Positions 1 through 64,000 of a DNA stretch of 64,000 nt are shown in pieces (position 1 is the stretch's first letter; every line of letters begins with the position of its first letter). Under the pieces are notes generated by a model. It saw only the letters and a list, made by a program, of their open reading frames with translations, searched no databases and was not told the DNA's origin. Origin of the DNA: Pseudomonadota bacterium (GTDB lineage: Bacteria; Pseudomonadota; Gammaproteobacteria; Burkholderiales; Thiobacillaceae); contig JAJZTS010000008.1 of NCBI GenBank assembly GCA_021848725.1, positions 1 to 64,000 on the forward strand. The letters are read 5' to 3'. The position numbers and the translations under genes were made by a program.

Positions 1-49
1 GCGGGCTCTTTTGGTGCCGGTTTGGCCGAAAGAGCGTGTTTCCCGGCGT

Positions 50-126
50 GGTGATGTAGCTCAGCTGGTTAGAGCGACGGATTCATAATCCGTAGGTCGG
101 CGGTTCAAGTCCGCCCATCACCACCA
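50..126 (+). tRNA. tRNA with anticodon CAT (Met, elongator type)
   Basis: The 77-nt cloverleaf has a 7-bp acceptor stem pairing 50-56 with 116-122, a D-arm containing AGCTCAGCTGGTTAGAGC, a 5-bp anticodon stem around loop TTCATAA, and a T-arm with GGTTCAAGTCC. The discriminator A and an encoded CCA (124-126) close it. CAT can be elongator tRNA-Met or the tRNA-Ile whose C34 is changed to lysidine. The G1-C72 acceptor pair argues against an initiator tRNA. I favour elongator Met, but sequence alone does not settle it. The first 49 bases of the window show no clear promoter. Confidence 0.93.
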
Positions 127-228
127 CTAGATTCGTTGAGTTGGACCAGCAACTGGTCAACACAATGCTACAGTTTTTGGTTTATAGCATAGCGTTGTGT
201 AATGAAAGCATAAGCTTAAGTATGGTAG

Positions 229-246
229 TGTGATATACATATCACA
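229..246. promoter_or_regulatory. 18-bp palindrome upstream of the small gene pair
   Basis: TGTGATAT-AC-ATATCACA is a perfect inverted repeat with 8-bp arms and a 2-base centre, ending 19 bases before the ATG at 266. The position suits an operator for a dimeric regulator. The outer TGTGA and TCACA resemble CRP/FNR half sites, but the gap is 8 bases instead of 6. The centre (TATACAT) could also serve as a -10 box, so a repressor here would block transcription directly. Confidence 0.4.
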
Positions 247-265
247 TGTGTAATAGACATAAGCC

Positions 266-457
266 ATGACTAAACACATTAAGAACCTTATTGAAGGTGC
301 TCGATCCGTACTGGTGATAAAACCAGAAGCGGATTACGTGCGCCCGTCGCGTAAGGACACACAGAGGGACGCTGCTAAGCTATCCGGCGATAGCAAACGG
401 GTAGCTTTAGACGTGCGTCGTGCACTTGGCGATGGGAAACAAGTCAACTACCGCTAG
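266..457 (+). CDS. small hypothetical protein, partner of the DUF2335 gene
   Basis: This encodes 63 residues, basic and hydrophilic, with no membrane segment or signal peptide. The N-terminal MTKHIKNLIEGARSVLVI could form an amphipathic helix. I do not recognise the family. It starts at ATG shortly after an 18-bp palindrome and overlaps the next gene by 26 bases, so the two are probably translated together. The patch is AT-richer than the rest of the window and sits just behind a tRNA gene, which is typical of acquired DNA. Function unknown; similar small genes beside DUF2335 genes occur in phage-like settings, but that link is recollection, not proof. Confidence 0.6.
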   Translation: MTKHIKNLIEGARSVLVIKPEADYVRPSRKDTQRDAAKLSGDSKRVALDVRRALGDGKQVNYR

Positions 458-812
458 AGCAAATCGCAACACCGGTGACTTGACTGTCCAGCAACATGAG
501 ACAGACAGTCCGATCTTGCCTGTGCCACAGCTTGAAGTACTGCATGGGTTTAGACCTGATGCAGTCGATTGGGTGATCAATCAGACCCAAATTGAAGCGG
601 AACACCGCAGAGCCGAGGACAAGCGCATCAACAGCTTCATTTTTATTGAGCGCTTAATCGGGCAAATTTTTGCATTCTTAATCGGTTTAAGCGGAGTAAT
701 CGGTGGGGCATATGTGGCTTTGCAGGGGCAACCCTGGGCTGGTGGTGTGATAGCGACAGCCTCCCTAACTGGGCTGGCTGTTGTATTCCTAACCGGTAAG
801 AAGAGTTCCTGA
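432..812 (+). CDS. DUF2335 family membrane protein
   Basis: 126 residues from the ATG at 432; a GTG at 420 in the same frame is an alternative start. Residues 1-70 are cytoplasmic-looking, with a charged helix (IEAEHRRAEDKRIN). Two membrane helices lie at about 76-96 and 101-121, joined by a tight turn (LQGQPWAGG), and the tail is KKSS. This layout, with GQIFAFLIGL and WAGGVIA, matches my knowledge of DUF2335, small predicted membrane proteins often found in prophages and genomic islands. Their function is not known. It overlaps the upstream gene by 26 bases. The base composition differs from the neighbouring miaB operon, which suggests horizontal origin. Confidence 0.75.
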   Translation: MGNKSTTARANRNTGDLTVQQHETDSPILPVPQLEVLHGFRPDAVDWVINQTQIEAEHRRAEDKRINSFIFIERLIGQIFAFLIGLSGVIGGAYVALQGQPWAGGVIATASLTGLAVVFLTGKKSS

Positions 813-959
813 GGTCACCTGTTTTCCTTCGGCAGTTGCCCAGGCGGGCTTGGCAATATTCTTTTCGTTTGGTTTTAAGCCCTTCATTCACCAAATGTTG
901 TTTGATTTTTCCAATTCTTCCCCAAGCTACAATTAGGTCATTACCCAAGTAGCCCCCTC

Positions 960-2300
960 ATGTCCCGCAAAGTTTTCATCAAGACCTTCGGCTGCCAAAT
1001 GAACGAGTACGACTCGGCCAAGATGGCGGACGTGCTCGGCGCCGTCGACGGCTTCGAGACCACCGACAAGCCGGAAGAGGCCGACGTCATCCTGTTCAAC
1101 ACCTGCTCGGTGCGGGAGAAGGCGCAGGAGAAGGTGTTCCACGACCTGGGCCGGGTACGCCACCTGAAGCAGCTCAATCCCAATCTGGTGATCGGGGTCG
1201 GCGGTTGCGTGGCCAGCCAGGAAGGCGCGGCCATCGTCGAGCGGGCGCCCTATGTCGACCTGGTGTTCGGCCCGCAGACCCTGCACCGGCTGCCGCAGAT
1301 GATGGCGAAACGGAGCGAGACCGGCCGCGCCCAGGTCGACATCTCCTTCCCCGAGATCGAGAAGTTCGACCACCTGCCGCCGGCCCGGGTCGAGGGCGCC
1401 AGTGCCTTCGTCTCGGTGATGGAGGGTTGCAGCAAGTACTGCACCTTCTGCGTGGTGCCCTATACCCGGGGCGAAGAGGTGTCTCGGCCGCTGGAGGACG
1501 TGCTGGCCGAAGTGGCCGGTCTGGCCGCCCAGGGCGTGAAGGAAGTGACCCTGCTGGGCCAGAACGTCAACGCCTATCGCGGCGCGATGCCGGGCGGTGA
1601 GGCGGCCGACTTCGCGCTGCTGCTGGAATTCGTGTCGGAAATCCCCGGCATCGAGCGTATCCGCTACACCACCTCGCACCCGCGCGAGTTCACCCCGCGC
1701 CTGATCGAGGCCTATGCCAAGCTGCCCAAACTGGTGTCGCACCTGCACCTGCCGGTGCAGTCCGGCTCCGACCGGGTGTTGGTGGCGATGAAGCGCGGCT
1801 ATTCGGTGCTCGAATTCAAGTCCATCGTGCGCAAGCTGCGCGCCGCGCGGCCCGATCTCAGCTTGGCTTCCGACTTCATCGTCGGCTTCCCGGGCGAGAC
1901 CGAGGCCGATTTCGAGGCGACGCTGAAGCTGGTCGAGGAGCTCGGCTTCGACGGCTCGTTCAGCTTCGTCTACAGCGCTCGCCCCGGCACGCCGGCCGCC
2001 TCGCTGGCCGACAACACCACGCAGGAACAGAAGCTGGAACGGCTGTACCGGCTGCAGGCCTTGATCGAACGGCAGGCCCAGGCCAACAGTGCGGCCATGG
2101 TCGGCAGCGTGCAGCGCGTGCTGGTCGAGGGCCCGTCGAGAAAAGACGCCAATGAACTATCCGGCCGCACCGACAACAACCGCATCGTCAATTTCCCCGG
2201 CCATGCCCGCTTGATCGGCCAGTTCGTCGAGGTCCGCATCACCCGGGCCTACCCCAACAGCCTGCGCGGCGAGGTGGTGCTGCTGGCCGAGACCGTCTGA
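960..2300 (+). CDS. miaB: tRNA-2-methylthio-N6-dimethylallyladenosine synthase MiaB
   Basis: 446 residues, close to the usual length. This radical-SAM methylthiotransferase adds the 2-methylthio group to i6A37 of tRNAs reading UNN codons. The N-terminal domain carries Cys12, Cys49 and Cys83 for one 4Fe-4S cluster. The radical-SAM motif is GCSKYCTFC with Cys157, Cys161 and Cys164. A TRAM domain fills the last 65 or so residues. A possible -10 box TACAAT lies at 928-933 without a good -35. The TGA stop overlaps the ATG of phoH (TGATG), the standard start of the miaB-phoH-ybeY-corC operon. No defects are visible. Confidence 0.97.
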
Positions 2301-3238
2301 TGGAAGTCTCCTTCAGCGACGTCGACAATACTCGCCTGGCCAACCTGTGCGGCGTGCTGGACGAGAACCTGCGCCAGATCGAGGTGGCGCTCAACATCCG
2401 CATCGCCCGCCGGGGCGAGACTTTCCGCCTGGACGGCGCGGCCGACAAGGTGGCGCAGGCCGCGCGGCTGCTCAAGGATTTCTACCAGCGCGCGCGCAAG
2501 CCACTGGACATCGACGACATCCAACTCGCCCTGGTCGAGGCCGGCCACCCGACCGAACCGCGCGACGACCTGCCGGTGCTGATGACCCGGCGCGCCGGCC
2601 TGCACGGTCGCACGCCCAGGCAGAACGACTACATCCGGCAGATCCAGGAATTCGACATCACCTTCGGCATCGGCCCGGCCGGCACCGGCAAGACCTATCT
2701 GGCGGTGGCCGGTGCGGTCGACGCCTTGGAGCGCGACCTGGTCAAGCGCCTGGTCCTGGTCCGGCCGGCGGTCGAGGCCGGCGAGCGTCTGGGTTTCCTG
2801 CCCGGTGACCTGGTGCAGAAGGTCGATCCCTATCTGCGCCCCTTGTACGACGCGCTGTACGACCTGATGGGCTTCGACAAGGCCACTCGCCTGTTCGAGA
2901 AAGGCGTGATCGAGGTGGCGCCGCTCGCCTTCATGCGCGGCCGTACGCTGAACCACGCCTTCATCATCCTGGACGAGGCGCAGAACACCACGCCGGAGCA
3001 GATGAAGATGTTCTTGACCCGGATCGGTTTCGGTTCCAAGACCGTGGTCACCGGCGACGTGACCCAGATCGACCTGGCCCGCGGTCAGAAGAGCGGCCTG
3101 ATCGAGGCCCGGCAGATCCTGCGCGAGGTGCGCGGCATCGCCTTCACCGAATTCCAGAACGAGGACGTCGTGCGCCACCCGCTGGTCGCGCGCATCATCG
3201 ACGCCTACGACGACTACCATGCCCGGCGCGGCGAGTAA
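2300..3238 (+). CDS. phoH: PhoH family ATPase (PhoH-like, YbeZ)
   Basis: 312 residues. It has an N-terminal KH-like region (about 15-75) and then a P-loop ATPase domain with Walker A GPAGTGKT at 125-132 and Walker B FIILDEAQN near 221-229. E. coli YbeZ has this architecture; it partners the endoribonuclease YbeY in ribosome maturation and quality control, and related PhoH domains can act as RNA helicases. Its start overlaps the miaB stop by one base, and its last 20 bases overlap ybeY, so the three are translationally coupled. The biochemical role in this organism is inferred from context. Confidence 0.95.
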   Translation: MEVSFSDVDNTRLANLCGVLDENLRQIEVALNIRIARRGETFRLDGAADKVAQAARLLKDFYQRARKPLDIDDIQLALVEAGHPTEPRDDLPVLMTRRAGLHGRTPRQNDYIRQIQEFDITFGIGPAGTGKTYLAVAGAVDALERDLVKRLVLVRPAVEAGERLGFLPGDLVQKVDPYLRPLYDALYDLMGFDKATRLFEKGVIEVAPLAFMRGRTLNHAFIILDEAQNTTPEQMKMFLTRIGFGSKTVVTGDVTQIDLARGQKSGLIEARQILREVRGIAFTEFQNEDVVRHPLVARIIDAYDDYHARRGE

Positions 3239-3686
3239 GCCCATCAAGCCAAAACTCAGCCTGGCCGTGCAATATGCGGTCGCCAATAAGACCGTGCCGA
3301 GCCGGGCCGAGCTGCGCCGCTGGACACGGGCCGGGCAGAGGCAGGACATCCAGGCCACGCTGCGCATCGTGGGCGAGGCCGAGGGCCGGCAACTCAACCA
3401 CGCATTCCGGGGCAAGGATTACGCGACCAACGTGCTCACCTTCGTCTACGGCGAAGACCCCGAAACGGGCGCATTGACCGGCGACATCGTGCTCTGCGCG
3501 CCGGTGGTGGCACGCGAGGCGAAAGAGCAAAAAAAACCGCTGGCGGCGCACTATGCCCATCTCGTGGTGCACGGTTTCCTGCATCTGCAGGGCTACGACC
3601 ACGAGGTCGAGACCGAGGCCGCTGTCATGGAGGCCCTGGAAAGCTTTATCATTCAGTCATTGGGTTACCCCGATCCCTACCAATGA
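3219..3686 (+). CDS. ybeY: endoribonuclease YbeY (rRNA maturation factor)
   Basis: 155 residues. The metal-binding signature HGFLHLQGYDH (His118, His122, His128) is intact and defines the UPF0054/YbeY family, a zinc-dependent single-strand endoribonuclease used for 16S rRNA 3'-end maturation and 70S quality control. The region before it (RGKDYATNVLTF) is also typical. The ATG at 3219 lies inside the end of phoH, which implies coupled translation. A slightly later start is possible because the first dozen residues are not conserved in the family. The stop overlaps the corC start as ATGA. Confidence 0.95.
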   Translation: MPGAASKPIKPKLSLAVQYAVANKTVPSRAELRRWTRAGQRQDIQATLRIVGEAEGRQLNHAFRGKDYATNVLTFVYGEDPETGALTGDIVLCAPVVAREAKEQKKPLAAHYAHLVVHGFLHLQGYDHEVETEAAVMEALESFIIQSLGYPDPYQ

Positions 3687-4522
3687 ACGACGACAGTAGT
3701 CACCGACCTAGCCTTATCGACCGTCTGACCTCCTGGCTCTTGCGCGAGCCGGAAGACCGCGAGCAGTTGCTGGAAGTCCTGCACAGTGCCTACGACCACA
3801 ACCTGCTCGACGCCGACGCCCTGACCATGATCGAGGGCGTGCTCCAGGTGTCCGAGCGCCAAGTGCGCGAGATCATGATCCCGCGCGCCCAGATGGACGT
3901 GGTCGACATCAGCGACCCGCCGGAAAAACTCCTGCCCTTCGTCATCGAGACCGCCCACTCCCGTTTCCCCGTGGTCGACGGTGAGCGCGACGATGTGGTC
4001 GGCATCCTGCTGGCCAAGGATTTGCTGCGGGTCTGCACCGGCGAGGAGATGGACCTGCGCGACTGGCTGCGCCCGGCCATCTTCGTGCCCGAATCGAAGC
4101 GGCTCAACGTGCTGCTGCGCGAGTTCCGCGCCTCGCGCAATCACATCGCCATCGTGGTCGACGAATACGGCGGCGTCGCCGGTTTGGTCACCATCGAGGA
4201 CGTGTTGGAGCAGATCGTCGGCGACATCGAGGACGAATACGACTACGACGAGGCGGAGGACAACATCCTGCGCGACAAGAGCGGCGGCTGGCGGGTCAAG
4301 GCCCAGACCGAGATCGCCGACTTCAACGAGACCGTCGGCGCCAAACTGCCGGAAGAAGAATTCGATACCGTCGGCGGCTTGGTCATGAACCGCTTCGGCC
4401 GCCTACCCAAACGCGGCGAAACCATCGAGATCGATGGCTTCCGCTTCCAGATCCTGCGCGCCGACAGCCGCCGGCTGTATAGCTTGCTGGTCGAACAGGT
4501 GCCACAGGCCTCGCTGCTATAA
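3683..4522 (+). CDS. corC: CorC/HlyC-type CBS-domain protein (YbeX)
   Basis: 279 residues, soluble. The order is a short helical N-terminus, a CBS pair (about 66-190, beginning at VREIMIPRAQMDVV and including VVDEYGGVAGLVTIEDVLEQ), and a C-terminal CorC/HlyC transporter-associated domain (about 200-275). It lacks the DUF21 membrane domain of the larger family members. The family is linked to cobalt/magnesium efflux in genetics and, for YbeX beside YbeY, to ribosome metabolism. It overlaps ybeY by 4 bases. In many proteobacteria lnt follows corC; here ygfZ follows after an 80-bp gap. Confidence 0.93.
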   Translation: MNDDSSHRPSLIDRLTSWLLREPEDREQLLEVLHSAYDHNLLDADALTMIEGVLQVSERQVREIMIPRAQMDVVDISDPPEKLLPFVIETAHSRFPVVDGERDDVVGILLAKDLLRVCTGEEMDLRDWLRPAIFVPESKRLNVLLREFRASRNHIAIVVDEYGGVAGLVTIEDVLEQIVGDIEDEYDYDEAEDNILRDKSGGWRVKAQTEIADFNETVGAKLPEEEFDTVGGLVMNRFGRLPKRGETIEIDGFRFQILRADSRRLYSLLVEQVPQASLL

Positions 4523-4601
4523 CCCTGCTCGGCGACGGCTTGTCTTTTTGCCGACCTGCCGTTACCTTACGCGGGTTTCCACGTGAGTGAGCACGAACAT
4601 C

Positions 4602-5624
4602 ATGCAACAGGGCTGGGGCGATTTTCTGAAGGGCCAAGGGGCCGTCATCGACCAAGGCAAGGTCGCCGACTTCGGCGCTTTGCAGGAAGAATTGCACACC
4701 GCGCGCGACGGCCTGGTCCTGGCCGACCTGTCCCACTTCGGCCTGATTGCCTTCAGCGGCGAAGAGGCGCAGGACTTCCTGCACAAGCAAGTCACCAACG
4801 ACATGCGCGCGCTCGCGCCCGAGACCGCGCTGTTCGCCGGCTACTGCACGGCCAAGGGTCGCCTGCTGGCCAACTTCCTGGTGTTCAAGCGCGACGCCGA
4901 CATTCTGCTGATGCTGCCGGAAGCCATTCGCGAGGCCACGCAAAAACGGCTGGCCATGTTCATCCTGCGCGCCAAGGTCAAGGCGCGCGACGCCGGACCG
5001 GAATGGGTGCGCTTGGGCCTGAGCGGCATCGGCGCGCGCGAGACCCTGGTCAACGCCATCGGCGCCGCGCCCGACGGCATGATGGCCGTCATCCACACCG
5101 ACACCGCCTTTGCCGTGCAACTGGGCGACAACCGCTTCGACCTGTTCGTGCAGCCCGACCATGCGTCGGCCATGTGGCAGGCCCTGGTCACCGAGGCGCG
5201 TCCGGTTGGCGCTGCCGTTTGGGATTGGCTGATGGTGCGCGGCGGCGTGCCCATCGTCGAGCCGGCCACGCAAGACCAATTCGTGCCGCAGATGGCCAAT
5301 ATGGACACCCTGCACGGCGTCAGTTTCCAGAAGGGCTGCTACCCTGGCCAGGAGATCGTCGCCCGCACCCAATACCTGGGCAAGGTCAAACGCCGCATGT
5401 ATCTCGCCCACGTCGACGCCGAGGCCGCGGCCGGCGACGAGCTCTACAGCCCCGACTTGGCCGGTCAGGCCTGCGGCCTGATCGCCAACGCCGCGCCGGC
5501 ACCGGGCGGCGGCAGCGACGTGCTGGCGGTGATCCTGGTCAGCAGCCACGAGGCCGGCGATGTCCGCCTGAAGGGCCTGGACGGCCCGCGCCTCGCCTTC
5601 GAGCCGCTGCCCTACGCCGTGTGA
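4602..5624 (+). CDS. ygfZ: folate-binding Fe-S cluster repair protein YgfZ/GcvT-like
   Basis: 340 residues from the ATG at 4602; a GTG at 4587 would add five residues, and neither start has a strong ribosome binding site. The family signature K-G-C-Y-x-G-Q-E is present as KGCYPGQE at 244-251, with the essential cysteine Cys246. YgfZ binds tetrahydrofolate in a GcvT-like fold and helps mature or repair certain iron-sulfur enzymes, MiaB being a classical client in E. coli. Having miaB four genes upstream is therefore functionally sensible. The last 4 bases overlap the GTG start of the next gene. Confidence 0.92.
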   Translation: MQQGWGDFLKGQGAVIDQGKVADFGALQEELHTARDGLVLADLSHFGLIAFSGEEAQDFLHKQVTNDMRALAPETALFAGYCTAKGRLLANFLVFKRDADILLMLPEAIREATQKRLAMFILRAKVKARDAGPEWVRLGLSGIGARETLVNAIGAAPDGMMAVIHTDTAFAVQLGDNRFDLFVQPDHASAMWQALVTEARPVGAAVWDWLMVRGGVPIVEPATQDQFVPQMANMDTLHGVSFQKGCYPGQEIVARTQYLGKVKRRMYLAHVDAEAAAGDELYSPDLAGQACGLIANAAPAPGGGSDVLAVILVSSHEAGDVRLKGLDGPRLAFEPLPYAV

Positions 5625-5935
5625 GCGCACACTACTACGTGTGGTACCGGGTACAGGCGGGCACCGAGGCCGAGGCCGAAACCGCCGTGCGCAGCCTACA
5701 GGCGCGCCTGGCCTGCCGCAGCGGCGTGAGCGGCCGGCTGCTGAAAAAGCGCGACGCGGCCGAGACCTGGATGGAGGTCTACGAAGGCGTGGCCGAGCCA
5801 CAAAGTTTCGAGCGGCAACTGCGGGAATTGGCCGAACGCTATGACGTAGAGATGTTTCTCGATGGGGGCCGTCACGTCGAATGTTTTATCGGCGAGACGG
5901 ATGTGATCCGAAGCTGTGGCAAAGGGGACGAGTGA
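5621..5935 (+). CDS. DUF4936 family protein
   Basis: 104 residues, starting at a GTG that overlaps the ygfZ stop as GTGA. It is a small soluble alpha/beta protein that begins with a beta-strand rich in aromatics (HYYVWYRV), continues with a helix and the segment TWMEVYEG, and ends with RHVECF before a short tail. This pattern is what I know from DUF4936, a family confined largely to Betaproteobacteria; the compact two-strand/helix pattern suggests a dimeric ferredoxin-like (ABM-type) fold. Function unknown. The stop codon overlaps the slmA start (TGATG), so the gene is probably co-expressed with ygfZ and slmA. Confidence 0.8.
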   Translation: MSAHYYVWYRVQAGTEAEAETAVRSLQARLACRSGVSGRLLKKRDAAETWMEVYEGVAEPQSFERQLRELAERYDVEMFLDGGRHVECFIGETDVIRSCGKGDE

Positions 5936-6522
5936 TGGCGAGCAAACCGGGCGAGCGCAAACTGCAAATCCTGCAAGTCTTGGCCGAGATGTTGGAGAAC
6001 CCGCAGGCGGAAAAGGTCACCACCGCCGGCCTGGCCGCGCGGCTCGACGTATCCGAGGCCGCGCTCTATCGCCACTTCGCCAGCAAGGCCCAGATGTATG
6101 AAGGCCTGATCGAGTTCATCGAAGGCACGCTGTTCAGCTTGATCAACAAACTGGCCAGCGACGAGACCCGTGGCGTCGAACAGGCACGCGCCATCCTCGC
6201 CTTGCTGCTCGGCTTCGCCGAAAAGAATCCGGGCATGACCCGGGTGCTGACCGGCGAGGCCCTGGTCAACGAGAACGAACGCCTACAAGTGCGGATGAAC
6301 CAACTGTTCGACCGCTTGGAGGCCAGCCTGCGTCAGGCCCTGCGCATCGCCGCGACCCAGAGCGACTTGGCCGACGGTGTCGATGCCGGCGCCAGCGCCA
6401 ACCTGATGCTCGGTTTCGTGCAGGGCCGCTGGCAGCAGTTCGTCAAGAGCGGCTTCAAGCAGAAGCCGAGCGCGCAGTGGGAGGCGCAGTGGGGCTTATT
6501 GCGGCGGGCGGTGGCGCCGTAA
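5935..6522 (+). CDS. slmA: nucleoid occlusion factor SlmA (TetR family)
   Basis: 195 residues, against 198 in E. coli. A TetR-type helix-turn-helix covers about residues 28-50 (TTAGLAARLDVSEAALYRHF). The regulatory half keeps the SlmA-like LLLGFAEKNPGMTRVLTGEAL and the C-terminal FVKSGFKQKPSAQWEAQW. SlmA binds specific chromosomal sites and inhibits FtsZ assembly over the nucleoid. I chose the ATG at 5935, overlapping the previous stop, over an in-frame ATG at 5881 that would add 18 residues overlapping that gene. A generic TetR regulator is less likely given full-length similarity. Confidence 0.9.
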   Translation: MASKPGERKLQILQVLAEMLENPQAEKVTTAGLAARLDVSEAALYRHFASKAQMYEGLIEFIEGTLFSLINKLASDETRGVEQARAILALLLGFAEKNPGMTRVLTGEALVNENERLQVRMNQLFDRLEASLRQALRIAATQSDLADGVDAGASANLMLGFVQGRWQQFVKSGFKQKPSAQWEAQWGLLRRAVAP

Positions 6523-6577
6523 ACAGCGTCGTTCGCTGTCATTGCGAGCCCGAAGGGGCGGGGTAATCCCTTGCTCT

Positions 6578-6609
6578 CCCGTCATTCCCGCGTAGGCGGG
6601 AATGACGGG
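6578..6609. repeat. palindromic GTCATTCCCGC repeat
   Basis: Two 14-bp arms (6578-6591 and 6596-6609) around GTAG form a perfect hairpin. The same family recurs at 39752-39860 and 43083-43144. Just upstream (about 6537-6570) lies a second motif, CATTGCGAGCCCGAAGGGG, a degraded form of another common dispersed repeat. It lies between the convergent slmA and moeB-like genes and may double as a transcript end, although it has no T-run. Confidence 0.85.
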
Positions 6610-6614
6610 AAGAC

Positions 6615-7361
6615 TCACTTACCACACACACTACACCCACCATCCCGCTTCAATTTGATGGCACGCCACTCCGCATCCAACGCGTTGTACAACAGCAGCC
6701 GCCCCTTCAGCGGCTGGCCGATGCCCATCAACACCTTCAACGCCTCGGCCGCTTGCAAGGCGCCGACCACGCCGACCAGCGGCGCGAAGACGCCGAATTC
6801 GGCGCAGCGCATTTCGGCTTCTTCACTGTGTTCGGGGAACAGGCAGGCGTAGCAGGGCGCTTCGCTGTCGCGCAGGTCGAACACGCTGACTTGGCCGTCG
6901 AAGCGGACGGCGGCGCCGGAGACCAGGGGTTTTTTGTGCGCGACGCAGGCGCGGTTGATGGCGTGGCGGGTGGCGAAGTTGTCTGAGCAATCGAGCACGA
7001 CGTCGGCCTGGGCGACCAGCCAGTCCAGGCGTTCGCCGAGCAGGCGCTCGGCCAGCGGTTCGACCTGCACGTCGGGGTTCATCGCGCGCATGCGCCGGGC
7101 GGCGGAGGCGGCCTTGTTTTCATTCAGGCTGCTCGTGTCGTGCGCGATCTGGCGTTGCAGGTTGGTCAGTTCGACGTGGTCGGCATCGGCCAGGGCGATG
7201 CGGCCGACGCCGGCGGCGGCGAGGTAGAGCGCGGCCGGCGAGCCCAGGCCGCCGGCGCCGACGATGAGGGCATGTGCCTTGAGCAGCCGTTCCTGGCCGG
7301 CGATGCCGATCTCGTCGAGCAGGAGATGGCGGGAATAGCGCAGGAGTTGGTTGTCGTTCAT
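6615..7361 (-). CDS. moeB: MoeB/ThiF-type adenylyltransferase
   Basis: 248 residues, a single E1-like domain without a rhodanese tail. The nucleotide-binding loop is GAGGLG (35-40), the adenylation region includes NLQRQ (67-71) and DCSDN (124-128), Cys186 is the probable thiol acceptor, and two CxxC pairs (Cys170/173 and Cys243/246) bind zinc. Such enzymes activate the C-terminal glycine of MoaD (molybdopterin) or ThiS (thiamine). MoeB and ThiF cannot be told apart safely here, since neither moaD nor thiS is nearby. It is the last gene of the minus-strand group ctpA-unknown-moeB. Confidence 0.88.
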   Translation of the reverse strand: MNDNQLLRYSRHLLLDEIGIAGQERLLKAHALIVGAGGLGSPAALYLAAAGVGRIALADADHVELTNLQRQIAHDTSSLNENKAASAARRMRAMNPDVQVEPLAERLLGERLDWLVAQADVVLDCSDNFATRHAINRACVAHKKPLVSGAAVRFDGQVSVFDLRDSEAPCYACLFPEHSEEAEMRCAEFGVFAPLVGVVGALQAAEALKVLMGIGQPLKGRLLLYNALDAEWRAIKLKRDGGCSVCGK

Positions 7362-7403
7362 GCGGGCGCTGGCCGGCGAGCGCGGCGCTCGCCGCTTAAG
7401 GTT

Positions 7404-7799
7404 TTATTTGTACTGCCGCCACTCGGCGGGGGTGTCGTCGTGGTCGCCGTGCGGGCGTTTTTGCCAGGCCTCGATGTGCGGTTTGTATTGCTTGGTCGGC
7501 GCGCTCGGGTGGGCGATGTTTTCGCGCTGGGTGCGCTCGCAGTAATAGACCAGGGCCCGGCGGATGCGGATGAGCAGGGTGTTGTGCAGGTGGAAGCCTT
7601 GGGCCTCGAGGCCGGTCTCCAGGCCTTCCAAGGTGAAGTCGCCGATGCGGTAGCAGATTTCGATGGTGTGCAGGTCGAGGCTGCGCACGGTGAGGCCGGA
7701 CAGACCGGACAGGATTTGCACCGCCAGCGTCGCTTGGCCGTGAGGGAAGGGGTCGAACACGATCTCGCGGCGTTTCTGGATGTCCAACGGGGTGTTCAT
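7404..7799 (-). CDS. conserved-looking protein of unknown function
   Basis: 131 residues, no signal peptide or membrane helix. The core (about 20-75) alternates strands and helices (ATLAVQILSGLSGL, SLDLHTIEICYRIGD, LEGLETGLEAQGFHL) like a small ferredoxin-like domain. A helix RIRRALVYYCERTQREN follows, then a hydrophilic tail rich in His, Lys and Pro. I do not recognise the family. It lies 20 bp downstream of ctpA and 42 bp upstream of the moeB-like gene on the same strand, so it is probably in their operon. The ferredoxin-like guess is from the hydrophobic pattern only. Confidence 0.75.
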   Translation of the reverse strand: MNTPLDIQKRREIVFDPFPHGQATLAVQILSGLSGLTVRSLDLHTIEICYRIGDFTLEGLETGLEAQGFHLHNTLLIRIRRALVYYCERTQRENIAHPSAPTKQYKPHIEAWQKRPHGDHDDTPAEWRQYK

Positions 7800-7819
7800 A
7801 CGCCCTCCTGCCTATGCGG

Positions 7820-9199
7820 CTAGCGGTTTTGCAACAGGTACAGTCCTTTTAACAATATCAGGGCCTGGTTGAATTGGTAGTCGTTCTTCGACACGATTTC
7901 ACCCGGCTCCAGTTCCGGCTTGCCGCTCTTGTCTTTCTTCGCGTCCTTCGGCTTGTCGGCCTTGGTCGTGCCATCCTGGTTGTTGATCAGGTGGCGGTCG
8001 AGGTCGGCCTCGCGCAACTCCAGTTTCGGGCCATCGCTGGCGCTGACGGTGGCTTCTTCGACCGCGATGTCCGGCGTGATGCCCTTGGCCTGGATCGAGC
8101 GGCCGTTCGGCGTGAAGTAGCGCGCGGTGGTGAGCTTGATCGCGGTGCCGTTGTTGAGCGGCAGGATGGTTTGCACCGAGCCCTTGCCGAAGCTTTGGGT
8201 GCCGACGACCAAGGCGCGCTTGTGGTCTTGCAACGCGCCGGCCACGATCTCCGAGGCCGAGGCCGAGCCGCCGTTGATCAAGACGACCATCGGCACGCTA
8301 CGGGTCCAGGCCGGTAGGTTCTTCAGATAGTCGGCCTCGCCGCTATGCAGATAATTCTGGCGGTTGGCGGTCAAGCGCATCTTGGCTTCTTCGGTGCGGC
8401 CTTCGGTGTAGACCACCAGTTGGTCGGGCTTGAGGAAGGCGCCGGCGACGCCGACCGCGGTGTTGAGCAGGCCACCCGGGTCGTTGCGCAGGTCGAGCAC
8501 CAGGCCCTTGAGCGGGCCCTTGTTGGTTTCTTCCAGGTTCTTCAGCGCGGCGGCCAGGTTTTCGCCGGTGTGCTCTTGGAACTGGGTGATGCGGATATAG
8601 CCGTAATTGGCCTCGACCAGCTTGTGCTTGACGCTCTTGATCTTGATCACCGCGCGGCTCAGCGTGAAGGTCAGCGGCTTGGCTTCGCCCTTGCGCAGCA
8701 CGGTCAGCACGATGTCGGTGTTGGGCTTGCCGCGCATGCGTTTGACCGCATCGTTCAGGGTCATGCCTTTCACCGGGGTGTCGTCGAGTTTGATGATCAG
8801 ATCGCCGCTCTTCAGCCCGGCGCGGTAGGCCGGCGTATCTTCGATCGGCGACACGACCTTGACGAAACCGTCTTCCATGCCGACCTCGATGCCGAGGCCG
8901 CCGAACTCGCCCTGGGTGCCGACCTGCAGTTCCTTGAACGCCTCGGCGTCGAGATAGGCCGAGTGCGGGTCGAGGCCGGACAGCATGCCGTTGATCGCTT
9001 CGGTGATGAGCTTCTTGTCCTCGACCGGCTCGACATAGTCGCTCTTGATCTTGCCGAAGATCTCGGAGAAGGCGCGGAGGTCTTCGATCGGCAGCGGCTC
9101 CGGTTCGCGCTCGGCGATGGCGGAGTAGTTCAGGGTGACCGCTGCGCCGATCAGGGCGCCGAAGGCGAGGAGGCCGAAATGTTTCAGTTTGCCGGACAT
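7820..9199 (-). CDS. ctpA: C-terminal processing protease CtpA (S41 family)
   Basis: 459 residues. An N-terminal membrane anchor or signal (about 8-29) leads to a PDZ domain (about 98-172, including GLGIEVGMEDGFVKVVSP and SGDLIIKLDD), then the S41 protease core. The catalytic Ser-Lys dyad is Ser314 in GGSASASEI and Lys339 in FGKGSVQ. A lysine-rich linker (about 412-432) precedes the C-terminal helix. Such periplasmic proteases cleave C-terminal tails of envelope proteins, including cell-wall hydrolases. Its neighbour envC, 15 bp upstream, activates amidases, so the two may act together in cell-wall turnover. Confidence 0.95.
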   Translation of the reverse strand: MSGKLKHFGLLAFGALIGAAVTLNYSAIAEREPEPLPIEDLRAFSEIFGKIKSDYVEPVEDKKLITEAINGMLSGLDPHSAYLDAEAFKELQVGTQGEFGGLGIEVGMEDGFVKVVSPIEDTPAYRAGLKSGDLIIKLDDTPVKGMTLNDAVKRMRGKPNTDIVLTVLRKGEAKPLTFTLSRAVIKIKSVKHKLVEANYGYIRITQFQEHTGENLAAALKNLEETNKGPLKGLVLDLRNDPGGLLNTAVGVAGAFLKPDQLVVYTEGRTEEAKMRLTANRQNYLHSGEADYLKNLPAWTRSVPMVVLINGGSASASEIVAGALQDHKRALVVGTQSFGKGSVQTILPLNNGTAIKLTTARYFTPNGRSIQAKGITPDIAVEEATVSASDGPKLELREADLDRHLINNQDGTTKADKPKDAKKDKSGKPELEPGEIVSKNDYQFNQALILLKGLYLLQNR

Positions 9200-9214
9200 G
9201 CTGCGACTCGTTAT

Positions 9215-10402
9215 CTATTTGACCCAGGAAAGCGGGTCGAACGGTTTGCCCTGGTGTCGAAGTTCAAAATAAAGGCCGGGTTCGGATTGTCCGCCGGTAT
9301 TGCCGACCGTGGCGATCACGTCGCCCGCGCGGACGCTGTCACCGACTTGTTTATACAGGCTTTCATTATTGCTGTATAGGCTGAGGAAGCCGTCGCCGTG
9401 GTCGACGATCAGCAGGTTGCCGAAGCCGCGCAGCCAGTCGGCGAAGGCCACGCGGCCGCTGGCGACGGCATGCACGCCCTGACCTTCGGTGGCGCGGATG
9501 AACAAGCCCTTCCACGACGGGCCGCCGCCCTCGCGCGCTTGGCCGAAGCGGGCGCTGATGACGCCGGGCACCGGCAGGGCCAAGCGGCCTTTGAGCTTGG
9601 CGAAGCCCAAGCCGGCCAGGCTGGCGTCGGGCACCTGCGTCGTCTTGCGCCCGGGCGCGGTCTCGGCCGGCCGGCTCGGTTTGGGCGCGACGGCCAGCCG
9701 GCTCAGGCGCTCGATCAACCGGGTCAGGCGTTTTTCGTCACGCAACAAGCTGGAGACTTCCTTGCGCTGCTTTTGGATTTGGCTGGACAGCTTGCCCAGC
9801 ACGGCCTGGCGGGCCTTCTTTTCTTTTTCCAGGCTGCTGCGCTGAGCGAGACGGTCGCTTTTGACCTTTTCGATCCGAGTTTTGCGCTCTTTGGCTTGTT
9901 GTTGCAAGGTGTCCAGGCGTTGCAGGCTTGCGCGATGGGCGCGGATCAGGTCGGCCCGGGCGCGGCTGATGTAGCCGTAGTATTCGAGATCGCGCGCGGT
10001 ATCGCCGGGGTTTTCGCCGTTGAGCAACAGCTTGAGGGCGTCGGTGTCGCCTTGGCGTTGGTGCTGGCGCAGCAGCTCGGCCAGCCGGGCCTGTTGGCTG
10101 TCGAGCGATTGCCGGGTCTGGCCGATGTCGCCTTGGATGGTTTCGAGTTCTTCGCCCAGAGTCTGTTGGCGCTGATCGAGTTCACGCAGCGAGCGGTTCA
10201 CGTCGCTGATGCGGCGCTCCGATTGCTTCAGGCCGTCGGCCGCTTCGCTGCGATCTTCCTTGGCCTGTTCGATCTCTTTTTTGAGCTGGTCGATGCGGCC
10301 GCGCAGGTCTTTCAGTTCGCGCTGCTTGGTATCGGTGGCGGCCGCGGCCGGCGCGGCGAGGAGGGCGAAGATGAGTAGAGCGAGGCCGAGTCGCACGATC
10401 AC
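9215..10402 (-). CDS. envC: murein hydrolase activator EnvC
   Basis: 395 residues with a GTG start. A signal peptide (cleaved near AAPAAA, residue 21) precedes two long coiled-coil stretches (about 25-110 and 150-235) and a C-terminal LytM/M23 domain (about 280-395). The LytM domain is degenerate: the first metal-ligand segment reads WKGLFIRA, and YSNN replaces YGHN. As in E. coli EnvC, it should therefore activate amidases (AmiA/B type) at the septum and not cut peptidoglycan itself. The start abuts the gpmI stop with no gap. Confidence rests on the coiled-coil plus degenerate M23 combination. Confidence 0.93.
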   Translation of the reverse strand: MIVRLGLALLIFALLAAPAAAATDTKQRELKDLRGRIDQLKKEIEQAKEDRSEAADGLKQSERRISDVNRSLRELDQRQQTLGEELETIQGDIGQTRQSLDSQQARLAELLRQHQRQGDTDALKLLLNGENPGDTARDLEYYGYISRARADLIRAHRASLQRLDTLQQQAKERKTRIEKVKSDRLAQRSSLEKEKKARQAVLGKLSSQIQKQRKEVSSLLRDEKRLTRLIERLSRLAVAPKPSRPAETAPGRKTTQVPDASLAGLGFAKLKGRLALPVPGVISARFGQAREGGGPSWKGLFIRATEGQGVHAVASGRVAFADWLRGFGNLLIVDHGDGFLSLYSNNESLYKQVGDSVRAGDVIATVGNTGGQSEPGLYFELRHQGKPFDPLSWVK

Positions 10403-11992
10403 CTAGGAGTGGGCTGCGGTTGGCGTGGTCGAGGCCTTTGCCCCCTCGCTGTCGAATTCGATCAGCGGGTGGCCGGTCATCTCCATCGGCTGCGGCAGGC
10501 CCATCATCTTGAGCAGGGTGGGGGCCACGTCTTCCAGCGCGCCGCTGTCGGCGACCTTGGCCGCCCGGCCGATGTAGAGGAAGGGCACCAGGTTGACGGT
10601 GTGCGCGGTGTGGGCCTGGGTGGTGAACACGTCGAGCATGGTCTCGGCGTTGCCGTGGTCGGCGGTGATCAAGACCTCGCCGCCGATGCCGCGCATCGCC
10701 TCGACCACGCGGCCGAGGCAGGCGTCGATGACCTCGATCGCCTGCTTGGCCGCGTCGTAGAGGCCGGTGTGGCCGACCATGTCGGCGTTGGCGTAGTTGC
10801 AGATGATGGCGTCGAACCTGCGGCTCTCGATGGCGGCGACCAGTTTGTCGGTGACCTCATACGCGCTCATCTCGGGCTTGAGGTCGTAGGTGGCGACGTC
10901 GGGCGAATTGATCAGGATGCGTTCTTCGCCTGGATACACCGTTTCTTCGCCGCCGTTGAAGAAATAGGTGACGTGCGGGTACTTCTCGGTCTCGGCGATG
11001 CGCAGCTGGTGCAGGCCCAAGCTGGCGATGTATTCGCCGAAGCCGTTCTTGATCCGCTCCGGCGGGAAGGCGAGCGACACGTCGAACTCGCTGCTGTAAC
11101 TGGTCAGGGTGCAGAAGTCGGCCAGCTGCGGCACGTGCTCGCGGTCGAATTCGTCAAAGCCCGGCTCGATGAAGGTGCGGCACAGTTGGCGCGCGCGGTC
11201 GGAGCGGAAATTCATGAACACGATGGCGTCGCCGTCTTCCATGCGCACCGGCTGGGTACCGGCCGGCACGATGGCGGTGGCCTTGACGAATTCGTCGGTC
11301 TCGCCGCGGGCGTAGGCCATGGCCAGCGCCTGCTGCGCGGTTTCGGCCTGGTAGGGCGCGCGGCCGAGGGTGAGCAAGTCGTAGGCGGCCTTGACCCGCT
11401 GCCAGCGGCGGTCGCGGTCCATCGCGAAGTAGCGGCCGATGACGGACACGATGCGGCCGGTTTGGAGCTGGTCGATCTTGTCCTGCAACCGCTGTAGATA
11501 GGCCTCGGCGCTCTTGGGTGGCGTGTCGCGGCCGTCGAGGAAGACGTGCAGGTAGATCTTTTCCAGCTTCGCCCGTGCGGCCATCTCCAGCATGGCGTGG
11601 AGGTGCAGCTCATGGCTATGCACGCCGCCATCGGACAGCAAACCCAGGATATGCAAGGCGGTACCGCGTTCTTTGGCTTGCGCGATGCTGTGCTTGAGCG
11701 CCGGGTTTTCGAAGAAGCTGCCGGTTTGGATCGAGCGGTCGATCCGGGTGAATTCTTGGTAGACCACGCGGCCGGCGCCGATGTTCAGATGGCCGACCTC
11801 GGAATTGCCCATTTGTCCGCGCGGCAGGCCGACGGCGGCTTCGGAGGCCTGGATCAAGGTGTGCGGAAATTGCTGCCAGTATTTGTCCCAGTTGGGCTTG
11901 TTCGCGTTGGCGATGGCATTGAACGGGTCGGCGGCTCGGCAACCGAAGCCGTCGAGGATGATCAGAAGAATAGGCTTTACGGCAGGCGACAT
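10403..11992 (-). CDS. gpmI: 2,3-bisphosphoglycerate-independent phosphoglycerate mutase
   Basis: 529 residues. This alkaline-phosphatase-superfamily enzyme interconverts 3- and 2-phosphoglycerate with two Mn ions. The metal/phosphoryl sites are visible: LDGFG with Asp14, catalytic Ser64 in MGNSEVGH, GRDTPP, and the second metal cluster TADHGNAE plus HTAHTVNLVP. The C-terminus carries a short Ser/Thr-rich tail. It is the first gene of the minus-strand run gpmI-envC-ctpA and lies divergent to the ArsR regulator across a 143-bp AT-rich region that probably holds promoters for both. Confidence 0.97.
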   Translation of the reverse strand: MSPAVKPILLIILDGFGCRAADPFNAIANANKPNWDKYWQQFPHTLIQASEAAVGLPRGQMGNSEVGHLNIGAGRVVYQEFTRIDRSIQTGSFFENPALKHSIAQAKERGTALHILGLLSDGGVHSHELHLHAMLEMAARAKLEKIYLHVFLDGRDTPPKSAEAYLQRLQDKIDQLQTGRIVSVIGRYFAMDRDRRWQRVKAAYDLLTLGRAPYQAETAQQALAMAYARGETDEFVKATAIVPAGTQPVRMEDGDAIVFMNFRSDRARQLCRTFIEPGFDEFDREHVPQLADFCTLTSYSSEFDVSLAFPPERIKNGFGEYIASLGLHQLRIAETEKYPHVTYFFNGGEETVYPGEERILINSPDVATYDLKPEMSAYEVTDKLVAAIESRRFDAIICNYANADMVGHTGLYDAAKQAIEVIDACLGRVVEAMRGIGGEVLITADHGNAETMLDVFTTQAHTAHTVNLVPFLYIGRAAKVADSGALEDVAPTLLKMMGLPQPMEMTGHPLIEFDSEGAKASTTPTAAHS

Positions 11993-12039
11993 TAGCTGTT
12001 TTTTTAAACTCGATCTGAATTTTTTTCAGGACGTATTTT

Positions 12040-12069
12040 AGTATATTTGAATACTGTTTGCGATATACT
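12040..12069 (+). promoter_or_regulatory. candidate operator/-10 region of the ArsR gene
   Basis: AGTAT (12040-12044) and ATACT (12051-12055) form an inverted repeat with a 6-base centre. It is followed by TATACT (12064-12069), a fair -10 box. AT-rich inverted repeats just upstream of the gene are typical of autoregulated ArsR/BigR-type repressors. No good -35 box is seen, so the assignment is tentative. Confidence 0.35.
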
Positions 12070-12135
12070 CAACCCAGAAATTATGGCGTTGCCTGCATGC
12101 GCAACATGGGAGAACCACGGTATGGAGTCCCAGGA

Positions 12136-12450
12136 ATGACCGAAGCGACCGAACTCATCCAAAAAGACGAACACATCGAACAGGCGTCGCGCGCGCTGAA
12201 GGCGATGTCCCATCCCTTGCGCCTGAAAATTCTTTGCGTCCTGGGCGACAAGGAAATCAGCGTGCAGGAGATCGTCGATAGCGTCGGTACGTCGCAGAGC
12301 AATATCTCCCAGCACTTGGCCATCCTGCGCGACAAGGGCGTGCTACGCACGCGCAAGGATGCCAATCGCGTCTATTACCGCGTCAGCGACACCCGTACCC
12401 TGCAGCTCATCGGCATGATGCGCGATGTGTTCTGCGGTTTCGTCCACTAG
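12136..12450 (+). CDS. ArsR-family regulator with a BigR/SqrR/YgaV-type cysteine pair
   Basis: 104 residues from the ATG at 12136, preceded by GGAG at 12123-12126; in-frame ATGs at 12097 and 12058 would lengthen it. The winged helix-turn-helix includes SVQEIVDSVGTSQSNISQHL and a wing at RVYYRVSD. There is no CVC metal site. Instead single cysteines sit at Cys34 (LKILCVLG) and Cys100 (RDVFCGF), the places where BigR, SqrR and YgaV form a polysulfide bridge in response to persulfides. Downstream rhodanese and DUF2892 genes fit that role. Its target is inferred to be the following genes, itself, or both. Confidence 0.88.
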   Translation: MTEATELIQKDEHIEQASRALKAMSHPLRLKILCVLGDKEISVQEIVDSVGTSQSNISQHLAILRDKGVLRTRKDANRVYYRVSDTRTLQLIGMMRDVFCGFVH

Positions 12451-12574
12451 GACATTGGCACGTCCACGGTTACGCCGTGACCTCTTAATGCAACGATCTT
12501 GATTGCGCCCTGACCCGTCATGTTTCGATGACGCCAACTCGGGGTAATAGATGAAGGCGTAGCGATAGACTGAC

Positions 12575-13930
12575 ATGTCGATACCAAGCTTCGATTTTCC
12601 CAAGGTACTGCCCCTTTTGGCTGCGCTGTTGCTGCCGGTGCCGCCCGTTCAGGCCGAAACGCTGAGCTTGAGCCAGGCCGTCGCGGCGGCGCTCGAACAT
12701 AACGCCAGCCTGGCGGCGAGCCAGGCCAGGGTCGGCCAAGCCGAGGCCGCGCTGCGCCAAGCCGAAGCCGGACGCTGGCCGACCCTGGGGCTGGCCTTGA
12801 CCGCGTCGCGCACCGACGATCCGCTGTCGGCCTTCGGCGCCAAGCTCGGCCAGCGCGGTGTGACCGCCGCGGACTTTAGCCCGGCCACGATCAATCGCCC
12901 CGGCGCGACCGACAACTTCAATACCCGCATCGAATTGCAGTGGCCGCTCTATACCGGCGGCCTGACCAGCAGCCGCATCGATCAGGCCCAGGCCCAATCG
13001 CAGGCGGCGCGCCTGGGCGATGCCTCGGCCCGGCAACAGTTGATTCAGCAAGTGGCCGTGGCCTACCAGTCGGTGCATGCCGCGCGGGCCTATTTGCAAG
13101 TGGCCGAGCGGTCGCAAGCGGCGGCCGAGGAGGCGGTGCGGGTCAGCGAGCGTCTGCAGGCGCAGGGCGTGGCGATCAAGAGCGATGTGCTGGCGGCGCG
13201 GGTCAATCTGGACGAGGCCAAGCTCAAGCTGGCCGAGGGTCGCCGGCTCGAGGCGGGTGCCGTCGACCGCTTGAAACGCTTGCTCGGCCGGCCCTTGAGC
13301 GATGCGCTCGATGTGGCCGCCGAGGCGCAGCCGCTGCCCTTGCCGGGCGAGGCGGAGGCGCTGCGCCAGCAGGCCATGCACGCTCACCCGCAACTGCAAG
13401 CCTTGCGTAGTCAGTTGGATGCCGCGCGGGCACGGGTCGCCGCGGCGCGGGCCGGCCTGCGTCCGCAATTGAACCTGGTCGGACGCCAGGATTGGAACGA
13501 CAACGCGCTCGGTTTCGATGCCTCGTCCTACACCGTGGCCGGGGTGTTGTCTTGGCGCGCCTTCGATGGCGGTGCGACCTCGGCCGCCGTCGATCAGGCC
13601 GAGGCGGCCTATCGCGAGTCGGCCGCTGCGCTGCGCCAGGCCGAGCAAGACGTCGCCTTGCAAGTGGCCGAGGCGCGGCGCTTGGCGCTGGAGAGCGAGC
13701 AACGCATCGTCGCCCGTGAGGCGGCGGCGATCCAGGCCGAGGAGGCGCAGCGCCTGGTGCGCAAACGCTATGAAAACGGCATCGTTACCTTGGTTGAATT
13801 GTTGGCGGGACAAGCTCAATTGGATCGGGTGCGGGCCGATTTGGTCGCGGCGCGCCGCGACCGGGTCGCGGCATGGATCGAGTTGCGACGCGCAGTCGGC
13901 GTGCTGAGCATGGAGCAGGGGTGGCAATGA
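12575..13930 (+). CDS. TolC-family outer membrane efflux protein
   Basis: 451 residues with a signal peptide cleaved after about residue 28 (PVQA-ET). Two tandem OEP repeats are seen, with long helical heptads rich in Ala, Gln and Arg. The segment RIELQWPLYTGG and its repeat counterpart AGVLSWRAFDGG mark the beta-barrel strands. It forms the trimeric outer membrane channel of the tripartite pump encoded with the next two genes. The stop overlaps the ATG of the adaptor gene (ATGA). The 124-bp gap to the ArsR gene contains only a weak hairpin (CACGG/CCGTG). Confidence 0.92.
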   Translation: MSIPSFDFPKVLPLLAALLLPVPPVQAETLSLSQAVAAALEHNASLAASQARVGQAEAALRQAEAGRWPTLGLALTASRTDDPLSAFGAKLGQRGVTAADFSPATINRPGATDNFNTRIELQWPLYTGGLTSSRIDQAQAQSQAARLGDASARQQLIQQVAVAYQSVHAARAYLQVAERSQAAAEEAVRVSERLQAQGVAIKSDVLAARVNLDEAKLKLAEGRRLEAGAVDRLKRLLGRPLSDALDVAAEAQPLPLPGEAEALRQQAMHAHPQLQALRSQLDAARARVAAARAGLRPQLNLVGRQDWNDNALGFDASSYTVAGVLSWRAFDGGATSAAVDQAEAAYRESAAALRQAEQDVALQVAEARRLALESEQRIVAREAAAIQAEEAQRLVRKRYENGIVTLVELLAGQAQLDRVRADLVAARRDRVAAWIELRRAVGVLSMEQGWQ

Positions 13931-14991
13931 TGAAAACCAAGGTTCGACATGGGATATGGGCGGCCGGCCTGCTGCTGGCGCTGGCCGGGTGCGGCAAAGA
14001 GGCCGAGACCAAGGCCGGTGCGCCGGCACGCAGCGTGAACGCACAGACGTTGCTGGTGCAGGCCGGCCAGGTGCCCGAGTATTACGCGGCCCCGGCCAAC
14101 CTGGTCGCGGTCGAGTCGGTGCCGGTCGCTTCGCGCATCATGGGCTACATCCGCGCGATCGATGTGGTCGAGGGGCAGACGGTCAAGGCCGGTCAGCGCC
14201 TGTTCACGGTCGATCCGACCGACGCGAGGAGCCAGGCCGATCAGGCCGCCGCCGCCCTGGCCGACGCCAAGGCCAACTACGAGCGCTATGCCGCCTTGTA
14301 CAAAGAGGAAGCGGTCAGCCGTCAGCACTATGAAAAAATGAAGCTGGCCTACGACCAGGCCCGCGCCGCGGCCGAAGGCGCCGGCAACCAGTTGCGCTAT
14401 GCGGTGGTGACCTCGCCGATCGCCGGCGTGGTCACGCAGAAGCTGGGTAATGCCGGCAGCTTGGCCACACCGGGGCAAGCGGTGGTGGTGGTGGAGAACC
14501 CGGCTCGGTTGCAAGTGCAGACCCAGGTCGGCGAGGAAGTGCTGCGCCGGATCAAACCGGGCACGGCGGTGCCGGTCGAGGTCGATGGTTTGGCCGATCC
14601 GGTCGAGGCGCGCGTCGCGCAGGTGTCGCCGGCGGCCGATCCGGTTTCGCGTACCTTCCTGGTCAAATTGGATATACCGGCCAAGCCGGCTGGTGCGGCC
14701 CAGGGCCTGAAGAGCGGCTTGTTCGCCCGTGCCCTATTTCCCCTGGGCGAGCGCGGCGCCCTGTTGCTGCCGAAGTCGGCCGTGCTGGAGCGTGCCGGCA
14801 TCCAGGGTGCGTTCGTGGTCGATGCCCAGGGCATCGCGCATTTCCGCATGCTGCGGATCGGCGCCGAATACGGCGGCCAGGTCGAGGTGCAGGCTGGCCT
14901 GAGCGCGGGCGAGCGGGTCGCGGTATCTGGCCTCGACCAGTTGGAGTCCGGCGACAACGTGGCCGGCATAGGTCATAGCCCGGCGCGATAG
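13927..14991 (+). CDS. RND efflux periplasmic adaptor (membrane fusion protein)
   Basis: 354 residues. The lipobox LALAGC puts the lipidated cysteine at residue 22, so this is an inner-membrane-anchored adaptor. The barrel-sandwich/lipoyl part begins around YYAAPANLVAVESVPV, with GYIRAIDVVEGQTVKAGQ. A helical hairpin (SQADQAAAALADAKANYERY and onward) and a second lipoyl half (TSPIAGVVTQKLGNAGSL) follow, then beta-barrel and membrane-proximal domains. I chose the first of two adjacent ATGs (13927, 13930), which overlaps the TolC stop. It bridges the pump and TolC; substrate unknown. Confidence 0.93.
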   Translation: MMKTKVRHGIWAAGLLLALAGCGKEAETKAGAPARSVNAQTLLVQAGQVPEYYAAPANLVAVESVPVASRIMGYIRAIDVVEGQTVKAGQRLFTVDPTDARSQADQAAAALADAKANYERYAALYKEEAVSRQHYEKMKLAYDQARAAAEGAGNQLRYAVVTSPIAGVVTQKLGNAGSLATPGQAVVVVENPARLQVQTQVGEEVLRRIKPGTAVPVEVDGLADPVEARVAQVSPAADPVSRTFLVKLDIPAKPAGAAQGLKSGLFARALFPLGERGALLLPKSAVLERAGIQGAFVVDAQGIAHFRMLRIGAEYGGQVEVQAGLSAGERVAVSGLDQLESGDNVAGIGHSPAR

Positions 14992-14993
14992 CC

Positions 14994-17900
14994 ATGTCCG
15001 CCGCGCACGACACGTCCCCGATGAATATTGCCGGCCGCCTGGCGCGGGTCTTCCTCAATTCGAAGATCACGCCCTTGATGATCCTGGCCCTGTTCTTGAC
15101 CGGGGCCATGGCCCTGCTGCTGACCGCGCGCGAATACAACCCGCAGATCGTGGTGCCGGCGGCCAGCGTGATCGTGGCCAAACCGGGCGCCAGCCCGGAA
15201 GAGATTCGCAATCTGGTGGTGCGGCCGTTGGAGGCGGTGATGCATGCGCAGTCCGGGGTCGATCACACCTTCGGCTATGCGACCAACGACTACGGCGTGG
15301 TCACCGTGCAGTTCAAGGTCGGCCAGAATCAGGAAGACAGCCTGGTCAAGCTGTACAACCAGATTACCCAGAACTGGGACCGCATCCCGCCCGGCGCGAT
15401 GGAGCCCATCGTGCGGCCGATCAACGTCGACGACGTGCCGATCCTGACCCTGACCTTGAGCGCGCGCCAATACGACGACCGGCAATTGCGCGAAGTCGCC
15501 GCCCGCCTGCTGGAGCAACTGCGCAACGTGCCCGGCGTGTCGTTCAGCGAGATCGTCGGCGGCCATGCCCGTGCGCTGAACGTCTGGATCGACCCGGCGC
15601 GCTTGGCCGCCGCGCACCTGAGTCTGGACCAGGTCGATCGCAGCCTGCGCGGCAGCAACGTTGCGGCGCCACTGGGCGGCATCGTCGAGCGAGGCCGGGC
15701 GCGGCCTTTGCGTTTGGCGGGCTATTTAGGTTCGGCCGAGGCGGTCGGCGATATCGTGCTCGGCGTTGCGCAAGGCCGGCCGGTGTATCTGAAAGACGTC
15801 GCGCGCATCGAGGATGCGGCGGCCGACAGCGAGGAACACTCCTGGATCGGCTTCGGGGTGGCTCGCGCAGCGAATCAGCGTCCCCCTGTCCCGCAAGCGG
15901 GAGAGGGAGCCCCGGCCCCGGCGGTGACCCTGGCTATCGCCAAGCGCGCCGGCGAGAACGCGGTGACGGTATCGCGCGCGGTGCTGGCCAAACTCGACGA
16001 ACTCAAGCGCCAGGCGGTGCCGCAGGGCATCGCCATCACCGTCACCCGCGACGACGGCGCGCGGGCCGATGCGGCGGTCAACCTGCTGGTCGAGCATTTG
16101 GGCATCGCCATCGTCAGCGTGGTGCTGCTGATGTGGTGGTTCCTCGGCTGGCGCGAGGCCGGCATCGTCACCATGACCATCCCGCTGATCCTATTCATCG
16201 TGCTCGCGGTCGGCCTGCTCACCGGCCAGACCATCAACCGCATCACGCTGTTCGCGTTGATCCTCGCGCTCGGCCTCTTGGTCGACGACTCCATCGTGGT
16301 GATCGAGAACATCCACCGCCATTTGCATCACGGCAAGGTCAAGATCGAGCAATTCGGCCAGACCCTGGTCACCGCCGCCAACGAGATCGGCAACCCGACC
16401 AACGTCGCCACCGTCGCGGTGATGCTGGCCTTTATCCCGATGGCCTTTGTCACCGGCATGATGGGGCCGTTCATGCGGCCGATCCCGATCAACGTGCCGG
16501 TGGCGATGCTGGCCTCGCTATTCATCGCCTATTCGGTCGTGCCTTGGGCCGCGCGGCTGTGGCTCAGGGGCAAGGCGGTCAAGTCGATCGCGGCGGCCGA
16601 GCAGGCGACCAAGCCCGAGGACGACCCCTTGCGTCGCGTCTATCTCGCCGTGTTGCGACCGCTGATGCAGGATGCCGGTCGGCGTAATGTCTTCTTCATC
16701 GTCGTGCTCGCCCTGCTCGGCGCGGCCATGGTCATGCCGGCCTGGCAGTTCGTGCGGCCGTCCGGCATCAACGGCCCCTTGTCGGCCTTGGGCGTGGAGC
16801 TGAAGATGCTGCCCAACGACAACACCAACACCATGTTGGTGCAGGTCGACATGCCGGCCGGTACCGCCTTGGCCGGCACCGATCGCGTCGCGCGCGCGGT
16901 CGGCGATGCGATCGCGCGCAATCCGAATGTGGCGGACTATCAGGCCTTCGTCGGCCGCGCCGCGCCGATCGACTTCGCCGCTTTGGTGCGCGGCGATCTG
17001 TTGAAACGCGGCGAGAACCTGGCGCAGATTCGGGTCAACCTGATCGACAAGCATGCGCGCGGCACCTCGTCGCATGCGATCGCGGCGCAGTTCGACGCGG
17101 CCTTGAACCCGGTGCGCCAAGCCTATCCGCAGGCCAAGCTGAAGATCTACGAGACGCCGCCCGGCCCGCCGGTGCCGGCGCAAGTCCTGGCTGAACTGTA
17201 CGGCCCCGACTACGACAAGCTGCGGACGGCCGCGGCCGAGGTGAATGCCGCCTTCCACAATGTCTACGGCCTGATCAATGTGGACGATTCGGTGACCGCC
17301 AACGTCGATAGCTTCGAGGTGCGGGTCGATGCCGAACGGGCCGCGCTGGCCGGTGTGGCGCCGGCCCAGGTGGCCAAACTGCTGCGCGACTATGTCAGCG
17401 GCTTCAGTATCGGTACCCTGCATGCGGTCGAGGCGCGCGAGCCGGTCGAGATTCGGGTACGGTTGCCGCGCGGACTGCGCGCGACGCCGGCCTCGCTGAT
17501 GGCGCTGCGGGTGGGCAACGCCCAAGGCATACAAATCCCGTTGGCGCAGCTGGCCGAGGTGCATCGCGTGGTCGAGGCCAAGCCGATCCACGACCGCGAC
17601 CAGCATCCGATGGTGACGGTGAGCGGCGAGATGCTGACCTCCAGCCCGGTCTATGCCGTGTTGGCCCTGGATCGGGTGTTGGATGAAAAGCGCCTGGGCA
17701 ACGGCGTGGGCTTCACCACCGGCAACCTGGGTTTCACCGAGGCCGAGCCGCGCGACGTCAAGGACTACAGCCTGCTCTGGGGCGGCGAGATGCGGCTGAC
17801 GCTGGACGTGTTCCGCGACCTCGGTTCGGCCTTCATCGTCGCGCTGGTGCTGATCTATCTGCTGCTGACCGCCTACTACAAGTCGTTCATGCTGCCGGTG

Positions 17901-18314
17901 ATCGTGATGGGCGCGATCCCGCTGACCCTGATCGGGGTGTTCCCCGGCCATTGGGCCACCGGCCAGGCCTTCACCGCGACCTCGATGATCGGCGTCATCG
18001 CCTTGGCCGGCGTGGTGGTGCGCAATTCGCTGTTGCTGATCGATTTCATCCTCGATTACCGCGCGCACGGTTATGGCTTGGAAGAAGCGGTGATGGAGGC
18101 GGGCGCCGTACGCTTCCGGCCGATCCTGTTGACCGCCTTGGCCATCATCCTCGGTTCCGCGATTATGGTGACCGATCCGGTGTTCGGCGGATTGGCGGTC
18201 TCCTTGATCTTTGGTACCTTCGCATCCACCGCCCTGACCTTGGTGGTGATCCCGCTGCTGTATTTGCTGTGGCAGCGGCATTTCGCGGCGGCCGGCTTAA
18301 AGGCCGGCGCTTAG
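14994..18314 (+). CDS. RND efflux pump permease (HAE1/AcrB type)
   Basis: 1106 residues with the duplicated RND layout: one transmembrane helix, a large periplasmic loop, then a block of helices, repeated twice. The proton-relay Asp pair is present in GLLVDDSIVVIENIHR (Asp431, Asp432), which points to a proton-driven multidrug-type pump and not the CusA metal type. At about residues 292-305 the first porter region contains QRPPVPQAGEG, encoded by a palindromic repeat (15865-15908) that looks inserted in frame. The gene starts 2 bp after the adaptor stop. Substrate unknown; the upstream sulfur-type regulator suggests a role in reactive-sulfur or electrophile stress. Confidence 0.94.
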   Translation: MSAAHDTSPMNIAGRLARVFLNSKITPLMILALFLTGAMALLLTAREYNPQIVVPAASVIVAKPGASPEEIRNLVVRPLEAVMHAQSGVDHTFGYATNDYGVVTVQFKVGQNQEDSLVKLYNQITQNWDRIPPGAMEPIVRPINVDDVPILTLTLSARQYDDRQLREVAARLLEQLRNVPGVSFSEIVGGHARALNVWIDPARLAAAHLSLDQVDRSLRGSNVAAPLGGIVERGRARPLRLAGYLGSAEAVGDIVLGVAQGRPVYLKDVARIEDAAADSEEHSWIGFGVARAANQRPPVPQAGEGAPAPAVTLAIAKRAGENAVTVSRAVLAKLDELKRQAVPQGIAITVTRDDGARADAAVNLLVEHLGIAIVSVVLLMWWFLGWREAGIVTMTIPLILFIVLAVGLLTGQTINRITLFALILALGLLVDDSIVVIENIHRHLHHGKVKIEQFGQTLVTAANEIGNPTNVATVAVMLAFIPMAFVTGMMGPFMRPIPINVPVAMLASLFIAYSVVPWAARLWLRGKAVKSIAAAEQATKPEDDPLRRVYLAVLRPLMQDAGRRNVFFIVVLALLGAAMVMPAWQFVRPSGINGPLSALGVELKMLPNDNTNTMLVQVDMPAGTALAGTDRVARAVGDAIARNPNVADYQAFVGRAAPIDFAALVRGDLLKRGENLAQIRVNLIDKHARGTSSHAIAAQFDAALNPVRQAYPQAKLKIYETPPGPPVPAQVLAELYGPDYDKLRTAAAEVNAAFHNVYGLINVDDSVTANVDSFEVRVDAERAALAGVAPAQVAKLLRDYVSGFSIGTLHAVEAREPVEIRVRLPRGLRATPASLMALRVGNAQGIQIPLAQLAEVHRVVEAKPIHDRDQHPMVTVSGEMLTSSPVYAVLALDRVLDEKRLGNGVGFTTGNLGFTEAEPRDVKDYSLLWGGEMRLTLDVFRDLGSAFIVALVLIYLLLTAYYKSFMLPVIVMGAIPLTLIGVFPGHWATGQAFTATSMIGVIALAGVVVRNSLLLIDFILDYRAHGYGLEEAVMEAGAVRFRPILLTALAIILGSAIMVTDPVFGGLAVSLIFGTFASTALTLVVIPLLYLLWQRHFAAAGLKAGA
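15865..15908. repeat. intragenic palindromic repeat inside the RND gene
   Basis: The core GTCCCGCAAGCGGGAGAGGG is a hairpin with TCCCGC/GCGGGA arms extended to 12 bp with one mismatch (15885-15908). The 20 bases before it, CGCGCAGCGAATCAGCGTCC, are also shared, with two bases fewer, by the copy inside rlmL at 41866-41907. The length keeps the reading frame open. It sits in a region that encodes a surface loop. Confidence 0.85.
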
Positions 18315-18338
18315 CCTATTTAATTTGGGAGATGGTTT

Positions 18339-18563
18339 ATGAGCATCGAACGCATTGTCCGCAGCATGGCCGGTTTCATGGTGTTGTTGTCGCTGGCCCT
18401 GGCCCATTTCACCGGCCAGATCGACATGAGCCAAATTTCCTGGCTTTGGCTGACGGCCTTCGTCGGTCTCAATTTGTTCCAGTCCGGCATCACCGGTTTC
18501 TGCCCGCCGGCCATCGTGTTGAAGAAACTGGGTCTCAAAGAGTCGGCTGGCTCCTGCTGTTAA
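18339..18563 (+). CDS. DUF2892 (YgaP-type) membrane protein
   Basis: 74 residues with two hydrophobic helices (about 10-26 and 33-51). The conserved GLNLFQSGITGFCP is the hallmark of DUF2892, the membrane part of the E. coli sulfurtransferase YgaP. Cys54 follows the second helix and the protein ends in Cys73-Cys74. GGGAG at 18327-18331 is a good ribosome binding site. It is 24 bp downstream of the RND gene and 19 bp upstream of a rhodanese, so the two parts of YgaP are split here into neighbouring genes. It probably anchors or partners the rhodanese in persulfide transfer. Confidence 0.88.
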   Translation: MSIERIVRSMAGFMVLLSLALAHFTGQIDMSQISWLWLTAFVGLNLFQSGITGFCPPAIVLKKLGLKESAGSCC

Positions 18564-18582
18564 TTAAGGATTGACGCTTCAA

Positions 18583-18993
18583 ATGGAATTCATTCAACAA
18601 AACATCTGGACGGTTTTATTGGCGGCGCTGTCCGGCTTCATGCTGGTCATGCCGAGTTTTCGCGGCCGGCTGTCGGGCGTGAAACAAGTCGGGCCGCAAG
18701 AGGCCGTTGTGCTGATCAACCGTCAGGACGCCTTGATTCTCGATGTGCGCGAGCAATCCGAGTTTGTCGACGGCCATATCGCGAAGGCCAAGCATATCCC
18801 GGTGGGCGCGCTGGGCAAGCGGCTCGGCGAACTGGAAAAGCACAAAGACAAAGTCATCGTCGCGGTCTGCCGCAGCGGTAACCGTTCCGGCATGGCCTGC
18901 GGCATTTTGCGCAAGGCAGGTTTCCAGAATCTGCACAATCTGGCGGGCGGCATGATGGCTTGGGAGCAGGCCGGTCTGCCGAAAGAGAAGTAA
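18583..18993 (+). CDS. membrane-anchored rhodanese (sulfurtransferase)
   Basis: 136 residues from the ATG at 18583, preceded by AAGGA; a TTG at 18571 would add four residues. One N-terminal membrane helix (about 8-24) is followed by a single rhodanese domain. The active loop is CRSGNRS starting at Cys96, six residues as in thiosulfate or persulfide sulfurtransferases; DVREQSEF and HIAKAKHIP are typical flanking motifs. The domain probably faces the cytoplasm. With the DUF2892 gene upstream and glutaredoxin downstream, it likely moves sulfane sulfur to glutathione or protein thiols. Confidence 0.92.
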   Translation: MEFIQQNIWTVLLAALSGFMLVMPSFRGRLSGVKQVGPQEAVVLINRQDALILDVREQSEFVDGHIAKAKHIPVGALGKRLGELEKHKDKVIVAVCRSGNRSGMACGILRKAGFQNLHNLAGGMMAWEQAGLPKEK

Positions 18994-19017
18994 GCGATTT
19001 TTGTCATCGAGAACAAC

Positions 19018-19275
19018 ATGGCTCACGTAAAGATGTATTGCACCGCGGTCTGCCCCTATTGCGTCATGGCCGAGAAATTGCTGAACAAGAAGGGGGTGAC
19101 CGAGATCGAAAAGGTTCGCGTCGATCTCGATCCCGCGCAACGCGAAACGATGATGCAGATCACCGGCCGTCGCACCGTGCCGCAAATCTTCATCGGCGAC
19201 CGCCATGTCGGCGGCTTCGACGATCTGTCGGCGTTGGATGCCGAGGGCGGGCTGGAGCCTTTGCTGGCCACTTGA
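19018..19275 (+). CDS. grxC: glutaredoxin 3
   Basis: 85 residues, a single thioredoxin-fold domain with the dithiol active site CPYC at 12-15 and the cis-proline segment TVPQIF. It reduces disulfides and glutathione mixed disulfides using glutathione, which the window also shows being made (gshA, gshB). In many proteobacteria grxC sits between a rhodanese and secB, as here. It lies 24 bp after the rhodanese and is probably in the same transcript. An extra cysteine, Cys8, lies just before the active site. Confidence 0.96.
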   Translation: MAHVKMYCTAVCPYCVMAEKLLNKKGVTEIEKVRVDLDPAQRETMMQITGRRTVPQIFIGDRHVGGFDDLSALDAEGGLEPLLAT

Positions 19276-19330
19276 AATCGGCGGGACGGGCACCAACTCC
19301 AAGGCATATCGATGTCAGCGGAGTGCACGT

Positions 19331-19750
19331 ATGGAACTTGTTTGTCCCCATTGCCTGGCCGTCAACCGGGTGCCGGCCGAACGTTTGGCCGAGCGGCCCA
19401 AGTGCGGCAAATGCGGCGCCGAGGTGCTGCCGGCCAAGCCGATGGACTTGAACGCGGCCAGCTTCGATAAATTCATCGCCCGCAATGAGTTGCCGGTGCT
19501 CGTCGATTTCTGGGCGCCGTGGTGCGGGCCGTGCAAGATGATGGCCCCAGCCTTCGCCCAAGCGGCGGCCGAGCATGCCGGCCGGGTGCGCTTCGCCAAG
19601 GTCGATACCGAGGCCGAGCAGGGTCTGGCCGCCCGTTTCGGTATCCGCAGCATTCCGACCTTGGCCCTGTTCAAACGCGGTCAGGAGGTCGACCGGGTGG
19701 CCGGCGCCATGGCGGCGCCGCAATTGGCGGCTTGGCTGGCCCGACACTGA
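19331..19750 (+). CDS. trxC: thioredoxin 2 (TrxC)
   Basis: 139 residues from the ATG at 19331. The N-terminal zinc module has two CxxC pairs (Cys5/8 and Cys25/28), the feature that separates thioredoxin 2 from thioredoxin 1. It is followed by a normal thioredoxin domain with WCGPC at 64-68 and IRSIPTLALF. It is a cytoplasmic oxidative-stress disulfide reductase. It is 55 bp downstream of grxC, extending a run of four thiol/sulfur genes. An in-frame start at 19205 would overlap grxC and is not supported. Confidence 0.95.
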   Translation: MELVCPHCLAVNRVPAERLAERPKCGKCGAEVLPAKPMDLNAASFDKFIARNELPVLVDFWAPWCGPCKMMAPAFAQAAAEHAGRVRFAKVDTEAEQGLAARFGIRSIPTLALFKRGQEVDRVAGAMAAPQLAAWLARH

Positions 19751-19780
19751 TCTGTCACAGGAGTCACAAGGCAAAGCGGC

Positions 19781-19786
19781 TATAAT
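19781..19786 (+). promoter_or_regulatory. -10 box candidate for secB
   Basis: A perfect TATAAT lies 40 bp upstream of the secB ATG in the 76-bp gap after trxC. No convincing -35 is seen at 16-18 bp; TGTCACAGGAGTCACA upstream contains a direct repeat of GTCACA. Probably a sigma-70 start for secB-gpsA. Confidence 0.45.
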
Positions 19787-19826
19787 GGGCCGTTTTATTC
19801 TTCGACTCCCTTTCGACGGACCATCC

Positions 19827-20288
19827 ATGAGCGACAACAATCAGTCCCAAGCCAGCAGCCCCATGTTCAATATCGAGAAGATCTACCTCAAGGATCTCTC
19901 GCTCGAAGTGCCCAATGCACCGCAGATCTTTCTGGAGCGCGAGGCGCCGGAGATGGACATGGACATCCAGACCCGGGTCGATCGAGTCGAGTCGGCGATC
20001 TACGAGGTGCAGTTGACCATCACGGTGACCGCCAAACGCGGCGACAAGGCCTTCTTCCTGATCGAGATCAAGCAGGCTGGCATCTTCCGTATCGACGGTC
20101 TACCGGAAGAGGCGCTGGAGCCGACCCTGGCCGTGGCCTGCCCGAACATCCTGTTCCCCTATGCGCGCGAAGCGGTCAGCGACGTGTCGGTGCGCGCCGG
20201 CTTCCCGCCGGTGGTGCTGCAGCCGGTCAACTTCGAAATGCTCTACCTGCAGCAAAAGCAGGTCCAGGCCGCCGGCCAGCCGAACTAA
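19827..20288 (+). CDS. secB: protein-export chaperone SecB
   Basis: 153 residues, the usual length. Conserved segments include FNIEKIYLKDLSLEVPNAP, the SecA-contacting strand region, and NILFPYARE with QPVNFEMLY near the C-terminus. SecB tetramers keep precursor proteins unfolded and hand them to SecA. I chose the ATG at 19827. The frame is open further upstream, but that stretch has no conserved sequence and includes the promoter candidate. The gene is followed by gpsA after 22 bp, a common arrangement. Confidence 0.97.
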   Translation: MSDNNQSQASSPMFNIEKIYLKDLSLEVPNAPQIFLEREAPEMDMDIQTRVDRVESAIYEVQLTITVTAKRGDKAFFLIEIKQAGIFRIDGLPEEALEPTLAVACPNILFPYAREAVSDVSVRAGFPPVVLQPVNFEMLYLQQKQVQAAGQPN

Positions 20289-20310
20289 GCCGGCTTAGGC
20301 GAGCACGGCG

Positions 20311-21300
20311 ATGCGCATCGCAGTATTGGGGGCGGGGGCATGGGGCAGCGCCCTGGCCGTCCGTCTCTGTGCGCATGCCGAGGTCGTGCTCTGGGCGCGC
20401 AACGCCGAGCAGGTGGCCGAGATGGCGGCGAGTCGCACCAATGCCCGCTATCTGCCCGGCATCCAGCTTCCCGCCGCCTTGCAATTGAATGCCGACCTGG
20501 CTGCGGCCGTGAGCGGGGCCGACTATCTGGTCGCGGCGGTGCCGACGGCGGGTTTGCGTAGCCTGTGCCACAACCTGCGCGAGTTGGCTTGCCGCGTGCC
20601 CATGGTCTGGCTGTGCAAGGGTTTCGAGGCGGACAGCAGAAAGCTGCCGCATCTCGTGTTGCAGGAGGCCGGCCTGGGGCATGACCGGGTCGGCGTGTTG
20701 TCCGGCCCGAGTTTTGCGCTGGAGGTGGCCCAAGGCCAGCCGGTCGCGTTGACCCTGGCCGCCGCCGACGAGGCCTTTGCCCGACGTGCGGCGCACGATT
20801 TGCACGACCCGGCGATGCGCATCTATTCCAGTACCGACGTGGTCGGCGTCGAGGTCGGCGGCGCGATCAAGAACGTGATCGCGATCGCAGCCGGTGTCTG
20901 CGATGGCCTGGGCTTCGGCTACAACGCCCGCGCCGCGCTGATTACCCGCGGCCTGGCCGAGATGACCCGGCTCGGGCTCAAGCTCGGCGGCCGGGCCGAG
21001 ACCTTCATGGGCCTGTCCGGCCTGGGCGACCTCATCCTCACCTGCACCGGCGACCTATCGCGCAACCGCCAGGTCGGTCTGCGCTTGGCCCAGGGCCAGG
21101 GCCTGGAGGCCATCCTACGCGAGCTGGGCCACGTCGCCGAGGGCGTCACCACGGCGCGCGAGGTCTGCCGCCTGGCGCAGGAGGTCGGGGTGGAGATGCC
21201 CATCGCCGACGCGGTGCGCCGTCTGCTGCTGCAGGAATTGACCCCGAAACAGGCGGTCGCCTTTCTGCTCAATCGCGATCAGAAGGACGAGGGGATCTAG
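20311..21300 (+). CDS. gpsA: NAD(P)-dependent glycerol-3-phosphate dehydrogenase
   Basis: 329 residues. The Rossmann motif GAGAWG occurs at residues 7-12, catalytic Lys187 lies in [13 protein letters not shown], and [19 protein letters not shown] is the family signature further on. The enzyme reduces dihydroxyacetone phosphate to glycerol-3-phosphate for phospholipid synthesis. It follows secB closely and converges with trmL, 51 bp away. Between them TACCGATCGGTA (21336-21347) is a short palindrome, but no intrinsic terminator is evident. Confidence 0.97.
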
Positions 21301-21351
21301 GCGTCATCCAGATTTTCTTCGCATGTGCCTTCACGTACCGATCGGTAAAAC

Positions 21352-21816
21352 TCAACCCCCACCGGCAAAACCGTGCTGGCGCCAGGCCTCGAACACCGCG
21401 ACGGCGGCGGCGTTGGACAGATTCAGGCTGCGCTGGCCCGGCCGCATCGGCAGCCGGACCTGACGCTCCGGCGGAATCGCGGCCAATATTTCTTCGGGCA
21501 GCCCCCGCGTCTCCGGCCCGAACAGCAAGACATCGTCCGCCTGGAAGGCGATTTCGGTATGCAGCCGGTGTGCACGCTTGGTGAAGGCGTAGATGCGCCG
21601 CCCGGCGAAGTAGGCCAGGGCGGCTGGCCAGTCGGCATGGGTCTTGAGTTCGGCGTATTCGTGGTAGTCGAGACCGGCCCGTTTCAATTGCTTGTCGTCG
21701 AGTGAAAAGCCCAAGGGTTCGATCAAATGCAGGCGGCAGCCGGTATTGGCGGCGAGGCGAATGATATTGCCGGTATTGGGCGGGATCTCGGGTTGGAACA
21801 GCAGAATGTCGAACAT
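21352..21816 (-). CDS. trmL: tRNA (cytidine(34)-2'-O)-methyltransferase TrmL
   Basis: 154 residues, a minimal SPOUT methyltransferase. The N-terminal PEIPPNTGNIIRLAANTG and the knot motifs LLFGPETRGLP and RSLNLSNAAAVAVFEAWRQ are diagnostic. TrmL methylates the wobble ribose of tRNA-Leu(CAA) and tRNA-Leu(UAA), and in E. coli it needs i6A37, the base that miaB modifies further. It is transcribed away from the MSHA locus, from a 61-bp divergent region. Confidence 0.95.
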   Translation of the reverse strand: MFDILLFQPEIPPNTGNIIRLAANTGCRLHLIEPLGFSLDDKQLKRAGLDYHEYAELKTHADWPAALAYFAGRRIYAFTKRAHRLHTEIAFQADDVLLFGPETRGLPEEILAAIPPERQVRLPMRPGQRSLNLSNAAAVAVFEAWRQHGFAGGG

Positions 21817-21877
21817 GGCTTGAGCTTGGGGCGATGAGCCGATAAGTTACGGGTAGGCTTTGAACGAAGGGGTAATG

Positions 21878-23581
21878 ATGGCACGGCCGGAGAAGGTTCG
21901 ACTCGGCGATTTGCTGGTGGCGCAAAAGGTGCTGTCCCAGGCGCAGCTGGCCGATGCCCTGGATCGGCAACGCCAGAGCGGGCGCAAGCTCGGCCGCGTG
22001 CTGGTCGAGAACGGTTTCGCCACCGAGGATCAGATCTCGATGGCGATCGCCCGCCAGATGAACATTCCCTTTGTCGATTTGTGCCGGGTCCAGGTCAAGC
22101 CCGAGGTCGCCCACCTGCTGCCCGAACAGGCGGCGCGACGGTTCCGGGCCGCCGTGCTGGAACAGCGCGATAGCGGCGTGCTGGTGGCCATGGCCGATCC
22201 GACCGACATCTTCACCTACGACGAGATTGTCCGCACTGTCAGAAGGAACGTCGATCTGGCGGTGGCGACCGAGAGCGCGGTCGGCAAGTTCATCGACAAC
22301 GCCTACCACGGTACCGACGAGATCGACGAGCTGGCGCGCAGCCTGTCCGAGGAGCTGGGCCAGGAAGAGGCGATCGACATCAGCCAGCTCGCCACCGGCG
22401 AGACCGCAGAGGATGCCCCGGTGGTTCGCCTGCTGCAGAGCATCTTCGAGGATGCCCTGCGCGATGGCGCCTCGGACATCCACATCGAGCCGATCGATAG
22501 CCGGCTGCAAATCCGGTTCCGGGTCGATGGCATGCTGCATGTCGCGACCGAGGCCGACAGCCGCATCGGGCCGGCCCTGATCCAGCGCCTGAAACTGATG
22601 GGCGAGATGAATATCGCGGAAAAGCGCCTGCCGCAGGACGGCCGGTTCATGGTCCGGGTCGGCCAGCAGCAAGTCGATGTCCGGCTGTCGGTCATCCGCA
22701 CCCAATACGGCGAATCGGCGGTGATGCGCCTGCTCATCGGCAGCGGCGAGGTCAGCCTCGACCGTCTCGGTATCGCGCCCGAGACCCTGGCCAGCTTCCG
22801 GCGCTTGATCCATCAACCCAACGGTCTGGTCCTGGTCACCGGCCCGACCGGCAGCGGCAAGACCACCACCCTGTATGGCGCCTTGTCGGAGCTGAACGAC
22901 CCGGAGGTGAAGATACTCACCGTCGAGGACCCGGTCGAATATCGCCTGACCGGGGTCAATCAGGTGCAGGTGCAGGACAAGATCGAGCTGACCTTTTCCC
23001 GTGCCTTGCGCGCTTTCTTGCGCCAGGACCCGGACATCATCCTGGTCGGCGAGATGCGCGACCAGGAGACGGCGCTGATCGCGTTGCGCGCGGCGCTGAC
23101 CGGCCATCTGGTGCTGTCCACCCTGCACACCAACGATGCCGCTTCGGCCGCCGCGCGCTTGCTCGACATGGGCGCGCCGTCTTACCTACTGGCCAGTTCG
23201 CTGACCGGCATCATGGCGCAACGCCTGGTGCGCAAACTTTGCCCGCTGTGCGCCGAGGTGGCGCCGCTGACGCCGGCCGAGCGGGTCTGGCTCAAGGTGG
23301 AACTGGGCAAAGGCCTGGCCGCCGACACCTTCAAACGCGGCCAGGGGTGTCGGCAGTGCAACTTCACCGGCTACAAGGGGCGCCAGGGCGTGTTCGAATT
23401 GCTGGAGATCGACGCGGCCTTGGCCGGCCTGCTCAACAGTGGCAATACCGAACTCTTTCATGCGGCGGCCAAACGCAAGCTGGCCGGCCGCAATCTGCAC
23501 GACGAGGCGGTCCGCCTGGCCAGCGAAGGGGTGACCAGCGTGGCCGAGGCGATGCGCGCGGTGCACCAGGCCGACGAGTAG
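21878..23581 (+). CDS. mshE: MSHA pilus assembly ATPase MshE with c-di-GMP-binding N-domain
   Basis: 567 residues. I chose the ATG at 21878 because AAGGGG lies 5 bases upstream; ATG 21875 and TTG 21860 are alternatives. The N-terminus holds two 24-residue MshEN motifs, R8 to Q31 (RLGDLLVAQKVLSQAQLADA...) and K37 to Q60 (KLGRVLVENGF...), with the usual 5-residue spacer; this domain binds c-di-GMP in Vibrio MshE. The motor has Walker A GPTGSGKT (322-329), Asp box, Walker B DIILVGEMRD and a CPLC...CRQC zinc site. It powers pilus extension. Confidence 0.94.
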   Translation: MARPEKVRLGDLLVAQKVLSQAQLADALDRQRQSGRKLGRVLVENGFATEDQISMAIARQMNIPFVDLCRVQVKPEVAHLLPEQAARRFRAAVLEQRDSGVLVAMADPTDIFTYDEIVRTVRRNVDLAVATESAVGKFIDNAYHGTDEIDELARSLSEELGQEEAIDISQLATGETAEDAPVVRLLQSIFEDALRDGASDIHIEPIDSRLQIRFRVDGMLHVATEADSRIGPALIQRLKLMGEMNIAEKRLPQDGRFMVRVGQQQVDVRLSVIRTQYGESAVMRLLIGSGEVSLDRLGIAPETLASFRRLIHQPNGLVLVTGPTGSGKTTTLYGALSELNDPEVKILTVEDPVEYRLTGVNQVQVQDKIELTFSRALRAFLRQDPDIILVGEMRDQETALIALRAALTGHLVLSTLHTNDAASAAARLLDMGAPSYLLASSLTGIMAQRLVRKLCPLCAEVAPLTPAERVWLKVELGKGLAADTFKRGQGCRQCNFTGYKGRQGVFELLEIDAALAGLLNSGNTELFHAAAKRKLAGRNLHDEAVRLASEGVTSVAEAMRAVHQADE

Positions 23582-23583
23582 TC

Positions 23584-24807
23584 ATGCCCTACTTCGCCTA
23601 TAAGGCCCGTAACAATCGGGGCGAGATGATCACCGGCGGGTTGGAGGGTGCCAGCCCGGAAGCGGTGGCGGACGAGCTGGCCCGATCCGGCCTGACCCCG
23701 ATCGAGGTGGTCCCCGGCAAGGCGACGGCCACGTTCACCTTGGCCCTGCCCCGGCTGCTCCAGAGCCGGGTCGACGAACTCGATCTGATGTTGTTCGTGC
23801 GCCAGATGCACAGCCTGCTCAAGGCCGGTGTGCCCATCTTGCGCGCGCTGACCTCGCTGGCCGAATCCACCGCCAAGCCGGCGTTCCAGAGCGTACTGAA
23901 CGGCCTGAAGGACGGCCTCAGCACCGGCCGCGAGTTGTCGGTCAGCTTGCATCGTTATCCTGCGGTATTCCCCGATTTTTTCATCAATATGGTGCGGGTG
24001 GGCGAGACCACCGGTCGCCTGGAAGAGGTCTTTCTGCGGCTCTTCCATTATTACGAGTCCGGCATCGATCTGCGTGAGCGGGTCAAGGGCGCCTTGCGCT
24101 ACCCGGCCTTTGTGGTCATTGCCATCATCGGCGCCATCGTCGTGATCAATATCGTCGTTATCCCGGCCTTCGCCAAGGTCTACGCCCAGTCCAAGGTCGA
24201 ATTGCCCTTGCTTACCCGCGCGCTGATCGGCACATCGGACTTGATGCTGCACTGGTGGCCGGCCTTGTCCTTCGGCCTGGTGCTGGCGGTGGTCGGCCTG
24301 CGGGTCTGGCTCGGCACCTCGGTCGGGGCCTATCACTGGAGCCGCATCCTGCTCAAGCTGCCGATCGTCGGCGACATCGTGCACAAGGCCGCCTTGGCCC
24401 GCTTCGCCAAGAGCATGGCCATGGGCCATGCCAGCGGCCTGCCGATCACGCAGAACCTGACCGGCGTCAGCCGGGTGGTGGACAACAGCTATATCGCCAG
24501 CCGCATCGAGCAGATGCGCGATGGCGTCGAGCGGGGCGAGAGCCTGACTCGAGTGGCCGCCACCACCGGCGTCTTCACGCCGGTGGTGTTGCAAATGCTG
24601 TCGGTGGGCGAAGAGACCGGCGACTTGGAACGCCTGCTCGACGAGATCGGCGACATGTACCAGCGCGAGGTGGAATATGAGGTCAAAACCTTGTCTGGGC
24701 AGATCGAACCGCTGCTCACCATGGTCATGGGCGTGTTGGTGCTGATCGTCGCGCTTGGTGTGTTCCTGCCGCTGTGGGATTTGGGCAGGACCATGCTTAC
24801 GCGTTAG
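23584..24807 (+). CDS. mshG: MSHA inner-membrane platform protein MshG (GspF family)
   Basis: 407 residues. Two GspF domains (about 67-190 and 270-395) flank membrane helices near 168-192, 215-240 and 375-398. Signature segments are FVRQMHSLLKAGVPILRAL and its repeat FAKSMAMGHASGLPITQNL, plus VGEETGDLERLLDEI. The short cytoplasmic start MPYFAYKARNNRGE is typical. It is the platform turned by the MshE ATPase. It begins 2 bp after mshE, so both are co-translated. The frame is open upstream, but that stretch is the shadow of mshE. Confidence 0.95.
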   Translation: MPYFAYKARNNRGEMITGGLEGASPEAVADELARSGLTPIEVVPGKATATFTLALPRLLQSRVDELDLMLFVRQMHSLLKAGVPILRALTSLAESTAKPAFQSVLNGLKDGLSTGRELSVSLHRYPAVFPDFFINMVRVGETTGRLEEVFLRLFHYYESGIDLRERVKGALRYPAFVVIAIIGAIVVINIVVIPAFAKVYAQSKVELPLLTRALIGTSDLMLHWWPALSFGLVLAVVGLRVWLGTSVGAYHWSRILLKLPIVGDIVHKAALARFAKSMAMGHASGLPITQNLTGVSRVVDNSYIASRIEQMRDGVERGESLTRVAATTGVFTPVVLQMLSVGEETGDLERLLDEIGDMYQREVEYEVKTLSGQIEPLLTMVMGVLVLIVALGVFLPLWDLGRTMLTR

Positions 24808-24854
24808 GGCTTAAGTAGACTCCCAGCTACTTATCTATAATTAGCTTATAAAAT

Positions 24855-24860
24855 TATAAT
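24855..24860 (+). promoter_or_regulatory. -10 box candidate for the major pilin gene
   Basis: TATAAT sits in a strikingly AT-rich 105-bp gap before mshA. A transcript from here would carry a leader with the hairpin CGGCTT-CACA-AAGCCG (24875-24890) just before the ribosome binding site GGAAAGG (24899-24905). No sigma-54 GG-N10-GC element was found. This would allow high pilin expression independent of mshE-mshG. Confidence 0.5.
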
Positions 24861-24912
24861 GTTTGCATAACAAGCGGCTTCACAAAGCCGTCGACTCTGG
24901 AAAGGTTGTTTG

Positions 24913-25398
24913 ATGAATTTGCGTATTCAGCAGTCTGGTTTTACTTTGATCGAGTTGATCATGGTCATCGTCATCGTCGGCATCCTGGCCGCCGTCGCCT
25001 TGCCCCGTTTCGCCGACCTGCAAGGCGATGCGCGCCATGCCAAGGGCCAGGCCTTGGTCGGTTCCATCCGTTCCGCCAACGCCGTGGCCCACGCCACGGC
25101 GTTGGCGCGCAACGCGACCGGCGCGACCGGCACCATCACCATGGAAGGCGTGACCATCAACATGGTGTACGGCTATCCGGCGGCGACCGCCTTGGGCATC
25201 ATCGCCGCGGCCAACATCGACGCGACGCGGGACAACGTGACCATCACGGCGGGCACCGACCCGGCGACCGATCCGATCACCGTCGACATCAACGGCGCCG
25301 GCACCTTGGCCAACTGCCGCATCAGCTACACGGCCGCCGCCAGCGCCAGCACGCAGCCGGTCATCAGTTTCAACGGCAGCGCATCCAACTGTCTGTGA
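24913..25398 (+). CDS. mshA: MSHA major pilin (type IV pilin)
   Basis: 161 residues. The leader is short (MNLRIQQSG) and the prepilin peptidase site is G9-F10, followed by FTLIELIMVIVIVGILAAV with Glu at mature position 5. The C-terminal half has a disulfide-loop candidate, Cys135-Cys160. It is rich in Ala and Thr, as expected of an exposed pilin head. A strong ribosome binding site and its own promoter candidate suggest high expression. It is the first of five prepilin-like genes in a row. No prepilin peptidase gene is in the window, so PilD must be encoded elsewhere. Confidence 0.93.
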   Translation: MNLRIQQSGFTLIELIMVIVIVGILAAVALPRFADLQGDARHAKGQALVGSIRSANAVAHATALARNATGATGTITMEGVTINMVYGYPAATALGIIAAANIDATRDNVTITAGTDPATDPITVDINGAGTLANCRISYTAAASASTQPVISFNGSASNCL

Positions 25399-25847
25399 TC
25401 GCGTCCGAGCGCGGCTATAGCCTGATCGAAGTCGTCGGTGTTCTCGCAATCCTGGGAATACTGGCCGCGCTTGGGCTAGGCCGCTTCGGCGCTGGCGAAA
25501 CCTTCGCCGCACGCGGCTTTTCCGATCAGGCCGCCGCGCTCGTGCGCTACGGCCAGAAATTGGCCATCGCGAGGCACGGCAATGTCTTCGTCGCCCAGCA
25601 GGTCGACCGGCTGCAACTGTGTTTGTCCGCGGGCATTCCCTGTCCGGCGGGCCAGGGTGCGCCCGGCCCCGGCGGGGAAAGACCGTTCGAGGTGGCGGCG
25701 CCGGCGGACGTGCTGATCGCCGCCACGACCGCCAACTTTTCCTTCGATGCCAACGGCCGCCCGTCCGCGGCCAGCGTCTTCACCTTCACCGATTCCGGCG
25801 GCGCGACCACGCTGACGGTCGAGGCCGAAACCGGCTATGTCCATTAG
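25395..25847 (+). CDS. mshC: minor prepilin, MshC-like
   Basis: 150 residues with a GTG start overlapping the mshA stop (GTGA). Leader VIASERG, then Y8-SLIEVVGVLAILGILAAL: the mature N-terminal residue would be Tyr where Phe, Met, Leu or Ile is usual, but Glu5 is kept. One cysteine pair (Cys76, Cys82) forms a small loop in the head. Position directly after the major pilin and length match MshC, a pseudopilin-like priming or tip component. The paralogue label is from gene order; sequence alone only supports a type IV minor pilin. Confidence 0.8.
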   Translation: MIASERGYSLIEVVGVLAILGILAALGLGRFGAGETFAARGFSDQAAALVRYGQKLAIARHGNVFVAQQVDRLQLCLSAGIPCPAGQGAPGPGGERPFEVAAPADVLIAATTANFSFDANGRPSAASVFTFTDSGGATTLTVEAETGYVH

Positions 25848-26328
25848 GCGGCAAGGCGGCCGACCCGGGCGATACCAGCGTGGCATTTCGTTGATCGAGA
25901 TCATCGTCTTCATCATCGTGGTCGGTATCGCGGTGGCGGCCGTCACCGAGGTCTTCTCCACGGCCACGCGGGCCAATGCCGACCCCTTGCTGCGGCGCCA
26001 GGCCCTGGCGGTGGCCCAAGCGCTGATGGAGGAGATCAGTTACAAGGAATTCAGCAATCCGCCGAACGGTTTTACCGGACCTTACACGCCGGTCAATCGC
26101 GGTAAGTTCGACGATGTCATGGATTACAACGGTTTCGCCATGGACGGCATCGCCTATCTGGATGGCACGCCGATCCCTGGGCTCGGCCTGTATCGCGTTT
26201 TGGTCGCGGTGGCGCCCGCCGCCTTCGGCCCGGTGCCGACGCCGCAGGGCTGGAAGATTACGATCACGGTGACCGATCCCAGCGGTGAGGAGCTTGTGCT
26301 CGATGGCTATCGCGCGAACTACTATTAA
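25837..26328 (+). CDS. mshD: minor prepilin, MshD-like
   Basis: 163 residues, overlapping mshC by 11 bases. The basic leader (16 residues, ending QRG) is followed by ISLIEIIVFIIVVGIAVAAV with Glu5. The head includes MEEISYKEFSNPPNGFTGPY, a pattern known from MshD/PilV-like minor pilins, and ends WKITITVTDPSGEELVLDGYRANYY. No cysteines are seen. It probably joins the tip or initiation complex of the pilus. Assignment to mshD rests on the order A-C-D-O-P-Q. Confidence 0.85.
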   Translation: MSIRRQGGRPGRYQRGISLIEIIVFIIVVGIAVAAVTEVFSTATRANADPLLRRQALAVAQALMEEISYKEFSNPPNGFTGPYTPVNRGKFDDVMDYNGFAMDGIAYLDGTPIPGLGLYRVLVAVAPAAFGPVPTPQGWKITITVTDPSGEELVLDGYRANYY

Positions 26329-27154
26329 ACGCCCCGGTGGCGGTTTCAGCATGATCGAATTGATCGTGATCATGGCCGTCGTCGGGATTTTGTCCAGCAT
26401 GGTCGCCGCCTTCATGCTCGCCCCGATGCGGGGTTACCTCGATTCGACCCGGCGTGCGGTGCTGGTCGATATCGCCAATACGGCCCTGCAGCGCATGGCG
26501 CGCGATATCCGCTTGGCCTTGCCCAACAGCGTGCGGGTGCGGCAGGTGGCCGGCGTTTATTATCTGGAGTTCCTGATGATCGCCGAGGGCGGGCGCTACC
26601 GCGAGGAGACCGATCCGACGATCCCCGGCAGCGACAAGCTGGACTTCGCCAATGGCGCCGACGATACCTTCGATATCCTGGGACCTGCCCTCGACATGGC
26701 GGCGGGCGACCAGATCGTGCTCTACAACCTGGGCGTCGACGCCGAGACCGATGCCTATCTCGGCGGCAATCGCCGGGTCTATAGCGGGGCGGCCGGGCCG
26801 GTCGGCCAGATCCATTTCACCGCCACCGGCACGCCGTTCCGCTTCGAGCCGCCGGGCCGGCGGTTTTTCGTGGTGCGCACTCCGGTCAGCTACAGTTGCA
26901 ACCCGGCGACCGGCGAACTGCGCCGCTTCTCCGCCTATGCCATCGGCGGCAGCCAGCCGACCGATCCGGCCAGCCCCCCGTTGAATGGCGGCAACAGCCA
27001 TTTGCTGGCTACGAGCGTAACGGGCTGCAATTTTGCCTACGACAGCGGGGCCATTACCGGCAATCTCGGCCAAGTGACCTTATGGCTGCAGTTGACCAGC
27101 GAGGGGGAGTCGGTCAGCCTTTATCGCGAGATGGTGGTGAACAACAATGCCTAG
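26303..27154 (+). CDS. mshO: minor prepilin, MshO-like
   Basis: 283 residues, the largest minor pilin here. The leader ends GGG-14, followed by FSMIELIVIMAVVGILSSMV with Glu5. The head has a PilW/GspJ-like start (RRAVLVDIANTALQRMARDIR) and a later cysteine pair in YSCNPATGELRRF and TSVTGCNFAYD. I chose the ATG at 26303, which overlaps mshD by 26 bases and has AGGAG 11 bases before it. It is the GspJ-like tip subunit of the MSHA system by position and size. Confidence 0.86.
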   Translation: MAIARTTIKRPGGGFSMIELIVIMAVVGILSSMVAAFMLAPMRGYLDSTRRAVLVDIANTALQRMARDIRLALPNSVRVRQVAGVYYLEFLMIAEGGRYREETDPTIPGSDKLDFANGADDTFDILGPALDMAAGDQIVLYNLGVDAETDAYLGGNRRVYSGAAGPVGQIHFTATGTPFRFEPPGRRFFVVRTPVSYSCNPATGELRRFSAYAIGGSQPTDPASPPLNGGNSHLLATSVTGCNFAYDSGAITGNLGQVTLWLQLTSEGESVSLYREMVVNNNA

Positions 27155-27566
27155 CCTGGCCGATCGACAATGCGGTTTCGTGCTGCCGTCGGCGATTTTT
27201 CTGCTGGTCATCTTGAGCGGCTTGGCGGTGTACCTGGTCAGCGTCAGCCAATCGAATCTGGCGACGAGCGCATTGGAGCTCCAGGGCGAGCGGGCCTATT
27301 GGGCGGCCCAGGCCGGGGTGGAGGCGGGCATCTATCAAGCCGCGCATGGCGGCGGTTGTACGGCCAGCCAGAATATCGCGCTGGCTGCGGACTTCACCGT
27401 GACGGCGCAATGTGCGGCCACGCCGACCAAGGAGGGCGGCAAGACCGTCACCCTCTATCAACTGACCGGCATCGCCTGCAACGAACCGGTGGCCGGGGCC
27501 TGTCCCAATCCGGCGCCGAACCGGGTGGACTATGTCGAGCGCCAAGTCGCAGCGGTGTTCGAGTGA
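27147..27566 (+). CDS. mshP: prepilin-like protein, MshP-like
   Basis: 139 residues, overlapping mshO by 8 bases. The leader MPSLADRQCG precedes F11-VLPSAIFLLVILSGLAVYLV. Mature position 5 is Ser and not Glu, as in PilX/GspK-like subunits that sit at the very tip and do not need to pair with a preceding pilin. The head contains GERAYWAAQAGVEAGIYQA, typical of this class, and four or more cysteines. MshP is the expected product at this point in the locus. Confidence 0.85.
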   Translation: MPSLADRQCGFVLPSAIFLLVILSGLAVYLVSVSQSNLATSALELQGERAYWAAQAGVEAGIYQAAHGGGCTASQNIALAADFTVTAQCAATPTKEGGKTVTLYQLTGIACNEPVAGACPNPAPNRVDYVERQVAAVFE

Positions 27567-30067
27567 TGACGAATAGCATAAGGCGACACCTGAGAAACGC
27601 GTTGCTGGCCGCGTCGCTTATGCACGCGGCCTGGGTGCTAGCGGCGTGCTATCCCCTTTACGGCGGGGTCAACCTGATCCTGGCCAATGGCGAGTCGGGC
27701 ATGCGCATGAACGGCCTGGTGGTGCAAGATGTCGGCGGCCCCAATCGCGCGGTGAGCAGTTCGGCCGTGGTCGATACGGTCTATCCGACGCTGGGTCTGC
27801 TGCCGGGTTTCCCTGCCTATTGCGCCTCGGGCTGCCCCGACCGCGACAGCAATTCGGTGCCGCCGGGTGACTACAACACGGTGACCGTGAGCCGGCCCAC
27901 CACCTTCGACGGCGGCACCTACCGGATCAACAACCTGGTGATCCAGAACAACAAGACGGCGCGGTTCCATGCCGGCGACTACTACATCAAGAATTTCACC
28001 ATCGGCAACGGCATCACGATCACCCTCCTCAGCAGCCCGGTGATCTTCCATATCGGCACCACGATGAGCAGCGGCAACAACTACACCATCAACCGGGGCG
28101 GGACGCCGGACAGCTTGCGCGTATTGGTCTATCCGGGGGCCAGTGCGATCATCGGCGGTCAGGACAGCGCCGACAGCCAGATCGATTTCAGCGGCATTTT
28201 CTATACGCCGTACAGCAATACCCAGGTCACCTTCGGCAACAATGTCGATTTCGTCGGCGCCATGATCGGGGCCGGTACCGTTTCGCCCGGCAACGGCCGT
28301 TACTGGTCCGACGTCGCCACCGAGGCCGTGCTGCAGGGCCTGGGCGCTTGCATCGGCCAGCCGCCACCCTCGCTGCCCGGTGGCTTCAATGCGGTGGATG
28401 CCTGGGACGTGCCCCAGCCCCAGTCGGCCTCGGCCGGCAAGCTCTATAGCAAGATCGCCGGGGTGCCGTTCGACATCGATGTCATCGCCTTCAAAAGCGG
28501 CGGCACGGAAATCGACACCCAGTTTAATGGCGACGTGACCGTGGAGTTGCTGGATGCGCACGACAATAGCGGTGCGTTGGACGGCACGACGCGCTGCCGC
28601 CCCAGTTGGTCGCCGTTCCAATCGGCCGTGCTGACCATCATCCAGTCCGATAATGGCCGCAAGCAGATGAGCCTGACGCAAAGCAATGCCTGGAAGGAGG
28701 TGCGGGTGCGCATGACTTACGTCAAAGGCAGCCAGACCACCATCGCCTGCTCCAGCGACAACTTCGCCATCCGGCCCGCCGCGTTCAGCACGCTGACCGC
28801 CAACCTGGGCGGCCCGACGCTGCGGGCCGGCCACGATTTCACTTTGACGGCGACCGCCAGTGTCGGCGCGGGCTACAACGGCACGCCCTATGTGAACCCG
28901 AGCCTGGTGCAAGACCACAACAGCGCGACCGTCGCGGCCGGCGCTTTGGCCGGCGCGTTTCCGGTCGGCAACGGCACGACAGCGACCGGCACCTTCCAAT
29001 ACCACGACGTGGGTACGATCAAGTTCCTGGCGAATGCCGTCTACGATGAAAACTTCACCGCGGTCGATCAACTCAGCACGCCCAATCCCTCGCCCTTGCC
29101 ACCGGACGACTGCGTCCGGGGCAGCAGTTCCAACACCCTGAACAGCACCGGCCAATACGGCTGCAATATCGGCTTGGCCGCGCTGATGGGGCCGTTCGGC
29201 CGGTTCTACCCGGACCATTTCGCCTTGGCGGCGACGCTGACGCCGGCCTGCGCGGCCGGTGGCTTCACCTATATGGACGACCCGCATCTGGGCATCGCCC
29301 TCAACCTGTCCGCCCAAAGCCTGAGCAATGTGGTCTGCACCCGCTATACCGACGGCTATGGCTATCTCGGCAGTTTCGGCATCGTCGGCGACGACAACGG
29401 CGCGCTGGTCACCGTGGCCGGCCGCTTCAATCCCGCCTTGCCGGCCTTTCAATGGAGCCAGGGGGGGTATGCGGTGTCCGGCAGCACCTATCAATTCAAA
29501 CGCAACACCGTGCCGGATGGGCCTTACGATCTGTTCGCGCTCAAGGCCAGCATCGTCGGCGAGCCGGACGGCGTGACCTTTGTCGGCGGTTCCAGCAGCG
29601 CGCTCAGCAACGTCACCAAGCTGCGCTTCGGCCGGCTGCGCATGAGCAATACCAACGGCGCCGCCGTGCTGGCCTTGCCGGTGCCGACGGCGGCCCAGTA
29701 TTGGGACGGCCTGGGTTTTGTCACCAATACGCTGGACGGTTGCAGCGTGTTGCCGGCGCCGACGCTCACGTTTTACGGCCAAACATCGGATAATCAACTG
29801 AGCACGGGCGAGACCTCGGCCAGCTATGCCAACTCGCCCGTGCTCGCGGGCGTGTCGGGGCTGCAGTTGTCGGCGCCGGGCATCGACAACTACGGTTATG
29901 TCGATGTCGGCGTCGATCTGGCGACCCTGCCCTGGTTGCGCTACAACTGGGACGGGGTCGACCAGGGCACGGACGGTTATCTGCTTGACGATAATCCGCA
30001 AAGCCGCGCGACCTTCGGCCGCCGAACGGCGGCCGAGCGCATCATCATTCGACGGGAGCGATATTGA
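27566..30067 (+). CDS. mshQ: MshQ-like large surface protein (DUF6701 type)
   Basis: 833 residues, starting at an ATG that shares one base with the mshP stop. An N-terminal signal (about 1-27, ending VLAA-C28) could be cut by signal peptidase I or, less likely, II. The protein is beta-rich, with low charge and many Gly, Asn and Thr. The N-terminal third (NTVTVSRPTTFDGGTYRINN and onward) looks like a beta-helix or polymer-forming segment. The C-terminal half, with GRFYPDHF and the final YNWDGVDQGTDGYLLDDNPQSRATFG, matches the DUF6701 end seen in MshQ. It is probably the pilus-tip adhesin. Confidence 0.88.
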   Translation: MTNSIRRHLRNALLAASLMHAAWVLAACYPLYGGVNLILANGESGMRMNGLVVQDVGGPNRAVSSSAVVDTVYPTLGLLPGFPAYCASGCPDRDSNSVPPGDYNTVTVSRPTTFDGGTYRINNLVIQNNKTARFHAGDYYIKNFTIGNGITITLLSSPVIFHIGTTMSSGNNYTINRGGTPDSLRVLVYPGASAIIGGQDSADSQIDFSGIFYTPYSNTQVTFGNNVDFVGAMIGAGTVSPGNGRYWSDVATEAVLQGLGACIGQPPPSLPGGFNAVDAWDVPQPQSASAGKLYSKIAGVPFDIDVIAFKSGGTEIDTQFNGDVTVELLDAHDNSGALDGTTRCRPSWSPFQSAVLTIIQSDNGRKQMSLTQSNAWKEVRVRMTYVKGSQTTIACSSDNFAIRPAAFSTLTANLGGPTLRAGHDFTLTATASVGAGYNGTPYVNPSLVQDHNSATVAAGALAGAFPVGNGTTATGTFQYHDVGTIKFLANAVYDENFTAVDQLSTPNPSPLPPDDCVRGSSSNTLNSTGQYGCNIGLAALMGPFGRFYPDHFALAATLTPACAAGGFTYMDDPHLGIALNLSAQSLSNVVCTRYTDGYGYLGSFGIVGDDNGALVTVAGRFNPALPAFQWSQGGYAVSGSTYQFKRNTVPDGPYDLFALKASIVGEPDGVTFVGGSSSALSNVTKLRFGRLRMSNTNGAAVLALPVPTAAQYWDGLGFVTNTLDGCSVLPAPTLTFYGQTSDNQLSTGETSASYANSPVLAGVSGLQLSAPGIDNYGYVDVGVDLATLPWLRYNWDGVDQGTDGYLLDDNPQSRATFGRRTAAERIIIRRERY

Positions 30068-31029
30068 GTTTCAGCCTGACACAGGCCTTTGGCGGCGCGG
30101 CGTGGCATCTCCGGCCGGGCTGGCCGTTCAAGTTCGGCGGCGCCAAGAACGGCGCGCTCGCCGTGCTCAGCGCCTGCCCCGGCGGCATCGCCGCCGTGCG
30201 GCTCGAGCGGACGGGCCTCAAATTCCGGGTCGCGACATTCGCCTTGCAGGAGGCGCCGGTGGTCACGGCCGGCATGTTGTCGCACCTGGCCGGCGAGGCG
30301 GGGCTGAAAAAAACGCCGCTGATTGCGTTGCTGCCGCCCGAAAGCTATCAGCTGTTGCTGCTGGAGACCCCCGTCGTGCCGGACGACGAATTGGCCAGCG
30401 CGGTGCGCTGGAAGATCAAAGACATGATCGACTATCACATCGACGAGGCGGTGTTCGAGCTGCTCAAGCTGCCGGGCGGCGGCGGGCGGCCGTCCTCTCT
30501 CTACGCGGTGACGGCGCCGGCCCAGGCGATCCGGGAGTTGCTGGCGCTGTATCGGGAGAGCGGCCTGGCCATCGAGGTGATCGACGTCGAGGAGACCGCC
30601 CAGCGCAATATCGCCGCCAAGCTGGAACCGCCGGGCCATGCCGTCGGTCTGTTGCACGTGTTCGGCGAACGCGCTTTGTTGACCTTCACCTATGCCGGCG
30701 AGCTGGTCTTGGCCCGACGCATCGACCTGCGCGGCGTTCCGGCCGCCGAGGTAACGGACCGTCTGGCGCTGGAGACGCAGCGCTCGATCGATTATTTCGA
30801 CCGCCAGTTTCATGTCCTACCCCTGGCCAGGCTGTATCTGGCCCCGATGGCCGATGGCGATGCCTTGTACCGGCAATTGCTCGCACAACTGACGCTGCCG
30901 GTCGAACGCCTGGACCTGGGGCTGATTTTCGATTTCGCCGACCATGCCGAACTGCAAGGGCCGGCCACCCAGGCCCGGGTGTTGCATGCCCTCGGCGCGG
31001 CCATGCGCGAGCGGAAGGCGGCGGCATGA
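30064..31029 (+). CDS. mshI: MSHA biogenesis protein MshI (PilM-like)
   Basis: 321 residues with a TTG start that overlaps the mshQ stop (TTGA); GGGAG five bases upstream supports it. It is a PilM/actin-fold pseudo-ATPase: LIALLPPESYQLLLLETP, DELASAVRWKIKDMIDYHIDEA and AQAIRELLALYRESGL are typical of the PilM/MshI family. The C-terminal part (QRSIDYFDRQFH...) matches the second half of MshI. It docks the alignment complex at the cytoplasmic face and should bind the N-terminal peptide of the next gene product. Confidence 0.9.
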   Translation: MSFSLTQAFGGAAWHLRPGWPFKFGGAKNGALAVLSACPGGIAAVRLERTGLKFRVATFALQEAPVVTAGMLSHLAGEAGLKKTPLIALLPPESYQLLLLETPVVPDDELASAVRWKIKDMIDYHIDEAVFELLKLPGGGGRPSSLYAVTAPAQAIRELLALYRESGLAIEVIDVEETAQRNIAAKLEPPGHAVGLLHVFGERALLTFTYAGELVLARRIDLRGVPAAEVTDRLALETQRSIDYFDRQFHVLPLARLYLAPMADGDALYRQLLAQLTLPVERLDLGLIFDFADHAELQGPATQARVLHALGAAMRERKAAA

Positions 31030-31661
31030 GTCAGCAAATCAACCTGTACCAAGCGGAGTTCCGCCAGCAGGGGGCCTATTTTCCGACCAAGGGCATCCTG
31101 CGCGCGATTCTGCTCTGGCTGACCGGTCTGGCGCTGATCTACGGCCATGGCGCCTGGCAGTTGCGCGGTACGGACGAAGACATGGCCCAGTTGGAACGCC
31201 GCATGCAATTGATCGAGAAATGGGCCGAGTTCCATCGTCCGCCGCATGTCAGCGACAAGGCCGCCGACGAATTGGCCCGGCAGGCCGATGCGGTCGAGGC
31301 CGAGTTGCGCCTGTTGAACGACGCGATCGCGGCGATCGAGAGCGGCGCCCTCGGCGCGGACCATGGCTATGCCGCCTATTTCCAGGCCCTCGCCGAAACC
31401 CGGGTGCCGAACGTCTGGCTGACCGGGTTTCAATTCGGGCCGCGCGGCGAATTCCTCGGCCTGTCCGGCCGCGCCCTTGATAGCGAGGGGCCGGCCCGTT
31501 TTGTCCAGAGCCTGCGCGCACAGCCCTTGTTCCAGGGCTTGCAGTTGTCGTACATGCAGATCGCCAAGGACGACCAGGGCCGCTATCTCGAATTTTCCCT
31601 GCAGTCGCAGGCCGCGCCAGCGGCCACGCCAGCGCCCGTGTCCACGGGGGCGCGGCCATGA
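31026..31661 (+). CDS. PilN-like MSHA alignment protein (second MshI-type subunit)
   Basis: 211 residues. The first seven residues MSQQINL(Y) are the PilN-type peptide that binds PilM. One membrane helix lies at about 27-44, followed by a periplasmic coiled coil (EDMAQLERRMQLIEKW...) and a ferredoxin-like domain (WLTGFQFGPRGEFLGLSGRAL). It overlaps both neighbours as ATGA. In some MSHA loci it is annotated as MshI2 or only as a PilN-domain protein, so I give no symbol. Its role is to link the cytoplasmic platform to MshJ and MshK. Confidence 0.88.
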   Translation: MSQQINLYQAEFRQQGAYFPTKGILRAILLWLTGLALIYGHGAWQLRGTDEDMAQLERRMQLIEKWAEFHRPPHVSDKAADELARQADAVEAELRLLNDAIAAIESGALGADHGYAAYFQALAETRVPNVWLTGFQFGPRGEFLGLSGRALDSEGPARFVQSLRAQPLFQGLQLSYMQIAKDDQGRYLEFSLQSQAAPAATPAPVSTGARP

Positions 31662-32296
31662 GCGCCTGGACCAAGCTGGCCGCCAAGGTCGACACGCGCT
31701 CGATGAGCGAGCGGGTGACCCTGTTCATCGTGCTGCTGGTCGTGCTCTATGGCGCCGCCGACCTGTTCCTGTTCACGCCGCAGGCGCGCGAACTGAAACG
31801 GACCGAAATGAAGATGGCGGATTACCGGCGCCGCATCACCTTCAGCGAGAGCCTGCTCAGCCAGGCCATGGTCCGGACCGATCCGGTCGCCCTGGCGCAG
31901 GAACGCCTGGCGGCGGCGCAGAAGGGCCTGGCAGAACGCAGCAAGGCGATGGATGGTTTGTCCAATCGGCTGATCCCGCCGCAGCGAATGACTTGGGTGC
32001 TGGAGGAGCTGTCGCGGCAGCAGCCGGGCCTGAAATTGGTCAGCCTGAAGACGCTCGATACCGAGGTGGCCGGCGCCCCGAGCACGGTCCAGCTCGGCAG
32101 TCTGTACCGGCATGGCGTCGAATTGGTGCTGGAGGGCAGCTATGCCGCCTTCGCCGCCTATCTGGAGCGGATCGAGCGCATGCCCTATCGCGTGTATTGG
32201 GGCAGCCTGACGCTCGATGCCATGGCCTATCCCAAGCTGACATTGAAGCTCACCCTCTACACCTTGAGCCAGGACCGGGTATGTCTCGCCATCTGA
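31658..32296 (+). CDS. mshJ: MSHA biogenesis protein MshJ (PilO-like)
   Basis: 212 residues. A short cytoplasmic start (MSAWTKLAAKVDTRSMSERV) is followed by one membrane helix (about 21-40), a periplasmic coiled coil (ARELKRTEMKMADYRRR...) and a ferredoxin-like domain (HGVELVLEGSYAAFAAYLER). This is the PilO/GspM architecture, as expected for MshJ, which pairs with the PilN-like protein. The overlap with the upstream gene is ATGA; the downstream overlap with mshK is 16 bases. The C-terminus ends in Cys-Leu-Ala-Ile. Confidence 0.9.
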   Translation: MSAWTKLAAKVDTRSMSERVTLFIVLLVVLYGAADLFLFTPQARELKRTEMKMADYRRRITFSESLLSQAMVRTDPVALAQERLAAAQKGLAERSKAMDGLSNRLIPPQRMTWVLEELSRQQPGLKLVSLKTLDTEVAGAPSTVQLGSLYRHGVELVLEGSYAAFAAYLERIERMPYRVYWGSLTLDAMAYPKLTLKLTLYTLSQDRVCLAI

Positions 32297-32637
32297 TTGC
32301 GGCCTTGGCAGCTGTGGCCTTATCCGGTTACGCTGTGGCCGATGCGTTCGACCCGACGCGGCCGCCGGCCGGCTACTACCAGGCCAGGCCAGGCGATCCG
32401 GCGGCACAGCCGCAGTCGGTGGTGACCAGCGTGGTCCTGCATCCAGACCGAGCCTATGCCCTGGTCGGCGGCCGCGTGGTCAAGGTCGGCGATGTATTGG
32501 ATGAGGGGCGCGTCATCAAGATCGATCAAAATGGCATCTGGCTCAAGACCAGCCACGGTATCGAGCAGATCAAGCTGCTGCCCGGCGTGAGCAAGCGGCC
32601 GGCTTCGGCACAGAAGAGCAAACTGAGAGCGCAATGA
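32281..32637 (+). CDS. mshK: MSHA biogenesis protein MshK (PilP-like)
   Basis: 118 residues. A signal peptide (about 1-20, cleaved near AVA-DAF) precedes FDPTRPP and a small beta-domain (VTSVVLHPDRAYALVGGRVVKVGD, then IWLKTSHGIEQIKLLP), ending in a Lys-rich tail. That is the PilP/GspC homology-region fold that contacts the secretin. I placed the start at ATG 32281, inside the end of mshJ. The stop overlaps mshL as ATGA. Small size and position between J and L make MshK clear. Confidence 0.9.
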   Translation: MSRHLIAALAAVALSGYAVADAFDPTRPPAGYYQARPGDPAAQPQSVVTSVVLHPDRAYALVGGRVVKVGDVLDEGRVIKIDQNGIWLKTSHGIEQIKLLPGVSKRPASAQKSKLRAQ

Positions 32638-34292
32638 CAACGAGGCCGAACGTCCTATCCGGCAGGCGGCGATGGTTTCTTTTCGGCATGGGCCTGTTGC
32701 TGCTGGCCGGCTGTGCCCAGGTGCGGGAGCCGTCCGCGGTCAACGCCATCCAGCAGGAAATGAAAGGCGCGGCGCAAGCGGCCAAGCCCGAACGGTTGCC
32801 GGCGGCGGTCGAGACGGCGCTGCTGCCCGATGCCACCCTGACCTTGCCCAAGGAGGCGGCCCAGCCCTTGGAGCCGCGGTTCGACCTGGCGGTGAACAAT
32901 GCCCCGGCCGCGGAGCTGTTCATGGGCATCGTTTCCGGCACCCGCTACAGCATGATCCTCAACCCCCAGGTCGCCGGCACGATCAGCGTCAATCTCAAGA
33001 ACGTCACTGTGGCCGAGGCCATGGCGGCGATCCGCGAACAGTATGGCTACGACTACCGGATCGACGGCACGCGCATCTTCGTCCAGCCGTTGACGCTGCA
33101 GACCCGGTTCTACGCTATTTCCTATCTGCCCGGCCAGCGCCAGGGAAGCTCCGAGATGCGGGTGAGTTCGTCCGTGTTGACCAGTAGCCCGGGCGCGACC
33201 GCAACGGGCGCCGGCAGCGCCAATGTCGGCGGCAGCACCACCAGCATCGATACCAGCCGCCTGAGCACCCAATTGCAGACCAACTTCTGGGGCGAATTGC
33301 AATCGTCGATCGGCCTGTTGATCGGTTGTAACGCCAGCGGCAGTGCGGCCACGGCCACGGTGAGCTGTCCGGAAGGGCGCAGCATCGTGAGCAGCCCGGC
33401 GACCGGCCTGCTCGCCGTGCGCGCCTTTCCCGCCGAGCACCGCCTGGTGGCCGACTACCTGCGGGCGGCCCAGTTGACGGTCGATCGCCAGGTCATGATC
33501 GAGGCCAAGATCATCGAGGTGAGCCTGAACGAAGACGCCCAGGCCGGCATCAACTGGAGCTATGCCGCCGGCAGCTTCAGCCTCAAGAAGGGCGACAAGC
33601 TGCCGCCGGCCAATACCCGCTCGCCCAGCGGCAACTTCACGCTGGGCCTGATCAGCGGCGGTTTCGAGGCCGTGATGAGTTTCCTGGAGACCCAGGGCGC
33701 CGTGCATGTGCTGTCCAGTCCGCGTATTTCGGCCATCAATAATCAAAAGGCCGTGCTCAAGGTGGGCACCGACGAGTTCTTCGTCACCGGCGTCAGCACC
33801 ACCACCACGACCGGCACCGCGACCACGACGACGCCGACCGTGATCCTGTCGCCGTTCTTCTCCGGCATCTCGCTCGACATCACGCCGCAGATCGACGACC
33901 AGGACAACATCATCCTGCACGTCCACCCGTCGGTGACCTCGGTGTCCGAGGTGACCAAGCAGATCACCTTGTACGGCCAGGCCTCCAGCCTGCCGCTGGC
34001 GTCGAGCAACGTGTCGGAGACCGACAGCATCGTGCGCCTGAAGGATGGCCAGATCGCGGCGATCGGCGGCTTGATGAAACGCGAGTCGCACGGCGACAGC
34101 GCCAAGACGCCGGGCCTGGGCGACATGCCGGTCGGCAACCTGTTGTTCAAGAACACCAGCGCCAGCCGGCTCAAGAGCGAGCTGGTCATCCTGCTCAAGC
34201 CGACCATCATCCGCAACGCCAGCGATTGGGTGGATAATGCACGGGAGGTGGAGGAGCGCATCGATCAGATGGTGGTGAAGCCGAAACCCTAG
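32634..34292 (+). CDS. mshL: MSHA secretin MshL
   Basis: 552 residues. Lipobox LLAGC puts the lipidated cysteine at 27. The order is a short linker, an STN/N-domain (RFDLAVNNAPAAELFMGI, AGTISVNLKNVTVAEAM), a Ser/Thr-rich stretch (about 180-215), a second N-domain, and the secretin channel (about 300-540, with VLSSPRISAINNQKAVLKVG and RLKDGQIAAIGGLMKRES). It forms the outer membrane gate for the pilus. No pilotin gene is nearby; the lipid anchor probably serves for self-targeting. An 8-residue Thr-rich run (near 390) lies in the gate region. Confidence 0.94.
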   Translation: MTTRPNVLSGRRRWFLFGMGLLLLAGCAQVREPSAVNAIQQEMKGAAQAAKPERLPAAVETALLPDATLTLPKEAAQPLEPRFDLAVNNAPAAELFMGIVSGTRYSMILNPQVAGTISVNLKNVTVAEAMAAIREQYGYDYRIDGTRIFVQPLTLQTRFYAISYLPGQRQGSSEMRVSSSVLTSSPGATATGAGSANVGGSTTSIDTSRLSTQLQTNFWGELQSSIGLLIGCNASGSAATATVSCPEGRSIVSSPATGLLAVRAFPAEHRLVADYLRAAQLTVDRQVMIEAKIIEVSLNEDAQAGINWSYAAGSFSLKKGDKLPPANTRSPSGNFTLGLISGGFEAVMSFLETQGAVHVLSSPRISAINNQKAVLKVGTDEFFVTGVSTTTTTGTATTTTPTVILSPFFSGISLDITPQIDDQDNIILHVHPSVTSVSEVTKQITLYGQASSLPLASSNVSETDSIVRLKDGQIAAIGGLMKRESHGDSAKTPGLGDMPVGNLLFKNTSASRLKSELVILLKPTIIRNASDWVDNAREVEERIDQMVVKPKP

Positions 34293-34307
34293 GAAAGCGC
34301 GTTCCCA

Positions 34308-35138
34308 ATGTACCTAGAACACTTCGGACTGCACGAATATCCCTTCGGCCTGACCCCCGATACCAGCTATTTCTTTCCCGGCGTCGGCGCCCAAGCCGCG
34401 CTCAACACGGTGCTGGTGGCGTTGGAGAACGGCGAAGGCCTGATCAAGATCGTCGGCGAGCCGGGCTCGGGCAAGACCATCCTGTGCCGTTACCTGCTCA
34501 ATCAGATGGAAGGCGGCCGTTTCGTCACCGCCTATATCCCCAACCCCAATCTGTCCTCGGCCGCCTTGACCCAGGCCCTGCTCGGCGAATTCGGCGGCGA
34601 GTTCCAGCGCAGCGCGGCCTATGGTTTGACCAAGGCGCTGGAGATGCGGTTGTTGGAACTGGCGCACGAGGGCAAGCGCGCCGTGGCCTTTGTCGACGAG
34701 GCCCAAGCCACGCCGATCGACAGCCTGGAGGCCCTGCGCCTGATCACCAATCTGGAGACCGAGAAGAGCAAGCTCTTGCAGATCGTGCTGTTCGGCCAGC
34801 CCGAACTCGATACCAAGCTGGCCGACCCCGCTGTGCGCCAGATCCGCAGCCGCATCGCCTTCCACGACCACATCACGCCGCTGACCGCGGCCGAGCTGCC
34901 GGCCTATATGAGCTATCGCCTGAACCGGGCCGGCGCCGCGCGTTCGCTGTTCACGCCGCGCGCGGTGGGCAAGCTGCACAAGATGGGCCGGGGCCTGCCG
35001 CGCTATATCAACATCCTGGCGCACAAGGCCCTGATGCTGGCGTTCGGCGAGGGCCGGCACGAGGCCGATGTCCGCCATGTCCGCTTGGCCGGGAAAGACA
35101 CCCCCGGCGCGAAGCTGTCGCTGTTCGACCGGTTTTGA
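34308..35138 (+). CDS. mshM: MSHA biogenesis ATPase MshM (ExeA/GspA type)
   Basis: 276 residues, an AAA ATPase with Walker A GEPGSGKT at 50-57 and Walker B KRAVAFVDEAQ around 122-133. The start MYLEHFGLHEYPFGLTPD is typical of the ExeA/MshM family, and SRIAFHDHITPLTAAELPAY is the sensor region. It lacks the C-terminal membrane and peptidoglycan-binding parts of ExeA, as MshM does. It follows the secretin gene after 15 bp and may help assemble the complex through the cell wall. Confidence 0.92.
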   Translation: MYLEHFGLHEYPFGLTPDTSYFFPGVGAQAALNTVLVALENGEGLIKIVGEPGSGKTILCRYLLNQMEGGRFVTAYIPNPNLSSAALTQALLGEFGGEFQRSAAYGLTKALEMRLLELAHEGKRAVAFVDEAQATPIDSLEALRLITNLETEKSKLLQIVLFGQPELDTKLADPAVRQIRSRIAFHDHITPLTAAELPAYMSYRLNRAGAARSLFTPRAVGKLHKMGRGLPRYINILAHKALMLAFGEGRHEADVRHVRLAGKDTPGAKLSLFDRF

Positions 35139-35156
35139 CAGGCGGCCAATCGACTC

Positions 35157-36179
35157 ATGAGCATTATCAATCGCGTTCTCAAAGACCTGGACCGTAATCG
35201 GGCGCTGTCCGGCACGCCCAGCGGCGTGCGTGCCGTGGCGAGCAAACGCAACGCATCGGTTTGGATCTGGGTCGTGCTGGCGGCCTTGCTGCTCGGCTCG
35301 GCCGCCGGCTTTGCGCTCAGGCAATATCGAATCCAGCAGGTGCCCGCGGTCTCGGCGCCACCGCCCCAGCCGCATCCGCATCCGGCCGCGCCAAGCGTTG
35401 CACCGGCACCGCCGGCCGAGCCGCCGGCCGCGGCTGTCGAGTCGGCGCCGGAGCCGGCGGCCGTGCCCGCACCCGCACCGGAACCGGTTGCCAAGAAGGC
35501 GCCGCCGCGTGCCACGGCCAAAGCGGCCGTGCCGCCAGCGATCGAGGCCCTGCCCGCGATCTTGGCGCCGGACAGGCCGCGGGTCGTCAAGGAACCGAGC
35601 CTGACCACGCCGCAGGCCTCGGCCAATGCCGCCTTCAACGAGGCCAAGCGTCTGATCGAACAAGGCCGCTCGCGCGAGGCCATCGACAAACTCAATTCGG
35701 CCCTGACTCAATATCCGGCCCACTTGGCGGCGCGGCAGACGCTGGTGGCCTTGCTCGCCGAACATGGCGAGATGCAGCGCGCGGAGGCGTTGATCCGCGA
35801 CGGCGCGGCCTTGCACCCGGACGAGCTTTGGTTTGCCCAGGCGGCGGCTCAGTTGTCGGTGCGCCAAGGCAATTACGCCGCTGCGGCAGTCGCCCTGAAG
35901 GAGGGCTTGGCGCGCGGCCATGCCGACGGCGCCTACTGGGCCTTCCTGGCCGGCGTGCAAAACAAGTTGGGCCATATGGACGAAGCGGCCCAGGCCTACC
36001 GGCAAGCCGTGCGCCAGTATCCCGACAACGGCACCTGGTGGGTCGGCCTGGCGGTGGCCTTGGAGCGGCAAGGGCAGAAGGACGAGGCGCGCAACGCGTA
36101 TCAGCAGGCCTATCGCACCAAGCTCACGCCGGAGTTGAAGGATTTCGTGACGCAGAAGCTGGCGGAACTGGCCAGGTAA
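35157..36179 (+). CDS. mshN: MSHA biogenesis protein MshN (TPR protein)
   Basis: 340 residues. The cytoplasmic start MSIINRVLKDLDRNRA is the MshN signature, followed by one membrane helix (about 36-54), a long Pro/Ala-rich linker (about 60-150) and C-terminal TPR repeats (about 155-335; EAKRLIEQGRSREAIDKLNS, EAAQAYRQAVRQYPDN). The protein probably sits in the inner membrane with its TPRs in the periplasm. It lies 18 bp after mshM and ends the locus; the 62-bp gap to gshA holds no clear terminator. Confidence 0.9.
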   Translation: MSIINRVLKDLDRNRALSGTPSGVRAVASKRNASVWIWVVLAALLLGSAAGFALRQYRIQQVPAVSAPPPQPHPHPAAPSVAPAPPAEPPAAAVESAPEPAAVPAPAPEPVAKKAPPRATAKAAVPPAIEALPAILAPDRPRVVKEPSLTTPQASANAAFNEAKRLIEQGRSREAIDKLNSALTQYPAHLAARQTLVALLAEHGEMQRAEALIRDGAALHPDELWFAQAAAQLSVRQGNYAAAAVALKEGLARGHADGAYWAFLAGVQNKLGHMDEAAQAYRQAVRQYPDNGTWWVGLAVALERQGQKDEARNAYQQAYRTKLTPELKDFVTQKLAELAR

Positions 36180-36241
36180 TGGCCCGATGCCGGGGCTGGC
36201 GGTAAACTGGCGGCCACAATCACAGAACAACACGAGGTCGC

Positions 36242-37540
36242 ATGGTTCCCCATCTCACCACCGCGCTCACCGGCCCGCTGCTCGATCTGGAAAAACACGT
36301 CCTTGCCGCCATGCCGCAGATCGAGCACTGGTTCCGCCGGCAATGGATCGAGCATTCGGCGCCGTTCTATACCTCGGTCGATCTGCGCAACAGCGGCTTC
36401 AAGCTGGCGCCGGTCGACACCAACCTGTTTCCCGGCGGCTTCAACAACCTGAACCCGGCCTTTGCGCCGTTGGCGGTGCAGGCGGCGCAGGTGGCGGTGG
36501 AGAAGATGTGCGTCACCGCCAAGCGCCTGCTGCTGATCCCCGAGAACCACACGCGCAATCTGTTTTATCTGCAGAACGTCGCCTCGCTCGCTTGCATCCT
36601 GCGCCGTTCCGGCCTGGATGTGCGCATCGGCAGTCTGATCCCGGATCTCGCCGAGCCGCTGAAGCTCGATCTGCCGAACGGCGAGCCGTTGTTGCTCGAG
36701 CCGATCCGGCGCGAAGGCCGGCGGCTGATGGTGGGCGACTTCGATCCCTGCGCGATCTTGCTCAATAACGACCTCTCGGCCGGGGCGCCGGCCATTCTGC
36801 AAGATATCGACCCGGCCCAGACCATGATGCCGCCCTTGCATGCCGGCTGGTCAGTGCGGCGTAAATCCAAGCACTTCGCGGCCTATCGGCGGGTGGCCGA
36901 GGAATTGGCCGGCATCGTCGGCATCGATCCGTGGTTGATCGATCCCTATTTCGCGGTGTGCGACGAGGTCGATTTTCAAACCCGCGACGGCGAAGAGTGC
37001 CTGGCCGGCCACGTCGACGAAATGTTGCGCCGCGTCCGAGCGAAATATGCCGAGCACGGCATCGACCGCGAGCCCTATGTCATCGTCAAGGCCGACGCCG
37101 GCACCTACGGCATGGGCATCATGACCGTGAAGAGCGCCGACGAGATGCGCGAACTGAACCGGCGCCAGCGCAACAAAATGGCGGTGGTGAAAGAAGGCCT
37201 GCAAGTCCGGCAAGTCCTGGTGCAAGAGGGTGTCTACACCTTCGAGACCATCAACGAGGCGGTGGCCGAACCGGTGGTCTACATGATGGATCATTTCGTC
37301 ATCGGCGGTTTCTACCGCGTGCACACCGGGCGCGGGCCGGACGAAAACCTGAATGCGGCCGGCATGCACTTCGTGCCGCTCGCCTTCGACGAGGTCGGCA
37401 ACTATGGCGATGCCGATGCCTGGCCCGATGCGCCGGTCAATCGCTTCTACACTTACGGCGTACTTGCCCGCCTGGCTGCGCTGGCCGCCGCGGTCGAGTT
37501 GGAACAGACCGCGCCCAATCCAGGCCTGCCGAGGTTCTGA
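36242..37540 (+). CDS. gshA: glutamate-cysteine ligase (Acidithiobacillus-type GshA)
   Basis: 432 residues. This is not the E. coli-type enzyme; it belongs to the separate family found in Acidithiobacillus and Betaproteobacteria, recognised from TSVDLRNSGFKLAPVDTNLF, FPGGFNNLN and VIVKADAGTYGMGIMTVKS (ATP-grasp-like). It makes gamma-glutamylcysteine, the first step of glutathione synthesis. GAGG four bases before ATG 36242 is the ribosome binding site. gshB follows after 3 bp. Glutathione made here would feed grxC and sulfur handling at 18-20 kb. Confidence 0.93.
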   Translation: MVPHLTTALTGPLLDLEKHVLAAMPQIEHWFRRQWIEHSAPFYTSVDLRNSGFKLAPVDTNLFPGGFNNLNPAFAPLAVQAAQVAVEKMCVTAKRLLLIPENHTRNLFYLQNVASLACILRRSGLDVRIGSLIPDLAEPLKLDLPNGEPLLLEPIRREGRRLMVGDFDPCAILLNNDLSAGAPAILQDIDPAQTMMPPLHAGWSVRRKSKHFAAYRRVAEELAGIVGIDPWLIDPYFAVCDEVDFQTRDGEECLAGHVDEMLRRVRAKYAEHGIDREPYVIVKADAGTYGMGIMTVKSADEMRELNRRQRNKMAVVKEGLQVRQVLVQEGVYTFETINEAVAEPVVYMMDHFVIGGFYRVHTGRGPDENLNAAGMHFVPLAFDEVGNYGDADAWPDAPVNRFYTYGVLARLAALAAAVELEQTAPNPGLPRF

Positions 37541-37543
37541 GCC

Positions 37544-38482
37544 ATGGATATCCTGTTCGTCGCCGATCCGCTGACCAGCTTCAAGATTTATAAAGACAGC
37601 ACCTTCGCCATGATGCAGGCCGCCGCCGCGCGCGGCCATGCGCTCTGGGCCTGCGAGCCGCAAGACCTAGCCTGGCGCGACGGCAAGCTGATGGGCCGGG
37701 TCTATCCGCTCAAACTGACCGGGCGCGCGCCCGATTGGTTCGAGGCCGGCAACCACGAATGGCAGCGGCTCAAGCAATTCGGCGCGGTGCTGATGCGCAA
37801 GGACCCGCCGTTCGACCAGGAATTCCTCTACGCCACCTATCTCTTGGAGCTGGCCGAGCGCGACGGCGCCCGCGTGTTCAACCGACCGCAGTCACTGCGC
37901 GACTTCAACGAAAAGCTGGCGATCTTCCGCTTTGCCCAATTCACCGTGCCCACCCTGGTGACCAGCCGGGCTGAGGAGATTCGCGCCTTCCTGGCCGAGC
38001 AGGGCGACGTCGTGGTCAAGCCCTTGAACGCCATGGGCGGCACCTCGGTGTTTCGCATCCGGCCGGGCGACGCCAACCTCGGTGTCATCGTCGAAACCCT
38101 GACCCAGCACGAAACCACCACGGTGATGGCCCAGCGCTACATCCCCGAGATTAAAGACGGCGACAAGCGCATCCTCATCATCGACGGCGAGGCCGTGCCC
38201 TATGCCCTGGCCCGCATCCCTGCGCCGGGCGAGACCCGCGGTAACCTCGCCGCCGGCGGCACCGGCGTCGCCCGGCCGCTGACCGAGCGCGACTGGCAGA
38301 TCGCGCAGACCCTCGGCCCGCAACTGAAACAAGCCGGCCTGCTGCTGGTCGGCCTCGATGTCATCGGCGACTGGCTGACCGAGGTCAATGTCACCAGCCC
38401 CACCTGCTTCCGCGAGATCATGGAGCAGACGGGGTTTGATGTGGCGGGGATGTTGGTGGTGGCGTTGGAGCGGCAGGTATGA
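37544..38482 (+). CDS. gshB: glutathione synthase
   Basis: 312 residues, full length. ATP-grasp signatures include MRKDPPFDQEFLYATYLLE, GDVVVKPLNAMGGTSVFRI, and near the end VGLDVIGDWLTEVNVTSPT. It adds glycine to gamma-glutamylcysteine. It lies 3 bp downstream of gshA in a two-gene operon. Its TGA is followed within 7 bases by a long composite repeat (38489-38668), which probably marks the end of the transcript. Confidence 0.97.
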   Translation: MDILFVADPLTSFKIYKDSTFAMMQAAAARGHALWACEPQDLAWRDGKLMGRVYPLKLTGRAPDWFEAGNHEWQRLKQFGAVLMRKDPPFDQEFLYATYLLELAERDGARVFNRPQSLRDFNEKLAIFRFAQFTVPTLVTSRAEEIRAFLAEQGDVVVKPLNAMGGTSVFRIRPGDANLGVIVETLTQHETTTVMAQRYIPEIKDGDKRILIIDGEAVPYALARIPAPGETRGNLAAGGTGVARPLTERDWQIAQTLGPQLKQAGLLLVGLDVIGDWLTEVNVTSPTCFREIMEQTGFDVAGMLVVALERQV

Positions 38483-38488
38483 TTTTCT

Positions 38489-38668
38489 CCCTCTCCCTCC
38501 GGGAGAGGGTAGGGTGAGGGAAAGGATTTTGGCGAAATCGAAAGGCCTCAGTTTCGCGTAGGGCTGTTGGCCGGGGCCGCCCGGCCGTATGCTTCACGCC
38601 AATCGACGACTGCACTAATAGACCAACAGCCTTCCCTCACCCCTACCCTCTCCCGGAGGTAGAGGGGG
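38489..38668. repeat. REPIN-like composite element
   Basis: About 180 bp between gshB and apbE with near-perfect terminal inverted repeats of about 36 bp (38489-38525 and 38630-38668; one mismatch and one or two indels). Each end is itself a hairpin (left CCCTCTCCC-TCC-GGGAGAGGG). A second inverted pair lies inside (GGGCTGTTGGCC at 38571-38582; ACCAACAGCC at 38622-38631). No open reading frame of note. The right edge supplies TAAAAT (38671-38676), a possible -10 box for apbE. Confidence 0.8.
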
Positions 38669-38708
38669 GTTAAAATCCTGCCACCTTCGCAACAACCCAC
38701 AAAGCCCC

Positions 38709-39743
38709 ATGCGCTCCATCCTTGCCCTCTTCGCCTTGCTCCTCACCCTCACCGGCTGCGGCGAACCGCCGCTGTACAAACAGCAGGCCTACGTCTTCGG
38801 CACCCTGGTCGATATCAGCGTCTATGGCGAGGACGAGGCCAAGGCGCAGCGCGCGGTCGGGCAGGTGCTCAAGGACTTTGACCGGCTGCACGAGATGCTG
38901 CATGCCTGGAAGCCGGGTGCCTTGTCGCGGGTGAACGGTTTGATCGAGCAAGGCGCGGGCGAGGTGGCCACCTCGCCGGGGCTGGTCACGCTCCTGCAGG
39001 GTGCGGCGCGCTATTCGGCGCAGTCGGCCGGGTTGTTCAACCCGGCCATCGGTCACTTGATCCAGGCCTGGGGTTTTCAGGCCGACAGTTTCGACAACAA
39101 CGTGCCGCCGGCGCCGGCCGAGATCGCCAAGTGGCTGAAGGCGGCGCCGGCGATGAGCGACCTGGCATTGCAGGGTCATACCGTGCGTAGCCGCAATCCG
39201 GCGGTGCGGGTCGACCTGGGCGGCTATGCCAAGGGTTATGCGCTGGATGTGGCGGCGGCCTATCTCAAGAGCCAGGGCATCCACAATGCGCTGATCAACA
39301 TCGGCGGCAACATCATCGCGTTGGGCAAGCACGGCAAGCGGCCGTGGCGGGTGGGCATTCAGCACCCGCGCCAGGCCGGGGCGATTGCGCTGCTGGACTT
39401 GCACGATGGCGAGGCGATCGGCACCTCGGGCGACTATCAGCGTTATTTCGAATATCGGGGCCGGCGCTATTGCCACCTGATCGACCCGCGCACCGGACAG
39501 CCGGTGCAGGGTGTGCAGGCGGTGACGGTGCTGGCGCGCGGCGCGCAGGCCGGGGTGCTGTCGGATGTCGCGAGCAAGCCGCTGTTCATCAGTGGCGCCG
39601 CCGGCTGGCGCGCGATGGCGGACAAGATGGGCGTGCGCGAGGCGATGTTCATCGACGGCAACGGCCGGATCAGCGTAACCGCCGCCTTGGCCCAGCGCTT
39701 GCAGTGGTCGCCCGGGGTGCCGGCGGCTACGGTTGTTCCCTAA
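38709..39743 (+). CDS. apbE: FAD:protein FMN transferase ApbE (lipoprotein)
   Basis: 344 residues. Lipobox LTLTGC places the lipidated cysteine at 17. ApbE motifs are clear: GTLVDISVYGEDEAKAQRAV, RVDLGGYAKGYALD, INIGGNIIALGKHGKRPWRV and the metal/flavin site RYCHLIDPRTGQPV, with VLSDVASKPLFISG near the end. It attaches FMN covalently to threonines of Na+-NQR/RNF or related proteins in the envelope; no client gene is in the window. Repeats flank it on both sides. Confidence 0.96.
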   Translation: MRSILALFALLLTLTGCGEPPLYKQQAYVFGTLVDISVYGEDEAKAQRAVGQVLKDFDRLHEMLHAWKPGALSRVNGLIEQGAGEVATSPGLVTLLQGAARYSAQSAGLFNPAIGHLIQAWGFQADSFDNNVPPAPAEIAKWLKAAPAMSDLALQGHTVRSRNPAVRVDLGGYAKGYALDVAAAYLKSQGIHNALINIGGNIIALGKHGKRPWRVGIQHPRQAGAIALLDLHDGEAIGTSGDYQRYFEYRGRRYCHLIDPRTGQPVQGVQAVTVLARGAQAGVLSDVASKPLFISGAAGWRAMADKMGVREAMFIDGNGRISVTAALAQRLQWSPGVPAATVVP

Positions 39744-39751
39744 ACATATAT

Positions 39752-39860
39752 CGTCATTCCGGGCGTAGCGAAGCGAAGACCCGGAATCCATGTGTGCTGC
39801 GGTAGGTTGTATGGATTCCCGCTTTAGCTTCACTGAAACTTCGTTTTCGCGGGAATGACG
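39752..39860. repeat. composite inverted repeat, GTCATTCC family
   Basis: Outer ends CGTCATTCC (39752-39760) and GGAATGACG (39852-39860) and inner pair GGAATCCAT (39783-39791) / ATGGATTCC (39811-39819) give a nested, roughly 109-bp structure, again two hairpin-like ends around a spacer. Same family as 6578-6609 and 43083-43144. No coding potential. Confidence 0.75.
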
Positions 39861-39869
39861 GGTAATGCC

Positions 39870-39938
39870 GTAGGGTGCATTCATGCACCATGACTTGGTG
39901 CGCGGAGCGTTTATCCTCGCGCAGCAGGGGCACCCTAC
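39870..39938. repeat. inverted repeat, GTAGGGTGC family
   Basis: GTAGGGTGC (39870-39878) and GCACCCTAC (39930-39938) bound a 69-bp element with an internal GTGCATTCATGCAC hairpin. The right end contains, on the minus strand, the TAG stop codon of the tlpA-like gene. A compact copy of the same family ends rlmL at 42148-42182. Confidence 0.75.
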
Positions 39939-40465
39939 AGGGGTTCTTTGAGCAGCGGCAGGATCAAGTCGTCCAAGCGGCCCGCATGCATCTGGCCGCT
40001 GACCTTGTGCCGGATATTGCCTTGGCGGTCGATCACGAACGAGGTCGGTACCTTGCTCACGCCGCCGAATTGCTGGGTCGTGCCCGAAATCGCGAGCATG
40101 GCCGGGAAGCTGTAGCCCTCTTTGCGCATGAAGGCATCGACCGCGCTCTGGCTTTCGTCCAGGCTCAATGCCAGAATCTCGAACCCTTCGCCCTTGTGCG
40201 CTTGATAGAAGGCCTGCATTGCGGGCATTTCGTGGCGGCAATAGGGGCACCAGGTGGCCCAGAAGTTGACCAGCACCACCTGGCCGCGCCAGGCCGAGAG
40301 CGGCTTGGGGCCGTTCGGTGTCGAGATGGTGACCTCGGGTGCCGGCAGGTGCAGTTCGTCGACCGAGGCCCAGGGCCGATACCATAGGTAGACGATCAGT
40401 GCGATCAGCAGTAGGGTGAGCCAATTCGCTTTGAGTTTTTGCAGGAACCAATTTGTCTTCGTCAT
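39935..40465 (-). CDS. TlpA-family thiol:disulfide oxidoreductase
   Basis: 176 residues from ATG 40465 (GGA seven bases upstream); ATG 40474 would add three. One membrane anchor (about 15-29) is followed by a periplasmic thioredoxin-like domain with CPYC at 73-76, VNFWATWC and SKVPTSFVIDRQG. Such proteins reduce or oxidise cysteines outside the membrane, often for cytochrome c or copper-site maturation. The stop codon TAG lies inside a GTAGGGTGC repeat. Its start region overlaps the proposed rlmL start on the other strand. Confidence 0.9.
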   Translation of the reverse strand: MTKTNWFLQKLKANWLTLLLIALIVYLWYRPWASVDELHLPAPEVTISTPNGPKPLSAWRGQVVLVNFWATWCPYCRHEMPAMQAFYQAHKGEGFEILALSLDESQSAVDAFMRKEGYSFPAMLAISGTTQQFGGVSKVPTSFVIDRQGNIRHKVSGQMHAGRLDDLILPLLKEPL

Positions 40466-42156
40466 CCGATTCATCCAAACGTAAGGTCTTGCGCCTGAAG
40501 CGAGACCAGGCCGACGACGCGGCGGCGGCGCCGGCGTCGGTGAAATCGCGCAAACCGGTGCGCGGCAGCCACTTGCCCACGCGCCAGCGGCGGGCGTTGA
40601 AGGGTAGCGATTCCCCCGCGCCGATGGAAGAGGCCGGCCCGGCGTCTGCCGACAAAGCGCCGGTGGCGGATGAGCCGCGCCGGCGCCAGCGGCCGAAGGA
40701 CGGGCCGCAGCAGCACCCGTCCCGGGGTGAACGCGGCGGCCGCGCACCACGTAGCGAGGGCGCCGAGCGCAAGCCGCGCCCGCCACGCGACGAAGGCGGT
40801 TTCGAGCGCAAGGCACGCACGGGCCGCGCCGAGGCGCTGCGTCGTTCGGATCGGGGCGAACGCGGTCGCGAGGAAAGGAAGCCGCGCAGCGAGAAGCAAC
40901 CGCGCCCGGCGGGCAAGCCGGCCGCAGGGCCGCTGCGCCTGTTCGCCGCCAGCCCGCGCGGTCTGGAACACGAGCTGGCCAAGGAGTTGGCCGAACTGGG
41001 CGCCGAGTCGGTGCAGCCCGGCTCCGGCGGCGTCGCCTTCGTCGGCGACATCGCCTTGGCCTGGAAGGTCAACCTGTGGTCGCGCCTGGCGATCCGCGTC
41101 CTGCAGCAGATCGCGCACGGCCGCTACCAGAGCGAGGACGACCTGTACCAGGCGGCGCGCGGCCTGCCCTGGCCGGAGTGGTTCCCGCTCGGCCGCACCG
41201 TCGCCGTGCGCACCGTCGCCCATCGCAGTCCGCTCAAGAGCCTGAACTTCGCCTCGCTCAAGATCAAGGACGCGCTGTGCGACCGGTTCCGCGACGTGAC
41301 TGGCGCGCGGCCGGACGTCGATGCGCACAACCCGGACGTGCCGATCCTGCTGTTCCTGGGCGAGGACAGCTACACGCTCTACCTCGACCTGACCGGCGAG
41401 CCCTTGAACCGGCGCGGCTACCGGGTGCAGGCGGCGCAGGCGCCGCTGAACGAGAACCTCGCCGCCGGCCTGTTGCGCCTGGCCGGCTGGACGCCGGAGA
41501 TGCCGCTGCTCGACCCGATGATGGGTGGCGGCACCATCCTGCTGGAAGCGGTGCTGATGGCCTTGAACATCGCGCCCGGCCTGCGCCGGCACTTCGCCTT
41601 CGAGAACCTGAACAGCTTCGACAAGGTGGAATGGGCCAAGCTGCGTAAGAATGCGCAGGCGGCGCAGTTGGAGAAGCGCAAGCTGCCGATCTACGGCGCC
41701 GACCTCGACCCGCGCATGGTCTGGGCGACCGAGACCAACCTAACTGAGGCCGGCCTGCTCGACTGCGTGACCCTGCGCGAGGCCGATGCGTTGGAGGTGC
41801 AGGCGCCGGGCAAGGTCGGTCTGATCGTGAGCAACCCGCCGTATGGCGTGCGGTTGAAGCCTGGCCGCGCAGCGACCGCGTCCTCCTCTCCCGCAAGCGG
41901 GAGAGGATTAGAGGAGAGGGCGGGTGAAGACTCCGAGGACATGACTGCCTTTTATCGCGGCCTGGGCGACAACCTGAAACAGCACTTCGCCGGCTGGAGT
42001 GCCTACTTCTTGTCGGCCGACCCTGAACTGCCGCAGCACATCGGGCTCAAGGCGACCCGGCGTACGCCACTGTTCAACGGGCCGCTGGAGTGCCGGCTGT
42101 ACGAATACCGGCTGGTGAGCGGGCAGATGCGGCGCAAGAAGGACACCGAATCGTAG
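40453..42156 (+). CDS. rlmL: 23S rRNA guanine-N2 methyltransferase, RlmL-like
   Basis: 567 residues if begun at TTG 40453. Residues 1-155 are a basic, low-complexity tail (Arg, Ala, Pro, Gly) of uncertain start. A THUMP domain (about 158-260, beginning LRLFAASPRGLEHELAKELA) and a Rossmann methyltransferase domain follow, with LLDPMMGGGTILLEA (about 350-365) and catalytic NPPYG (461-465). This matches the RlmL half of E. coli RlmKL (m2G2445); the RlmK half is absent. Right after NPPYG, a palindromic repeat (41866-41907) codes for an extra Ser/Gly-rich loop. The TAG stop is inside another repeat. Confidence 0.9.
   Translation: MSSSSDSSKRKVLRLKRDQADDAAAAPASVKSRKPVRGSHLPTRQRRALKGSDSPAPMEEAGPASADKAPVADEPRRRQRPKDGPQQHPSRGERGGRAPRSEGAERKPRPPRDEGGFERKARTGRAEALRRSDRGERGREERKPRSEKQPRPAGKPAAGPLRLFAASPRGLEHELAKELAELGAESVQPGSGGVAFVGDIALAWKVNLWSRLAIRVLQQIAHGRYQSEDDLYQAARGLPWPEWFPLGRTVAVRTVAHRSPLKSLNFASLKIKDALCDRFRDVTGARPDVDAHNPDVPILLFLGEDSYTLYLDLTGEPLNRRGYRVQAAQAPLNENLAAGLLRLAGWTPEMPLLDPMMGGGTILLEAVLMALNIAPGLRRHFAFENLNSFDKVEWAKLRKNAQAAQLEKRKLPIYGADLDPRMVWATETNLTEAGLLDCVTLREADALEVQAPGKVGLIVSNPPYGVRLKPGRAATASSSPASGRGLEERAGEDSEDMTAFYRGLGDNLKQHFAGWSAYFLSADPELPQHIGLKATRRTPLFNGPLECRLYEYRLVSGQMRRKKDTES
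41866..41907. repeat. intragenic palindromic repeat inside rlmL
   Basis: A perfect 11-bp-arm hairpin (41884-41907) with core CTCTCCCGCAAGCGGGAGAG, preceded by CGCGCAGCGACCGCGTCC. Allowing two bases of indel, this is the same 42-44-bp sequence found inside the RND gene at 15865-15908. Translated here it gives RAATASSSPASGRG. The downstream GATTAGAGGAGAGGGCGGG may belong to the element too. Confidence 0.87.
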
Positions 42157-42182
42157 GGTGCGTGGAACGCACCCTACGATTC
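42148..42182. repeat. perfect hairpin repeat at the rlmL/purC junction
   Basis: Sixteen-base arms (42148-42163 and 42167-42182) around GGA; the arms contain GTAGGGTGCG. It supplies the TAG stop of rlmL (42154-42156) and ends 2 bases before the purC stop on the other strand. Such a hairpin between convergent genes could end both transcripts, though there is no T-run. Same family as 39870-39938. Confidence 0.85.
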
Positions 42183-42184
42183 GT

Positions 42185-43066
42185 TCAGTCGAGCAGGCGC
42201 TTCAAGGCCTCGGCGTATTTCTCCGCCGTTTTCTGCACCACCTCGTCCGGCAGCGCCGGGCCGGGGGCCTGTTTGTTCCAGCCCGAGCCGGTCAGCCAGT
42301 CGCGCACATACTGCTTGTCGAAGCTGGGCGGGTTGCTGCCGACTTGGTACTCGTCGGCCGGCCAGAAGCGGGAGGAGTCGGGCGTCAGCGCTTCGTCGAT
42401 CAGGGTCAGCGTGCCGTGCTCGTCCAGGCCGAACTCGAACTTGGTGTCGGCGATGATGATGCCCCGGGTGAGCGCATACTCCGCCGCGGTCTTGTACAGG
42501 GCCAGGGCGGCGTCGCGCACTCGGGCCGCCAGGTCCGCCCCCAGCAGTTGCTCGCACTGGGCATAATCGATGTTCTCGTCGTGCTCGCCGACCGCCGCCT
42601 TGGTCGACGGCGTGAACAAGGGCTCGGGCAGGCGCTCGGCCTGCTTGAGTCCGGCCGGCAGCGCGATGCCGCAGACCCGGCCGGTCTTCTGGTAATCGGC
42701 CCAGCCGGAGCCGACCAGATAGCCGCGGACGATGGCCTCGACCGGCAGCGCCTTCAGCCGCTTGACCACGATGGCGCGGCCCGCGACCTGATCCCGCTCG
42801 TCCGGCGCGACCACGTCTTCCGCTTTGTCGCCGGTTAGTTGGTTGGGCAGGATGGGGCTGAGCTTGTCGAACCAGAAGGCGGACACTGCGGTGAGCACCT
42901 TGCCCTTGCCCGGGATCGGGGTGGGCATGATCACGTCGAAGGCGGACAGCCGATCGGTAGTGACGATCAGCATGCGCCGGTCGTCGACGGCGTAGATGTC
43001 GCGCACCTTGCCCTTGTGGATCAGCGGCAGCGACTTGATCGAGGTTTCGAACAGGGCGTCGGTCAT
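42185..43066 (-). CDS. purC: phosphoribosylaminoimidazole-succinocarboxamide synthase
   Basis: 293 residues from ATG 43066. SAICAR synthetase motifs: [53 protein letters not shown] and [15 protein letters not shown]. It condenses CAIR with aspartate in purine synthesis. The reading frame stays open upstream to 43165, but that part is only a translated dispersed repeat, so I set the start at MTDALFETS. It follows fba in the order common in Betaproteobacteria, but a terminator and repeat separate the two. Confidence 0.96.
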
Positions 43067-43082
43067 ATTGAAAACCCATTCT

Positions 43083-43144
43083 GTCGTTCCCGCGAAGGCG
43101 GGAACCCAGTTCGATTTCTGGATTCCCGCCTTCGCGGGAATGAC
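43083..43144. repeat. long inverted repeat, GTCATTCCCGC family
   Basis: Arms of 27 bp (43083-43109 and 43118-43144) with two mismatches around an 8-base loop. The sequence, GTCATTCCCGCGAAGGCGGG and its complement, is a widespread bacterial repeat. It lies between fba and purC; read through, it creates a false N-terminal extension of purC. Confidence 0.9.
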
Positions 43145-43151
43145 GGTAAAT

Positions 43152-43175
43152 AAAAAGGGCGGCACGCGGCCGCCC
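43152..43175 (-). terminator. intrinsic terminator after fba
   Basis: On the minus strand GGGCGGC-CGCGT-GCCGCCC (43175-43157) is followed directly by TTTTT (43156-43152). A second hairpin, CTAACGC/GCGTTAG (43183-43199), overlaps the fba stop just before it. Together they should end fba transcription before purC. Confidence 0.8.
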
Positions 43176-43195
43176 CATGATTCTAACGCAAGGCG

Positions 43196-44263
43196 TTAGT
43201 TGACCTTGGGGTCGAGTTCGCCCTTGTCGTAGCGCTTCTGCATCTCTTCCAGGCTGTAGACCTTGGTGATCTTGCTGGCCATGCCGGCGGCGCCGAAGGC
43301 CTCGTAGCGGTCCTTGCAGATGCCGGACATCGCTTTGGTCGCCTCTTTGAAGAACTTGCGCGGGTCGAAGTTCTTCTTGTCCTCGGCCAGGTGCTTGCGG
43401 ATGGCGCCGGTGGAGGCCATGCGAAGGTCGGTGTCGATGTTGACCTTGCGCACGCCGCTCTTGATGCCTTCGACAATCTCAGACACCGGCACGCCGTAGG
43501 TCTGGCCCATGTCGCCGCCGTAGCTGTTGATGATGGCGAGCCAGTCTTCCGGCACCGAGGAGGAGCCGTGCATGACCAGGTGCACGTTGGGGATGCGGGC
43601 GTGGATCTCTTTCACGCGGTCGATGCGCAGCACCTTGCCGGTGGGCTTCTGGGTGAACTTGTAGGCGCCGTGGCTGGTGCCGATGGCGATGGCCAGGGCG
43701 TCGACGCCGGTCTTCTTGACGAAGTCGGCGGCCTCGTTCGGGTCGGTCAGCATCTGGTCGTGGGACAGGGTGCCCTCGGCGCCGACGCCGTCTTCCTCGC
43801 CGGCCTGGCCGGTCTCGAGCGAGCCCAGGCAGCCGAGTTCGCCTTCGACCGAGACGCCGCAGGCGTGGGCCAGCTGGACCACTTTGCGGGTGGTCTCGAC
43901 GTTGTACTCGTAGGAGGACGGGGTCTTGGCGTCTTCCATCAGCGAGCCGTCCATCATCACCGAGCTGAAGCCGGACTGGATGGAGCGGAAGCAGACGGCC
44001 GGGGAGGCGCCGTGGTCCTGGTGCATACAGATCGGGACGTTCGGGTACATCTCGATCGCGGCCAGGATCAGGTGGCGCAGGAAGGGCTCGCCGGCATAGG
44101 AGCGGGCGCCGGCGGAGCCTTGCAGGATCACCGGGCTGTCCACGGCGGCGGCGGCTTCCATGATCGCCTTCACCTGTTCCATATTGTTGACGTTGAATGC
44201 GGGCAGGCCATAGCCGTTTTCGGCGGCGTGGTCCAACAGCTGACGCAGGGAAATGAGAGCCAT
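43196..44263 (-). CDS. fba: class II fructose-bisphosphate aldolase
   Basis: 355 residues, the longer class II type used for glycolysis and the Calvin cycle (CbbA). HQDHG at 81-85 provides Asp83 and zinc ligand His84. [12 protein letters not shown] and [13 protein letters not shown] carry the other histidines, and INSYGGDM is characteristic. A strong AGGAG lies 8 bases before ATG 44263. It lies 23 bp downstream of pyk with no terminator between, so the two are probably co-transcribed. Its own transcript ends at 43152-43175. Confidence 0.97.
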
Positions 44264-44286
44264 CTGATTACTCCTATCTAAGTTAA

Positions 44287-45723
44287 CTACGAATCGGTTT
44301 TCCGTTCGCCCACGCGGACGATCTTCAGAGTGTTGGTGCCGCCCGGCCGGCCGATCGGCTCGCCGATGGTGAGCAGGATCAGATCGCCGTTGCGTACCGC
44401 GCCGCGCCGCCGGAGCTCGTCTTCCGCCTCGGCCAGCAACTGGTCGCGCTCTTGGCTGGAAGGCCTGAAGTTGATCGGATAGACACCGCGGAAAAGACTG
44501 ACTTTTCTACGGGTTTCGGTTTCGGGTGTCAAGGCGTAGATCGGCACGTTGGTGCTCATGCGCGACATCCACAGTGTGGTCGAGCCGGACTGGGTCATCG
44601 CGGCGATGGCCTTCACGTTCAGGTGCAAGGCGGTGAAGGCGGCGGACATCGCGATCGCCTCGTCGACACGGAGGAAGCCGTGGTCGAGCAGCTTGCCGTC
44701 GAAGAACGGCTCCATCTCCTTTTCCGCCTCGACGCAGATGCGGTGCATGGCCTCGACGGTCTCGACTGGATACTGGCCGGCGGCGGTCTCGGCCGACAGC
44801 ATCACCGCGTCGGTGCCGTCGAGCACGGCGTTGGCCACGTCGGACACCTCGGCCCGGGTCGGGATCGGGCTGGAGATCATCGACTCCATCATCTGGGTCG
44901 CGGTGATCACCAGTTTGTTCCGCTCCTGGGCCATGCGGATCATCTTCTTCTGCAGGGCCGGCACCGCGGCGTCACCGACCTCGACGCCGAGGTCGCCGCG
45001 GGCGACCATGATGGCATCGGCGGCATGGATGATTTCTTCCAGTGCCTCGATCGCCTCGACCCGCTCGATCTTGGCCACGATCCAGGCCTTGCACTTGGCC
45101 GCTTGCAGCAGTTCGCGCGCCTCCTGGATGTCGGCGGCGGATTTCGGGAACGACACCGCGACGTAGTCGGCCTTGAGCTTGGCCGCGGTCTTGATGTCTT
45201 CCTTGTCCTTGTCGGTCAGCGCCGCGGCGGACAGGCCGCCGCCCTTGCGGTTGATGCCCTTGTTGTTGGACAACACGCCGCCGCGGGTGACCTTGCAGTG
45301 CACCTCGTTGCCCTTGACCGCCTCGACCCACATCTCGATCCGGCCGTCGTCCAGGATCAGGGTCGAGCCGCGCGAGACGTCCTTGACCAGTTCCTTGTAG
45401 TCGAGACCGACCCGGCCTTGGTCGCCCAACTCGCAGGTGGCGTCGAGGATGAAGGCGTCGCCGATGTTCAAGCTGATCTTGCCGTCCTTGAACTTGCCGA
45501 TGCGGATCTTGGGGCCTTGCAGGTCGACCAGCACGCCGATGGCACGGCCGCGGGTCTTGGCGATGGAGCGAATCAGTTCGGCGCGCTGGATATGGTCTTC
45601 CGGCTTGCCATGGGAGAAATTCAAGCGCACGACGTCCACGCCGGCTTCCGCCATCTTGTCCAACACCTTGGGGTCGGAACAGGAAGGGCCGAGGGTGGCG
45701 ACGATTTTTGTTCTACGTAACAT
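44287..45723 (-). CDS. pyk: pyruvate kinase
   Basis: 478 residues from ATG 45723. Family marks: [70 protein letters not shown] and ATQMMESMI. The C-terminal domain (about 355-478) is complete. It converts phosphoenolpyruvate to pyruvate with ATP formation. The open frame continues upstream across pgk, but that part is not pyruvate kinase. The 89-bp gap to pgk contains only a loose GTGAGGCG/CGCCTCAC inverted pair. Confidence 0.97.
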
Positions 45724-45812
45724 ATGTACTCGTGAGGTGTGAGGGGCAGGAGTGAGGCGGCTTGGCCGAGGCTCGCGCCCGGGCTCGATCGCCTCACGCC
45801 TCGCTATCGGTT

Positions 45813-46997
45813 TTAGCCGGCCGCGCGTTTTTCCAGGATGTCCACGGCGGGCAGAACCTTGCCTTCCAAGTACTCGAGGAAGGCGCCGCCAGCGGTGGAG
45901 ATGTAGGACACCTTGTCGTAGATGTCGTACTTCTGGATGGCGGCGATGGTGTCGCCGCCGCCGGCCAGGGTGAAGGCCTTGGTCTTGGCGATGGCCATGG
46001 CGATGGCCTTGGTGCCTGCGCCGAACTGGTCGAATTCGAACACGCCGACCGGGCCGTTCCAGACCACGGTGCCGGCCTTCATGATGATGTCGACCAGTTC
46101 CTGCGCGCTCTTCGGGCCGATGTCGAAGATCATGTCGTCGTCGGCCACGGCGCCGGCATCCTTGGTCACGGCCGGCTCGTTGGCATCGAACTGCTTGCCG
46201 ACCACCACGTCGACGGCGACCGGGATGGTCGCGCCGCGTGCGGTCATTTTGGCCATCAGCGCCTGGGCGGTCGGCACCAGGTCGTCCTCGCACAGCGACT
46301 TGCCGACGTTCTTGCCGGTGGCCTTCAAGAAGGTGTTGGCGATGCCGCCGCCGACCACCAATTGCTCGCACTTCTCGGACAGGGCCTCGAGCACGGTCAG
46401 CTTGGTCGAGACCTTGGAGCCGCCGACGATGGCGACCATCGGCCGGGCCGGGTTGGCCAGGGCCTTGTCCAGCGCCTCCAGCTCTTCGGACACCAGCTTG
46501 CCGGCGCAGGCGGTGGGGGCGAACTGGGCGATGCCGTAGGTCGAGGCCTCGGCGCGGTGGGCGGTGCCGAAGGCGTCCATCACGAACACGTCGCACAGGG
46601 CGGCGTATTTCTTCGCGGTCTCTTCGACGTTTTTCTTCTCGCCCTTGTTGACCCGGCAGTTCTCCAGCAGCACCACTTCGCCCTCGGCGACGGCGAAACC
46701 GCCGTCGACCCAGTCCTTGATCAGGCGCACCGGCTTGCCCAGCTTGGCGGACATCACGTCGGCCACGGGCTTGAGCGAGACCTCTTCGGTCCACTCGCCC
46801 TCGGTCGGGCGGCCCAGGTGGGAGGTGACCATCACCTTGGCGCCAGCCTTCAGCGCGTGTTCGATGGTGGGCATGGACGCGGTGATGCGGGCGTCGGACG
46901 TGACCTTGCCGTCCTTGACGGGCACGTTCAGGTCGGCGCGGATGAACACGCGCTTGCCCTTGAGGTCGAGATCGGTCATGCGGAGGAACTTGGCCAT
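45813..46997 (-). CDS. pgk: phosphoglycerate kinase
   Basis: 394 residues. [17 protein letters not shown], the substrate-binding histidine region [37 protein letters not shown] and [14 protein letters not shown], followed by [10 protein letters not shown], are all present. GGAG lies 8 bases before the ATG. Placed after gap, it interconverts 1,3-bisphosphoglycerate and 3-phosphoglycerate in glycolysis and the Calvin cycle. Since gap has its own terminator, pgk-pyk-fba may be a separate transcription unit. Confidence 0.97.
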
Positions 46998-47060
46998 GTA
47001 AATCTCCTGAAAAGTAAGTAGTAAGGGATAGGCGGGCCTATGCCTTACGGCTCACGGTAG

Positions 47061-47089
47061 AAAAAGCGAGGGGCACAGGCCCCTCGCTT
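47061..47089 (-). terminator. intrinsic terminator after gap
   Basis: An 11-bp GC-rich stem (47064-47074 with 47079-47089; AAGCGAGGGGC) around a 4-base loop. On the minus strand the stem is followed by a T-run (47065-47061, partly in the stem). It lies 15 bp past the gap stop. Confidence 0.88.
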
Positions 47090-47103
47090 CCGGGCAATGC
47101 AGC

Positions 47104-48123
<1,020 letters not shown>

Positions 48124-48128
48124 TCAAT

Positions 48129-48160
48129 AAAAAACCGAAGGGGCGCTCAGCCGGCGCCCC
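48129..48160 (-). terminator. intrinsic terminator after tkt
   Basis: On the minus strand GGGGCGC-CGGCTGA-GCGCCCC (48160-48140) is followed by TTCGG and TTTTTT (48134-48129). It lies 9 bp after the tkt stop and upstream of gap. Confidence 0.8.
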
Positions 48161-48169
48161 CTATATTTC

Positions 48170-50158
48170 TTACAGCACGCCCTTGACGGTCTTCACCACG
48201 TTTTCCACGGTGAAGCCGAATTCCTTGAACAGCTGGCCGGCCGGGGCGGATTCGCCGAAGCGGTCGAGGCCGACCACGGCGCCGTCCAGGCCCACGTACT
48301 TGTACCAGCCTTCGGTCACGCCGGCCTCGATGGCCACGCGCTTGACGCCGGCCGGCAGCACGCCCGCCTTGTAGGCGGCGTCCTGTTTGTCGAACACGTT
48401 GGTGCAGGGCATGGACACCACGCGGGCGGCGATGCCGTCGGCCTTCAGCGCTTCCTGGGCCTTCATGGCCAGCTCGACCTCGGAGCCGGTGGCGATCAGC
48501 ACGACCTTCGGTGCGCCGTCGCAATCGGACAGGACATAGCCGCCCTTGCGGATGGCCTCGACCTGGGCGTCGGTGCGCTTGACATAGGGCAGGTTCTGGC
48601 GCGACAGGATCAGGCTGGTCGGGCCGTCTTTCTTCTCGACGCCGGCGGCCCAGGCGACCATGGTCTCCATGGTGTCGCACGGACGCCAGACGCTCATGTT
48701 CGGGATCATGCGCAGGGTGGCGGTCTGCTCCACCGGCTGGTGGGTCGGGCCGTCCTCGCCCAGACCGATGGAGTCGTGGGTGAACACGTAGACCACGCGC
48801 TGCTTCATCAGGGCCGACATGCGCAGGGCGTTGCGGGCGTATTCCGAGAACATCAGGAAGGTGCCGCCGAACGGGAACAGGCCGCCGTGCAGCGCCATGC
48901 CGTTCATGATGTGGGACATGCCGAACTCGCGCACGCCGTAGGAGATGTAGTTGCCGCCGGCATTGCGGTGCAGGCTGTGGCAGCCGGGCCAGTTGGTCAG
49001 GTTGGAGCCGGTCAGGTCAGCGGAGCCGCCGATGCGCTCGGGCAGGCTGGAGACCAGGCGCTCGATCGCCAGTTGGCTGGCCTTGCGGGTGGCCACGGTC
49101 TCGCCCTTGTCGGCGGTCAGCTTGATTGCGGCCTTGACCCGCTCGGCCCAGTCGCCCGGCAGGTCGCCGGCCATGCGGCGCTTGAACTCGGCAGCCTCGG
49201 CCGGGTACTGCTTGCTGTACTCGGCGAACTTGTTGTCCCACAGCTTCTCCAGGCCTTCGCCCTTGGTCTTGGCGCTCCAACCCTCGTAGATGTCGGACGG
49301 GATATGGAACGGGGCATGATTCCAGTTCAGGTGCTTGCGGGTGGCCTCGACCTCGGCATCGCCCAGGGCGGCGCCGTGCACGTCGTGGGTGCCTTCCTTG
49401 TTGGGCGAGCCCTTGCCGATCACGGTCTTGCAGCAGATCAGGGTCGGCTTGTCGGTGTGCTTCTTGGCTTCCTGGATGGCGGCCTCGACCGCTTCGAAGC
49501 TGTGGCCGTCGACGTTGCGCACCACGTGCCAGCCGTAGGCCTCGAACCGCTTCGGCGTGTCGTCGGTGAACCAGCCCTCGACGTGGCCGTCGATGGAGAT
49601 GCCGTTGTCGTCCCAGAAGGCGATCAGCTTGCCCAGGTTCCAGGTGCCGGCCAGGGCGCAGGCCTCGTGCGAGATGCCTTCCATCATGCAGCCGTCGCCG
49701 AGGAAGACATAGGTGTGGTGGTTGACGATGTCGAAGCCCGGCTTGTTGAACTCGTGGGCGAGCAGCTTCTCGGCCAGGGCCATGCCGACGGCGTTGGTGA
49801 TGCCCTGACCCAGCGGGCCGGTGGTGGTCTCGACGCCGGCGGTGTAGCCGTACTCGGGGTGGCCCGGGGTCTTGGAGTGCAGCTGACGGAAGCTCTTGAT
49901 GTCGTCGATGGAGACGTCATAGCCGGTCAGGTGCAGCAGGGAATAGATCAGCATCGAGCCGTGGCCATTGGACAGCACGAAGCGGTCGCGGTCGGCCCAC
50001 TTGGGGTTGGCCGGGTTGTGGCGCAGGTGGTGGTTCCACAGCGTTTCGGCGATCTCCGCCATGCCCATGGGGGCGCCGGGGTGGCCGGAGTTGGCCTTCT
50101 GCACGGCATCCACGGAGAGCATGCGGATGGCATTGGCGAGTTCGGTGCGGGTTGCCAT
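48170..50158 (-). CDS. tkt: transketolase
   Basis: 662 residues. The thiamine-diphosphate domain has [15 protein letters not shown] and [13 protein letters not shown] (GDG at 154-156); the pyrimidine domain has [12 protein letters not shown] and [17 protein letters not shown]. It moves two-carbon units in the pentose phosphate and Calvin cycles (CbbT in autotrophs). GGAAAG precedes the ATG at 50158. It is the first gene of the tkt-gap-pgk-pyk-fba block. A promoter candidate lies 73-102 bp upstream. Confidence 0.98.
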
Positions 50159-50230
50159 TTTTCGATCTTTCCTCGATTCAATAAAAAAGCTGTCGGTCCA
50201 GCCTGACGCGAGGCGGACATAAAGGGGCTG

Positions 50231-50260
50231 ATTATGGCCTAGGGCCGTGGCCTAGGGCAA
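50231..50260 (-). promoter_or_regulatory. promoter candidate for tkt with a direct repeat in the spacer
   Basis: On the minus strand TTGCCC (50260-50255), 18 bases, then CATAAT (50236-50231). The spacer region holds GGCCTAGGGC twice (plus-strand 50236-50245 and 50249-50258), a 13-bp-period direct repeat containing CCTAGG palindromes, which could be a regulator site overlapping the promoter. The rest of the 223-bp gap (50159-50381) shows only a GCAATA/TATTGC inverted pair at about 50348-50368. Confidence 0.4.
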
Positions 50261-50381
50261 GCCGAGCAAAGGCCCGGCCAGCGCGGCTTGCGGGCCGATA
50301 TCTCATGGAAAACCGGATGAAACCGGGCTTTGGGGCGGCTTGGCCCGGCAATAGAAGTTTTTTATTGCTAAGTTGACAAAT

Positions 50382-51173
50382 TTATCCGCTTTGGCGGATC
50401 CAATCCCGCCAAGCGGCGAGCAGTGGCGGGGTGAGGGCGGCGACGACCGAGCGTTGCCAGAGATCGCCTTGCCAGAAATCGTCCTCGTCCAAGGTCGAGA
50501 TGGCGCCGCCGGCCTCGGTCAGGATCAGGGCGCCGGCCGCATAGTCCCAAAGCTTTTGGCCGCCGTGCAGATAGAGATGGATGCGGCCGGCGGCCAAGTA
50601 GCACCAGTCCAAGGTGCTCGCGCCGAGGTTGCGTTGGGAACTATACGGGTGGGCGCTAGCCAGGCGCACGGCCAAGTCTTTGGCTAGCCGCTTGAAATCG
50701 ACCCCGGCGATGCAGGCCTTCAGCGCAGGCAGCGGTTGCTTGATCGGCAGCCGGTCGCCGTCGAGATAGGCGCCGCCGCCGAGTTCGGCATAGAACAGCT
50801 CGTCGGCCTGGGGGTCGTAGATCACGCCGAGCTGGGGCCGGCCTTGTTTAATCAGGGCGACCGAGATGGCGAAGAAAGGCAGGCCGGTGACGAAATTGGT
50901 GGTGCCGTCGATCGGGTCCACGCACCACAGGCCGTCGTGACCTTGGGCCCAGCTTTGCCGTTGCTCGTCTTCGGTCATCTCCTCGCCCAGCACCGGGTAG
51001 GGGGCGATCCGGGTCAGCGCTTCGATCAAGGCGCGCTGGGTGGCGAGGTCGGCCTCGGTCAGCAGGCTGCCATCGGTTTTGCGCTCATGGGCGACCTTCA
51101 GATAGCGGGGCATGACCTGTTCGCGGCCGATCTTGCGCACCGCGATGCAGACTTGTTGCAGTAGCTCGTTCAT
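50382..51173 (-). CDS. inositol monophosphatase family protein
   Basis: 263 residues from ATG 51173, overlapping the upstream stop (ATGA). The metal site is complete: GEEMTED (Glu64/Glu65), VDPIDGTTNF (Asp86, Asp89) and WDYAAGALILTEAGG. These Mg-dependent phosphatases act on inositol-1-phosphate, histidinol phosphate (HisN), or 3'-phosphoadenosine 5'-phosphate (CysQ); in an organism with active sulfur chemistry the last is worth considering. Sequence alone does not decide. A short hairpin (ATCCGC/GCGGAT) overlaps the stop codon. Confidence 0.9.
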   Translation of the reverse strand: MNELLQQVCIAVRKIGREQVMPRYLKVAHERKTDGSLLTEADLATQRALIEALTRIAPYPVLGEEMTEDEQRQSWAQGHDGLWCVDPIDGTTNFVTGLPFFAISVALIKQGRPQLGVIYDPQADELFYAELGGGAYLDGDRLPIKQPLPALKACIAGVDFKRLAKDLAVRLASAHPYSSQRNLGASTLDWCYLAAGRIHLYLHGGQKLWDYAAGALILTEAGGAISTLDEDDFWQGDLWQRSVVAALTPPLLAAWRDWIRQSG

Positions 51174-51724
51174 GCCCGCCACTTGATCGAGCAGCCCATA
51201 CTCGGGATTTGGTCCTTCGGGCCCTGGCCGGTGCGGGCCACTTGGATCATGGCCTCATACAAGTCGCGGCGCGCGCCAGCGGGCGCGGCTTCCTTGCGCG
51301 ACTCGTCCAGGCGGCCGCGGTATTGCAGTTCCAGCTTGTTGTTGAAGCCGAAGAAGTCGGGGGTGCAGACCGCACCGTAGGCGCGGGCGATGGCCTGGCT
51401 CTCGTCGAAGACGTAGGGCATCGGGAACCGGTAGCGTTCGGCGACCCGTCGCATATTGTCGAAGGAGTCCTCGGCGTATTCGGCCGGGTCGTTGGACATG
51501 ATCGCGATGACGCCGATGCCCTGGGTCTTGAGATCGTTCGCGTCGCGCACGATGCGTTCGATCACCGCCTTGACGTAAGGGCAGTGGTTGCAGATGAACA
51601 TGACCAGCAGCCCGTTCGGGCCGGCCACATCGTTCAGCGTGTAACGCTTGCCGTCGACGCCGGGCAGGTCGAAATCCGGCGCCGGCCAGCCGAAGTCGCA
51701 GATGGGGGTTTCCATTCGTACCAT
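51170..51724 (-). CDS. thioredoxin-like / AhpC-TSA family redoxin
   Basis: 184 residues from ATG 51724, preceded by GAGG with 8-base spacing; the open frame extends to 51796, but without family sequence. PAPDFDLPGVDGKRYTLNDV is the standard start of the AhpC/TSA fold. The active site is CNHCPY with Cys45 and Cys48, so a CxxC redox site and not the peroxiredoxin PxxxTxxC. No signal peptide: cytoplasmic. Likely a peroxiredoxin-like or thioredoxin-like reductase of unknown substrate. It overlaps the phosphatase gene by 4 bases and is divergent from rsmE. Confidence 0.88.
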   Translation of the reverse strand: MVRMETPICDFGWPAPDFDLPGVDGKRYTLNDVAGPNGLLVMFICNHCPYVKAVIERIVRDANDLKTQGIGVIAIMSNDPAEYAEDSFDNMRRVAERYRFPMPYVFDESQAIARAYGAVCTPDFFGFNNKLELQYRGRLDESRKEAAPAGARRDLYEAMIQVARTGQGPKDQIPSMGCSIKWRA

Positions 51725-51794
51725 GGGGCTTACCTCGACCGAGTAGGGTTTCGGTCGATGATACCATCCGCAAAAATCAGAACTGGTCGTCGCC

Positions 51795-52523
51795 ATGTCC
51801 CTGCCGCGTTTTTATGTCGAAGCCGCCCTTGCCTTGGGTGCCCGTGTTTCCTTGTCCGAAGCGGTATCGCGCCATGCCTTGGGCGCCTTGCGTTTGAAGC
51901 AGGGGGCCGATGTCGTGCTATTCAATGGCGATGGCAGCGAGTACGCCGGGGTGTTGGAGGTGCGGGGCAGTACGGCCTGGGTGGAGTGCCGCGGCCGCGA
52001 CACGCCCGAGCGCGAATCGCCGTTGGAAATCTGGCTGGCGCAGGGCATTTCGGCGGGCGACCGCATGGACTACACCATCCAAAAGGCGGTCGAGCTGGGC
52101 GTGGCCGGCATCGTGCCGCTGACCATGCGCCGCAGCGTGGTGCGCCTGGATGGCGAGCGGGCAGAAAAGCGCCGGCGGCATTGGCAAGGCATCGTCATCG
52201 CCGCTTGCGAGCAGTGCGGGCGCAATCGAGTGCCCGAGGTCGCGCCGATCGCCCGCTTCGACGATTGGTTGGGTCAGGCCAAGGCCCTGGCCGCCACCAA
52301 GTTGTTGCTCGATCCCGAGGGCGGCAACTTGGCCGAATTGGCCAAGCCGGCCGGGCCGGTCTGGCTGCTGGCCGGGCCGGAGGGCGGCATCGATCCCGAG
52401 GAGTGGCAGTTGGCCCGTGCGGTGGGTTTTCAGTCTTTGCGGCTTGGGCCGCGTATCCTGCGCACAGAGACGGCTGGGCTGGCGGCCTTGGCCGCCATGC
52501 AAGTGACCTGGGGCGATTTTTAG
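51795..52523 (+). CDS. rsmE: 16S rRNA (uracil(1498)-N3)-methyltransferase RsmE
   Basis: 242 residues. An N-terminal PUA-like domain (about 1-70) leads into a SPOUT knot domain with the SAM-binding motifs LAGPEGGID (GPEGG at 194-198) and LGPRILRTET (217-226). YTIQKAVELGV and CEQCGRN are also family-typical. It methylates U1498 of 16S rRNA in the assembled 30S subunit. The gene is divergent from the redoxin across 70 bp and precedes argA by 118 bp, a gap with a TACAAT (52601-52606) candidate -10 box. Confidence 0.96.
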   Translation: MSLPRFYVEAALALGARVSLSEAVSRHALGALRLKQGADVVLFNGDGSEYAGVLEVRGSTAWVECRGRDTPERESPLEIWLAQGISAGDRMDYTIQKAVELGVAGIVPLTMRRSVVRLDGERAEKRRRHWQGIVIAACEQCGRNRVPEVAPIARFDDWLGQAKALAATKLLLDPEGGNLAELAKPAGPVWLLAGPEGGIDPEEWQLARAVGFQSLRLGPRILRTETAGLAALAAMQVTWGDF

Positions 52524-52641
52524 CGGTTGTCTAGACACAGCGTATGTAACTACTAGTTGCGCTTAGGCGGTTCGGGCTCGCCCCAGCCGCCGCCGCTACG
52601 TACAATCGAGCGTGCTGCCGCCCAAGCGAGGATTTGCCGAG

Positions 52642-53955
52642 ATGACTCCAAAACCGCCCGAAACCGAGGCCTCTTTCGTCGACTGGTTTCGCTCCGCCGC
52701 GCCCTATATCCACGCCTTTCGGGGCAAGACCTTCGTCATCGCCTTCGGCGGCGATGCGATGTTGCGCAGCGACTTCGTCGATCTGATCCATGACGTGAAC
52801 CTGCTCAATGCCCTGGGCGTGCGCCTGGTGCTGGTGCATGGCGTGCGGCCGCAGGTCGAGGAGCGGCTGAGCGGCGAGGCGCAATATGTGCGTGGCCGGC
52901 GGGTCACCGATGGCGAGACCCTGGAGCATGTGAAGGATGCGGTCGGTTCGGTGCGGGTCGATATCGAGAGCCTGCTCTCCATCGGCCTGCCCAACACGCC
53001 GATGGCCGGGGCCGAGATTCGGGTCGCCTCGGGCAACTTCGTCACCGCCCGGCCGATGGGCGTGCTCGACGGCGTCGATCTGCAATTCACCGGCGAGGTG
53101 CGTAAGGTGGCGGCCGATGCGATCAACGCGCGGTTGGCCGACGGCGAGATCGTGCTGCTGTCGCCGCTCGGCTATTCGCCGACCGGCGAGGTGTTCAATC
53201 TGACCCTGGAGGAGGTGGCGACCGAGGCGGCGATCGCGCTGAAGGCGGAGAAACTCTTGTTCCTGCTCGACCACGGCGACACCGTGGACGAAAAGGGGCG
53301 GCGCCTGAACCAGCTCACCGTGGCCGAGGCGCAAAAAGTGATCAAGCGCTTGCCCGAGGGCGATATGGCGCTTTATTTGCCGTATGCGGCCAAGGCCTGC
53401 AAGGCCGGGGTGCAACGCGCGCACCTGGTCAGCGCCGATGTCGACGGCGCCTTGCTCATGGAGCTGTTCACGCACGAGGGGGTCGGTACCTTGGTCACCG
53501 CCCTGCCGGTGGAGACCTTGCGCCCGGCGACCATCGACGACGTCGGCGGCGTGCTGCAACTGATCGAACCGCTGGAAGAGGCCGGCGTCTTGGTGCGGCG
53601 CTCGCGCGAATTGCTGGAGCAGGAAATCGAGCAGTTTTTTGTCGATGACCTGGACGGCCGCATCGTCGGCTGTGCCGCCCTGTATCCCTTCGCCGGCGAG
53701 CGGGCCGGCGAGATGGCCTGCCTGGCCGTGCACCCGGATTTCCGCGACAGCGGCCGGGGCGAGGCCTTGTTCAAGGCGGTCGAGGCCGCGGCGAAAGCGG
53801 CCAAGCTCAAGCGGCTGTTCGTGCTGACCACGCGCACGGCGCACTGGTTCATCGAGCGGGGCTTTTCGCCGGCCACGCCGGACGACCTGCCGGCGGCGCG
53901 CAAGGAGCTGTACAACTGGCAGCGGCGGTCGAAAGTGTTCGTGAAGGCGATTTGA
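52642..53955 (+). CDS. argA: amino-acid N-acetyltransferase (N-acetylglutamate synthase)
   Basis: 437 residues from ATG 52642, preceded by AGGA. An amino-acid-kinase-like domain (about 25-275; FVIAFGGDAML, LVLVHGVRPQVEERL) is fused to a C-terminal GNAT domain (about 285-437; FRDSGRGEALFKAVEAAAK). That is the classical ArgA layout: the first step of arginine synthesis, with feedback by arginine through the kinase-like domain. HGVRPQ replaces the HGAGPQ of true acetylglutamate kinases, as in other ArgA proteins. A PhnD-family gene follows 2 bp later. Confidence 0.96.
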   Translation: MTPKPPETEASFVDWFRSAAPYIHAFRGKTFVIAFGGDAMLRSDFVDLIHDVNLLNALGVRLVLVHGVRPQVEERLSGEAQYVRGRRVTDGETLEHVKDAVGSVRVDIESLLSIGLPNTPMAGAEIRVASGNFVTARPMGVLDGVDLQFTGEVRKVAADAINARLADGEIVLLSPLGYSPTGEVFNLTLEEVATEAAIALKAEKLLFLLDHGDTVDEKGRRLNQLTVAEAQKVIKRLPEGDMALYLPYAAKACKAGVQRAHLVSADVDGALLMELFTHEGVGTLVTALPVETLRPATIDDVGGVLQLIEPLEEAGVLVRRSRELLEQEIEQFFVDDLDGRIVGCAALYPFAGERAGEMACLAVHPDFRDSGRGEALFKAVEAAAKAAKLKRLFVLTTRTAHWFIERGFSPATPDDLPAARKELYNWQRRSKVFVKAI

Positions 53956-53957
53956 GC

Positions 53958-54809
53958 ATGCTGCGAATGGCTGGGCGGGTGTTGTTGCCGCTGCTGTTGT
54001 TGGCGAACTGCGGCGGCGCATTTGCGGCGGGGGAGAGGCCCTTGGTGTTCGGTCTCTTCCCTAATTTGAGCCCGCGCACCTTGGTGGCGACCTATCAGCC
54101 CATGCGGGATTTTTTGGAAGCCGATCTGGGGCGGCCGGTGGAGCTGGTGACTGCAGCCAACTTCGATGCCTTTACCCGGCGCATGCTGGACAAGGAGTAC
54201 GACCTGATGGTGGCGGCGCCGCACCTGGCAAGGTTGGGCCAACTCGATGCCGGCTACCATTTGTTGGCGCATTACGAGCAACCGATTCAGGCCTGGGTCG
54301 TGGTCGCCGCCGACTCGGGGCTACGCGATACCCGGCAGCTGGCCGGAAAGCGGGTCGCCATACCTGACAGGCTGGCGATTATGTCTTCGCTCGGCGTGGC
54401 GATGCTGGCTAAATCCGGCTTGCAGCTTGATCGGGACTATCAAATGTATGAGGCCAAATCGCATAACAATGCGGCCTTCAGTGTATTGAACCGGCAAGCG
54501 GATGCCGCGGTGATCGGCTCGATCCCCTTCCAGCAATTGACCAAGGAAGTGCAGGATCAATTGCGCGTCATCGAGCAATCCAGGCCCATTCCCAGTCAGT
54601 ATTTCGCGGCCAGCAGCCGGCTGTCCAGCCGGGAGCGGCAGCGGATACTGCGGGCATTGCTTCGTTTCGCCGGCACCGCGGGGGGTAAGCATTTTCTCGC
54701 TCGGTACGGCATGCTCGATATTGTCGTGGCCAAGTCCGACGAACTCAAAGAGATGGACGTCCATGCCAAACAGGTGCGGCAATGGCTGATGGAGACGGCG
54801 GCACCTTGA
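53958..54809 (+). CDS. PhnD-family periplasmic binding protein (module 1)
   Basis: 283 residues. A signal peptide (about 1-24, ending AFA-A) is followed by a PhnD/SsuA-type binding fold: FGLFPNLSPRTLVATYQPM, LGRPVELVTA, DLMVAAPHLARL, and a hinge/C-lobe with LAGKRVAIPD and KSHNNAAFSVLNRQADAAVIG. Relatives bind phosphonates, phosphite or other small oxyanions. There are no ABC permease or ATPase genes nearby; instead its 3' end overlaps a membrane GGDEF-EAL gene by 28 bases, so it is likelier a sensor subunit than a transporter part. Ligand unknown. Paralogous to the gene at 56833. Confidence 0.9.
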   Translation: MLRMAGRVLLPLLLLANCGGAFAAGERPLVFGLFPNLSPRTLVATYQPMRDFLEADLGRPVELVTAANFDAFTRRMLDKEYDLMVAAPHLARLGQLDAGYHLLAHYEQPIQAWVVVAADSGLRDTRQLAGKRVAIPDRLAIMSSLGVAMLAKSGLQLDRDYQMYEAKSHNNAAFSVLNRQADAAVIGSIPFQQLTKEVQDQLRVIEQSRPIPSQYFAASSRLSSRERQRILRALLRFAGTAGGKHFLARYGMLDIVVAKSDELKEMDVHAKQVRQWLMETAAP

Positions 54810-56824
54810 GGACGAAGGCCCCGTTTTTTTTAGGTCTGCGCGGCCGGCTGGTCGCCGGCATCCTGGTCGTGCAGGCGGTGTTGCTGGCCGGCCTGATCTA
54901 CGAGCATATTCGGGATATCGGCGAGCATTTGGGCGATCAGGCGCAATTGCGCGCCCAGCAGTTGACGGTGCTGCTCAATGCATCGCTTGCAACTTATTTG
55001 ATCCAGGCCGACTACGCTGCGGCGCGCGAGGTGCTGGAAGCGACGCGCAGTCAAGCCGGGCTGGCTTATCTACAACTGGTTGGGCCGCGCGGCAATACGA
55101 TCGCGCAGGCCGGCGAATCGCCGAAGCTGCCATCCTCGGTGGTGCCGAATGTGTTCGACGAGAAGGCGGGCCTGTTCGCGACGGCGGTGCCGATCACCAT
55201 GGCGGGGCAGAAGTTGGCCACGCTGTATTTCGGCATGCCCTTGGATTTTCTCGCCAATGCCAAACGGCACGCGTTTTGGGATAGCGTGATGATCGGCCTG
55301 GCCGCCATGCTGATTTCCGCCGCGCTATTGTCGATGCTGACGGTGTGGATCACGCGCCGGCTCGGCCAGCTGACCCGGGCAGCCGACCAAGTGGCGGCGG
55401 GCAACTACGATTTGGATTTACCCTTGGGCCAGCAGGACGAGGTTGGGCGTGCGATCATCGCCTTCAAGCAGATGGCCGAATCGATTCGGGCGCGGGAGGA
55501 GGAGCTGCGGGAATCGCGCAATCATTTGCTGTTTTTGGCCGAGCGCGACAGCCTGACCGGGCTTTATAACCGGCACTATTTCCGGCACGAGATGCAACGC
55601 CGGCTGGACGAGGCCGCGCGCGGCGGTATGGAAGGCGCGCTGTTGTTGTTCGATATCGACGAATTCAAGCTGATCAACGACAGCTTCGGCCATCAGGCCG
55701 GCGACGATATCCTGGTTGCCGTCGCCAATGAGATCGGGCGCATGATTCGCCGTAGCGAGACGTTCTGCCGCCTGGGCGGCGACGAGTTTGTCCTGATCGC
55801 CCACTCGGCTACGGAGGCCGAGGTCTCCACGCTGGCCCAGCGTATCGTCATGACCCTGGGCAATATGCGTTTCGAGATGGAAGGTGGCCAGCAAGTGCGT
55901 TTATCTTGCAGTATGGGGGTGACGCTCTATCCGGCGCACGCCGCAGACCCGGAGACGTTGTTGGCCTATGCCGATGCGGCGATGTACCAGGCCAAGCGCG
56001 CCGGCAAGAATTCATGGCAGCTTTACCGGCCAGAGCGCGACTCGGCTGCAGCCCATCTGGCGATGTTGACGTGGAAAGCGCGCATCGATGCCGCGTTGGA
56101 GATGGGTATGTTCCGGCTGGTGTATCAGGGCGTGTATGCCATGCCGGGCCGGCGGCTGTCCCATGTCGAAGCGCTGCTGCGCATGTACGACGAGGAAACC
56201 GGCCGTTTGGTCACGCCCAATTATTTCATCCCGCTGGCCGAGCGCAGCGGCCAGATTCTCGATATCGACCGCTGGGTGATCCGCGAGTCTATCCGTCAGC
56301 TGAGGCTACACCCGACCATGCCGCCGATTGCGATCAATGTCTCCGGCCGCACTTTCGACGACCCCTCGATCACGGGCTATATCGCCGAGCAACTGCGCGA
56401 GCAGGGGGTGGCGCCCACGCGCTTGGTCGTGGAGCTGACCGAGACCTCCGCGCTGTCGGACTTGGTCGATGCCGAGCGCTTTGTCCGCCAGTTGCGCGAT
56501 CTCGGTTGCCATATTTGCCTGGACGATTTCGGCGCAGGCTTCGCCTCTTTCGCTTATTTGAAACACATCGCCGCCGACACCATCAAGATCGACGGCATGT
56601 TCATCCGCGATTTGACCCACGACGAGCAGAGCCAGGTCTTCGTCAAGGCCATGATCGAGGTGGCGCGGGGGCTGGGCGTGACGACCATCGCCGAATGCGT
56701 CGAAGACGAGGCGACCTTGGCGATGCTGGTCGAGTTTGGGGTCGACTATGTCCAGGGCTATCATTTGTGCAGGCCGCGCGAGGCGCTGCCGGGCATGGGG
56801 GCGAGTTGGGAAGCCGGTCATTAG
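54782..56824 (+). CDS. membrane GGDEF-EAL protein (module 1)
   Basis: 680 residues from ATG 54782; a TTG at 54806, overlapping the upstream stop as TTGA, is an alternative. Membrane helices at about 20-41 and 168-190 enclose a periplasmic domain of about 125 residues. Then come HAMP (about 190-243), GGDEF (332-336 intact, in RLGGDEFVLI) and EAL (VEALLRM, NVSGRTF, ELTETSA, DDFGAGF, IKIDGMF). The inhibitory site is RRSE (323-326) instead of RxxD. Both c-di-GMP synthesis and breakdown look chemically possible. Probably the receptor for the binding protein encoded just upstream. Confidence 0.92.
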   Translation: MADGDGGTLRTKAPFFLGLRGRLVAGILVVQAVLLAGLIYEHIRDIGEHLGDQAQLRAQQLTVLLNASLATYLIQADYAAAREVLEATRSQAGLAYLQLVGPRGNTIAQAGESPKLPSSVVPNVFDEKAGLFATAVPITMAGQKLATLYFGMPLDFLANAKRHAFWDSVMIGLAAMLISAALLSMLTVWITRRLGQLTRAADQVAAGNYDLDLPLGQQDEVGRAIIAFKQMAESIRAREEELRESRNHLLFLAERDSLTGLYNRHYFRHEMQRRLDEAARGGMEGALLLFDIDEFKLINDSFGHQAGDDILVAVANEIGRMIRRSETFCRLGGDEFVLIAHSATEAEVSTLAQRIVMTLGNMRFEMEGGQQVRLSCSMGVTLYPAHAADPETLLAYADAAMYQAKRAGKNSWQLYRPERDSAAAHLAMLTWKARIDAALEMGMFRLVYQGVYAMPGRRLSHVEALLRMYDEETGRLVTPNYFIPLAERSGQILDIDRWVIRESIRQLRLHPTMPPIAINVSGRTFDDPSITGYIAEQLREQGVAPTRLVVELTETSALSDLVDAERFVRQLRDLGCHICLDDFGAGFASFAYLKHIAADTIKIDGMFIRDLTHDEQSQVFVKAMIEVARGLGVTTIAECVEDEATLAMLVEFGVDYVQGYHLCRPREALPGMGASWEAGH

Positions 56825-56832
56825 GGGGCTAT

Positions 56833-57672
56833 ATGAACATGCTGCGAGTTTTGTTGCTAGGGCTTGGCTTAAGCTATGGCGGTGCTGCCATGGCGGCCGA
56901 AACGGCGCCGCTTAAGCTGGGTTTGTTGCCGACCTTGAGCCCGCGTGCCTTGTTGGCCAACTATCAGCCGGTGCGCTTGTATCTAGAACGGGAGTTGGGG
57001 CGGCCGGTGGAGCTGAGCACCGCCGTCGATTTCAGGGCGTTTCATCGCGCCACGATGGCGGGTGATTACGACCTCGTCCTGACCGCGCCGCATCTGGCCC
57101 GTTTGGCCCAGCTCGAGGGCAAGTTCGAACCGATGGCCACCTATACGGCAACCAACCGCGCCGTCTTGGTCATGGCGAAGGAGCGGCCGCTGCGTTCGGC
57201 CTCGGACGTGCGCGGCCAATGCGTGGCGATCTTCGACGAGCATGCCCTTGTCGTGTTGCAAGGTTTGCGCTGGCTGTCGGAGCGGGGGCTCAAGCCTGAT
57301 CTCGATTTCAGGGTGCTGGAAACGCATAGCCACAATAGCGTGGCTCATTCGGTGCTGAGCGGTGAATGCGTGTTGGGCATTACCGCGCCATCGGGCATTA
57401 AGCAGTGGACAGAGGAAGACAGCCGCAGGCTGGGTGTGTTCGCCGAGCTGGCCGAGCAGCAGGCGGTGACCTGGGTGGCGCATCCGCGCCTGGGCGGCAA
57501 ATCGATCAAGCGGATTCGAAGCGCCTTGCTCAAGTTGGGCGATTCGCCGGAAGGTAAGCAGTTTTTCGCGAGCACCGGTTATAAAGGGATGCGCACCGTG
57601 AGTAATCGAGATATGCGCCAGTTGGATAGCTATGCCAAGGAGGTGGGTACCTTGTTGCGCGGCAGGCCATGA
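56833..57672 (+). CDS. PhnD-family periplasmic binding protein (module 2)
   Basis: 279 residues with a signal peptide (cleaved near AAMA-A, residue 21). Segments LGLLPTLSPRALLANYQPV, LGRPVELSTAVDF, DLVLTAPHLARLAQLE and THSHNSVAHSVLSGECVLG align closely with the protein at 53958, so this is a tandem duplicate that has since diverged (for example CVAIFDEHALVV against RVAIPDRLAIMS in the ligand region). It starts 8 bp after the first GGDEF-EAL gene and overlaps the second as ATGA. Ligand unknown, probably different from module 1. Confidence 0.9.
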   Translation: MNMLRVLLLGLGLSYGGAAMAAETAPLKLGLLPTLSPRALLANYQPVRLYLERELGRPVELSTAVDFRAFHRATMAGDYDLVLTAPHLARLAQLEGKFEPMATYTATNRAVLVMAKERPLRSASDVRGQCVAIFDEHALVVLQGLRWLSERGLKPDLDFRVLETHSHNSVAHSVLSGECVLGITAPSGIKQWTEEDSRRLGVFAELAEQQAVTWVAHPRLGGKSIKRIRSALLKLGDSPEGKQFFASTGYKGMRTVSNRDMRQLDSYAKEVGTLLRGRP

Positions 57673-60479
57673 CACGATTCAGATTTTCTCTCCGTAGCCG
57701 TTTGATCGCGGCGGCCGTCTTGGTCGAAGTGGTGGTGATCGGCCTTCTGATGGCGGCGACCTTGCGCACCGCCGACTCCGGCCTCGTCGCGCAGACCCAG
57801 CAGCGGGTCAAGGAGCTCAACGTCTTGCTCAATGCGGCCTTGGCCGCGCCCTTGGCGCAACGCGATTACGCCACCTTGTATGAAATCCTGGGCGAGGTCA
57901 GCCAGAGCAAGGGCTTGTCGTATTTGGTCTTGACCGATCAAAGCGGCAAGGTGGTGGCCTCGGTCAACTGGCCGGCCGGCCGGCCGCTGCCCGTTCCTGG
58001 CCGGTCGCCGGATGAGCGCGAGCTGGTCGACGGCAAGGCCGATCTGGTGTTGCCGATCGAATTGGCAGGCCAGCACTATGGCAACTTGGCCTTTGGCGTG
58101 GCGACGCCGACCCTGTTGGAGACGCGCCGCAATTTGCTGCAGCAGGGGGGGACCGTTACGGTCATCGCGCTGTCTTTGACGGTGATCCTGCTGGCCTTGG
58201 TCGGTTACTGGTTGACGCGGCAACTGGTGGTGCTGGCGAAGGCGTCGGAACGCGTGGCCAGAGGCGATTTCGAGATCGATCTGCCGATCAGGAGCGATGA
58301 TGAGCTGGGGCAATTGACCCGGACCTTCAATGCGATGGCCACGGCGGTGCGCGAGCGTTTGGGCGCGCTGGCCGAGAGCCAGGCGCGATTCCATGCCATC
58401 GCCGATTTCACTTATGACATGGAGTGGTGGCTGTCGCCGCAAGGACGCTTGCTCTGGGTCAACCCGTCGGTGATGCGCATGCTCGGTTATACGCCGGAAG
58501 AATGCCTGGAGATGCCGAGTTTCCCCTTGCCCTTGGTTGCGCCCGGCGACTGGGACGGCGTGCGGCGCGAGCTGGCCCTGGGTCTGGTCGGCAATTCGAT
58601 CACCGACCTCGAGTTTCAATTGAACCGGAAGGGCGGCGGCCAAATTCCGGTCGCCGCAAACTGGCAGCCGATCTTCGATGCCTCGGGCAAGAACATGGGC
58701 CTGCGCGCCAGCCTACGCGAGACGACTGCGCTCAAGGCCAGCGAGCGCAAGTTGCGCGACGCATTGGCCGATCTGAGTCACTCCGAGCATGAGCAGCGTC
58801 GGCAGGCCGAGCGCGCGGAGCAGGAACGTGCGCGTCTGGTCGCGCTGTTGTCGGCGATGAACACCGGCATCTTGTTCGTCGGCAATGACGGCCGCGTGGT
58901 CTATCACAACCCGGCGTTCAATCGCATCTGGATGATCGCGGACCGCGGGCAATTGATCGGGATGTCGGCCACCGACGTGTTGGCCAGTTCGACCAGCGTG
59001 TTGTCGCGGCCGGACCATTTCTCGCGCCACATGCTGGCGGTGCTGGAAACGCGCGAGGTGTCGGACAGCTTCGAGATCCATATGGCCGACGGCCGCGTGG
59101 TGACGCAGTTGAATTACCCGGTGCGCGACAAGGATGGCAAGTTCATCGGCCATTTGTGGATCTACGAGGACGTCACCAACGAGCGGCAGACGGCCGAGCA
59201 GTTGGTTTATCTGGCCGAACGCGATTCGCTGACCGGCCTATTCAATCGCCACCGCTTCCAGCAAGAGATGGGGCGCATGGTCGACGAGTGCGAGCGAAGC
59301 AATATGGTCAGCGCCTTGTTGTTCTTCGACCTCGACGAGTTCAAGGTCATCAACGACAACTTCGGCCATCGTGCCGGCGATGCGCTGCTGATCCGGGTGG
59401 CCGGCGAGGTCGGTGCCTTGATTCGCCGCAACGAAGTGCTGGCCCGGCTGGGTGGCGATGAATTCGCGGTGTTGGTGAACAACACCAACGAAGAGGAGGT
59501 GACGCAGTTGGCCGAGCGCATCGTGCGCGCGGTCGGCCAAATACCGTTCCGCTTCGAGGGCCAGAACCTGCGGCTGACCGCGAGCCTGGGCATCGCCTTG
59601 TACCCGACCCATGCGACCGAGCTGGATGAACTGATCGCCCATGCCGATGCCGCAATGTATCAGGCCAAGTTGGCCGGCAAGAACACCTGGCGCGTCTATC
59701 GTGCCGACCTGGATACGGCGCGCACGATGGCGGCCAGCCTGGGTTGGAACCAGCGTATCGCCAATGCCTTGGAAAACGGTTTGTTGCGCCTGCACTTCCA
59801 GGGGGTCTATCGGACCCTGGACGACGGCATCTCCCACTTGGAGGCGCTGGTGCGCATGGTGGATGAAGAGAATTCCGGCGAATTGATCATGCCGGGGCGT
59901 TTCATTCCGGTGGCGGAGAAGAGCGGCAAGATCCTCAACATCGACCGTTGGGTGCTGGCCGAGAGCGTGCGCCTGCTCCGGGACAATCCGAACATGCGGC
60001 CGCTGGCGGTGAACATCTCCGGCCGTTCGTTCGACGATCCCTCTTTGCCGCAATACATCGGCGACCTGCTGCGCGAGGCGAAGGTGGAGCCGAAGCGCCT
60101 GATCGTCGAGCTGACCGAGACCAGTGCGGTGTCCGATCTGGCCGACGCCCAGCGCTTCATCGAGGCCTTGCGCGTAACCGGTTGCGGCATCTGCCTGGAC
60201 GATTTCGGCAGCGGTTTCGCCTCGTTCGCTTACCTCAAGCACTTGGCGGTAGACACGGTGAAGATCGACGGCCTGTTCATCCGCAACCTGCCGCACGACC
60301 ACGACAACCAGGTCTTCGTCAGGGCCATCGTCGATGTCGCGCGCGGCATGGGCAAGCAGACGGTGGCGGAATTCGTCGAGGATGCGGCAACGCTGGCCAT
60401 GCTGCGGGAATTCGGCGTCGATATGGTGCAAGGCTATTTCTTGGACAAGCCGCGGGCCGACCACCCCGCCCTCGGGTAA
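57669..60479 (+). CDS. membrane PAS-GGDEF-EAL protein (module 2)
   Basis: 936 residues. Helices at about 11-31 and 162-183 enclose a periplasmic domain similar in pattern to module 1. HAMP (about 183-235) is followed by two PAS domains (about 240-355, 385-505), GGDEF (595-599, RLGGDEFAVL) and EAL (Glu725-Ala-Leu; NISGRSF, ELTETSA, DDFGSGF at 844-850, VKIDGLF). The inhibitory site is again R-x-x-E (586-589). Compared with module 1 the PAS pair is an addition, possibly sensing a second, cytoplasmic cue. It overlaps the binding-protein gene by 4 bases. Confidence 0.93.
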   Translation: MTRFRFSLRSRLIAAAVLVEVVVIGLLMAATLRTADSGLVAQTQQRVKELNVLLNAALAAPLAQRDYATLYEILGEVSQSKGLSYLVLTDQSGKVVASVNWPAGRPLPVPGRSPDERELVDGKADLVLPIELAGQHYGNLAFGVATPTLLETRRNLLQQGGTVTVIALSLTVILLALVGYWLTRQLVVLAKASERVARGDFEIDLPIRSDDELGQLTRTFNAMATAVRERLGALAESQARFHAIADFTYDMEWWLSPQGRLLWVNPSVMRMLGYTPEECLEMPSFPLPLVAPGDWDGVRRELALGLVGNSITDLEFQLNRKGGGQIPVAANWQPIFDASGKNMGLRASLRETTALKASERKLRDALADLSHSEHEQRRQAERAEQERARLVALLSAMNTGILFVGNDGRVVYHNPAFNRIWMIADRGQLIGMSATDVLASSTSVLSRPDHFSRHMLAVLETREVSDSFEIHMADGRVVTQLNYPVRDKDGKFIGHLWIYEDVTNERQTAEQLVYLAERDSLTGLFNRHRFQQEMGRMVDECERSNMVSALLFFDLDEFKVINDNFGHRAGDALLIRVAGEVGALIRRNEVLARLGGDEFAVLVNNTNEEEVTQLAERIVRAVGQIPFRFEGQNLRLTASLGIALYPTHATELDELIAHADAAMYQAKLAGKNTWRVYRADLDTARTMAASLGWNQRIANALENGLLRLHFQGVYRTLDDGISHLEALVRMVDEENSGELIMPGRFIPVAEKSGKILNIDRWVLAESVRLLRDNPNMRPLAVNISGRSFDDPSLPQYIGDLLREAKVEPKRLIVELTETSAVSDLADAQRFIEALRVTGCGICLDDFGSGFASFAYLKHLAVDTVKIDGLFIRNLPHDHDNQVFVRAIVDVARGMGKQTVAEFVEDAATLAMLREFGVDMVQGYFLDKPRADHPALG

Positions 60480-60511
60480 AATACGCCTTCAATTAGTGTG
60501 AAGGTCTTGTT

Positions 60512-62104
60512 GTGCTTACCGTTTCCAATCTTTCTATCCAGTTCGGGGCCAAGCCCCTGTTCGAAAACGTCTCCGTCAAGTTCGGCGAGGGCAACCGTTA
60601 CGGCCTGATCGGCGCCAACGGCTGCGGCAAGTCGACCTTCATGAAGATCCTGGCCGGTGTGCTGGACTCCACCGCCGGCAACGTTTCCATCGACCCGGGC
60701 GAGCGCATGGCCTTCCTGCGCCAGGACCAGTTCGCCTACGAGGACGTGCGCGTGCTCGACGTGGTGATGATGGGCCATGCCGAGCTGTGGCAGATCCAGG
60801 AAGAGAAAAACGCCATCTACATGAACCCGGAGGCGAGCGAGGAGGACTACATGCGCGCCGCCGAGCTGGAGGGAAAGTTCGGCGAGCTGGGCGGCTATGA
60901 CGCCGAGGCGCGCGCCGGCGAACTGCTGCTCGGTGTCGGCATCCCGACCGAGAAGCACAACGGCCCGATGCGCGAGGTGGCGCCGGGCTGGAAGCTGCGC
61001 GTGCTGCTGACCCAGGCCCTGTTCGCCGACCCGGACATCCTGCTGCTCGACGAGCCGACCAACAACCTGGACATCAATACCATCCGCTGGCTGGAGCACG
61101 TGCTGAACGAGCGCAACTCCACCATGATCATCATCTCGCACGACCGCCATTTCCTGAACTCGGTCTGTACCCACATGGCCGACCTCGACTACCAGACCTT
61201 GCGGGTCTATCCGGGCAACTACGACGACTATATGGAGGCCTCGACCCTGGCCCGCGAGCGTCAAGTGGCGGCGAGCGCCAAGGCCAAGGAGAAGGTGGCC
61301 GAACTGGAGGAGTTCGTCCGTCGCTTCCGCGCCAACAAATCCAAGGCGCGCCAGGCCACCAGCCGGATGAAGATGATCGACAAGATCAAGGTCGAGGACG
61401 TCAAGCCGTCGTCGCGGCAGAACCCCTATATCCGCTTCGAGCAGGAGAAGCCCTTGTACCGCCGGGTGATCGAGGTGCAGAAGCTACAGGCCGGCTACGA
61501 CGGGCCGCTGTTCAATAACCTCAACTTCGTGGTCGATGCCGGCGACAAGGTCGCCATCATCGGCGAGAACGGCGTCGGCAAGACCACCCTGCTGCGTACC
61601 CTGATCGGCGAGCTGGCGCCGCAAGCGGGCGAGATCAAGTGGGCGGAGAACGCCAAGGTCGGCTATTTCGCCCAGGACCACGCCGCCGATTTCGCCAGCG
61701 ACATGCCGCTGTTCGACTGGATGAAGGACTGCGGCCAGGCCGGCGACGACGACCAAGTCATCCGCGGCGTTCTCGGCCGCCTGCTGTTCTCCGGCGACGA
61801 CGTGAAAAAGCCGGTCAAGGTGATCTCCGGCGGCGAGCAGGGCCGCATGCTGTTCGGCCGCTTGATGCTGCACCGAGGCAATGTGCTGGTGTTGGACGAG
61901 CCGACCAATCACCTGGACATGGAATCGATCGAATCGCTCAACCTGGGCTTAGAGAAGTTTCCGGGTACGGTGCTGTTCGTGTCGCACGACCGCCAGTTCG
62001 TCAGCTCGCTAGCGAACAAGATCATCGAACTCAAAATCGACGGCACGCATATGGTCTACGACGGCAACTACGAAGACTACCTGGCCAGCCAGGGCTTGGA
62101 GTAA
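60512..62104 (+). CDS. ybiT: ABC-F family ATPase YbiT
   Basis: 530 residues with a GTG start, exactly the length of E. coli YbiT and similar along its whole length. Two ABC domains are present (Walker A GANGCGKS and GENGVGKT), with the first signature replaced by [12 protein letters not shown] and the second SGGEQGRM, and a linker (about 245-320) rich in Lys and Arg. Paired [11 protein letters not shown] and [10 protein letters not shown] motifs close the sites. There is no membrane domain: ABC-F proteins act on ribosomes as translation factors, not as transporters. Confidence 0.94.
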
Positions 62105-62139
62105 ATTGCAGGCATGGGCAGGCGATGAGGCAAAACACG

Positions 62140-62568
62140 ATGCGGACGATTCGAATCGGTTTGGCGGCGGTGCTGGTGGGGTCTTTGACTGGCTGCCTAT
62201 TCGATGGCGCACTGTACGAGATCGATGGGCGCAACCATGGCATCGGCGTCAGCCGCGAGCAGAACTGGTTTTGGAAGAGCACGGTCAACCTCTATTTGAT
62301 TGCCAATCGTAGCCCGGAGTGCGTGGAATCCCTGCGGATCGAGGCGGTGCCGCGGGCGGCGAGCGTGGAGCTCTACCTGCCGCCGCAGGAATATGCCGAG
62401 CCGATCTACATTGCCGAGGTCAACCGGGGCTACTACGCCGTGAGCACGGCGAGTTGCCGGTTGCAGCCCTTCGCCAGCCGGCCGGATAGCTTGGGTAAAC
62501 ATCTGGGCAGCTTCAAAGAATTGCCGGATGGCCGGTTCGATTTCGTTGCGGACAAGCCGGCTGCTTGA
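62140..62568 (+). CDS. small lipoprotein of unknown function
   Basis: 142 residues from ATG 62140, preceded by GAGG at 8 bases; ATG 62125 would add five residues. The signal peptide ends in GSLTGC with the lipidated cysteine at 19. The mature part is a small beta-rich domain with aromatic segments (REQNWFWKSTVNLYLIANRS, YLPPQEYAEPIYIAEVNRGYY) and one Cys pair (SPECVES, TASCRLQ) that could form a disulfide. I do not recognise the family. It lies 35 bp after ybiT and ends at a strong bidirectional terminator facing rho. Confidence 0.78.
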   Translation: MRTIRIGLAAVLVGSLTGCLFDGALYEIDGRNHGIGVSREQNWFWKSTVNLYLIANRSPECVESLRIEAVPRAASVELYLPPQEYAEPIYIAEVNRGYYAVSTASCRLQPFASRPDSLGKHLGSFKELPDGRFDFVADKPAA

Positions 62569-62581
62569 GTAGTTCAAACTA

Positions 62582-62623
62582 GCCAACAAAAAAGGCCAGC
62601 GATCGCTGGCCTTTTTTGTTGGC
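62582..62623. terminator. bidirectional intrinsic terminator
   Basis: A perfect 42-bp palindrome: 21-bp arms GCCAACAAAAAAGGCCAGCG(A) and its complement. Read in either direction it gives a GGCCAGCG stem followed by TTTTTT. It lies 13 bp past the lipoprotein stop and 10 bp past the rho stop on the other strand, so it serves both convergent genes. Confidence 0.93.
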
Positions 62624-62633
62624 GCGAGAAGGG

Positions 62634-63893
62634 CTAGCCGCGCCGCATCGAGTCGAAGAAATCGGCGTTCGACTTGGTGGCGCGGATCTTGTCGGCGAGG
62701 AACTCCATTGCCTCCAGGTCATCCATCGGGTACAGCAGTTTGCGCAGCACCCAGATCTTCTGCAGGTTGTCCGACTTGAGAAGCAGCTCTTCCTTGCGGG
62801 TGCCGGAGCGGTTGACATTGATCGCCGGGTAGACCCGCTTCTCGGCCATGCGCCGGTCGAGGTGGATCTCCATATTGCCGGTGCCCTTGAATTCCTCGTA
62901 GATCACGTCGTCCATGCGCGAGCCGGTGTCGACCAGGGCGGTGGCCAGGATGGTCAGCGAGCCGCCTTCCTCGATGTTGCGCGCGGCACCGAAGAAGCGC
63001 TTGGGCTTTTGCAGAGCGTTGGCATCGACGCCGCCGGTGAGCACCTTGCCCGAGGCCGGCACCACGGTGTTATAGGCGCGGGCCAGGCGGGTGATCGAGT
63101 CGAGCAGGATGACCACGTCCTTCTTCGCCTCGATCAGGCGCTTGGCCTTGGCCAGCACCATCTCGGCCACCTGGACGTGCCGGCTGGCCGGTTCGTCGAA
63201 GGTCGAGGCGACCACCTCGCCGCGCACGGTGCGCTGCATCTCGGTCACTTCCTCGGGCCGCTCGTCGATCAGCAGCACGATCAGGGTGACCTCGGGGTGG
63301 TTGCTGACGATGGCGTGGGCGATGTGCTGCATCATCACCGTCTTGCCCGATTTCGGCGGGGCGACGATCAGGCCGCGCGAACCCTTGCCGATCGGCGAGA
63401 TGATGTCGATGATGCGGCCGGTCATGTTCTCCTCGGCCTTGATGTCGCGTTCCAGCTTGAACTGCTCGTTCGGGAACAGCGGCGTCAAGTTCTCGAACAT
63501 GATCTTGTGCTTGAGCGCCTCGGGCGGCTCGCCGTTGACCTTGTCCAGCTTGGTTAGCGCGAAGTAGCGCTCGCCGTCCTTCGGGGTGCGGATCTCGCCC
63601 TCGATGGTGTCGCCGGTGTGCAGGTTGAAGCGGCGGATCTGGCTGGGCGAGACGTAGATGTCGTCCGGGCTGGCCAGGTAGGAGGTGTCCGGCGAGCGCA
63701 GGAAGCCGTAGCCGTCCGGCAGCACCTCCAGGGCGCCGTCGCCGTGGATGCTTTCGCCTTTCTTGGCCTTGTGCTTGAGCAGGGCGAAGATCAGCTCCTG
63801 CTTGCGCATGCGGTTGGCATTGTCGATCTCGCTCGCCTCGGCCATTTCGAGGAGTTGGCTGACGTGCAGTTGTTTCAGTTCGGAAAGATGCAT
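62634..63893 (-). CDS. rho: transcription termination factor Rho
   Basis: 419 residues, the same length as E. coli Rho. The N-terminal helical and cold-shock-like RNA-binding domains (about 1-125, with [25 protein letters not shown] kept in two conserved pieces) lead into the RecA-like ATPase. P-loop APPKSGKT lies at 178-185 with Lys181, Lys184 and Thr185 as in E. coli; [13 protein letters not shown] and the Q/R-loop regions [12 protein letters not shown] are intact. The hexamer ends transcription at C-rich rut sites. Its own transcript stops at an intrinsic terminator. Confidence 0.98.
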
Positions 63894-63955
63894 GACGACC
63901 CTGGGACGTACGGAAATGCCGGAAACGGCGGGGAAACGGGGTTTTGGTGGGGAAT

Positions 63956-63979
63956 CGTCCGGCTCGGTCGAGCCGGACG
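63956..63979 (-). promoter_or_regulatory. inverted repeat in the rho leader
   Basis: CGTCCGGCTCG (63956-63966) and CGAGCCGGACG (63969-63979) are perfect 11-bp arms about 63-86 bases upstream of the rho ATG. The transcript could fold into a strong hairpin without a T-run. Between it and the ATG the minus strand is C-rich and G-poor (ATTCCCCACCAAAACCCCG), as expected of a Rho-binding site, which suits the autoregulation known for rho in E. coli. Confidence 0.45.
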
Positions 63980-64000
63980 GGTGAAGACTAGCGAAACTTA

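Follow-up and report, generated by a model that had tools for sequence, protein, structure and literature searches.

Few GGDEF-EAL receptors have a known signal. Among the closest described systems, NspS-MbaA of Vibrio cholerae, also present in Sinorhizobium meliloti, consists of a periplasmic binding protein that gates a membrane GGDEF-EAL receptor (PMC8967002, PMC9993111). Periplasmic binding modules also couple L-arginine to c-di-GMP in ArtI-STM1987 of Salmonella and RmcA of Pseudomonas aeruginosa (PMC8846402, PMC7423604). According to a 2022 census, SBP_bac_3 was the only one of the 27 families of periplasmic binding proteins to have been investigated in the context of c-di-GMP networks (PMC8846402). 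AioX-AioS and ArrX-ArrS/ArxX-ArxS are sensors of arsenic oxyanions, and the AioX-type pocket comprises Tyr88, Cys106, Tyr131, Ser161, Ser163, His192 and Asp210 (PMC5908839).

Here we describe a locus, found in a 64,000-nucleotide stretch of DNA (the window), in which secreted proteins of a phosphonate-uptake family appear, from their sequences and genetic context, to have become sensors that switch a membrane enzyme acting on c-di-GMP, a lifestyle signal. Each of its two gene pairs probably encodes a two-protein receptor, in which a PhnD-family sensor would gate a bifunctional GGDEF-EAL partner in the manner of NspS-MbaA.

Locus organization

The features of the locus are listed in Table 1. 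The first gene of the tight string is argA, which ends 2 bases before the start of the PhnD1 gene. The genes of PhnD1 and receptor 1 overlap by 28 bases, a gap of 8 bases follows, and the genes of PhnD2 and receptor 2 overlap by 4 bases; coordinates and overlaps agree exactly with a preliminary description of the two pairs. The position of argA upstream of the module was not mentioned there. Since these genes lie in one tight string with argA, with which they may be co-transcribed, the sensor is probably expressed together with the enzyme that initiates arginine biosynthesis. Scans for promoters and terminators returned sites no more numerous than in shuffled sequences, and an Rfam search returned a single tRNA and nothing else.

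Table 1. Coordinates of the features of the locus, numbered from the first base of the window.
Feature	Coordinates	Strand	Basis and remarks
argA, N-acetylglutamate synthase	52612..53955	+	TIGR01890, 583 bits (cut-off 203)
PhnD-family periplasmic binding protein 1 (PhnD1), 283 aa	53958..54809	+	PF12974, E=8e-49; N terminus resembles a signal peptide
Membrane GGDEF-EAL receptor 1, 680 aa	54782..56824	+	Order TM, periplasmic domain, TM, HAMP, GGDEF, EAL; no PAS
Periplasmic sensor domain, receptor 1	54908..55276	+	Two hydrophobic segments; AlphaFold2 secondary structure; sCache-like topology
GGDEF domain 1	55541..56011	+	GGDEF motif intact; RxxE replaces RxxD
EAL domain 1	56081..56776	+	Catalytic residues intact
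PhnD-family periplasmic binding protein 2 (PhnD2), 279 aa	56833..57672	+	PF12974, E=2e-41
Membrane PAS-PAS-GGDEF-EAL receptor 2, 936 aa	57669..60479	+	Domain matches; catalytic residues
Periplasmic sensor domain, receptor 2	57759..58133	+	Weak sCache_3_2 match, E=0.004; hydrophobic segments
Two PAS domains, receptor 2	58383..59189	+	PAS_3/PAS_9 at residues 239-355, PAS_4 at 389-507
GGDEF domain 2	59217..59684	+	Intact; RxxE
EAL domain 2	59751..60452	+	Intact

Binding proteins

PhnD1 and PhnD2 are 37% identical, and PF12974 is the only binding-protein family matched confidently along their whole length. The AlphaFold2 model of PhnD1 (pLDDT 91) is closest in fold to PtxB, PhnD, ArrX and AioX (Z 23.6-28.6); the domain and the fold of the PhnD/PtxB transport binding proteins are thus both present. 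The scores of PhnD1 and PhnD2 are nevertheless below the NCBIfam cut-offs for PhnD itself (TIGR03431, 57 and 31 bits against 261) and for the transporter substrate-binding protein (TIGR01098, 83 and 46 bits against 112), and in the tree the two proteins fall in a clade with a support of 100/100, apart from PtxB/PhnD and from ArrX. The pocket residues read F-A-L-A-I-M-H in PhnD1 and F-A-L-A-L-V-H in PhnD2, the columns of the Ser-Thr-Ser oxyanion site being occupied by A-I-M and A-L-V, respectively. As this site is replaced in both proteins, phosphonate is an unlikely ligand. Phosphonate, phosphite and sulfonate, which are among the ligands proposed for trial in the preliminary description, are therefore not supported as first choices.

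Association with signalling proteins

PF12974 genes adjoin GGDEF genes far more often than expected by chance. The genome contains four clear PF12974 genes, each of which is a neighbour of one of its 30 GGDEF genes; for four of four, a rough estimate gives a chance probability of <1e-6 (~60 neighbour slots among ~2400 genes). The adjacency is also conserved in related genomes. For the 115 PhnD domains found in 22 genomes of the Thiobacillaceae-like family, coordinates were taken from the domain matches, as automatic start choice had merged or hidden some PhnD ORFs. Thirty-eight of them adjoin a GGDEF(-EAL) gene and 12 are fused to GGDEF, while 33 adjoin a histidine kinase and three are fused to one. 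Signalling proteins are therefore beside or fused to 86 of the 115 domains (50 GGDEF, 36 histidine kinase). A single domain occurs with an ABC transporter, and 28 have no GGDEF, kinase or transporter nearby. Single-chain PhnD-PAS-GGDEF(-EAL) fusions, confirmed with Pfam, occur naturally in relatives.

The binding proteins might instead be orphan uptake components, serving an ABC transporter encoded elsewhere and lying beside GGDEF-EAL genes incidentally. Their Pfam family is that of phosphonate transport binding proteins, and they have the fold of PtxB and PhnD in common with it. We consider this explanation highly improbable in view of the conserved linkage, the direct fusions to GGDEF/EAL, the missed NCBIfam PhnD cut-offs and the loss of the oxyanion site. 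As already stated in the preliminary description, no ABC transporter gene accompanies the pairs: neither a PhnC ATPase nor a PhnE permease is adjacent, and the downstream ABC-F gene (60512-62104) encodes a relative of translation factors, not a transporter. The six BPD permeases of the genome are all on contigs without PhnD. PhnE permeases over the cut-off are lacking in the genome, which is 89% complete so that absence from it alone is not proof, and in five relatives of the same genus; a single-contig genome of this genus with nine PF12974 matches (G003) yields none even at E 1e-3. The proposal that a non-transport PhnD-family protein works with a GGDEF-EAL receptor, as NspS does with MbaA, thus gains support from the conserved adjacency, the lack of PhnE and the fusions. 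The two refuting conditions set in the preliminary description, a lack of conserved adjacency in related genomes and an ABC transporter elsewhere that uses these proteins, were checked through the adjacency counts and the PhnE searches, and neither refuted it.

Receptors

Both receptors contain HAMP, GGDEF and EAL domains; PAS domains are present in the second only. Their sequence identity is 59% in the GGDEF-EAL part and 33% in the N-terminal sensor part. Like MbaA-type receptors, they have two transmembrane segments, a periplasmic domain and a GGDEF-EAL part with its active residues. In the AlphaFold2 model of receptor 1, the sensor domain consists of a long helix, a helix and four strands. 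This predicted topology, together with weak sCache_3_2/CHASE8 matches in the receptors of relatives, suggests that the periplasmic domain is sCache-like. Among the fold matches listed, which were taken up by the GGDEF-EAL part, none to a solved structure concerned the periplasmic domain alone.

The solved structures closest to the GGDEF-EAL part include PA0861/RbdA, MorA and PA0575/RmcA. These relatives, and the dominance of the EAL half that is common among hybrid GGDEF-EAL proteins, raise the possibility that each receptor works as a phosphodiesterase under ligand control, its GGDEF domain acting only as a GTP-sensing regulator. We judge this to be on the unlikely side, given that both activities are usable in MbaA (PMC8967002) and that the catalytic residues of GGDEF as well as EAL are kept in all 33 receptors examined, with RxxE rather than RxxD at the inhibitory site in every case. 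The intact GGDEF domain and the RxxE site suggest that synthesis matters. Seven of the 33 receptors carry EVL in place of EAL.

Compared with argA and the catalytic half, divergence is about three times faster in PhnD and also in the receptor periplasmic domain. With argA corrected for, the distances of PhnD and the periplasmic domain are correlated (partial r 0.41, with 0/500 permutations as high), but the correlation between PhnD and the catalytic half is little lower (0.34), so the former may partly reflect linkage. Co-evolution of PhnD with the periplasmic domain is accordingly suggestive only.

Linkage to argA

Within the taxonomic order, this PhnD clade occurs in 48 genomes, and 27 of these, distributed over 12 families, have the arrangement argA-phnD-GGDEF/EAL. 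A contig scan gave 16 named loci with a narrower PhnD alignment, an 18-row alignment having proved too diverse. For 18 genomes carrying the clade, phnD does not adjoin argA. A few members adjoin histidine kinases; for GGDEF-EAL members unlinked to argA, a common neighbour was sought and none was found.

There is a roughly even chance that the argA link is passive, reflecting a single ancestral landing behind argA that was kept by a stable spot and has no tie to arginine. Consistent with this, most genomes with the module also have rsmE at a conserved position upstream of argA, several have an ettA-like gene downstream, and in most genomes of the order argA occurs without the module. In addition, the pocket is not uniform among argA-linked members (F-A-L-A-x-x-H versus Y-G-T-T-x-T-H), so a single common ligand is not assured. 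However, the linkage holds across the 12 families, also where argA has a different gene upstream: rsmE is absent within 3 kb in G016, G023 and G035, and an EAL gene lies upstream of argA in G091 and G172. Likewise, in two genomes phnD has shifted one gene upstream, and phnD and the receptor parts still flank argA.

The alternative is a functional link, in which the operon, conserved in proteobacteria, would couple arginine supply to lifestyle. The PhnD protein, devoid of its oxyanion site, would sense an external metabolite related to arginine (arginine, ornithine, glutamate, N-acetylglutamate or a polyamine) and switch a bifunctional c-di-GMP enzyme co-expressed with argA. We advance this idea tentatively and regard it as doubtful.

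Origin of the two pairs

The preliminary description interpreted the pairs as a tandem duplication, after which the second receptor gained two PAS domains. Neither part is upheld. The trees of the binding proteins and of the receptors both assign the two pairs to different, more ancient lineages. Module 2 clusters with other genera, and module 1 is limited to this genus; a recent tandem duplication is rejected on this basis. PAS domains are present in 27 of 30 relatives and are lacking only from the genus-level module 1 receptors, which makes their loss from receptor 1 the simpler explanation.

Proposed mechanism and significance

In the two-protein receptor proposed here, the soluble periplasmic PhnD-fold protein would bind a small molecule and close. 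In its closed form it would dock on its GGDEF-EAL partner at the sCache-like periplasmic domain, and the resulting movement would pass through TM2 to HAMP and, in receptor 2, to the PAS domains. The balance between c-di-GMP synthesis by GGDEF and breakdown by EAL would then shift, in one direction or the other, if both activities operate. The binding proteins would feed no transporter, and the two diverged pairs side by side may provide two inputs into c-di-GMP.

In the literature searched, outside which most subscription papers fall, no report was found of a PhnD or phosphonate-binding protein, or of argA, paired with GGDEF or c-di-GMP. The argA-linked PhnD-GGDEF/EAL pairing therefore seems undescribed. 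PF12974 is a second family tied to c-di-GMP, through conserved operons and natural fusions. With one clade further tied to a named metabolic gene, argA, the search for a ligand becomes concrete. The annotation "phosphate/phosphonate ABC transporter substrate-binding protein" is misleading in these bacteria, considering how the family's domains divide between signalling proteins and transporters.

Comparison with known systems

Four kinds of system resemble the locus in part. PtxB, PhnD and HtxB, of the phosphite, phosphonate and hypophosphite ABC transporters, have their Pfam family and fold in common with PhnD1 and PhnD2. They supply transporters of the PhnC/PhnE type, however, and use Ser-Thr-Ser to bind oxyanions; neither holds for the proteins described here.

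AioX, ArrX and ArxX, like PhnD1 and PhnD2 in the reading favoured here, are non-transport periplasmic proteins of the PhnD fold (Z 23.6-25.6 to the predicted model) encoded beside a membrane signalling protein. Their partners are histidine kinases, in contrast to the GGDEF-EAL partners at this locus. In the pocket, the His is kept, whereas Tyr88 is replaced by Phe, Cys106 by Ala, and Ser161/163 by Ala and Met/Val; where the arsenic sensors hold Cys106 and Ser-Asn-Ser, Ala/Pro and Ala-hydrophobic-hydrophobic are found here.

RmcA is related through its GGDEF-EAL part, which is among the folds closest to the receptor. The binding modules of ArtI and RmcA are of the SBP_bac_3 type rather than PF12974. 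ArtI also serves an ABC transporter, and the RmcA module is part of the same chain, whereas binding domain and GGDEF-EAL are separate genes in the window.

In NspS-MbaA, as proposed for the pairs described here, a separate periplasmic binding protein gates a membrane GGDEF-EAL receptor that has both activities. NspS is PotD-like and binds polyamines, whereas PhnD1 and PhnD2 belong to PF12974 and fall outside the PotD family. MbaA carries the motifs SGDEF and EVL in place of the GGDEF and EAL seen here, and linkage to argA, which is present at this locus, is not reported for NspS-MbaA in PMC8967002 or PMC9993111.

Genetic organization of the two modules

PhnD1 and PhnD2, the two PF12974 periplasmic binding proteins of the window, are each encoded beside a GGDEF-EAL partner (receptors 1 and 2), forming modules 1 and 2. 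The positions given for the four genes in the preliminary description proved exact on re-reading. Overlaps of 28 bases (module 1) and 4 bases (module 2) join the partners, with a gap of 8 bases between the modules. They are preceded by argA (N-acetylglutamate synthase, TIGR01890), a gene absent from the preliminary description, which has its stop codon 2 bases before the PhnD1 start. A weak terminator-like hairpin right after the last receptor gene (60485-60505) plausibly marks where the gene string ends; such sites are no commoner than in shuffled sequences.

Genes of the two modules in the window
Gene	Position	Domains (Pfam)
PhnD1	53958-54809	PF12974
GGDEF-EAL 1 (receptor 1)	54782-56824	HAMP-GGDEF-EAL, no PAS
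PhnD2	56833-57672	PF12974
PAS-PAS-GGDEF-EAL 2 (receptor 2)	57669-60479	HAMP-GGDEF-EAL + PAS

Genomic partners of PF12974 domains

All four clear PF12974 genes of this genome adjoin membrane GGDEF genes. The genome encodes 30 GGDEF genes in ~2.4 Mb, and we estimate the probability of four-of-four adjacency by chance at <1e-6. The pairs outside the window have a GGDEF-only partner (L001) and a HAMP-PAS-GGDEF-EAL partner (L004/L051). The six BPD_transp_1 permeases are all on contigs other than those with PhnD, and PhnE was not detected above cut-off in this genome or in five same-genus relatives; a single-contig genome of the genus, with nine PF12974 matches, yielded zero PhnE hits.

Across 22 genomes of the Thiobacillaceae-like family, 115 PhnD domains were sorted by their neighbors, which were identified with HMMs built for this analysis. 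A GGDEF(-EAL) gene adjoins 38 domains and a histidine kinase 33; there are 12 single-chain PhnD-GGDEF fusions and three kinase fusions. An ABC transporter is beside one domain, and 28 have no GGDEF, kinase or ABC partner (five of these near contig ends). PhnD-PAS-GGDEF-EAL and PhnD-histidine kinase fusions were confirmed by Pfam in a sample of loci. On sequence evidence, PF12974 is mainly a sensor domain in this family and has repeatedly switched partner type.

Two PhnD-PAS-GGDEF-EAL fusions (L064:4355-7684, L104:1903-5559) end in a zinc-binding CZB domain, so that a single polypeptide may combine a periplasmic ligand signal with a cytoplasmic zinc or redox cue. At four loci with tandem PhnD-family genes (L058, L110, L118, L140), no transporter, kinase or GGDEF neighbor was found. 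A related single gene (L068) adjoins that of a Roadblock/LC7-domain protein.

Linkage of the clade to argA

PhnD1 and PhnD2 fall in a clade of 25 rows (100/100 support), separate in the tree from both the transport-associated PtxB/PhnD group and the ArrX group, with GGDEF-EAL beside 21 of the 25. In the first sample, argA is directly upstream on the same strand in 16 genomes. A profile search detected the clade in 48 of 200 genomes of the order, and linkage was scored by hand from clade matches, argA coordinates and fetched loci. In 27 of the 48, spanning 12 families, argA lies within ~1.3 kb in the same orientation, or is one gene off; it is unlinked in 18, and three are unscored. A GGDEF-EAL gene stands behind every fetched argA-linked locus not cut by a contig end. 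In two genomes phnD is shifted one gene upstream of argA, and the receptor is still directly downstream of argA.

Some loci carry a row of phnD genes, flanked by argA on one side and by a lone GGDEF-EAL receptor gene on the other: three at L198:2423-9452 and two at L200:1004-7044 and L128:1621-7664, as if several binding proteins compete for one receptor. After argA at L209:3320-5878, GGDEF-EAL and the first part of a PhnD domain share one ORF, which is either a genuine truncated fusion or the product of a frameshift in the assembly. A contig scan found named clade members in metagenome genomes of Thiobacillaceae, Thiobacillus and Hydrogenophilaceae, and remoter relatives adjoining histidine kinases in Reyranella and Rhodospirillales.

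Origin of the modules and receptor features

The modules had been described as a tandem duplication. As a recent copy, this is contradicted by the agreeing receptor and binding-protein trees, in which module 2 groups with other genera and module 1 forms a genus-specific lineage. By these phylogenies, the pairs are therefore old paralogues brought or kept together. The binding protein and the receptor periplasmic domain diverge ~3x faster than either argA or the receptor's catalytic half. After argA correction, binding-protein distances correlate with those of the periplasmic domain at a partial r of 0.41, and of the catalytic half at 0.34.

The periplasmic domain (~125 residues between two hydrophobic segments) has a predicted Cache-like topology and matched sCache_3_2 weakly in 9/30 receptors. 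Receptor 2 was previously thought to have gained its two PAS domains. However, PAS domains occur in 27/30 receptors, and because the other three are all of this genus's module 1 type, loss by receptor 1 is most likely. Among 33 argA-linked receptors, the GGDEF motif and all the EAL catalytic residues that were checked are conserved without exception, with the EAL motif reading EVL in seven. The inhibitory site is RxxE instead of the usual RxxD in all 33, with the active site intact (e.g. 55541-56011 and 59217-59684 in the window).

Fold and ligand pocket

An AlphaFold2 model of PhnD1 has the PhnD fold (pLDDT 91); the closest solved structures are PtxB, PhnD, ArrX, HtxB and AioX (Z 23.6-28.6). 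Pocket residues were placed by alignment onto the oxyanion-binding positions of PhnD and AioX (PMC5908839). Whereas transport-linked relatives have the pocket Y-G-S/T-S-T-S-H, that of the window proteins reads F-A-L-A-I-M-H (PhnD1) and F-A-L-A-L-V-H (PhnD2), with only the histidine retained. These proteins also differ from the AioX-like pocket Y-C-P-S-N-x-H kept by one histidine-kinase-linked group. It is therefore unlikely that their ligand is held as phosphonate, phosphite or arsenite are. The pocket varies among argA-linked members, with Y-G-T-T-x-T-H in one group; the compound sensed may therefore differ between lineages.

Seven PhnD-family genes (L063, L077, L078, L080, L103, L123, L135) lie beside short histidine kinases and have AioX-like pockets (Ser-Asn, and Cys aligned with Cys106 of AioX); their products are probable arsenic oxyanion sensors of the Thiobacillaceae-like family.

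Proposed mechanism and comparison with known systems

By analogy with Vibrio NspS-MbaA (PMC8967002), the loaded binding protein would dock on the receptor periplasmic domain, biasing the receptor between c-di-GMP synthesis and breakdown; we infer the direction and the dual activity. The tie to argA suggests, as a lead rather than a result, that arginine-related nutrients may be what the sensor monitors. Other binding modules, ArtI-STM1987 and RmcA, are known to make arginine a cue for c-di-GMP (PMC8846402, PMC7423604). Our search of the available literature turned up no account of PhnD-family proteins paired with GGDEF-EAL receptors and none of the association with argA, and a 2022 census lists SBP_bac_3 as the sole family of binding proteins that had been studied in the context of c-di-GMP networks (PMC8846402). 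Thus, while a binding protein gating a GGDEF-EAL receptor is an established principle, the PhnD-family partner and the link to argA are new to the searched literature.
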